34,821 bases of DNA, from contig JACQKQ010000003.1 in assembly GCA_016204465.1 (NCBI GenBank), forward strand, positions 1-34,821, given 5' to 3'. Below are positions 1 to 34,821 of the stretch, in pieces. The notes beneath the pieces were generated by a model. The model did not search any database. It saw only the letters and a list, made by a program, of their open reading frames with translations, and was not told the DNA's origin. The stretch is from Candidatus Levyibacteriota bacterium (GTDB lineage: Bacteria > Patescibacteriota > Microgenomatia > Levybacterales > UBA12049). Each line of letters begins with the position of its first letter. Position 1 is the first letter of the stretch. A program made the translations under genes and the position numbers.

Positions 1-1422
1 CCCTTTCACAACCGTTTGTCTTTTTGCAAGAACGTAAAATTTTGTCATGTTTGACGGGCTGTCTTGTATGTTTTTCGCCAAGATATTCAAACCATTTTTT
101 TTAGCAGCAAGTTCTGGTGCAATATACCCATACTTTCTTTGTGAATGCTCAAGGACAGAGGTTGTGCTGGTCGCAGATTGTAGTTTTGCATTCGGTACGT
201 TTTTGTTGATCCATTGCTTGCATTGCGCAATTGCTTGCGGATGAGAAACAATCGCGTGGATATTAGTAAGTGTTTTTTCTTTTGATAAAAGACAGTGATT
301 AATTGGTATTGAGACTGATCCGACAACGAAAAGCGAGAATTCAATTAAATAGTCAAGCGTTCCTAGAACCGTTCCTTCTGTTGAGTTTTCTGCAGGGACA
401 ATTGCAAAATCAGCTTTTCCATCGGCAACATGCCTAAATAAATCAAAGAAGGTATCGCATGGAATTTTTTTATACGTTGACGCTTCAAACACCGCTTCGG
501 TTGCCTGATGTGAAAATGTGCCATATGGACCAAGATATGCAATCCGCGCGCCGGACGGTAATTTTCCTACAGGTATTTTTGTTGGCATAATTACAGCAAT
601 TTCATTAACTTGTTGGAGAATTTTATTTGTCTGTTGCGTTGAGAAATTTGCAAAATTGCGCGTTAATGCTTTTTCCTCTTTAAACATTGCATCAAATCCA
701 TTTTCGTTTTCTTTTTGAATGATTGTTAGCAATTTTTTTCCTTGTTCAAGCATTGCCTCAAGAACCGGTGGAAAATACGGATTGTAAAATTGAATGTCCT
801 TTATTAGCTGCATGTCTTGATGCATTACTCTTCCCATAACAAGCGACTGCAATCGAAAAATTGGTGTTAATAGCTTGCTTTCCAAAACTTTCTTTTGTTC
901 AAATATAATTTTCGCGTACAGTAAATTTATTGCATGGGTAAATGCTTGAATATAGGCCATTTGGTAATCATGCTCCTCTGCAGACATATAAATCACCTCT
1001 ATCCCCGAGTCTTTAAAAAGTTTCTCTAAGAAAATAACATGATTATTTTGTTTCTGTTTGCAAAAAACAATCTTTAGTCCTTGGCTAATTGTTGCTGTTG
1101 GGCCAAAAAGCGGGTGCATGCCAAGGGTCCCACACCCTGCGCTTTTCATTGTCTCAAGCGGCATCACTTTAAACGAGGTAAGGTCGGTGAGTAATGCGTG
1201 ATTATTTACATGAGGAATAATTTCTTGAATAACCTTCTGCGTTTGCCCTATGGGAACAGACACAATGACAATATCTCCTTTTTTTGCAATTTCCGAAGGT
1301 TTATTTTTTGATCTCCTTCCTGCAATCAAAACATTTAATCCTTTTTCTTCAAAGAAATGCTTAAACCACTGTCCCATTTTCCCCGTGCCGCCAACAATTG
1401 CAATAGTAGGTTTGCTCTTCAT
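1..1422 (-). CDS. TyrA-PheA fusion: prephenate dehydrogenase (N-term) + prephenate dehydratase (C-term), truncated by window edge
   Basis: Manual reverse-strand translation from ATG at 1422 is open to position 1 (474 codons): MKSKPTIAIVGGTGKMGQWFKHFFEEKGLNVLIAGRRSK... (Rossmann TyrA), ...GCGTLGMHPLFGPTATISQGLKIVF..., then ARIAYLGPYGTFSHQATEAVF...DFAIVPAENSTEGTVLGTLDYL...NHCLLS...ATSTTSVLEHSQRKYGYIAPELAAKKNGLNILAKNIQDSPSNMTKFYVLAK (prephenate dehydratase motifs). ATGA overlap with the aroC stop. Absent from the ORF track because no stop lies in the window. Confidence 0.93.
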   Translation of the reverse strand, partial: MKSKPTIAIVGGTGKMGQWFKHFFEEKGLNVLIAGRRSKNKPSEIAKKGDIVIVSVPIGQTQKVIQEIIPHVNNHALLTDLTSFKVMPLETMKSAGCGTLGMHPLFGPTATISQGLKIVFCKQKQNNHVIFLEKLFKDSGIEVIYMSAEEHDYQMAYIQAFTHAINLLYAKIIFEQKKVLESKLLTPIFRLQSLVMGRVMHQDMQLIKDIQFYNPYFPPVLEAMLEQGKKLLTIIQKENENGFDAMFKEEKALTRNFANFSTQQTNKILQQVNEIAVIMPTKIPVGKLPSGARIAYLGPYGTFSHQATEAVFEASTYKKIPCDTFFDLFRHVADGKADFAIVPAENSTEGTVLGTLDYLIEFSLFVVGSVSIPINHCLLSKEKTLTNIHAIVSHPQAIAQCKQWINKNVPNAKLQSATSTTSVLEHSQRKYGYIAPELAAKKNGLNILAKNIQDSPSNMTKFYVLAKRQTVVKG

Positions 1423-2549
1423 TTGTGCTGAATTTGTAATGAATTTTTGTAAGACACAAAATTTCGTTTCGTTTCTGTAATGCTGTCCCCTCCAAATTTC
1501 TCCAAAATTGCTTGTGCTAACACAAAAGCAAGCATGCTTTCTGAAACAACGCCTCCTCGCGCAACAACGGAAACGTCGGATCGCTCAATTGTTGCAGTTG
1601 TTGCTTTTTTTGTTATAATATCAATAGTTTCTAACGGGTCGTAGAGCGTTGAAAGTGGCTTGTGGTACACGCGGCAGACTATGTCTTCACCGTTTGTCAT
1701 TCCGCCTTCAATTCCTCCCATATTATTTGTCGTACGGTAAAAGGTATCATCTTTAACATAAATTCGGTCTTGTACTTCTTTTCCTGTTTTTGTAGATGCA
1801 TCGATTGCATTTCCTATTTCTACAGCTTTTACAGACGGGATGCTCATTAAAGTCTGTGCTATTCTGCCGTCAAGCTTTCTGTCGAAATGGACATGACTGC
1901 CAAGACCAACGGGAACATTTTGAGCAATAATTTCGACTACCCCGCCTAATGTATCTTTACTCGTCCTTGCATTTAGTATTTCTTGCTTCATTTGTTCACG
2001 CGCAATTTTATCAACGCAGTGGACATCAGGATCCTCCTCGTAAATTTTTTTTATTTCATCAAATGTATATATTCTCTGCGGTGCTTTTGCTTTTCCGATT
2101 TGCAGTGTGTGACTTGCAACCTCTATTCCAAATTCGGAAAGAAGTTTTTTGCACACTGCGCCAACAGCAACGCGCATCACTGTTTCGCGAGCGGATGCTC
2201 GTTCCAAAACACTTCTGACATCATCAAATCCATATTTTACAACTCCTGATAAATCCGCATGACCTGGACGAGGGCGCGTAACTTTTTCCTCCCATTTTGC
2301 CCGGTCAATGTTTTCAATAAGCAGAGCAATTGGGCTGCCGATAGTTTTACCCATGCGAACGCCGGACAAGATTTTTACCTCGTCTTTTTCTATTTTTGCC
2401 CGCCCGCCCCGACCAAAATCGTGCATGCGTTTTCGCAGTTCTTTATTAATGTCTTCGTGACTTACAGAAAGCCCGGCCGGTATGCCCTCAAGAATGGTAA
2501 CCTCTGCTATTCCGTGTGATTCTCCTGCTGTTAAAAATCGAAGTGTCAT
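1419..2549 (-). CDS. aroC: Chorismate synthase
   Basis: MTLRFLTAGESHGIAEVTILEGIPAGL...GGRAKIEKDEVKILSGVRMGKTIGSPIALLIEN...RPRPGHADLSGVVKYGFDDVRSVLERASARETVMRVAVGAV: canonical AroC motifs. Confidence 0.97.
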   Translation of the reverse strand: MTLRFLTAGESHGIAEVTILEGIPAGLSVSHEDINKELRKRMHDFGRGGRAKIEKDEVKILSGVRMGKTIGSPIALLIENIDRAKWEEKVTRPRPGHADLSGVVKYGFDDVRSVLERASARETVMRVAVGAVCKKLLSEFGIEVASHTLQIGKAKAPQRIYTFDEIKKIYEEDPDVHCVDKIAREQMKQEILNARTSKDTLGGVVEIIAQNVPVGLGSHVHFDRKLDGRIAQTLMSIPSVKAVEIGNAIDASTKTGKEVQDRIYVKDDTFYRTTNNMGGIEGGMTNGEDIVCRVYHKPLSTLYDPLETIDIITKKATTATIERSDVSVVARGGVVSESMLAFVLAQAILEKFGGDSITETKRNFVSYKNSLQIQHK

Positions 2550-3373
2550 TTTCTCTCCTTTGCTGCATTTTCTAAAGCACTTCTCATAACATCGGTTGGC
2601 GCTTTTACACCAGTAAAAAGTTCAAATTGTGGAATTGCCGTATATAATACCATTGTATCTCCGTATACTACTCTAGCACCTTGATTTTTTGCAAGCTGTA
2701 AAAATCTTGTTTCCTTTGGCGTATAGACAATGTCATATACTACTTGTTGCTTATTAAGATAATTAATTGGTATTGGTATTTCATTCTCCAAGGGATGCAT
2801 GCCAACAGACGTTGTATTAATAACTATATCAGCTCCTTGTATTTTGCTCTTCTCATGTAACGAAAATCCACCATCAAGATTAAATTCCTCTGAAAGTATT
2901 TTTGCTTTTTCAATTGTTCTATTAAAAACAAATACTGTTGCGCCTTCTCTTTTTAGTCCATACACAACCGCTCTTGCTGCTCCACCGGCGCCAAATACAG
3001 CAACTGTTTTGTTTGTAATTGATGTTACATGTTTTAATGCACCGACAGATCCATTCCAGTCTGTATTACTTCCTGTCAATACACCATTGTCGTTAACAAT
3101 AGTGTTCACTGCCCCAATTTTTTTTGCTGTTTCATCAACTGAATCAACATAACGCAAGACGTCAATTTTATGAGGGACAGTTACAACAATACCACGTACA
3201 TTAAGCGCTCGTAATCCATCTATTGCCTTTTGGATATTTTCAACTCGAAATGCAACATATACATAGTCAAGTCCAAGCGCCTTATATCCTGCATTATGCA
3301 TTACAGGAGATAATGAATGTTCTACAGGATTGCCAATTATGCAGCAAATTTTTGTCTTCGCACTAATAGACAT
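2546..3373 (-). CDS. aroE: Shikimate dehydrogenase
   Basis: CCIIGNPVEHSLSPVMHNAGYKALGLDYVYVAF...VTVPHK...GAVNTIV...GSNTDWNG...VFGAGGAARAVVYGL: AroE motifs. Confidence 0.96.
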   Translation of the reverse strand: MSISAKTKICCIIGNPVEHSLSPVMHNAGYKALGLDYVYVAFRVENIQKAIDGLRALNVRGIVVTVPHKIDVLRYVDSVDETAKKIGAVNTIVNDNGVLTGSNTDWNGSVGALKHVTSITNKTVAVFGAGGAARAVVYGLKREGATVFVFNRTIEKAKILSEEFNLDGGFSLHEKSKIQGADIVINTTSVGMHPLENEIPIPINYLNKQQVVYDIVYTPKETRFLQLAKNQGARVVYGDTMVLYTAIPQFELFTGVKAPTDVMRSALENAAKERK

Positions 3374-3878
3374 ACGTATCCTCCAAATCTGTTAAAATTG
3401 CTTCTGCAACTTTTTGCGCGCTAACGTGCTCGGTATCGACAACAACATCCGCGGCATTTTCATACAATTTTTGCCTTTCTTGCAATGTTACTTCCATGTC
3501 TTCTTTTCTCAATTTACCAGTAAGCGACGGACGATTTTTGTCATTGCCAATTCTTTTAAGTAATGTTGGAACGCTTACCGTTAACCAAAATAATTTACCG
3601 CTCTTTTTGAGCAGCGCAATATTTTTTGGGCTTACAACAACGCCGCCGCCAGTTGCAATAACAATGTTATCTTTTTCTGCAACTTCTTGCACAACTTCTG
3701 ACTCAATATTGCGAAAGAAGTCCCATCCGTGTTTTTCAATAATTTTTGGAATCGACATTTTTGCTTTTTCTCCAATTAATTTATCCGTTTCGATGAAATC
3801 TTTTTTTAAAATTTTAGCAAGTATTTTCCCGACAGTTGTTTTTCCAGATCCCCGCATACCGATTAACATAATATTCAT
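3363..3878 (-). CDS. aroK: Shikimate kinase
   Basis: MNIMLIGMRGSGKTTVGKILAKILKKDFIETDKLIGE...FFRNIESEVVQEV...IATGGGVV: shikimate kinase P-loop and GGGVV motifs, inside the shikimate cluster. Confidence 0.95.
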   Translation of the reverse strand: MNIMLIGMRGSGKTTVGKILAKILKKDFIETDKLIGEKAKMSIPKIIEKHGWDFFRNIESEVVQEVAEKDNIVIATGGGVVVSPKNIALLKKSGKLFWLTVSVPTLLKRIGNDKNRPSLTGKLRKEDMEVTLQERQKLYENAADVVVDTEHVSAQKVAEAILTDLEDTYVY

Positions 3879-5155
3879 ATTTTTTCTATTTTTGCACCAA
3901 CTGATTGTAAATCGTCAAAAAAATTTGGATACGACTTATTGACGACTTCTGCATTTTGAATAACTGTTTCTCCCTTTGCGCCAAGAGCCGCAATTGCAAA
4001 ACTCATTGCCACTCGATGATCGTTATGAGTTTCGATTTGAGCGCCATTTGGTTTTCCTCCCGCAATGTATAATGTTTTATTTTTATATGAACATTGTATG
4101 CCCATTTTTGCAAGTTCTTGTATAGTTGTGCTAATTCTATCGCTTTCCTTAAAACGGAGATGATCAATATCTCTTATTTTTGTATTTCCTTTTGCAAACG
4201 CTGCAATAACAGCGAGGGTTTGAACGGTGTCTGGTTGATTGCTCATAGACACATCAATAGCATTAAGCTCTTTGTTTCGTAAAACAGAAAAGCCATCGGC
4301 GTTTTGTTTTACAGCACATCCCATTTCTTCGAGTAGAAAAACGAATCGTTTATCTCCCTGCTCGGAATCAGTATTTAGATTTCTGACAGTTACGATTTGT
4401 TTTGTAATCGCCCCAGCGGCAAAAAAATATGCTGCAGATGAGTAGTCGCCTTCTACAGTATATTCTTGCGATTTATAAACTTGATTGTTTTGAACAACGA
4501 ATGTTTCAAAATTATTGTTTTCTACTTTTACTCCAAACGTTTTCATAAGGTCAATTGTTAATGCAACATACGGTTTTGACTTTAGTTTTCCATCAACATT
4601 GATTTCCATTGTCTTTTTTGCAAACGGAGCAATGAGCAAAAGCGCAGTTATATATTGCGAACTAATATTCCCAGAAATCGTAATGGTTCCACCGTTTAAT
4701 TTTCCTCCGTTAATAATAACAGGAGGGCAATCGTTGTTTTCTTGCGACCGCGCATTCACTCCAAGATATCGGAGTGCTGTAAGCAGATCGCCAATTGGTC
4801 GTTGACAAAGTCGTTTTTCTCCAGTAAGCGTTGTCGTACCATTCGCAAGCGCAGCGATTGCGGTGAGCATTCGTATGGACGACCCGGAATTCCCTAAAAA
4901 AATTGGTTTTTGTGGCGCAGTAAGTTTTCCTCCTGTGCCGCGAACGATAAGGTCGTTTCCCTTCTGTTCAATAATAATGCCAAGCGACCTTAATCCTTCA
5001 ATTGTATTTTTAGTATCATCAGATAAGAGTACATTTTTTAGATGCGATGTGCCATTGGCAAGGCTTGCTAAAATAATAGCTCGGTGTGTTACCGATTTTG
5101 ATGGCGGCGCGATGATTGTGCCGCTTACTTGAGATGGGAATATTTTAATATCCAT
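3875..5155 (-). CDS. aroA: 3-phosphoshikimate 1-carboxyvinyltransferase (EPSP synthase)
   Basis: APPSKSVTHRAIILASLANGTS...LGNSGSSIRMLTAIAAL...DHLRFKESDRI...DHRVAMSFAIAAL: AroA motifs. Confidence 0.97.
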   Translation of the reverse strand: MDIKIFPSQVSGTIIAPPSKSVTHRAIILASLANGTSHLKNVLLSDDTKNTIEGLRSLGIIIEQKGNDLIVRGTGGKLTAPQKPIFLGNSGSSIRMLTAIAALANGTTTLTGEKRLCQRPIGDLLTALRYLGVNARSQENNDCPPVIINGGKLNGGTITISGNISSQYITALLLIAPFAKKTMEINVDGKLKSKPYVALTIDLMKTFGVKVENNNFETFVVQNNQVYKSQEYTVEGDYSSAAYFFAAGAITKQIVTVRNLNTDSEQGDKRFVFLLEEMGCAVKQNADGFSVLRNKELNAIDVSMSNQPDTVQTLAVIAAFAKGNTKIRDIDHLRFKESDRISTTIQELAKMGIQCSYKNKTLYIAGGKPNGAQIETHNDHRVAMSFAIAALGAKGETVIQNAEVVNKSYPNFFDDLQSVGAKIEKI

Positions 5156-5256
5156 ATTAAAAATTAAAGATTAAAAATTAAAATGAAATATAAAAAATGA
5201 AAAAAATTTATTATTTTTACTTTGTATTTTTGCTATTTGATTTTTGATTTTTAATA
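5155..5256. repeat. AT-rich imperfect inverted repeat (A-rich arm / T-rich arm) between aroA and aroQ
   Basis: tattaaaaattaaagattaaaaattaaaatgaaatataaaaaatgaaaa ... tttattatttttactttgtatttttgctatttgatttttgatttttaata; the arms are near reverse complements. The T-rich arm also encodes the aroQ C-terminus (IKNQKSNSKNTK). Confidence 0.6.
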
Positions 5257-5678
5257 TGCTTAATGAGTTTAGCAAGCCCATCAATATAACTCTTTTCTCT
5301 TTTCCCCATGAATCGTTCTAGAACAATCCTATCTAACACATCAGTTTTTCGAAATGCTTCACGCTCTAAAATATTAGACAAATGCACTTCGACAATTGGC
5401 AATTTTGTATCAGTAAGCGCATCACGCAAGGAGTAGCCGTAGTGCGTAAGAGCGCCGGGATTTATCAAAATACCACTCGCATTTTTTGAGTATTTCTGCA
5501 AAAAATCAATGAGTACGCCTTCGTGGTTTGACTGGAAAAAAACAAGATCTATGCTTTCTTTCTGCGCAATATCTTTAAGCATTTCGTTAATTGCATCCAA
5601 TGTTACAGTTCCATACTGTGATACATCTCGTTTTCCAAGCATATTTAAATTTGGACCGTACAAGACCAGTATTTTCAT
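5217..5678 (-). CDS. aroQ: 3-dehydroquinate dehydratase, type II
   Basis: MKILVLYGPNLNMLGKRDVSQYGTVTLDAIN...FFQSNHEGVLIDFLQ...GILINPGALTHYGYSLRDAL...VEVHLSNILEREAFR: type II DHQase motifs. Confidence 0.96.
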   Translation of the reverse strand: MKILVLYGPNLNMLGKRDVSQYGTVTLDAINEMLKDIAQKESIDLVFFQSNHEGVLIDFLQKYSKNASGILINPGALTHYGYSLRDALTDTKLPIVEVHLSNILEREAFRKTDVLDRIVLERFMGKREKSYIDGLAKLIKHIKNQKSNSKNTK

Positions 5679-6739
5679 ATAAGTACTTTATGAAACGACT
5701 CTTCTATAATTTTTTTGTCAATGTTTTCAACAATACGCAATTTTCCAATCGCATCAAGAAGTACGAGTCGAAAATTTCCGCCAAAATTTTTTTTATCCTT
5801 TTTCATATGCTCTAATACATCGTTTTTAGAAAGATTTTTTATTGTTGTTGGAAGACCAAATTTGCGTAAAAGTACTATTGCTTGGTCCATTTCTTTTTTA
5901 GAAAACCCAGTTATTTTTGTACTTACTTCCATTGCGTAAACCATACCAATTGCTACTGCAAATCCATGAGGAATTTTTGCCATGAGTTCTATTGCGTGAC
6001 CAAATGAATGACCAAAATTTACTGCTGTACGTGTATTTGTTTTTTCTAGCGGGTCTTCTTGAATAATTTTCATTTTTAAATTCACAGATGTGTGAATTGC
6101 TTTTTTTAATACGTTGTTGTCAAGTTTAATAACCGTAGAAAGATAATTAAAAAAATGTCTATCAAAAGCAATGGCCATTTTAATTATCTCTGCCATACCA
6201 GAGGTAATTTGTTCTTGTGGGAGCAATGAAAGTACTAAAGGATCAATAATGATGGCGTTAGGCTGCTTTATAACACCAATAATGTTTTTATAGTCTGTTA
6301 TATTTACACCACCCTTCCCTCCAATGGCTGCATCTACCTGCGCAAGAAGAGTTGTTGGTATTAAAATACAATTTACTCCTCTATAATAAATGCCTCCGAC
6401 AAAAGTAGCAATGTCCGAAACTACGCCGCCACCAATACCAATAATTGTTGTTTTTCTGTCGCAGTTTTTTTCGATTAAAAAAGACAAGATATTTTCTATT
6501 GTGGAAAGCGACTTACTTGCTTCTCCGGTTTCTATAATAAAGATATGGACCGGCTTATTGAATTTTTGCAGCGATGTTTCCGCCTTTTTTCCAAATAATC
6601 GGTATGTTTCGGCATCGAAAAGAATAACATAGCTAGTTTGGTTTGTTGCATCAATAATTTCATGTAGGTTTTCTGTTGCGCCGTCATGGATGACAAGATC
6701 AGTTTGTTCTGTATGTATTATCGTATAACGTTTTTTCAT
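5675..6739 (-). CDS. aroB: 3-dehydroquinate synthase
   Basis: IGIGGGVVSDIATFVGGIYYRGVNCILIPTTLLAQVDAAIGGKGGVNITDYKNIIGVIKQP...NFGHSFGHAIE: AroB motifs. Confidence 0.97.
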   Translation of the reverse strand: MKKRYTIIHTEQTDLVIHDGATENLHEIIDATNQTSYVILFDAETYRLFGKKAETSLQKFNKPVHIFIIETGEASKSLSTIENILSFLIEKNCDRKTTIIGIGGGVVSDIATFVGGIYYRGVNCILIPTTLLAQVDAAIGGKGGVNITDYKNIIGVIKQPNAIIIDPLVLSLLPQEQITSGMAEIIKMAIAFDRHFFNYLSTVIKLDNNVLKKAIHTSVNLKMKIIQEDPLEKTNTRTAVNFGHSFGHAIELMAKIPHGFAVAIGMVYAMEVSTKITGFSKKEMDQAIVLLRKFGLPTTIKNLSKNDVLEHMKKDKKNFGGNFRLVLLDAIGKLRIVENIDKKIIEESFHKVLI

Positions 6740-6741
6740 AG

Positions 6742-7494
6742 TTACTTTAATTTTACTAATGTATCAAATTGTTCCCATGTAAGCTGCTGTTTTGCGTCTG
6801 TCATAGCATTTTTTGGGTCTGGGTGCACTTCGACAAGAAGCCCGTCAAATCCTTTGTTTATGGCTTCTTTGCCGAGTAGCATAACATTCTCAACGCTTCC
6901 TCCGGTATGCGATGGGTCAAACAGCATAGAAAGTTTGTACTTTTCTTTTACTATTTTTGTCATGTTATAATCAGGGACATTACGAAGTCCTAAAGGATTG
7001 TGTCCGTTTGCCAAAAAGCCTCTGTGGCACAAAATTAAGCGTTTTTTTGGAATTCCACCATGTAAGACATGTTCAATAATTCCTTCCCAATGCTCAAGGC
7101 TTGGCCATGGCTGGTTTTTTACCATAAGGTATACTCTGTCGCTTTTGGCGGCAACGCGAGCGATTTCCTGTTGGACATAGTGGTTTTGGTTTCGCGCGCC
7201 AATCCAAACAAGGAGTTTTGCTTTATTGTTCACATTCAATACAGCGTTCATGACTTTTTGCGCGTGTTCAGGCAAAATAACTTCTGTAGAAGGATTTACG
7301 CCTCGTTTTGCCGCTTCAACCAAAAGTTTTATTCCTTCTTCTTTGAGTCCATCAAAGCCAGGCTTGGTGCGCGGCTTCCAAAGACTAATGCGCAAGAAAT
7401 CAACCTGTCTCTTTTTTGCCTCTTTTACAGACGCTAAAATCTGCTCTTTAGATTCTGCGGCACACGGCCCGGCAATAATAATCTTAGATTTCAT
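6742..7494 (-). CDS. aroF: 3-deoxy-7-phosphoheptulonate (DAHP) synthase, type I-beta/KDO8P-synthase-like core, no fused regulatory or chorismate mutase domain
   Basis: IIIAGPCAAESKEQILASVKEAKKRQVDFLRISLWKPRTKPGFDGL...VWIGARNQNHYVQQEIA...LMVKNQPWPSLEHWEG...ILCHRGF...MLFDPSHTGG...VEVHPDPKNAMTDAKQQL; only 250 aa. Confidence 0.92.
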   Translation of the reverse strand: MKSKIIIAGPCAAESKEQILASVKEAKKRQVDFLRISLWKPRTKPGFDGLKEEGIKLLVEAAKRGVNPSTEVILPEHAQKVMNAVLNVNNKAKLLVWIGARNQNHYVQQEIARVAAKSDRVYLMVKNQPWPSLEHWEGIIEHVLHGGIPKKRLILCHRGFLANGHNPLGLRNVPDYNMTKIVKEKYKLSMLFDPSHTGGSVENVMLLGKEAINKGFDGLLVEVHPDPKNAMTDAKQQLTWEQFDTLVKLK

Positions 7495-7656
7495 AGTATT
7501 TTTCCCCGCCTAATCTTACTGTTCGTCTTACCTACATCCGATTATCCGCCTAACCTTAGCATTCGCCTTTTCAGTACTATTCGTACACGGCTCATACTGC
7601 GGTCTATGGCGGATTATGCATCTCTACACCTCACTTCGTATCGGCTAGAGCTGCAT
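7495..7656 (-). other. 162-nt non-coding segment between the aro attenuator and the DAHP synthase start, with imperfect direct repeats
   Basis: On the plus strand, ccgcctaatcttactgttcg (7506) and ccgcctaaccttagcattcg (7546) match at 16/20 with a 40-nt period; partial inverted repeats of ATAATCCGCC/GGCGGATAAT type. No ORF. Confidence 0.5.
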
Positions 7657-7683
7657 AAAAAAACCTCCCTTTTGAGGAGGTAG
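7657..7683 (-). terminator. Rho-independent terminator arm of the aromatic operon attenuator
   Basis: Minus strand: CTACCTCCTCAAAAGGGAGGTTTTTTT (ACCTCC/GGAGGT stem plus U7). Confidence 0.88.
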
Positions 7684-7704
7684 TTTTGCGTTACAAGCAC
7701 GAAC

Positions 7705-7761
7705 TTACCTCCCTATGAGGGAAGCAAAGAAAAAGTAAAACCAATTTTGTGCTTTATTCAT
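7705..7761 (-). CDS. Aromatic-rich attenuator leader peptide MNKAQNWFYFFFASLIGR
   Basis: ATG AAT AAA GCA CAA AAT TGG TTT TAC TTT TTC TTT GCT TCC CTC ATA GGG AGG TAA; W-F-Y-F-F-F run just upstream of competing hairpins and the terminator; first gene downstream is DAHP synthase. Confidence 0.9.
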   Translation of the reverse strand: MNKAQNWFYFFFASLIGR

Positions 7762-7770
7762 AGCTATTTG

Positions 7771-7799
7771 ATGTTACCAGATACTTTTTCTACTGTCAA
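7771..7799 (-). promoter_or_regulatory. Promoter of the aromatic operon leader (TTGACA-N17-TAACAT)
   Basis: -35 TTGACA at 7799..7794 overlaps the rplT TGA stop; 17-nt spacer; -10 TAACAT at 7776..7771; leader ATG 9 nt past the -10. Confidence 0.8.
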
Positions 7800-8158
7800 G
7801 TAGTTGCTGTTTTAATTTGATTAGTCTGTTTAACAATGTGTTTGAATGTTTGGGGGTCGTTAACGACAAGGTCGCTTAAGATTTTGCGGTTAAGGCTAAT
7901 ATTTGCTTTCTTAAGGTTATGCATGAAAACGCTGTAGGAGATACCTTCTTGCTTTACAGCTTCGCCGATACGAAGAATCCAAAGGGAACGAAAGTCCCGT
8001 TTACGAAGCTTTCGGCCATGAAATGCGTATTGGCCTTTGTGTAAAAGCGCTTCCTTCGCGACTTTTGTTAGCCTACTCTTTGTGCCTCTAAAGCCCCTTG
8101 TCTGCGCAAGCAGTTTTTTGTGCTTTCTTCGTGATACCGTTCCTCGTTTGATTCTCAT
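7796..8158 (-). CDS. rplT: 50S ribosomal protein L20
   Basis: MRIKRGTVSRRKHKKLLAQTRGFRGTKSRLTKVAKEALLHKGQYAFHGRKLRKRDFRSLWILRI: bL20. Confidence 0.98.
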   Translation of the reverse strand: MRIKRGTVSRRKHKKLLAQTRGFRGTKSRLTKVAKEALLHKGQYAFHGRKLRKRDFRSLWILRIGEAVKQEGISYSVFMHNLKKANISLNRKILSDLVVNDPQTFKHIVKQTNQIKTATT

Positions 8159-8167
8159 ACTCTATTA

Positions 8168-8356
8168 TTACGCTGCCCCCAGCATTTTTTTAATTTTTTT
8201 TGCGAATTTTCCCTGGAGTTGTCCTGGTTCTTTTTGCCGCCGAAGCCTCCTTTTTGATTTTTTTCGCAGCAAATGACCATGATATTGGTGTTCAAAAAGC
8301 ACCTTACCTTTTTTTGTAATTTTAAACCTTTTGCTGACTGACTTCTTGATTTTCAT
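8168..8356 (-). CDS. rpmI: 50S ribosomal protein L35
   Basis: MKIKKSVSKRFKITKKGKVLFEHQYHGHLLRKKSKRRLRRQ: bL35. Track start 8440 is over-extended; internal Met at 8356 fits the family and overlaps the infC 3' end. Confidence 0.92.
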   Translation of the reverse strand: MKIKKSVSKRFKITKKGKVLFEHQYHGHLLRKKSKRRLRRQKEPGQLQGKFAKKIKKMLGAA

Positions 8357-8918
8357 TTTTTTCTGCGCTTTTGGCGGACTTTTTTTCCGGTGATAAAAGC
8401 GAAATAAGCTGTTTTCCTTCAAAATGCGGATCTCTTTCAATCTTTCCTATATCCGCGACTGCCCCAAATACCCTTTTTAATATCTCTTGCCCAAATTCAG
8501 GGTGGACTATCTGTCGTCCCGAAAATCGTACCACCAATCGTACCTTGTCGTTGTTTACTAAAAATTCTCTTGCTCTTCTGATCATGACATTGAGGTCATG
8601 ATCGTTCATAAAAGGTCCGAGTCTAATTTCTTTTGTTTCCGAAATCTTTGCCTTTTTTTTCTCGTCGCGCCTCTTTTTTGCCTGCTGGTACAAAAATTTC
8701 TTAAAATCAACAATCTTTGCAACAGGAGGCTTTGCCTTCGGTGCTACTTCGACAAGATCAAGTCCTAATGCTCTTGCTTTCGTGAGTGCATCAAATTTAG
8801 AAAGAACTCCTATTTGCTTTCCTTCGCTATCCAACACGCGAAGTTGTGAAGCAAAAATCCGCTCGTTTACCCTAAAATATGGTGTTTGATCGTGTTTGCG
8901 TTTAAATCTTTTTATCAA
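8322..8918 (-). CDS. infC: Translation initiation factor IF-3
   Basis: RVNERIFASQLRVLDSEGKQIGVLSKFDALTKARALGLDLVEVAPKAKPPVAKIVDFKKFLYQQ...KEIRLGPFMNDHDLNVMIRRAREFL: IF3. Confidence 0.97.
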   Translation of the reverse strand: MIKRFKRKHDQTPYFRVNERIFASQLRVLDSEGKQIGVLSKFDALTKARALGLDLVEVAPKAKPPVAKIVDFKKFLYQQAKKRRDEKKKAKISETKEIRLGPFMNDHDLNVMIRRAREFLVNNDKVRLVVRFSGRQIVHPEFGQEILKRVFGAVADIGKIERDPHFEGKQLISLLSPEKKSAKSAEKNENQEVSQQKV

Positions 8919-10644
8919 TTTCTAATTTAACCTTTTGAATAAAATTAGATAAAGGCACAAGTCCTTCATCTTTTCCTTCTCGCGTTCGAATAGAAAGCCC
9001 GCCACTTTGGACTTCTTTATCTCCTATTATACCCATATACGATACCTTTTGTAAAGTAGCTTGACGAATTTTGGCTTGCATGCTTTCCGCGCGATCGTCA
9101 ACCTCACTTCGAATATTGGCCTTTTGAAGTTCTTCATTAGCTTTTCTTGCCGCTTCCTGATGCCGATTTGCAATTGGAATAACCACCACCTGCACTGGCG
9201 AAAGCCACACAGGGAATTTCCCAGCGTAGTGTTCTAGTAAAAACGCAACGAATCGTTCATGCGTTCCAAGCGGCGCTCTGTGAATGACGAATACTGGTTT
9301 TTCTTGTCCGTTAGAATCAACATATTTGAGGCCAAATCGCTCGCTTGCGATAAAATCAAGCTGATTTGTCGATGCTGTCTCTTCTCTTCCAATAACAGAT
9401 TTTATCTGAAAATCAACTTTTGGACCATAGAATGCAGCTTCCCCTATCGCTTCTTCAAACGGAAGGCCAGACTCTCGCATGGCTTCCCGAAGGGATTGTT
9501 CTGTAAATTCCCAGAGCTTTGGATTGTCAAAGTACTTTCCTTTTTTGTTTGGGTCGTGGAGCGATAGCCTCATCCAGTATTCTTTAATGCCAAAAATATC
9601 ATAATAGTACTTGTGTAATTCCATAACCTTTAAAAACTCTTCTTTAATCTGCTCTCTTGTGCAGTAAATATGGGCGTCGTTCGTGCTCATTCCCCGGACA
9701 CGAAGCAGCCCTGCCAGTGTTCCAGATAGTTCGTGGCGATAAACAGTGCCGTATTCCGCAAAACGCAATGGCAAATCGCGATACGACCTTGGTGTGTGTT
9801 TGAAAATTAAATGCGTCATAGGGCAGTTCATGGCTTTCAGATAGTAATCGCCGTCATCCAACCTCATAGGAGGAAACATAGAGTCTGCATAGTACGGGAG
9901 GTGTCCTGATGTTTCAAAAAGTTCTTTTTTGGCGATATGTGGGGTTGCAACGCGTTTGTAACCATACTGTTTTTCCGTCTTTTTTGCAAAGGTTTCTATT
10001 TCTTCTCGAATGATCGTTCCTTTTGGAAGCCACAGGATAAGTCCTGGTCCAACAAGATCGTCTGTTGTAAAAATGCCAAGCTCTTTGCCTAATTTTCGAT
10101 GGTCGCGCTTTTTTGCTTCTTCAAGCATTGTCAAATGTTCATCGAGTTCTTTTTTTGTTGGAAACGTTGTGCCGTAGATGCGGGTGAGCATTGGGTTTTT
10201 CTCGCTTCCCCGCCAGTATGCGCCGGCAATAGTGAGCAGTTTAAAAGCACCGATTTCGTTTGCTGGATTTTCTGAGTGTCCGCCTCGACAAAGATCGTCA
10301 AAATCACCAGCCTTGTAGATTCGCAAGGCGTCCCCTTTTGAGGCTAGTTCTTCAATAAGTTCTAGTTTATATGGATTTTCGGCAAAAAGTTCGTTAGCTT
10401 CTTTAGCGCTAACTATTCTTCCTTCAAAATAGGTCCAGCTAGGAAGAAGTTGTCTCATTTTTTCTTCTATTTTTGGCAAATCTTCATCTGTAATTTTTAT
10501 GTCGCCAAAATCAAAGTCATAGTAAAACCCATTTTCAATTGCCGGGCCAATTGTCAATTTTGTCTTTGGATAAAGTTTAAGCACGGCCGCAGCCAAAAGA
10601 TGCGCTGTTGAATGTCTAATATACTCAAGGTGTTCTTTACTCAT
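8902..10644 (-). CDS. thrS: Threonyl-tRNA synthetase lacking the N-terminal TGS domain
   Basis: MSKEHLEYIRHSTAHLLAAAVLKLYPKTKLTIGPAIENGFYYDFD...RGGHSENPANEIGAFKLLTIAGAYWRGSEKNPMLTRIYGTTF...RHELSGTLAGLLRVRGMSTNDAHIYC; starts directly at the editing domain; an in-frame TGA lies just upstream. Confidence 0.97.
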   Translation of the reverse strand: MSKEHLEYIRHSTAHLLAAAVLKLYPKTKLTIGPAIENGFYYDFDFGDIKITDEDLPKIEEKMRQLLPSWTYFEGRIVSAKEANELFAENPYKLELIEELASKGDALRIYKAGDFDDLCRGGHSENPANEIGAFKLLTIAGAYWRGSEKNPMLTRIYGTTFPTKKELDEHLTMLEEAKKRDHRKLGKELGIFTTDDLVGPGLILWLPKGTIIREEIETFAKKTEKQYGYKRVATPHIAKKELFETSGHLPYYADSMFPPMRLDDGDYYLKAMNCPMTHLIFKHTPRSYRDLPLRFAEYGTVYRHELSGTLAGLLRVRGMSTNDAHIYCTREQIKEEFLKVMELHKYYYDIFGIKEYWMRLSLHDPNKKGKYFDNPKLWEFTEQSLREAMRESGLPFEEAIGEAAFYGPKVDFQIKSVIGREETASTNQLDFIASERFGLKYVDSNGQEKPVFVIHRAPLGTHERFVAFLLEHYAGKFPVWLSPVQVVVIPIANRHQEAARKANEELQKANIRSEVDDRAESMQAKIRQATLQKVSYMGIIGDKEVQSGGLSIRTREGKDEGLVPLSNFIQKVKLEIDKKI

Positions 10645-10683
10645 AAGTTTACTATATCAGAAATAAAAAGAGTTATAAAGCAC

Positions 10684-10706
10684 AAAAAACCTCCCCTTCG
10701 GGAGGC
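10684..10706 (-). terminator. Terminator arm of the thrS operon attenuator
   Basis: Minus strand: GCCTCCCGAAGGGGAGGTTTTTT. Confidence 0.88.
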
Positions 10707-10732
10707 TATAGAAACATAAAAACTACAACCCC

Positions 10733-10780
10733 CTAGGAAGAGATGGTTGTGGTTGTACAAATGATTGCGCTTATTTTCAT
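10733..10780 (-). CDS. Threonine-rich attenuator leader peptide MKISAIICTTTTISS
   Basis: ATG AAA ATA AGC GCA ATC ATT TGT ACA ACC ACA ACC ATC TCT TCC TAG; four consecutive Thr codons, then antiterminator/terminator, then thrS. Confidence 0.9.
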   Translation of the reverse strand: MKISAIICTTTTISS

Positions 10781-10790
10781 GCTCAAAACA

Positions 10791-10799
10791 ATTATAGCA
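10791..10799 (-). promoter_or_regulatory. Extended -10 promoter (TGCTATAAT) for the thrS leader
   Basis: TGCTATAAT on the minus strand, 10 nt before the leader ATG; no good -35 at canonical spacing. Confidence 0.65.
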
Positions 10800-10813
10800 C
10801 GTTTGTCAATACG

Positions 10814-11134
10814 CTATGCTACTGCTTGCTGGTGTTCTAATTTAGATACGCGTTTCTCTACTTTTTCAAATCTTTTTGTGAAAGCAATAGTGATAAGATC
10901 GCCAACATTCATGATCCTTTTGTCTAGCCTAGCTTCCGTTTTTTCTAGTTGTTCTCTCAATTTCTCCATATCAATTTTCATTACCGCAGTATTATGTTCC
11001 ACGTTGCCCAATCTTGCTTTAATACTCTTTAGATCAAATTTTATATCATTAACATCAACGCTTGCCTCCTCTACTCTTTTTGCAATGCGTTTCAGAATAT
11101 CTACTGTGTTTTCTTCTTTTGTTTTTTGTTTCAT
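10814..11134 (-). CDS. Small predicted coiled-coil protein
   Basis: MKQKTKEENTVDILKRIAKRVEEASVDVNDIKFDLKSIKARLGNVEHNTAVMKIDMEKLREQLEKTEARLDKR...; heptad-like charged helix; start 11134 chosen from promoter position (track start is 11182). Confidence 0.65.
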   Translation of the reverse strand: MKQKTKEENTVDILKRIAKRVEEASVDVNDIKFDLKSIKARLGNVEHNTAVMKIDMEKLREQLEKTEARLDKRIMNVGDLITIAFTKRFEKVEKRVSKLEHQQAVA

Positions 11135-11141
11135 GTCAATT

Positions 11142-11172
11142 AGTATACCAAACAGACTTCGAGAGCTGTCAA
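11142..11172 (-). promoter_or_regulatory. Promoter TTGACA-N19-TATACT for the coiled-coil gene
   Basis: Minus strand ttgacagctctcgaagtctgtttggtatact, 7 nt before ATG 11134. Confidence 0.6.
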
Positions 11173-11204
11173 CCCCGATCAAATCGGGTTCAACTCGATC
11201 AATC

Positions 11205-11213
11205 TGTTATAAT
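11205..11213 (+). promoter_or_regulatory. Extended -10 promoter (TGTTATAAT) for thrC
   Basis: tgttataat 15 nt upstream of ATG 11229; preceded by the palindrome CCCGAT-CAA-ATCGGG. Confidence 0.6.
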
Positions 11214-11228
11214 ACCGTAGTGAGAACG

Positions 11229-12563
11229 ATGTACTACTGGCAACGGTGTATCGAGTGCAATACAAAACTATTGCCCGATCAGTTCTACTACACCTGTCCA
11301 AAGTGCAGCAGTCTTTTGCTGGTTGAACGCGATGAAGAGTTTATTGATAAGACAATAGGTATAGGAAAGAAAGCAAGAGACTTCTTCGACAACATAAGGT
11401 TTGGGGAAAAGCGAGACGAGTATCCAAACGGAAGCGGCGTCTTTATGTGGCTTCCCCATATTTTGCCAGGATTTCCAAAAGAAATGGTTGTTTCTCTTCG
11501 AGAAGGATTTACCGATTTATTTGAAATTCCCGATTGGCTCAAGAAAAAGATAGGACTTGCAAATCTTTACATCAAAATGGAAGGGCAGCTTCCGTCAGAA
11601 AGTTTTAAAGACCGAGGAATGTCGATTGCCGTTTCGGAAGCGCTTCGTTTACAAAAATATTATCCGGAATTGCAGATTAGGTACGTTGCCTGTGCAAGTA
11701 CCGGAGATACATCGGCTTCGGCCGCGGTCTACAGCGCATATGTCAAGGATCGCCTGCGTTGTATAGTATTTCTTCCCCATCAGCAGGTTTCACAAGGACA
11801 GCTTTTTCAAGCAGTTGCGCACGGTGCGATTGTGCTCTCAATCAAGCACAAAAAGGGATTCGATGGATGCATGCAGTTAATTCAGGAGTATTGCAAGAGC
11901 CATCCCGAGATTGTGCTTCTTAATTCCAAAAATGCGTTTCGCATTGCCGGCCAAGAATCAATTGCTCTTGAAATTATGCAAGATCTTCGCTGGAAGGCGC
12001 CGGACTGGATCGCCGTGCCTTGCGGCAATGGCGGCAATCTGACGGCACTGCTTATTTCACTACTTCGAGCAAAGAACCGTGGGCTGATTGATAAGCTGCC
12101 GGGAATTATCATTGCTCAAACAAAAACTGCAAATACTCTTGTACGTTGGTCAAAAAGTAATTTTACAGCATACAAACCCGGAACATTTACAGAAACAGTT
12201 GCGACTGCAATGAATATTCAAAATCCTGTAAGCTTTCCTCGCATTGAAAAAATGTATAAAAAGTTTAAAATGCATTTTTTTGATGTTTCGGAAGACGCGA
12301 TTCAAAACACGAGAGCGCTTTTTATGAGCGCCGGAGCAAACATTTGCCCGCAGTCCGCAGTGGTGTTAGATGCGGTTCTTCAAGCCCGAAGAAAGGGAAT
12401 TATAAAGGAAAAAGATACAGTTGTATCTATTAGCACTGCAAGCGGAATAAAGTTTACAAAACAAACGTTTGCCAATAAACCAATAGCTATAGATGGTTCG
12501 ATTGCTGCAATTGAAGATGCAATAATCTCAAAAAGTCAGAAACGTCAGTCCCAGGTTTTCTAA
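11229..12563 (+). CDS. thrC: Threonine synthase with N-terminal zinc-ribbon
   Basis: MYYWQRCIECNTKLLPDQFYYTCPKCSSLL (Cys4), ...SESFKDRGMSIAVSEAL (PLP Lys), CASTGDTSASAAVYSA, PCGNGGNLTAL. The track start 10743 is an antisense extension; the promoter and Zn-ribbon support ATG 11229. Confidence 0.9.
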   Translation: MYYWQRCIECNTKLLPDQFYYTCPKCSSLLLVERDEEFIDKTIGIGKKARDFFDNIRFGEKRDEYPNGSGVFMWLPHILPGFPKEMVVSLREGFTDLFEIPDWLKKKIGLANLYIKMEGQLPSESFKDRGMSIAVSEALRLQKYYPELQIRYVACASTGDTSASAAVYSAYVKDRLRCIVFLPHQQVSQGQLFQAVAHGAIVLSIKHKKGFDGCMQLIQEYCKSHPEIVLLNSKNAFRIAGQESIALEIMQDLRWKAPDWIAVPCGNGGNLTALLISLLRAKNRGLIDKLPGIIIAQTKTANTLVRWSKSNFTAYKPGTFTETVATAMNIQNPVSFPRIEKMYKKFKMHFFDVSEDAIQNTRALFMSAGANICPQSAVVLDAVLQARRKGIIKEKDTVVSISTASGIKFTKQTFANKPIAIDGSIAAIEDAIISKSQKRQSQVF

Positions 12564-13128
12564 GTTTTTGATAGTCCATGGTAATATCCGCAAAGAGTTG
12601 GTATAAAAGAGTTCGGTATTTTAGTAGTGTAGGATAGCATCGTGCGAGCGCCGCGAGATTTGATTCCCCATAGTTCTTTTTGAAAGATTTACCCCAGACA
12701 ACCGGTTTTGGATCTTTAAGATAAAGTTTATACATTTCGTTTTTGACCGTTTCTGGAACATTGAGGAAAACAATCGTGGTTTGTTTTTTCAAAGCGTCAA
12801 GGGTACGTTTTCCTATATAAATTACACTTCCGGTTGTATCTATAACAACGTTTTTTTTCATTGATGGGAGTTCTTGTATAGCTTTATCCAAAGTTTCTTT
12901 CTCAAACCTAAGATACGTTTCGCTCGCACGCTTGTGTCGGCGTTCATAGGGCTGTCCCATCCAACTCGCAACATCTTGAATTCCTCTAAACCCAAGCTTT
13001 ACCAACTCTTTGGAAAGTTTCTTCTCAATTAGATCATCGCAGCATATTCTATAGTATCCTGCCAACTGAAGTTTTTTAGACCAATAGCTTTTTCCGCTGC
13101 CAGACATGCCGATAATTGATAATTTCAT
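12487..13128 (-). CDS. Shikimate-kinase-like P-loop kinase; candidate homoserine kinase
   Basis: MKLSIIGMSGSGKSYWSKKLQLAGYYRICCDDLIEKKL...NVVIDTTGSVIYIG: P-loop GMSGSGKS and SK-like architecture; lies between thrC and the AK-HSDH gene. A canonical aroK already exists at 3363..3878. Confidence 0.75.
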   Translation of the reverse strand: MKLSIIGMSGSGKSYWSKKLQLAGYYRICCDDLIEKKLSKELVKLGFRGIQDVASWMGQPYERRHKRASETYLRFEKETLDKAIQELPSMKKNVVIDTTGSVIYIGKRTLDALKKQTTIVFLNVPETVKNEMYKLYLKDPKPVVWGKSFKKNYGESNLAALARCYPTLLKYRTLLYQLFADITMDYQKLRKPGTDVSDFLRLLHLQLQQSNHL

Positions 13129-13144
13129 TTAAGATGCTGTCTGA

Positions 13145-13193
13145 AATATACCATGGATTAGGCTATTTGACAATTTACCTTTTCTTCTATACA
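13145..13193. promoter_or_regulatory. Divergent promoters with overlapping -35 boxes (kinase on -, AK-HSDH on +)
   Basis: Plus: TTGACA 13167-13172, N15, TATACA 13188-13193. Minus: TTGTCA 13173-13168, N17, TATATT 13150-13145. Confidence 0.7.
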
Positions 13194-13202
13194 CTTCATC
13201 TG

Positions 13203-15620
13203 GTGAAAGTACTAAAATTCGGTGGAACGTCAGTTGCAAACGCAGAAAATATCTCTCGCGTCATTGAAATTATCAAGAAATCTAATTTACAGCGGGAGCG
13301 TATCGCAGTAGTTGTGTCCGCGCTTGGCGGCGTTACCGATAATCTAATAGAGCTTGCTACAGTTGCTGCAAAGGGCACAGGAGTATACGAATCGCGTTTT
13401 ATAAATATTTGTAAAAAGCACGATTCGCTAATTAAAGATTTAATCAAGTCTTCAAACAACAAGAAAGTCCTTAGAGCGGTTAAAAGAATATACAAACAGC
13501 TGAAAGATGTGCTGCTTGGCATTTCGCTTGTTAAGGAGCTTTCACCACGTTCTTTGGATATGGTTATGAGTTTTGGGGAACGATTTTCTGCATACATAAT
13601 CGCGCAAGCAGTAAATGATAGGGGTATAGCATGTATGTATATTGATGCTTCATCTATAATAAAAACCGATGATGCCTATGGATGCGCCAACGTAGATATC
13701 CAAGCCACCTATAAAAATATTGCTGATTATTTTCGTAACAATCGCACACTTGGCATCATGGGTGGGTTTATAGCTTCAAGCCACGATGGGATAACAACGA
13801 CACTAGGTCGAGGTGGATCAGATTACACGGCATCTCTAGTAGGCGCTGCTTTAAGCGCATCCGCAATAGAAATTTGGACAGATGTTGAAGGTATCATGAC
13901 TGCTGATCCCCGCTCTGTAGAAGATGCTTTTACAGTTTCGGAAATATCATATGAAGAAGCGGGTGAACTTGCCCATTTTGGTGCGAAAGTTATTCACCCC
14001 AAGACTATGAAGCCGGCACGGCTAAAAAACATCCCAATTTATATAAAAAACACCTTTAACCCAAATCATTTTGGAACAAAGATAAGTAACGATAGGGCCA
14101 AAAACGATTTTCTTATTACGGGAATCTCTTCTTTAAGCGACATATCTCTTTTGCAGGTGCAACTGGAAAATGCCAAAACTATAGGAGAAATCGCAGCGCG
14201 GCTATTCGATGTGTTGCACAGAGCAGGAATTGAAATCATGCTTACCACGCAAGCGTCATCGGAGCAGTCAATTTCTGTGGCGGTGCATAGCAAACAGGCA
14301 GAGTTGGCAAAAAAAATTCTTGAAAAGGCATTTACGCTTGAGTTGCAGACGACGCAAATGTCCCCAATTTCAATGGAGAGAAATCTCTCAATAGTTGCTA
14401 TCGTTGGCGGACAAATGAAAGGCAAACCAGGTATAGCCGGAAAACTGTTTAATGCGCTTGGTATAAACAGCATCAATGTTGTCGCCATTGCGCAAGGCTC
14501 GTCCGAACTGAATGTGTCGGCGGTAATTAACAAAGATGATCAGACAAAGGCGCTCCAAGTAATACATAGCGCATTTTTCGGTAAGGTTGAAGGTACGATT
14601 AACCTTTTTCTCGTTGGAACAGGGTTGATCGGTACAACTTTACTAAAGCAGATTGCAGGACAAAAATTGCCGATTCGGCTCTGCGGAGTTGCAAACAGCC
14701 ACTCTATGCTGCTTAACCGCCAAGGAGTCACCATAGAAAATTGGAAGGAAAAATTATCAAAGGGAACAGCAACTAATCTTAACGATTTTGTTAGTATAAT
14801 GATTAAGTGGAATTTGCCTCTTAGCGTTTTTGTCGATTGCACGGCAAGTGAAGATGCGCCTTCGTTCTACGAACAAATCCTCAACGCCCACATAGCGATT
14901 GTGACGCCAAATAAAAAGGCGAACTCTGGTCCATTAAAAAGGTATCAGCAGCTGAAACATTTAGCCAAAAAGAACCGGGTACCGTTCTTTTACGGAACCA
15001 ACGTAGGCGCCGGACTTCCAATTATCCATACAATACAACGTCTTGTTGCCAATGGCGATAAGATTATTAAATTAGAAGCAGTACTTTCGGGATCGCTAAG
15101 CTTCATATTCAACACGTTTACGCAAAGCAGGAAACCATTAAGCCTTGTTATCCGCGATGCCCAAAAAAACGGCTACACAGAGCCCGACCCGCGGGATGAC
15201 TTAAACGGTATGGACTTTGCTCGCAAAATTTTAATTCTCGCCCGAGAACTGGGTTTAGAAATGAAGATAGATCATATTAAAGTTGAACCGATATTTCCTA
15301 AAGAGCTTTTTAGGCAGGGCTTGCTTGAGGAATTCTTCGAAAAAGTAGAAAGACTTGATAAGGATTTTGAGAGAAGAAAACTTAGGGCGCAAAAAAATAA
15401 GAAAGTTTTACGTTACATAGCAACATTGGAGAACGGAAAAGCGGTAATAGCACTTAGGGAAGTTAATCAAGATCATCCGTTTTATTCCCTGTGGGGAAGT
15501 GATAATATTATTTCGATCGCCACGAAACGGTATAATACTACTCCCATAGTTATTAAGGGAGCAGGGGCAGGTGCGCAAGTGACTGCCGGAAACGTGCTTT
15601 CGGATATTTTAAGCATATGA
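13203..15620 (+). CDS. thrA: Bifunctional aspartokinase-homoserine dehydrogenase
   Basis: VKVLKFGGTSVANAENISRVIEII (AK), TTLGRGGSDYTASLVGAAL, ACT region, then INLFLVGTGLIGTTLLKQI...GTNVGAGLPIIHTIQRLVANGDKIIKLEAVLSGSLSFIFNTF (HSDH). GTG start at 13203 preferred over track start 13116. Confidence 0.92.
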   Translation: MKVLKFGGTSVANAENISRVIEIIKKSNLQRERIAVVVSALGGVTDNLIELATVAAKGTGVYESRFINICKKHDSLIKDLIKSSNNKKVLRAVKRIYKQLKDVLLGISLVKELSPRSLDMVMSFGERFSAYIIAQAVNDRGIACMYIDASSIIKTDDAYGCANVDIQATYKNIADYFRNNRTLGIMGGFIASSHDGITTTLGRGGSDYTASLVGAALSASAIEIWTDVEGIMTADPRSVEDAFTVSEISYEEAGELAHFGAKVIHPKTMKPARLKNIPIYIKNTFNPNHFGTKISNDRAKNDFLITGISSLSDISLLQVQLENAKTIGEIAARLFDVLHRAGIEIMLTTQASSEQSISVAVHSKQAELAKKILEKAFTLELQTTQMSPISMERNLSIVAIVGGQMKGKPGIAGKLFNALGINSINVVAIAQGSSELNVSAVINKDDQTKALQVIHSAFFGKVEGTINLFLVGTGLIGTTLLKQIAGQKLPIRLCGVANSHSMLLNRQGVTIENWKEKLSKGTATNLNDFVSIMIKWNLPLSVFVDCTASEDAPSFYEQILNAHIAIVTPNKKANSGPLKRYQQLKHLAKKNRVPFFYGTNVGAGLPIIHTIQRLVANGDKIIKLEAVLSGSLSFIFNTFTQSRKPLSLVIRDAQKNGYTEPDPRDDLNGMDFARKILILARELGLEMKIDHIKVEPIFPKELFRQGLLEEFFEKVERLDKDFERRKLRAQKNKKVLRYIATLENGKAVIALREVNQDHPFYSLWGSDNIISIATKRYNTTPIVIKGAGAGAQVTAGNVLSDILSI

Positions 15621-16690
15621 AAATTCCTGTAGGAATTCTTGGGGCAACCGGCATGGTGGGACAACGGTTCGTAACGCTGCTTGCAAATCACCCTTGGTTT
15701 GAGATAACGTGTCTAGCCGCTTCCAAGAGGTCGGCTGGTAAGACATATACTGACGCGGTTTCAAAGCGATGGGCGCTAAAAGAACCAATACCAAAAAAAA
15801 TAAGCAAGCTTACAGTTTACTCTATTGAAGACACGAAAATTATTGCTGCACACGCACGATTTGTCTTTTGCGCAATAGATGCGCAAAAGGAATTCATCCG
15901 CAAGCTGGAGGAAACGTACGCTTCTTTAGGATTGCCTGTTGTTTCCAATAATTCGGCTCACCGCTGGACAGAGGACGTGCCTATGCTTATGCCCGAAATT
16001 AACCCGCACCACCTACGTATTATTGCATACCAGCAAAAGAAACGCGGCTGGACAAAAGGATTTATTGTTGTCAAGCCAAATTGCTCAATACAATCCTATG
16101 TTCCCCTGCTTGCCGCTTGGAAGCATTTTGTTCCTCAAAAAGTTATTGTTTCAACATATCAGGCAATTTCTGGTGCCGGCAAGACCTTTGCTATGTGGCC
16201 GGAGATGGTTGACAACGTTATCCCTTACATTGGTGGTGAAGAAGAGAAATCAGAGAAAGAACCATTAAAAATTTGGGCGAAGATTAAAGGAGGTAAATTT
16301 CAGCTGCCTTCCTCGCCTAAAATTTCAGCAAACTGCATTAGGGTGCCTGTAGCTGACGGCCATCTGGCGACAATCAACGTACAGTTTGCAAAAAACGCAA
16401 CAAAAAAGAAACTCATAGCGGCGCTGCGGAATTTTGCAAACCCGTTAGACAAACTCCATTTGCCCTCGGCTCCGAATCCGTTTTTAACCTATTTTGAAGA
16501 AGACGATAGGCCACAGACAAAGTTGGATCGGGATTTATATAATGGAATGGGAATAAGTGTTGGTCGTTTGCGGGAAGATAGTGTTTTAGGATGGAAGTGT
16601 GTAGCCTTGTCGCACAATACGCTTAGGGGTGCTGCAGGAGGAAGCGTTCTTACCGCTGAACTGCTTGTGAGTAAGGGTTACATTCAGTAG
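15617..16690 (+). CDS. asd: Aspartate-semialdehyde dehydrogenase (archaeal/fungal-type)
   Basis: VGILGATGMVGQRFVTLLANHPWFEITCLAASKRSAGKTY...VVSNNSAHRW...VVKPNCSIQSYVPLL...VSTYQAISGAG...RVPVADGHLATINVQF. Confidence 0.92.
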   Translation: MKIPVGILGATGMVGQRFVTLLANHPWFEITCLAASKRSAGKTYTDAVSKRWALKEPIPKKISKLTVYSIEDTKIIAAHARFVFCAIDAQKEFIRKLEETYASLGLPVVSNNSAHRWTEDVPMLMPEINPHHLRIIAYQQKKRGWTKGFIVVKPNCSIQSYVPLLAAWKHFVPQKVIVSTYQAISGAGKTFAMWPEMVDNVIPYIGGEEEKSEKEPLKIWAKIKGGKFQLPSSPKISANCIRVPVADGHLATINVQFAKNATKKKLIAALRNFANPLDKLHLPSAPNPFLTYFEEDDRPQTKLDRDLYNGMGISVGRLREDSVLGWKCVALSHNTLRGAAGGSVLTAELLVSKGYIQ

Positions 16691-16691
16691 G

Positions 16692-17264
16692 CTACAGCCC
16701 AAGGTCTTCGTGAATGGCTTGCATTGACTTGAGGGTAATCTCAATAAATTCTTTAAGCGGAATACCAAGTTTTTCTTCGCACTGCAGAATCGGTTCGCGT
16801 TTTGCACCTTTGGCAAAAGACTTTTCATTCATTCTTTTCTGTACCGAATCTGTTGTCAGTGATGCAATTTTTTTATCTGGTCGAACAAGCGTTGCCGCAA
16901 CAATTAGTCCTGTTAATTGGTCTGCACACCGAATTCCCCAAGCCATATCGCTTTTGGGCTCTACGCCAGTTAGCCAATTATGTGCCTTGATGCCGTTTGC
17001 AATATCAATTGGGATATTTGGTTCTTTTTCAAAAATAAGCAAGCCATGCTTGTCCATTTGGTTTGTTTGCATCGCAATTTCATAATCAACATCATGCAGT
17101 AAACCGGTTATCCCCCAATTGTCCTGTTCATTCTGATCAAAGTCGTCTTTATGTAGATATTTATAAATTCCTTTCATCGCAGCCTCTGCAGCAAGAGAGT
17201 GCTTAATAAGGTTTGGATTTTTAAGATATTTCGTGAGGATTTGAAAAGCTTCTTTTCGAGTCAT
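16692..17264 (-). CDS. HD-domain hydrolase
   Basis: NLIKHSLAAEAAMKGIYKYL...WGITGLLHDVDYEIAM...KAHNW: HD phosphohydrolase motif (H...HD). Confidence 0.8.
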   Translation of the reverse strand: MTRKEAFQILTKYLKNPNLIKHSLAAEAAMKGIYKYLHKDDFDQNEQDNWGITGLLHDVDYEIAMQTNQMDKHGLLIFEKEPNIPIDIANGIKAHNWLTGVEPKSDMAWGIRCADQLTGLIVAATLVRPDKKIASLTTDSVQKRMNEKSFAKGAKREPILQCEEKLGIPLKEFIEITLKSMQAIHEDLGL

Positions 17265-17313
17265 GATATATTATAACCTATAAATCCTGATTAATCTAAA
17301 ATATTTTCCCGTT

Positions 17314-17337
17314 GTACCGTTGTCTAGACAACGGTAC
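17314..17337. repeat. Perfect 24-bp palindrome GTACCGTTGTCTAGACAACGGTAC
   Basis: Sequence equals its own reverse complement over 24 nt; lies between the HD gene promoter and the tRNA-Val promoter. Confidence 0.95.
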
Positions 17338-17350
17338 TATTTTATCAAAG

Positions 17351-17379
17351 TTGTGATCGAAGGCTCGTTTTGGTAAAAT
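17351..17379 (+). promoter_or_regulatory. tRNA-Val promoter (TTGTGA-N17-TAAAAT)
   Basis: ttgtgatcgaaggctcgttttggtaaaat, about 75 nt upstream of the tRNA. Confidence 0.55.
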
Positions 17380-17401
17380 AAAACAAGTTTCGGGCTCGTA
17401 G

Positions 17402-17443
17402 CCCCGCCTGCAGTCGCCTTTGGCGTCAACCATGGCGGGCAGG
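17402..17443. repeat. GC-rich palindromic element upstream of tRNA-Val
   Basis: CCCGCCTGCAGTCGCCTTTGGCGTCAACCATGGCGGGCAGG: nested CCCGCC/GGCGGG and CGCCTTTGGCG. Confidence 0.6.
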
Positions 17444-17454
17444 TCAGTTGATTA

Positions 17455-17526
17455 GAGCTTATAGCTCAGTGGTAGAGCGCTTCGTTGACATCGAAGAGGT
17501 CGATGGTTCGAGTCCATCTAGGCTCA
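17455..17526 (+). tRNA. tRNA-Val (GAC)
   Basis: GAGCTTA TA GCTC AGTGGTA GAGC G CTTCG TTGACAT CGAAG AGGTC GATGG TTCGAGT CCATC TAGGCTC A; all stems pair; anticodon GAC; CCA not encoded. Confidence 0.96.
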
Positions 17527-17547
17527 CATGTTTTGGTCAAAGGCCAA

Positions 17548-17562
17548 TCCGCCTCTGGCGGA
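17548..17562. repeat. Hairpin TCCGCC-TCT-GGCGGA downstream of tRNA-Val
   Basis: Perfect 6-bp inverted repeat; no U-tract. Confidence 0.6.
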
Positions 17563-17580
17563 CGACTCCTCTCGGGCCCA

Positions 17581-18825
17581 CTATACCAAGTAACTATACA
17601 ACAAGTCACTACTCGTAATAATTTTGAAATTAATACCTAATTTCTTCATCTTTTTTTTCAAGCGATCAAAATCTTTGCTACTTGCTTGCTCAATCCCGAC
17701 CAGTGCCGGTCCTGTTTCTTTGGCGCTCTTTTTAATATATTCAAAGCGCACGATGTCGTCGGTTGGACCAAGCGCCTTGTCCACAAATTGGCGAAGCTGT
17801 CCGGGTTTTTGCGCAAATTCGATGAGGAAGTAGTGCTTTTTGCCTTGGTATACAAGACTTTTCTCCATAATCTCCGGGTAACGCAAGATATCGTTGTTTC
17901 CGCCACTTAAAATGCAGACAACAGTCTTCCCTTTAATTTTATTAGCGAGGAAATCTAATGCCGAAATTGAAAGTGCTCCGGCCGGCTCTGTCACAATACC
18001 TTCATTTTGGTAAAGATCTATCATCGTTGTACAGATTTTTCCTTCTGGCACAAGTAAAACTTCATCAACGAGCCTTTTTACGATTGGAAAAGTTTTATCA
18101 CCAACTGTTCGGACTGCAGCGCCATCAACGAATGTATCAATTACTTTTAGCGTTACTATCTTTCCTTTCTTTAAGGCTTCCAGCATGCTTGGAGCGCCTT
18201 GCGGTTCAAGACCAATTACTTTTATATGCTTGATTTTATTTTTAAGGTATGTAGAAACGCCGGATACCAGTCCTCCGCCGCCGATTGGCACAAACACGTA
18301 GTCAATATTGTTTCCAAGCTCGTCAAAAATTTCTTTACCAACAGTCCCCTGGCCAGAAATAACTTGTTCATCGTTAAACGGATGGACAAATACAGCATTA
18401 TTCTCCTTGCAAAATTGGAGAGCTGCATTGCAGCTTTCATCGTAAGTTAATCCAATAAGCTTAATGTCAATCCATTTGCCGCCAAAATATTTCACTCGCT
18501 CAATTTTCTGCAAGGGAGTTTTGATTGGAATGAAGATAGTTGCATGTATCTTTAACTCATTTGCACTTAACGCAACGCCCTGCGCGTGATTGCCCGCACT
18601 TGCACAAACGACGCCGCTCTTTTTTCCTTCCTTAGTAAGTGATTTTATAAGATTATAAGAACCGCGAATTTTGTAAGAGCGGACTCTCTGTAAATCTTCT
18701 CGCTTTATGTAGACGTTTGCGCCAAACAGATTAGAAAGTCGCTTGTTAAGCTGCAACGGCGTGTTTTTTGCAATGCCGTTAATGCGTTTTGCAGCATCGT
18801 CTATGGTTTGTACAGAAACGGTCAT
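17581..18825 (-). CDS. ilvA: Threonine dehydratase (biosynthetic) with C-terminal ACT-like domain
   Basis: NTPLQLNKRLSNLFGANVYIKREDLQRVRSYKIRGSYNLI...CASAGNHAQGVALSA...VPIGGGGLVSGV...LSGGNND...YFLIEFAQKPGQLRQFVDKAL. Confidence 0.95.
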   Translation of the reverse strand: MTVSVQTIDDAAKRINGIAKNTPLQLNKRLSNLFGANVYIKREDLQRVRSYKIRGSYNLIKSLTKEGKKSGVVCASAGNHAQGVALSANELKIHATIFIPIKTPLQKIERVKYFGGKWIDIKLIGLTYDESCNAALQFCKENNAVFVHPFNDEQVISGQGTVGKEIFDELGNNIDYVFVPIGGGGLVSGVSTYLKNKIKHIKVIGLEPQGAPSMLEALKKGKIVTLKVIDTFVDGAAVRTVGDKTFPIVKRLVDEVLLVPEGKICTTMIDLYQNEGIVTEPAGALSISALDFLANKIKGKTVVCILSGGNNDILRYPEIMEKSLVYQGKKHYFLIEFAQKPGQLRQFVDKALGPTDDIVRFEYIKKSAKETGPALVGIEQASSKDFDRLKKKMKKLGINFKIITSSDLLYSYLV

Positions 18826-19895
18826 ATAAGTGCAGTTATTTTATCACCTATAGTGTGAGTTTGCAAAGGTGAATTTGTCGTAATATCTTTCGTCCCATAG
18901 CCTTTTTCAAGCACGGCAAATACAGCTTTTCGGATTGCTTTACTTTCTTTGGCAAGCTGAAGGCTCATATCAAGCAGCATTGCAGCGGAGAGAATGCTGC
19001 CTATAGGATTTGCGGTATTGGTGCCAGATGCTTTTGGAAACGAGCCGTGGATTGGTTCAAAAAGCGAGGTTTTTTCTCCTTTGGAAGCAGACGGTAAAAG
19101 GCCGATTGAGCCGGCAATTACTGATGCTTCATCAGTGAGGATGTCGCCAAACATATTGTCAGTCAAAATCACATCAAAACTGCTTGGCCGTTTGATAATT
19201 TGCAAAGCAGCGTTATCAACAAACATGTATTCGATTGTTACATTGCTAAATTGTTTTGATTGTTCCTGGATAGTTTCGCGCCAGAGTCTGGACGTCTCGA
19301 GCACATTTGCTTTGTCAATAAGTGTAAGTTTTCCTTGGCTCGCCGAAGCTTTGCGAAGGCGGCTTCTTTCTTGAGCCAGTTTGAACGCCAGTTTCGCAAC
19401 TCGTTCTATTTCCTCTTTCGTGTACGTGCATACATCAAAAGCACTATTTTCTTTTCTTCCTTTATCGCCAAAATAAATGCCGCCGGTTAATTCTCTTACC
19501 ACAACAAAATCTACATTTTTGATCACTTCGTCTTTAAGCGGTGAGCTTTTGACGTTTGGGAAAGTCATAATTGGCCGAATGTTGGCATAAAGGCCAAGCT
19601 CTTTTCGAAGTTTAAGTAAACCTTGTTCTGGCCTTACTTTTAGCGATGGGTTATTGTCGTATTTTGGATGTCCGATTGCGCCAAAAAGGATAGCATCAGC
19701 GTTTTTGCAAAGTTCAAGTGTTTCATCTGGCAATGGATCGCCAGCTTTTTCAATCGCAACAGCGCCGATTAAGCCTTCTGTAAAAGTAAACTCATGATGG
19801 TATTCTTGGGCAATTTTTTTAAGCACTTTCACTGCTTGCGCTGTTACTTCTGGCCCGACGCCATCGCCTGGGAGGACTGCAATTTGTTTTTTCAT
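18822..19895 (-). CDS. leuB: 3-isopropylmalate dehydrogenase
   Basis: IAVLPGDGVGPEVTAQAVKVL...LFGAIGHPKYD...RPEQGLLKLRKELGLYANIRP...VRELTGGIYFGDKG...LTDNMFGDILTDEASVIAGSIGLLPSAS. Confidence 0.96.
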   Translation of the reverse strand: MKKQIAVLPGDGVGPEVTAQAVKVLKKIAQEYHHEFTFTEGLIGAVAIEKAGDPLPDETLELCKNADAILFGAIGHPKYDNNPSLKVRPEQGLLKLRKELGLYANIRPIMTFPNVKSSPLKDEVIKNVDFVVVRELTGGIYFGDKGRKENSAFDVCTYTKEEIERVAKLAFKLAQERSRLRKASASQGKLTLIDKANVLETSRLWRETIQEQSKQFSNVTIEYMFVDNAALQIIKRPSSFDVILTDNMFGDILTDEASVIAGSIGLLPSASKGEKTSLFEPIHGSFPKASGTNTANPIGSILSAAMLLDMSLQLAKESKAIRKAVFAVLEKGYGTKDITTNSPLQTHTIGDKITALI

Positions 19896-19918
19896 ATTTC
19901 GATCATTGCTGCATTGCT

Positions 19919-20527
19919 CTAGACTATTGAATAATCATTTTTTCTAGCTTTTTCAAATGTTAACACTTGAGACTTTAGGCTAAGCAAATAATCAACGTCG
20001 TCGTAGCCTTTGAGAAAACACATTTTTCTATACGGATCCATTGGAAACTTCTCCTCCTCCCCAGTTTTTTCTATTCGAATCGTTTGTTTTTCAATATCAA
20101 TGGCTACTTTTGCTTTCGGATCGTTTTCAATTGTCCTAAACAATTTTTGCAAAAATTTCTCTGATACAATAACTGGAAGTAGATGATTGATAAGCGCATT
20201 GTTTTTAAAAATATCAGCAAAAAAGCTTGAGAATACTGCTTTAAAACCATAGTCGGAAAGTGCCCACGCAGCGTGTTCCCTGCTTGATCCACAACCAAAA
20301 TTGCGTCCGGCGATAAGAATTTCTCCTTTATACTTTGTATTGTTTAATACAAAATTTTTTTTAAGATTGTCTTCTGCATCGAAACGCCAGTCTCGAAAGA
20401 GATTCTCGCCAAAGCCCTCGCGGGTTATGGCTTTTAAAAATCGAGCTGGGATTATTTGGTCGGTGTCAATGTTTTCGACTGGTAATGGGACACAAGTTGA
20501 ACTGATAATAATATTATTTTTCTTCAT
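19919..20527 (-). CDS. leuD: 3-isopropylmalate dehydratase small subunit
   Basis: VENIDTDQIIPARFLKAITREGFGENLFRDWRF...ILIAGRNFGCGSSREHAAWALSDYGFKAVFSSFFADIFKNNALIN. Confidence 0.96.
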   Translation of the reverse strand: MKKNNIIISSTCVPLPVENIDTDQIIPARFLKAITREGFGENLFRDWRFDAEDNLKKNFVLNNTKYKGEILIAGRNFGCGSSREHAAWALSDYGFKAVFSSFFADIFKNNALINHLLPVIVSEKFLQKLFRTIENDPKAKVAIDIEKQTIRIEKTGEEEKFPMDPYRKMCFLKGYDDVDYLLSLKSQVLTFEKARKNDYSIV

Positions 20528-20598
20528 AGTTTACTTTCAAAAGTTTAAAGCTTCTAGATTTACACTTGATTTTGCACTTTGATTTTTAAGTTTTGCAT

Positions 20599-22008
20599 TT
20601 ATAGTAACTCCCTTGGATCCGTAATTCTTCCGGTTAGTGCCGAAGCTGCTGCAGTTAATGGGCTTGCTAAAAATGTACGCGCTCCTGGCCCTTGGCGTCC
20701 TTCAAAATTTCTGTTAGATGTAGAGATGCAGTATTTTCCAGATGGAATTTTATCTTCGTTCATGCCAAGGCACGCCGAACAGCCAGGTCCGCGCAGTTCA
20801 AAACCAGCTTGTGCAAATAATTTATCCAACCCCTCTTTTCGTGCTTGCATCTCCACTTGCTTACTGCCAGGAATAACGAATACCTCAACGTTGTCTACTT
20901 TCTTTCTCCCTTTCACTACTTCTGCTACCATGCGCAAATCCTCAATCCTGGAGTTTGTGCAGCTGCCTAAAAAAACATAATCCACTTTTTGGTCTTGCAT
21001 TTTTGCTCCAGGTTTGAGGTTCATGTACGAAATAGCTTGTCGAAAACTTGCGCGGTCGCGATCTGATGTAAACGATGATTCTTTTGGAATTTTTGCAGTA
21101 ATTTTTACTCCCATGCCGGGGTTTGTGCCGTACGTTACCATTGGTTCAATATCTTCGGCTTTGAATGTAATCTCTCTGTCATATTTTGCTCCTTTGTCGC
21201 TTGGTAATGTTTTCCAATACTGCAGAGCAGTATTCCAATTATTCCCTTTAGGTGCGAATTTTCGCCCCTTCATATATTGGTATGTTATTTCATCGGGCGC
21301 AATCATGCCTCCACGAGAACCCATTTCAATGCTCATATTGCAAATAGTCATGCGTGCTTCCATACTCAAACCCCGAATTGTTGAACCCGCATATTCGACA
21401 AAATAGCCTGTTGCGCCGCTAGTTGAAATTTTGGAGATGATATAAAGAATAATGTCTTTAGAAACTACGCCCTTGCCCAGTTTGCCGTTTATCTCAATTT
21501 TCATGGTCTTTGGCTTTTGTTGTAAAATAGTTTGGGTTGCTAAGACTTGTTCGACCTCACTTGTTCCTATGCCAAACGCAATACTGCCAAACGCGCCGTG
21601 GGTCGAGGTGTGGCTGTCGCCGCAAACAATCGTCATCCCGGGTTTTGTAATGCCAAGTTCTGGGCCAATAATGTGGACGATTCCTTGGAATGGATGACCA
21701 AGACCATAGAGTCGAATATCAAACTCTTTACAATTTTTGGTAAGCTTTTCAACCTGGACTTTTGAAAGCAACTCCTTAATGGGTAAGTGTTGATCTTTTG
21801 TTGGGACGTTGTGGTCTGCTGTTGCCCAGGTTCTCTTTTTTCGAAATACAGAAATGTTTCGCCGTCGCAATCCATCAAAAGCCTGTGGGCTTGTGACTTC
21901 GTGAATCAAATGCGCGTCAACATACAGCACATTCGGAAACCCCGGTTGGCTATAGACAACATGACTTTCCCAAATCTTCTCAAATAAGGTTTTAGGATGT
22001 TTTTTCAT
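20599..22008 (-). CDS. leuC: 3-isopropylmalate dehydratase large subunit
   Basis: [12 protein letters not shown]...[18 protein letters not shown]...ATADHNVPT...[33 protein letters not shown]...[14 protein letters not shown]...[11 protein letters not shown]. Confidence 0.97.
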
Positions 22009-22028
22009 ATCTGAAAGAAGAGAAGAAG

Positions 22029-22388
22029 CTATTTAGAAGCGATTGCTTCTATCTCAATAAGAGCTCCTTTGGGTAAATCGGCAACGCCGATGGTTGCTCT
22101 TGCTGGTTTATTGGCGGTAAAAAAAGTTGCGTACATGTCGTTCATTTTTGGAAAATCTTCGATATTTTTAAGATACACAGTTGTCTTTACAACGTGTTCC
22201 AAGGCGAGGCCTTGCGAAGCTAAAACGGCTTCTAAGTTTTTGAGTGTTTGCTTAGTCTGCGTTTCAACACCTTCGACGAGTTCGCTCGTTTCAGGGTCAA
22301 CACCAATCTGGCCAGAGCAGAAAACTAACTTTCCCACCCTTCGAGTTTGTGAATAGGGACCGATTGGTTTAGGTTCCTTAGAATTCAT
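22029..22388 (-). CDS. ridA: RidA (2-iminobutanoate/2-iminopropanoate deaminase)
   Basis: [50 protein letters not shown]...[25 protein letters not shown]...[22 protein letters not shown]. Confidence 0.95.
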
Positions 22389-22498
22389 ATTAAAAATTAA
22401 AGATCAAATATCAAAATGACAATGTAAAGATCAAAAATAAAGAACAATTTTTAATTTTTTATTTGTGTTTTTGCTTTTTAATGTTTGATTTTTGATTT
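22386..22498. repeat. AT-rich imperfect inverted repeat between ridA and avtA
   Basis: attaaaaattaaagatcaaatatcaaaatgacaatgtaaagatcaaaaataaag ... atttttaattttttatttgtgtttttgctttttaatgtttgatttttgattt; resembles the 5155-5256 element. Confidence 0.6.
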
Positions 22499-23771
22499 AC
22501 TTGTTATATGCTTCATTAATCGTCTCGGCAATGATTTTCAATCCCGCCTTTACGTCTTCTTCACGTTGACTATACGTAATTCTAACACATTCATCCCTGT
22601 GCTTCCACTTTCCACGAAACCCTGGATAAAAATAGTTTCCCGGTACGACAAGCACCTTACGTTTTTTTAACCGTTCATACAATTCCATAGACTTAATTGG
22701 TAAATCTTTTAACCAAAGCCACAAAAAGAGAGCACCCTCACTCTTATGGATGTAGTATGGATTTGACTGATTCATGTGTTTTTGGAGATATGCAATCGCC
22801 TCATTTGATTTACGCTGATAAAACGGTTTAATAACTGTTTGGCTTAGTTTTGTTATTTCGCCACTTTGCAAAAGCGGGGTTACAATATGCTGGCCAATGG
22901 TTGTCGCTGTGAGATTCACTATTGCATTGATGCTTGTTAAATGTTTGATAATTTCTTCTTTGGCAATAACAATAGATGTTCGAACACTTGGCAAGCCAAG
23001 TTTGGACAGACTTACTACATAAATAATGTTATCATCAAGAATCGGATTCGTCTTGGTGAAAATAATGCCAGGAAATGGTGCGCCGTAGGCGTTATCAATC
23101 ATAAGTGGGATTTTGTGCTTCTTCGCAAGATCTAAAAGTTTATGTACCTCCTCATCTGTTACGACGTTACCTGTTGGGTTTGTTGGCCTTGAAACGCAAA
23201 TTGCCGCAATATCCTTTGTAATTTTTAGACTTTCAAAATCAATGAAATATTTAAACGTATGCTCATCAATAATTTTTATGATTGGCTTATTCGCAGTAAA
23301 AATATCATCAGTAATTCCCTGGTCTGCATAACCTATATATTCGGGGACTAACGGAAAGAGTATTTTTTTTGATGATCCATCTGAAAATTTGCCCGCGAGC
23401 ATGTTAAACAAGAAGAAAAACGTTGTTTGTCCGCCAGTGAGCGCGCAGACGTTTTTGGTGGTAATATTCCAGCCATAGGTTTTTTTAAAAAAAGCAACAA
23501 CGGCATGAATAAAATCGATGTCTCCTTGAGAGGTCGTGTAATTCCCAACCATTCTTTCGAATTCGTCTTTGTTGTCAAGGATTTCTTGCATGCGCTTTCG
23601 GAAGAGTTCTTCCATTTGAGTAATATGCGCAGGGTTACCGCCGCCAAGCATGTACATTTTTTCCTTGCCGGACATTGCTTTACCAAGGTCGTCCATGAGC
23701 TGCAGAATGCCGGTTTTTGAGGTTAACTTTTCGCCAAACTGTGATAATTCCATAATTTTACCGGATCGCAA
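22497..23771 (-). CDS. avtA: AvtA-like valine-pyruvate aminotransferase
   Basis: LSQFGEKLTSKTGILQLMDDLGKAM...MLGGGNPAHI...TGGQTTFFFLFNMLAG...FPLVPEYIGYADQG...SRPTNPTGNVVTDEE...SLSKLGLPSVRTSIVIA: AvtA family. Confidence 0.88.
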   Translation of the reverse strand: MRSGKIMELSQFGEKLTSKTGILQLMDDLGKAMSGKEKMYMLGGGNPAHITQMEELFRKRMQEILDNKDEFERMVGNYTTSQGDIDFIHAVVAFFKKTYGWNITTKNVCALTGGQTTFFFLFNMLAGKFSDGSSKKILFPLVPEYIGYADQGITDDIFTANKPIIKIIDEHTFKYFIDFESLKITKDIAAICVSRPTNPTGNVVTDEEVHKLLDLAKKHKIPLMIDNAYGAPFPGIIFTKTNPILDDNIIYVVSLSKLGLPSVRTSIVIAKEEIIKHLTSINAIVNLTATTIGQHIVTPLLQSGEITKLSQTVIKPFYQRKSNEAIAYLQKHMNQSNPYYIHKSEGALFLWLWLKDLPIKSMELYERLKKRKVLVVPGNYFYPGFRGKWKHRDECVRITYSQREEDVKAGLKIIAETINEAYNK

Positions 23772-23795
23772 AGCTATTCCGATCCCTTATCGGAA

Positions 23796-25541
23796 TTAGC
23801 TCGTGACTGCGCCTTTGGAGGCGCTGCTAACTAATTGCGCGTATTTTGCCAGCACGCCACGCTTGTATTTGAGCGCGGGTGCTTTCCATCGAGATTTTCT
23901 TTTCTGCAAAGCAGAATCCGAAATTTTGAGGTCTAACGTTTTTGTGTTCAAATTGATACTGATCATGTCTCCTTCCTCAACCAGCGCAATTGGGCCGCCG
24001 ACTTGGGCTTCTGGCGTAATATGCGCAATCATAATGCCGTGCGTACCACCAGAAAATCTGCCATCGGTAATAAGCGCAACGTCTCTTCCTAACCCCGCTC
24101 CCATAAGTGCTGCAGATGGAGAAAGCATTTCCCGCATGCCTGGACCGCCTTTTGGCCCCTCAAAGCGAATTACTATAACATCATTTTTTTGAATTCTGCT
24201 TTGCAGAATCGCATTTAGCGCGTCTTCTTCGCACTCAAAAACACGAGCCGGCCCATGAAACTCGCGCATTTCTTTTCCCGAAAGCTTCATCACAGCTCCT
24301 TCAGGCGCAAGACTGCCTCGTAAGACGACAATGTGGTGCTCTGGCGGAGCTAAAGGCTTTTCGAGACTAGCGATAACTTTTTGATTTTTTAGCAACTTTG
24401 GAGTTGATTTGAGGTTTTCCGCAACAGTTTTTCCTGTCACGGTTAAACAATCACCATGAATAAGGCCAGCATCGAGTAACATTTTCATAACGATTGGTAC
24501 ACCGCCAATGTTGTTGAGGTCGTTCATCACATACTCGCCAGATGGTTTGAAATTGCCAAGAAGCGGAACTCTTTTCGCAATCCTATTGAAGTCATCTATT
24601 GTCAGATCAATCTCTGCTTCGTGAGCTAAAGAAAGAAGATGAAGCACTGCATTCGTTGATCCGCCAAGTGCTTGGACAACAGTAATTGCGTTCTCAAACG
24701 CTTTTTTGGTCATAATATCGCGCGCCCGAATGCTTTTCTCAAGAAGATTAAACAATGCTTTCACTGAATCTTCACAATCTTTTCGTTTTTCTTTAGAAAT
24801 CTGATTTTTTTTGTCAACTGCCGGGTGTGACGCACTTCCTGGTAGGCTCATACCTAATGCTTCGATTGCTGATGCCATTGTGTTTGCTGTGTACATACCG
24901 CCGCATGCGCCGTTTCCCGGGCACGATTTGCATTCAATCTCATGGAAATCCTTCTCGCTTATTTTTCCAGCACTATACGCACCAACCGCCTCAAATGTAC
25001 TCACAATAGTTAAGTCCTTTCCTTTATAGTGACCCGGTAATATGCTTCCGCCGTAGAGAGTGAGTCCAATGCTATTGTTCCGAGCTAAAGGAATTAAAGC
25101 TGCTGGGATTGTTTTGTCGCAACCTGCGAGCGTAAGTGCACAGTCGGCTGCATAAGCTTCGTGCATCATTTCAATGCAATCAGCAATAAGCTCGCGGGAA
25201 ACAAGCGAATACTTCATGCCTTCCATGCCCATTGTTTCACCGTCTGTAACGACCGGAGTCCCAAAAATTATTGATTTCCCCCCTACCTTTTCTACCTCTT
25301 CTACTACAATTTTACCTAAAGCATCTATGTGTTTATTGCAGGGAGTAATGTTTGTATAGGGACACGCGACAGTAACAAGGGGTTTTTCAAAATCTTTGTC
25401 GGTAAAACCAACGGCGCGCATCATGGCTCGTGCCGGCGATCGTTTTATCCACTCGTTGGTGCCAGGCTTTCCAGTCAGTAGGTAACTTCGCTTCTTTAAT
25501 CCGCTTTCTTGGCAAGAACAATCCTCGCAACCGTTTTTCAT
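23796..25541 (-). CDS. ilvD: Dihydroxy-acid dehydratase
   Basis: [42 protein letters not shown]...[12 protein letters not shown]...[32 protein letters not shown]...[22 protein letters not shown]. Confidence 0.97.
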
Positions 25542-27028
25542 ATTATTTTTTGTAAACCATCAAGGTACGCTTTTACCGATGCAACAACAATGTCCGTGTC
25601 TGCACCAAAGCCGTAGTATGTATCGCCCTTGTAAGCAAGCTGGATGTGCACCTTGCCCATATCGTCGCTGCCCTTGGTAATTGCTTGAACTAAAAATTCT
25701 TCAAGTGAAACAGGTTTTTTAATAATCTTATTAATTGCGTTAAATGCAGAGTCAACAGGCCCGTTGCCTACAGCAGATGCAATTTCCTCTTTGCCTTTAA
25801 CCCACAATTTCACTGTTGCCATTGGTTTTAGCGGCATTCCGCAAACAACTTCCAGAAGCTCAAGTTTAATATTCCGATCAGTTGCCTTTTCGCCCATAAG
25901 AAGCCTTAGATCTTCGTCATTAATTTCTCTTTTTTTGTCTGCAAGATCTAGGAATTGCTGATAAACTTCATTAAGCTGTGGTTTGGCGAGCTTGTAGCCA
26001 AGCTTCTCTAGTTTATGTTTGAGTGCTGCCCTGCCAGATCTTGCAGTAAGAATAATTGAGGAATTAGCTATGCCTATGTCCTTGGGGTCTATTATTTCAT
26101 AGTTAGCCCGCTTTTTTAGCACTCCGTCCTGGTGAATGCCAGATGAGTGCGCAAAGGCGTTTCTGCCAACAATTGCTTTGTTGGGCTGGACCGGCATACG
26201 CATGAGTCGCGAAACTAATCTACTTGCCTCAACAATTTTTTTTGTTTGTATGTTTGTATCTGCATCAATATCCTTGTGTGTCCGCATTGTCATGACAACC
26301 TCTTCCAAAGACGTGTTGCCTGCTCGCTCGCCAATGCCGTTAATAGTCACTTCTACTTGCCTTGCCCCGTTTATAATACCAGACAAAGAGTTTGCTGTTG
26401 CCATGCCCAAGTCATTGTGGCAGTGGACAGAAATAATCGCCTTATCAATGTTTTTAACATGGTTAACCAAATACTTAATTTTCGAACCAAACTCCCACGG
26501 CAAACAGTAGCCGGTGGTATCAGGAATGTTCACCACTGTTGCGCCTGCAGCAATCGCAGCCTCAACCATTTTTGCCAAAAACGCGTTGTCTGCGCGTCCT
26601 GCGTCTTCTGCATAAAACTCAATATCCTCTACAAATTTTTTGGCGTACTTTACTGCTTCAACCCCTTGTTCTAAAACTTTTTCTCTGGTTGAGTTAAATT
26701 TAAATTTTATATGCACGTCAGAGCTGCCAATGCCGGTGTGTATGCGTTTTCGTTTTGCAAACTTTAAGGATTCTGCTGCTGCGTCAATGTCTTCTTTCCT
26801 AGCCCTTGTGAGCGCGCAGATAATTGGTTCGGAAATCACTTTGGAGATTTCAACAACCGACTTAAAATCACCAGGTGACGAAATAGGAAATCCTGCCTCA
26901 ATCACATCAACCTTGAGATTTTCAAGCATCGCTGCGATTTCGATTTTTTCAACTGTGTTTAACTGGCAGCCCGGTACCTGCTCGCCGTCCCGAAGTGTTG
27001 TGTCAAAAACAAATACTCTATTTTTCAT
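25538..27028 (-). CDS. leuA: 2-isopropylmalate synthase
   Basis: [55 protein letters not shown]...[37 protein letters not shown]. Start 27028 overlaps ilvC by 11 nt; track start 27094 lies inside ilvC coding sequence. Confidence 0.95.
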
Positions 27029-28103
27029 GTTTTGCAGCTTGAGGACGAAGCGAGGTACCAGACGGCACCTGGCGAAGCTCTCGGACTTTAGCACCCGCCC
27101 TCCACATTTCTGAATTTTTCATTTCATCCAGTTCTTTCCGAAGTTTTTTTTTATAATCTGGCCGGCTATTTGCCGCAATAACAACTTTTGCTTCATGTCC
27201 GCTTTTTACTTTTTCATATAATTCTTTAAACACGGGCTCAACGGCAATTCTAAATTTATGCCGCCAATCAAGCGCACCTCTTTGGGCTGTTGTCGAGCAG
27301 TTTTCAAACATCCAATCCATGCCGTGCTCGGAAATAAGGGGGATAAGGCTTTGCGTTGCTTCTTCAACTGTTTCATTAAAAGCCTCAGAGGGACTGTGGC
27401 CTTTTTTTCGAAGCAAATTGTACTGCGCTTCCATAATGCCGGCCATTGCTCCCATTAAAACGCCACGTTCGCCTGTTAAGTCAGAATACACCTCTTTTTC
27501 AAACGAAGTCTTAAATAAATACCCAGACCCAATACCAATTCCCATAGCCAGGACTCGATTTTTTGCTTTCTTTGTATAGTCCTGAAAAATAGCAAAACTG
27601 CTATTGATGCCGCGGCCCTCAAGAAATATCTTTCGAACTGTCCTTCCCGACCCTTTTGGCGCAACTAAAATGACGTCAACGTTTTTTGGCGGCACAAGAC
27701 CTGTATGCTTTTTATAAGTAATGCCAAAGCCGTGGGAGAAAAAGAGTGCTTTACCGTGGGTTAAGTGTTTTTTAACAAGCGGCCATGCCTGAATTTGTCC
27801 AGCATCAGACAAAAGATATCCAATCACTGTCCCTCGTTTTGCAGCTTCCTCTATTTCAAACAATGTCTCTCCTTCTTTCCAGCCGTCTTTTTTTGCTTTG
27901 TCAAACGAGGAGGTGTTTTTTCGCTGGCCGACAATAACGGTAAAGCCGTTATCGGAAAGATTAAGCGCTTGCGCCGGGCCCTGCACTCCGTAGCCAATAA
28001 TCGCAATAGTTTCCTTTGCAAGCACTTTCTTAGCTTTGCTCAACGGAAACTCTTTTCGAGTTACTACTTCTTCGATAACACCGCCAAAATCCATTTTTGC
28101 CAT
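27018..28103 (-). CDS. ilvC: Ketol-acid reductoisomerase
   Basis: [30 protein letters not shown]...[11 protein letters not shown]...[51 protein letters not shown]. Confidence 0.96.
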
Positions 28104-28110
28104 ATTTTAT

Positions 28111-28192
28111 GAATTAGGAATTATGAATTAGGAATAATGGCTAAAAATAACAAATGGTTTTTCCATAATTCACTATTCCTGATTCCTAATTC
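28111..28192. repeat. Inverted repeat with tandem words (gaattaggaat) between ilvC and the ilvN fusion
   Basis: gaattaggaattatgaattaggaataatgg (28111-28140) vs ccataattcactattcctgattcctaattc (28163-28192). Confidence 0.75.
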
Positions 28193-28196
28193 GTTT

Positions 28197-29882
28197 TCAA
28201 AGATTTCTGTTTATATACCCGACAAACCGACGTAAGCCTTCGCGTAACATATCTTCGTCTCCCCCAAAAGAAATGCGTACGTGGTTTTCTCCACCTTTGC
28301 CAAACGGCGTACCCGGTACCACTGCGACATCTGCTTTTTTCAGCAGTTTTTCGGCAAGAGCGACGTCGTCAACTGTTTTGACAAACTTTGGAAAAATATA
28401 GTACGCGCCTTCTGGCACAGTATACGACAGTTTGTTTGTCTTGGCAAGCTCTTCAATAACTATTGCCCTTCGTTTCAGAAACCCTTGCTTATACTTCTCA
28501 ATAACGTTTTGCGGTCCTTTTAGCGCTGCTAGCGCTGCGTACTGTGACACTACTGTTGGGCATGTTACCAGCGAATCGTGGATTTTCATAATGTGCTCTA
28601 TGAGCTGTTTTTTCGCCGCAATGTAGCCTATACGCCAGCCGGTCATTGCGTATGACTTAGAAAAGCCAAAAACCGAAATAACCCTATCTGCAGCTTCTTT
28701 AAAACTCCCGATACTTATGTGTTTTCCAGCGTAAACAAAATGTTCGTACATTTCGTCTGTAATAATGTAAAGATTATATTTCTTGGCAATGCGGGCGATT
28801 GCCTTAAGCTCTTCTTTTTTGTACACCTTGCCGGTTGGGTTGCACGGATTGCACAGTAGAATTGCTTTTGTATGCGGGGTTATTGCTTGTTCAAGCCGCG
28901 TTGAGTCAAGTTTCCATCCGCTTTTTGTTTCAACAAGCGGCACGAAAATCGGTTTACCGCCATGGGTTGCAATGGTAATCTGCGTTATATGTGATGCGTA
29001 GTCAGGAGTAAGGACGATTATTTCATCTTCAACGTTTAAGAGGCTCATAAAAATTGCCATCAGCGCTTCTATACCGCCATGCGTGACGATAATTTCATCA
29101 GGTGTTACATAAATACCATTTTCTTTTTTGAGTTTTTCCGAAATCGCAACGCGCAGCTCGTCAATACCTTGGCCCTTACTGTATTTGTCAACTATATGAG
29201 TATCAATCGCCCGTTTTGCCGCTTTTTGAATATGCTCTGCGGTGAAAAACGACGGAATACCCTGCGCCAGGGGAATCGTTCCTTTTTGCGCTTGTGCCAT
29301 GAGTTCTAGTTTTTTAATACTTGATATTTCGATTGCTTCGGTAGTTCGTGACATGTGGCGAAGCTCTCTACTCACTGCTCCAATTCGGTGCGGCTTGCCT
29401 TTTTCAAGGGCAATTCTTCCGGACCGAACGATTTCCTTAATGCCGAAAGGCTCCAAAACAGACTGAAGGAAGGCAATATCTTGCTCCGAACCGGTTTTTT
29501 GTATTGTAACCGCACCGCCTTCATGATAAACAATATTCGCCTGGAACTGGTAGAGAAGATCTTCAATTTTTTTAAGCATGTCAGCGTTTTTAACACCAAC
29601 CTTAATGAGTGCAATTTCCTTGTAGAATAGCTCATTATCGCTATGTACGTGTACCTCAAAAACCTCAACAATTCGCTTTAACTGGTTTGCTATTTTTCTT
29701 ACAAGGCTTGGGTCTTCTTTCACAACAATGGTAAAACGGGATTTTGCTTTTGCTTTAATTTCAGATACGGTTAAACTCTCGATGTTAATTTTTCGGCGCA
29801 AGAAGAGGTTGGCGATGCGATAAAGCACCCCCGGTTTGTTCTCTGTTAATACTATAATGGTTGATAGCGTTTGTATGTTCAT
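28197..29882 (-). CDS. Fusion: acetolactate synthase small (regulatory) subunit IlvN + class I PLP aminotransferase
   Basis: MNIQTLSTIIVLTENKPGVLYRIANLFLRRKINIESLTVSEIKAKAKSRFTIVV...EIALIKVGVKNADMLKKIEDLLYQFQANIVYHEGGAVTIQKTG...LEPFGIKEIVRSGRIALEKG (IlvN), then LAQGIPSFFTAEHIQKAAKRAID...CNPCNPTGKVYKKEEL...SVFGFSKSYAMTGWRIGYIAA (aminotransferase). TAATG overlap with ilvB. Confidence 0.92.
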   Translation of the reverse strand: MNIQTLSTIIVLTENKPGVLYRIANLFLRRKINIESLTVSEIKAKAKSRFTIVVKEDPSLVRKIANQLKRIVEVFEVHVHSDNELFYKEIALIKVGVKNADMLKKIEDLLYQFQANIVYHEGGAVTIQKTGSEQDIAFLQSVLEPFGIKEIVRSGRIALEKGKPHRIGAVSRELRHMSRTTEAIEISSIKKLELMAQAQKGTIPLAQGIPSFFTAEHIQKAAKRAIDTHIVDKYSKGQGIDELRVAISEKLKKENGIYVTPDEIIVTHGGIEALMAIFMSLLNVEDEIIVLTPDYASHITQITIATHGGKPIFVPLVETKSGWKLDSTRLEQAITPHTKAILLCNPCNPTGKVYKKEELKAIARIAKKYNLYIITDEMYEHFVYAGKHISIGSFKEAADRVISVFGFSKSYAMTGWRIGYIAAKKQLIEHIMKIHDSLVTCPTVVSQYAALAALKGPQNVIEKYKQGFLKRRAIVIEELAKTNKLSYTVPEGAYYIFPKFVKTVDDVALAEKLLKKADVAVVPGTPFGKGGENHVRISFGGDEDMLREGLRRFVGYINRNL

Positions 29883-31561
29883 TATTCTAAAACAATTTCG
29901 TCGCACGCTGCACCGCTTGGCACCATGGGAAACACGTTTCCTTCTTTCTCAACTTTAACTTCTAAAAAGTACGGACCAAGGGCTTTAAGCATCTTGTCAA
30001 GAGCATCTGAAAGCTCCGAATACTTTTCAACCCGATGCGCATCAATAAAAAAACCTTTTGCGACTTGGACAAAGTCAGGATTAACAAGGTCTACAAACGA
30101 GTAGCGCTTTTCAAAAAATAATTGCTGCCATTGTCTAACCATGCCTAGGAAGTTATTGTTGAGTACCATTATCTTAATCGGCAGTTCTTCTTGGTGTATT
30201 GTTGCAAGCTCCTGCAGGGTCATTTGAAACGACCCGTCTCCAATCACGGCAATAACCTCTCGTCTAGGATTAGCTATTTTTGCACCAATGCTTGCCGGCA
30301 AGGCATAACCCATTGTTCCAAGTCCGCCTGAAGTAATAAAACTTCGAGGCTTTTGGAAATCGTAGTATCGGGCAGCAATCATCTGGTGCTGGCCAACGTC
30401 CGCAACAATTACAGCGTCTCCTTTTGTTTTGTCGGAAAGCAAATGGATTACTTGCGCCATTTTGATTTTGTCGCTTTCGCTTTTTAGCTCTTTTGTGGTT
30501 ACTTTTTCGTATTCAATATCGTCGAAGTGCCTAAACTCCTTTACCCACATCGCGTGATTATTCTTCTTTATGAGTGGAATAAGCTGCATTAACGCATCTT
30601 TGGCATCGGCTCGGATTGCAACAAGCACGTCGATAATCTTACCTAATTCTGCTTCGTCAATATCAATATGGATGATATTTGCATCTTTTGCGTAGTCCGA
30701 AACTCTTCCCGTTACCCTGTCGTCAAACCGCATGCCGATTGCCAAAATGACGTCTGCTTTGTTTGTAAGCACGTTAGCTCCGTAGCGGCCGTGCATGCCT
30801 AAAAGGCCAACGTATAGTGGGTGGTTGCTTGGAAACGAAGAGAGCCCATGTATGGTTGTAGCAACAGGAAATCCGCCTTTAAGAGCTAGTTCTAAAACTT
30901 CTTTTTCTGCGTTGGCAACTTGTACGCCATGCCCGACAAGGATAAATGGCCGCTTTGCGTTGTTGAGTAAATCTGCCGCCTGCTTTAGCAGTTTTTTATT
31001 GATAGGAGCTCTTTTTGGTGTTGTAGGACTTTGCATGCCCAAAAAAAAATCACATTGTTCAATCTGCGCGTTTTTTGTAATGTCAATAACAACCGGTCCT
31101 GGACGGCCTGATTTAGCAATATTGAATGCCTTATTTACAATCTCTGCTACTTCCTGGGGCTTAGTAATTTGATAACTCCATTTCGTAATTGGCGTTGTTA
31201 TACCGATTACGTCGGTTTCTTGGAACGCATCTGTGCCGACAAGGTGGGCAGCGACTTGTCCGGTAATGCAGACAATGGGCACAGAATCCATCATGGCATC
31301 GGCAATACCTGTCACTAGGTTTGTTGCGCCAGGACCTGAAGTTGCTATGCACACACCAGGCTTACCTGCGATTCGCGCGTACCCTTCGGCTGCATGCGCT
31401 GCCCCTTGTTCGTGTCTCACTAAAACATGACGTAGTTTGTTTTTGTAGTGGTACAGGGCGTCATAGGCTGGCATAATAGCACCGCCAGGGTAGCCAAAGA
31501 TGGTTTCAACACCTTCTGCAATTAATGATCGCATGAGAATTTCTGCGCCTGATAACTTCAT
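29882..31561 (-). CDS. ilvB: Acetolactate synthase large subunit
   Basis: MKLSGAEILMRSLIAEGVETIFGYPGGAIMPAYDAL...VRHEQGAAHAAEGYARIAGKPGVCIATSGPGATNLVTGIADAMMDSVPIVCITGQV...TSGGLGTMGYALPASIGAK...GDGSFQMTLQELATI. Confidence 0.97.
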   Translation of the reverse strand: MKLSGAEILMRSLIAEGVETIFGYPGGAIMPAYDALYHYKNKLRHVLVRHEQGAAHAAEGYARIAGKPGVCIATSGPGATNLVTGIADAMMDSVPIVCITGQVAAHLVGTDAFQETDVIGITTPITKWSYQITKPQEVAEIVNKAFNIAKSGRPGPVVIDITKNAQIEQCDFFLGMQSPTTPKRAPINKKLLKQAADLLNNAKRPFILVGHGVQVANAEKEVLELALKGGFPVATTIHGLSSFPSNHPLYVGLLGMHGRYGANVLTNKADVILAIGMRFDDRVTGRVSDYAKDANIIHIDIDEAELGKIIDVLVAIRADAKDALMQLIPLIKKNNHAMWVKEFRHFDDIEYEKVTTKELKSESDKIKMAQVIHLLSDKTKGDAVIVADVGQHQMIAARYYDFQKPRSFITSGGLGTMGYALPASIGAKIANPRREVIAVIGDGSFQMTLQELATIHQEELPIKIMVLNNNFLGMVRQWQQLFFEKRYSFVDLVNPDFVQVAKGFFIDAHRVEKYSELSDALDKMLKALGPYFLEVKVEKEGNVFPMVPSGAACDEIVLE

Positions 31562-31563
31562 AA

Positions 31564-31632
31564 TTCAACGATTGTTACATTGTTGCATTGTTCTATTGTT
31601 AACAATTGAGCAATAGAGCAATCGAACAATTA
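31564..31632. repeat. Inverted repeat with tandem words (cattgtt / aacaat) between ilvB and ilvE
   Basis: cgattgttacattgttgcattgttctattgtt|aacaattgagcaatagagcaatcgaacaatta. Confidence 0.75.
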
Positions 31633-32556
31633 TGTTTTGATAATCGTGCACCACGACTGATACTTTTTTTCATTACCCCGCACAGCAGAGAAAAACAGTT
31701 CTTGTAGTTTTTTTGTTATAGGGCCACGCTTCCCTTTCCCGATGGTTCTCCCATCTATTTTTGCAATCCAGGCAATTTGTACTCCTGTACCGCAAAGAAA
31801 TGCTTCATCTGCGATGTACAGTTCTGTTCGATCAATGGTTCTTGATTCGGTCGGGATCTTAATATCTTGTGCAAGTTGGATTACAGATCGCCTGGTAATG
31901 CCTTCAAGTGTGTCGTCAGTAACAGGAGGAGTAATAAGAATGCCGTTTCGAACAATAAAAAGATTTTCCGCCGACCCTTCGGCAACATGGCCGTCTTCGG
32001 TAAGCAGAATTGCCTCGTCAAACCCGCGCTCGGTTGCCTCTTTTCTGGCAAGGGCCGAGTTAATGTACGAACCCGAGATTTTTGCCCGCGAAGGAATCGC
32101 GTTGTCGGAAATCCGGCGCCACGAAGAAACCATAGTAGAAACCCCTTTGTTGATTGGTAAGTACTCGCCTAAAGGCAACATGTAAATGGCGATGTCAAAA
32201 TCTTTGTCTCGTTCAAGATTTGGAGAAAGGTTTGTACTGCCTGCATAAGCAAATGGACGGATATATATATCTGTTTTTGGCTTGTTTTTTTTAAGTAATT
32301 CAAGCGTTATTCTGATAAGCTCTTTATCGTTGTAACTAAGGTTTACTCCAATTATTTTTAACGATTGCAAGAATCGTTGGTAGTGGTCTTCGATACGAAA
32401 CACGCTTAAAATTTTTTTGTCTTTGTTGTAGTAAGCACGGATGCCGGCAAAAACGCCAGTGCCATACTGCAAGGCATTGGTCATAATCGGCACTTTAGCC
32501 TTATGAACCGGTGCAATTTCTCCTTGAAAGAAAACAAAAGGTAAGTAAGTATTCAT
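31630..32556 (-). CDS. ilvE: Branched-chain amino acid aminotransferase
   Basis: FFQGEIAPVHKAKVPIMTNALQYGTGVFAGIRAYYN...IRPFAYAG...SGSYINSALARKEATERGFDEAILLTEDGHVAEGSAENLFIVRNG...EGITRRSVIQLA. Confidence 0.96.
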   Translation of the reverse strand: MNTYLPFVFFQGEIAPVHKAKVPIMTNALQYGTGVFAGIRAYYNKDKKILSVFRIEDHYQRFLQSLKIIGVNLSYNDKELIRITLELLKKNKPKTDIYIRPFAYAGSTNLSPNLERDKDFDIAIYMLPLGEYLPINKGVSTMVSSWRRISDNAIPSRAKISGSYINSALARKEATERGFDEAILLTEDGHVAEGSAENLFIVRNGILITPPVTDDTLEGITRRSVIQLAQDIKIPTESRTIDRTELYIADEAFLCGTGVQIAWIAKIDGRTIGKGKRGPITKKLQELFFSAVRGNEKKYQSWCTIIKT

Positions 32557-32586
32557 AAAAAAATCCCCCTTTTGTTTGGGAGATTT
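32557..32586 (-). terminator. Terminator arm of the ilv/leu operon attenuator; 3' stem also carries the ilvE SD-like sequence
   Basis: Minus strand: AATCTCCCAAACAAAAGGGGGATTTTTTT directly followed by the ilvE ATG. Confidence 0.88.
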
Positions 32587-32617
32587 ATCTTGTCAAATGT
32601 GGCTTCTCCCAAACAGA

Positions 32618-32671
32618 TCAGCACGCCTCGACGAGGACGATGCCAAAAAGTGAGAGAAGATAGTTTTGCAT
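32618..32671 (-). CDS. Branched-chain attenuator leader peptide MQNYLLSLFGIVLVEAC
   Basis: ATG CAA AAC TAT CTT CTC TCA CTT TTT GGC ATC GTC CTC GTC GAG GCG TGC TGA; L-L-x-L and I-V-L-V codons, followed by competing hairpins and a terminator before ilvE. Confidence 0.9.
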   Translation of the reverse strand: MQNYLLSLFGIVLVEAC

Positions 32672-32681
32672 ATCTATTATA

Positions 32682-32711
32682 AGTATACCTGGTATATATT
32701 GTGTTTGTCAA
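32682..32711 (-). promoter_or_regulatory. Promoter of the ilv/leu leader (TTGACA-N18-TATACT)
   Basis: TTGACA 32711..32706, TATACT 32687..32682, leader ATG 10 nt past the -10. Confidence 0.8.
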
Positions 32712-32739
32712 ATATTATTTTTTGCCTACCCAATCGGGG

Positions 32740-32769
32740 TTGACTTTTTCTCTTTTTCTGTACTATGCT
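32740..32769 (+). promoter_or_regulatory. Promoter (TTGACT-N18-TATGCT) for the cohesin-like gene
   Basis: ttgactttttctctttttctgtactatgct; GTG 32779 is 9 nt past the -10. Confidence 0.5.
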
Positions 32770-32778
32770 GAAAATGAC

Positions 32779-33510
32779 GTGCATTGTTTCTATCTTAAAA
32801 AGTGTCTTATTGTTTTTGTAGGCCTAATTGGTGTTCTTTTTGTCGCTAAATCCGCTAATGCAAGTGCCGCATACTACTTTAATCCACAGCGAAAATCCTT
32901 AAATGTTGGAGAAACTATTCAAGTTGAATTGCGTCTCAACACAGATGGAGAAGCAGTAAACGCACATTCTGCTCTTATTTCATTTCCATCAGACATACTT
33001 GAGGTAAAAGCAGATTCAACAGGCAATACGTTTTCAATAGAAGCGCAACGCAATTTCTCCGATGGGTTTATTGAAATCTCGGAGGGAAGTATTGACCCAG
33101 TATCGGGCGATGTCTTAATTGCAACGCTTTCAGTCAGGGCAGAAGAAGAAGGAACAGCCATGATGTCGTTTTCAGATGGATCCGCAGTTGCGCGATATGC
33201 TGATAGTTCTGACGCATTATCACTCTCAAGAAGCCTTGCCGGGTTTTACACGATTGAAGGGGGAGGACAACAAACAGCATCACAAGAAGAACCAAAAGTA
33301 ATACGGCAGCTCAAAAAAATAATTCCGATTAAACCGAAGACAATCTACCCGACAAAAAAAGTAATACCGACAACTCCTCAAAAACTTCCTGAAGCTTACA
33401 GTGAAGAATTATTTGCTACACCGACAAATGTAAAACCAACAGCAATTCCTTTCAGAGCGCTTCCTGTTCAACCGGCTCCCCGACCGTTTTGGAAATTTTG
33501 GTGGTGGTAG
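32779..33510 (+). CDS. Secreted cohesin-domain-like protein with Pro-rich tail and Trp-rich C-terminus
   Basis: (M)HCFYLKKCLIVFVGLIGVLFVAKSANASA signal peptide, then YYFNPQRKSLNVGETIQVELRLNTDGEAVNAHSALISFPSDILEVKA... (cohesin-like fold), tail ...QPAPRPFWKFWWW*. GTG 32779 gives a conventional signal peptide; track start 32701 would overlap the opposite promoter. Confidence 0.75.
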   Translation: MHCFYLKKCLIVFVGLIGVLFVAKSANASAAYYFNPQRKSLNVGETIQVELRLNTDGEAVNAHSALISFPSDILEVKADSTGNTFSIEAQRNFSDGFIEISEGSIDPVSGDVLIATLSVRAEEEGTAMMSFSDGSAVARYADSSDALSLSRSLAGFYTIEGGGQQTASQEEPKVIRQLKKIIPIKPKTIYPTKKVIPTTPQKLPEAYSEELFATPTNVKPTAIPFRALPVQPAPRPFWKFWWW

Positions 33511-33533
33511 TGTAGCAAAAAAGCTACATTTTT
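33511..33533 (+). terminator. Intrinsic terminator after the cohesin-like gene
   Basis: TGTAGC-AAAAAA-GCTACA-TTTTT. Confidence 0.8.
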
Positions 33534-33541
33534 GATATACT
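33533..33541 (+). promoter_or_regulatory. Extended -10 promoter (TGATATACT) for typA
   Basis: tgatatact about 90 nt upstream of the typA ATG; partly overlaps the terminator U-tract. Confidence 0.5.
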
Positions 33542-33546
33542 GTATT

Positions 33547-33625
33547 TGCCGCAGTGGGCGGCATTCAATCCTCCAAAAGCCATACTTTACCGTTTGGCGG
33601 TGAAGCAGGCAAAGGGAGGTTTTTT
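33547..33625 (+). promoter_or_regulatory. Structured typA 5' UTR that can sequester the Shine-Dalgarno, ending in U6
   Basis: TGCCGC-AGTGG-GCGGCA hairpin, then CCTCC(33570-33574)...GCC...ACCG-TTTGG-CGGT...GGC...GGAGG(33615-33619)TTTTTT. Confidence 0.5.
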
Positions 33626-33631
33626 GATAGT

Positions 33632-34821
33632 ATGAATATACGAAACATCGCCATTATTGCACACGTTGACCACGGCAAAACAACATTGGTTGACGCGCTG
33701 CTCAAGCAATCAAAAACAAAAATGCACCGCGATACTGCGGATACGCTTATTATGGACAGCAATGAGCTAGAGAAAGAGCGGGGTATTACTATTTTTTCCA
33801 AAAACGCATCGGTTGTTTGGAGGGATACAAAAATAAATATTATTGACACCCCAGGCCATGCAGATTTTGGCGGAGAAGTTGAGCGCGTGTTGAAAATGGC
33901 AGACGGGTGTTTACTGCTTATTGACGCTAAAGAAGGCCCGATGCCGCAAACCCGGTTTGTACTAAAAAAAGCACTTGAGCTCAAGCTTAAGATTATTGTC
34001 GTCGTGAATAAAATTGATAAACACGATGCGAGAGTTCACTACGTGCTTGACAAAACGCTCGATTTGTTTTTGGAACTAGGGGCAAGTGATCATATTGCAG
34101 ATTTTCCCATTGTCTATTCATCTGGAAAAACAGGAAGGGCTGGACGTACTGAAGATTTGTCTCAAATGCAAGATATTACTCCTCTTTTTGATGTCATTTT
34201 GGAGCAGATTCCAGTCCCAAGCGGAAGCATTGATGCTCCACTGCAAATGCTAGTCACAACGCTCTCAAGCGATTCACATAAAGGCAGCATTGCTGTTGGT
34301 CGAATCTACAACGGAAGTATAAAAAACGGGCAGGACGTTGTGCAAATTATAAGAGATGGAGAGCAGGAAAAGTGGCGGATAACATCCCTTATGACGTTTG
34401 AGGGATTAGAGAGAATCGAAACACAAAAAGCCACGTGTGGCGATATTGTAGCGGTTTCAGGTATCCAAGAACCGATAATTGGCGAAACAATTGCGGACGT
34501 AAACACTCCCATCGCCCTGCCAATTTTAACGATTGAAGAACCGACGATCCAAGTCACCATAATGGTCAACAATTCGCCGTTCGCCGGGAAAGAAGGCGCA
34601 TTTAAAACGTCGCGCCAAATTCGGGACAGATTATACAAAGAACTCGAGACCGACATGGCCTTGCGAGTCGAAGATGCGGACAACGGATGGATAGTATCTG
34701 GAAGAGGAGAACTGCATTTAGCAATTGTTATTGAGCGAATGCGTCGGGAAGGATATGAATTCCAGGTAGGCCGGCCGCAAGTGATTGACAAAGTTATTGA
34801 CGGCAAAAAACAGACTCCGTA
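33632..34821 (+). CDS. typA: TypA/BipA ribosome-associated GTPase (truncated by window edge)
   Basis: MNIRNIAIIAHVDHGKTTLVDALLKQSKT...MDSNELEKERGITIFSKNASVVWRDTKINIIDTPGHADFGGEVERVLKMADGCLLLIDAKEGPMPQTRFVLKKALE; no stop before the window end. Confidence 0.96.
   Translation, partial: MNIRNIAIIAHVDHGKTTLVDALLKQSKTKMHRDTADTLIMDSNELEKERGITIFSKNASVVWRDTKINIIDTPGHADFGGEVERVLKMADGCLLLIDAKEGPMPQTRFVLKKALELKLKIIVVVNKIDKHDARVHYVLDKTLDLFLELGASDHIADFPIVYSSGKTGRAGRTEDLSQMQDITPLFDVILEQIPVPSGSIDAPLQMLVTTLSSDSHKGSIAVGRIYNGSIKNGQDVVQIIRDGEQEKWRITSLMTFEGLERIETQKATCGDIVAVSGIQEPIIGETIADVNTPIALPILTIEEPTIQVTIMVNNSPFAGKEGAFKTSRQIRDRLYKELETDMALRVEDADNGWIVSGRGELHLAIVIERMRREGYEFQVGRPQVIDKVIDGKKQTP

Follow-up and report, generated by a model that had tools for sequence, protein, structure and literature searches.

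A candidate threonine leader-peptide attenuator upstream of thrS in Candidatus Levyibacteriota and its recurrence in Patescibacteria

What controls thrS, the gene for threonyl-tRNA synthetase, in a member of Candidatus Levyibacteriota? Bacillus thrS is under T-box control, and the enterobacterial thrL attenuator, which senses threonine and isoleucine together, controls the thrABC biosynthesis operon. Control of E. coli thrS by ThrRS has been mentioned as well (PMC2965389). In Patescibacteria (CPR), of which hardly any member is in culture, very little is known for this reason about how genes are regulated. Here, we analysed a stretch of 34,821 nucleotides, referred to as the window, from a genome assembly of 50 contigs that totals 881,190 bases and is 88.8% complete. 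The initial annotation had interpreted the region ahead of thrS as a Thr leader-peptide attenuator aimed at this gene, an interpretation that is strongly supported by the comparison with other genomes described below. The extended −10, the leader ORF with its Thr codons, the 2:3 pairing and the terminator had been read correctly, in their letters as well as their positions, and all are present in the sequence (Table 1).

Table 1. Features of the thrS region in the window (all on the minus strand).
Feature	Position	Strand	Basis and remarks
Putative leader promoter P1, extended −10 TGCTATAAT	10791..10799	-	Sequence; leader ATG within few bases of expected transcription start
Leader ORF MKISAIICTTTTISS, 15 codons plus TAG	10733..10780	-	Sequence, counterparts elsewhere; ATG 10780, TAG 10735-10733
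Regulatory codons ACA ACC ACA ACC (Thr x4), segment 1	10745..10756	-	Sequence and Thr-run counts
Segment 2 GGGGGTTGTAG, 5′ half of anti-terminator, overlaps stop codon	10723..10733	-	Stalled-ribosome fold, Thr codon 1 or 2 in A site
Segment 3 CTATAGCCTCC, 3′ half of anti-terminator, partly 5′ arm of terminator	10701..10711	-	Folds
Intrinsic terminator GCCTCCC-GAAG-GGGAGGT plus U tract (3:4)	10684..10706	-	Sequence, fold
Predicted promoter P2, TTTATA-N17-TATAGT, extended TG, 6 nt before thrS ATG	10651..10679	-	11/12 matches; conserved site
thrS, threonyl-tRNA synthetase, controlled gene	8902..10644	-	TIGR00418, 666.7 bits
infC, IF-3, annotated from TTG, overlaps thrS end	8322..8918	-	TIGR00168
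rpmI, L35, from ATG of MKIKKSVSKRF	8168..8356	-	TIGR00001, translation
rplT, L20	7796..8158	-	TIGR01032
Terminator-like ACCTCCTCAAAAGGGAGGTTTTTTT after rplT	~7681-7657	-	Sequence

Ribosome-mediated attenuators are recognised by a short ORF with cognate codons, a terminator between this ORF and the controlled gene, and a mutually exclusive anti-terminator that depends on the position of the ribosome. In the window, a short ORF with four consecutive Thr codons precedes thrS, and the terminator at 10706-10684 lies between the two. Its stem spans 10706-10689, the six U residues consist of the last T of the stem and the next five, and thrS begins 41 nt further on along the minus strand. The anti-terminator comprises 11 pairs including G-U pairs and amounts to −15.1 kcal/mol by direct energy evaluation. 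The leader region as a whole folds 3.15 standard deviations below shuffled sequences, and its minimum-energy fold without a ribosome is the 2:3 form. The 1:2 pairing (ACAACC with GGTTGT), which had been proposed as a further part of the switch and would act as the protector hairpin of an untranslated leader, exists as 6 bp but is weak (−5.5 kcal/mol alone), is missing from the ribosome-free fold and exceeds shuffled sequences (p≤0.05) in just 9 of 25 leaders. As to the promoter, the window has an extended −10 only, and a −35 at the proper distance is absent. Several other leaders display TTGACA-N17 ahead of the −10 and an ATG about 5-10 nt behind it, so that the leader mRNA should be leaderless. 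All of these elements, the cognate codons, their recurrence and, as predicted folds, the conditional folding are shown by the sequences.

Our preferred explanation, with a probability of roughly 90%, is transcription attenuation of the classic ribosome-mediated type, in which the element responds to charged tRNA-Thr and thrS is the gene under control. We infer where transcription starts, that the leader is translated, that the terminator acts in vivo and how large the effect is. The P1 transcript would begin at or beside the leader AUG. When Thr-tRNA is scarce, the ribosome would stall at the first Thr codons and leave segment 2 free to pair with segment 3; with the 2:3 structure formed there would be no terminator, and RNA polymerase would continue into thrS-infC-rpmI-rplT. 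When Thr-tRNA is plentiful, the ribosome would reach the stop codon and cover segment 2, the 3:4 hairpin would form and transcription would stop about 40 nt before thrS. P2 would supply a basal leaderless thrS mRNA independently of the attenuator.

Conditional folding was evaluated in 25 terminator-bearing leaders gathered across the phylum, in which the RNA emerging from the ribosome was folded with the ribosome edge assumed to lie 15 nt downstream of the first A-site base. When the first Thr codon occupied the A site, 21 of the 25 leaders formed the 2:3 anti-terminator and retained no terminator pair, whereas dinucleotide-shuffled spacers gave a chance expectation of 1.4. With the ribosome at the stop codon, the terminator formed in all 25. 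Thus, in the predicted folds the two structures exclude each other according to the position of the ribosome. The window leader switches at Thr codons 1 and 2 and loses this ability from codon 3 onward. Four leaders (L007, L109, L126 and L247) do not switch at the first Thr codon, L247 doing so at the second. The spacing between stop codon and terminator ranges from 22 to 45 nt among the 25 leaders, with a mode of 26.

The same architecture was found upstream of thrS in at least 24 further Patescibacteria genomes, and the encoded peptides are unrelated except for the Thr run. For a blind count, we asked for at least three identical residues in a row in a short ORF with a terminator behind it, in 136 thrS upstream regions drawn from the whole order (82 genomes) and from the best thrS matches in the class. 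Under this strict test Thr runs occurred in 18 of the 136 regions, a frequency that is not representative because genomes entered the class and phylum sets through their similarity to the ThrRS of the window; related genera are counted separately. Among the other residues, Ile was found twice and Lys, Val and Leu once each in the same regions, and 20 dinucleotide shuffles of the set yielded no Thr case. According to the initial annotation, a terminator kept in relatives without the Thr codons would refute the element; such ORFs do recur there, and terminator and Thr codons are conserved jointly. In an alignment of five relatives, the conserved blocks are the Thr codons, TAGT in segment 2 and CCTCC/GGAGG-T7, whereas the N-terminal leader codons vary.

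Leaders from other genera and families of the class and order include MTNAIIITTTIL (L007), MNQAVTLTTTTTR (L024) and MNKQFALTTTTAL (L027). Further Thr-run leaders with terminators are MIRRYQTTTTTTTP (L074), MKNVSLVLTTTTTR (L080), MMKFVMAATATTTTIPG (L081), MNLVTTTTTVAL (L083), MKKFFNYTTTSTTSP (L090) and MLLLTTTTTSSA (L109), among others. Beyond the class, terminator-bearing leaders are present in two families, f71 and f104 (MHIRLNTTTTTTARRVV in L247, MHRPLTTTATTTTSV in L252, and L245), and one occurs in Candidatus Roizmanbacteria (MSLLNFVIVTTTTCPR, L160). The Thr runs of relatives reach seven or eight codons compared with four in the window. A leader with eight Thr codons, MYIKNIITTTTTTTTSS, with AACCTCTTCAAAAGAGGTTTTTATTTTT behind it, was also noticed in the bacterium isolate CSMAG_253 (L166). 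One genome of the class has its locus in common with Candidatus Woesebacteria RIFCSPLOWO2_01_FULL_39_23 (L113 = L208), so that the class is the one to which Woesebacteria belong (Microgenomatia in GTDB).

Within the order, the distribution is patchy. Among 74 genomes with thrS, only L002, L007, L016, L024 and L027 have the leader, and L073 and L004, whose synthetases are the nearest relatives, lack it. A short ThrRS, which aligns only from residue ~172 onward and is missing the N-terminal part, is encoded by about 40 genomes of the order; the Thr leader was found in none of them. A different arrangement was seen in family f82, where thrS is preceded by ORFs whose Thr run is mostly followed by Pro (L224, L230, L234, L240, L242 and L261). 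Six of eight f82 loci carry such an ORF, compared with 1.75% in shuffled sequences, and these ORFs are not followed by an intrinsic terminator. The f82 form may be a translational or Rho-dependent version.

Could the hairpin simply end transcription of the preceding gene (10814-11182, minus strand), the Thr-rich ORF being a chance frame? That gene stops at 10814 and the hairpin follows after 108 nt with no other terminator in between, and the promoter P2 of thrS itself is located past the hairpin, all of which would suit such an arrangement. Against it stand the specific recurrence of Thr runs together with a terminator before thrS (18 cases against at most two for any other residue and none for Thr in shuffles), the excess of alternative anti-terminators over chance (21 of 25 against 1.4) and a promoter-like sequence of the leader's own at a fixed short distance. 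We consider this explanation very improbable, and reject the hairpin as a mere end of the preceding gene on the grounds of the Thr specificity and the switch statistics. Even less credit is due to control of thrS in this lineage by a T-box or by a ThrRS operator as in E. coli. Both are described controls of thrS, but models of the T-box and other Rfam riboregulators gave no hit at the gathering score in the window and 60 related loci (L073-L092 and L101-L140), and nothing credible at a permissive score, at which the leader grazes Phe_leader (RF01859) with 17.1 bits against a cut-off of 55.

More weight has to be given to P2, a second promoter-like site (10679-10651) that the initial annotation had not included. 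Such a site occurs right before the thrS ATG in 48 of 68 thrS genes of the order versus 3.3 in shuffled sequences, most commonly as TTTATA/TTTACA-N17-TATAAT-like-N6-ATG, and is present with or without a leader. P2 probably drives a leaderless thrS mRNA that is not subject to attenuation. As it lies behind the terminator, the attenuator can act on the P1 transcript only, and its control of thrS is probably partial. A transcription start downstream of 10780 had been named as a result that would refute the element, and P2 is probably such a start; since several families possess both the leader and P2, we read it as a limit on the control and not as a refutation. In an extreme variant of the attenuator explanation, stalling at Thr codons is real but P2 carries nearly all thrS transcription, the attenuator adding little or mainly a boost during starvation. 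The 11/12 matches of P2, its conservation across the order regardless of the leader and the absence of a Shine-Dalgarno sequence before the thrS ATG on the read-through transcript of the window speak in favour of P2 dominance. The retention of the switch in many lineages argues against it, as do L074, L081 and L133, in which the thrS start has a Shine-Dalgarno-like sequence but a −10 resembling that of P2 was not found; the attenuated transcript may be the sole one there. We regard P2 dominance as a tentative possibility, whose probability overlaps with that of the attenuator explanation as a whole.

The attenuator reading leaves the question of which gene is the target. Regulation of the complete thrS-infC-rpmI-rplT unit by Thr-tRNA charging had been suggested, which would include IF3, L35 and L20. 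Downstream of thrS, infC-rpmI-rplT are present in L002, L007, L016, L024, L027, L080, L083, L094, L100 and L160. In L074, L081, L089, L090, L245 and L247 the leader is kept and infC-rpmI-rplT were not found downstream, which points to thrS as the common target. The proposal is supported for thrS; in view of P2 and these six leaders, operon-wide control would be partial at best, and IF3, L35 and L20 as the regulatory aim are a weakened candidate.

How does the element relate to known systems? The enterobacterial thrL shares the Thr codon run, anti-terminator and terminator with the window leader, but controls biosynthesis whereas the window leader precedes a synthetase, and neither the Thr_leader nor the Phe_leader model of Rfam has a gathering-score match in the window. 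In E. coli pheM-pheST (cited in PMC1262725), a leader peptide with cognate codons, an anti-terminator and a terminator likewise precede the synthetase genes; the codons are Phe instead of Thr, and the Phe_leader score mentioned above is sub-threshold. Besides pheST in gamma-proteobacteria, trpS and leuS in Streptomyces are under peptide attenuation (PMC1262725), and hisS paralogues in bacilli have His leader attenuators (PMC2965389). Streptomyces leuS/trpS2 and Bacillus hisS thus use the same ribosome-mediated attenuation by cognate codon runs, and the leuS/trpS2 leaders are also leaderless like that of the window; they differ in synthetase and phylum. Peptide attenuation of a synthetase, which had been proposed as a third mode of thrS control, is therefore of an established kind. 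Nor is it entirely without precedent for thrS. In Streptomyces lividans TK24, a leaderless leader of 18 residues, MKRVRPFLETTPGFVPAR, upstream of thrS was proposed as an attenuator from RNA-seq (PMC8079986). Both leaders are short leaderless ORFs with Thr codons directly upstream of thrS. The S. lividans leader has two Thr codons and no clear terminator (PMC8079986), whereas the window has a run of four and a complete anti-terminator/terminator arrangement; it belongs to a different phylum, shares no peptide similarity and has the comparative support on its side. S. lividans was the only case encountered in the literature searched on transcription attenuation in Patescibacteria and on thrS leader peptides; predictions for thrS may be contained in a survey by Lopatovskaya and co-workers (cited in PMC4833913). 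Judged from the sequence comparisons, the window element represents a known mechanism in a new phylum, and for thrS the comparative support is now much stronger. Peptide attenuation of thrS, so far proposed for a single Streptomyces case that lacks a clear terminator, would thereby gain a well-supported element that recurs in a second phylum.

Similar leaders may serve other amino acids. Within the class, a looser filter without shuffle control picked up short ORFs that have a cognate run and a terminator ahead of pheS, hisS and trpS, each in 1-2 of 30 loci, which makes them leads rather than tested cases. Those of pheS (L298 and L313) comprise MINMSRANKFFFFFFNLAQAGDGSVV and a second one ending in AFFKFFFT, those of hisS (L325 and L328) include MLLSNATTQVHHHTLL and that of trpS (L360) is MDMTNTYQQIKFSWWRHSK. 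In the assembly to which the window belongs there was no match for pheS, hisS or trpS themselves, which may reflect missing sequence given its 88.8% completeness. Upstream of ilvE in the window (32557-32671, minus strand), we observed a leaderless ORF, MQNYLLSLFGIVLVEAC (32671-32618), followed by GTTTGGGAGA, TCTCCCAAAC and GGGGGATTTTTTT, the last of which ends at the ilvE ATG. In the modelled folds, a ribosome placed on the Leu, Ile or Val codons leads to the anti-terminator and one that has reached the stop codon to the terminator, and the arrangement is a probable branched-chain attenuator of the ilv-leu operon. We are slightly inclined to see in these cases a general system of Patescibacteria, in which leaderless cognate leaders (of thrS, pheS, hisS, trpS and the ilv/leu operon of the window) replace T-boxes and thrS adds the leaderless P2 transcript. 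If so, starvation-driven read-through would add to a constitutive basal thrS transcript. A tRNA-charging switch that can be read from sequence would offer a handle on amino acid sensing in minimal cells, and the predictions from its layout are testable in metatranscriptomes and reporter strains.

Two minor observations concern the segment just upstream of thrS. L016, L021, L100 and L101 carry a hairpin with the near-invariant loop GGAYGCTAGCT just before P2, a pattern that also matches once in L015. Moreover, in L016, L021, L089, L100 and L101 the interval from the attenuator terminator to thrS contains a small ORF preceded by a strong Shine-Dalgarno sequence, and most of the encoded peptides look mutually unrelated.
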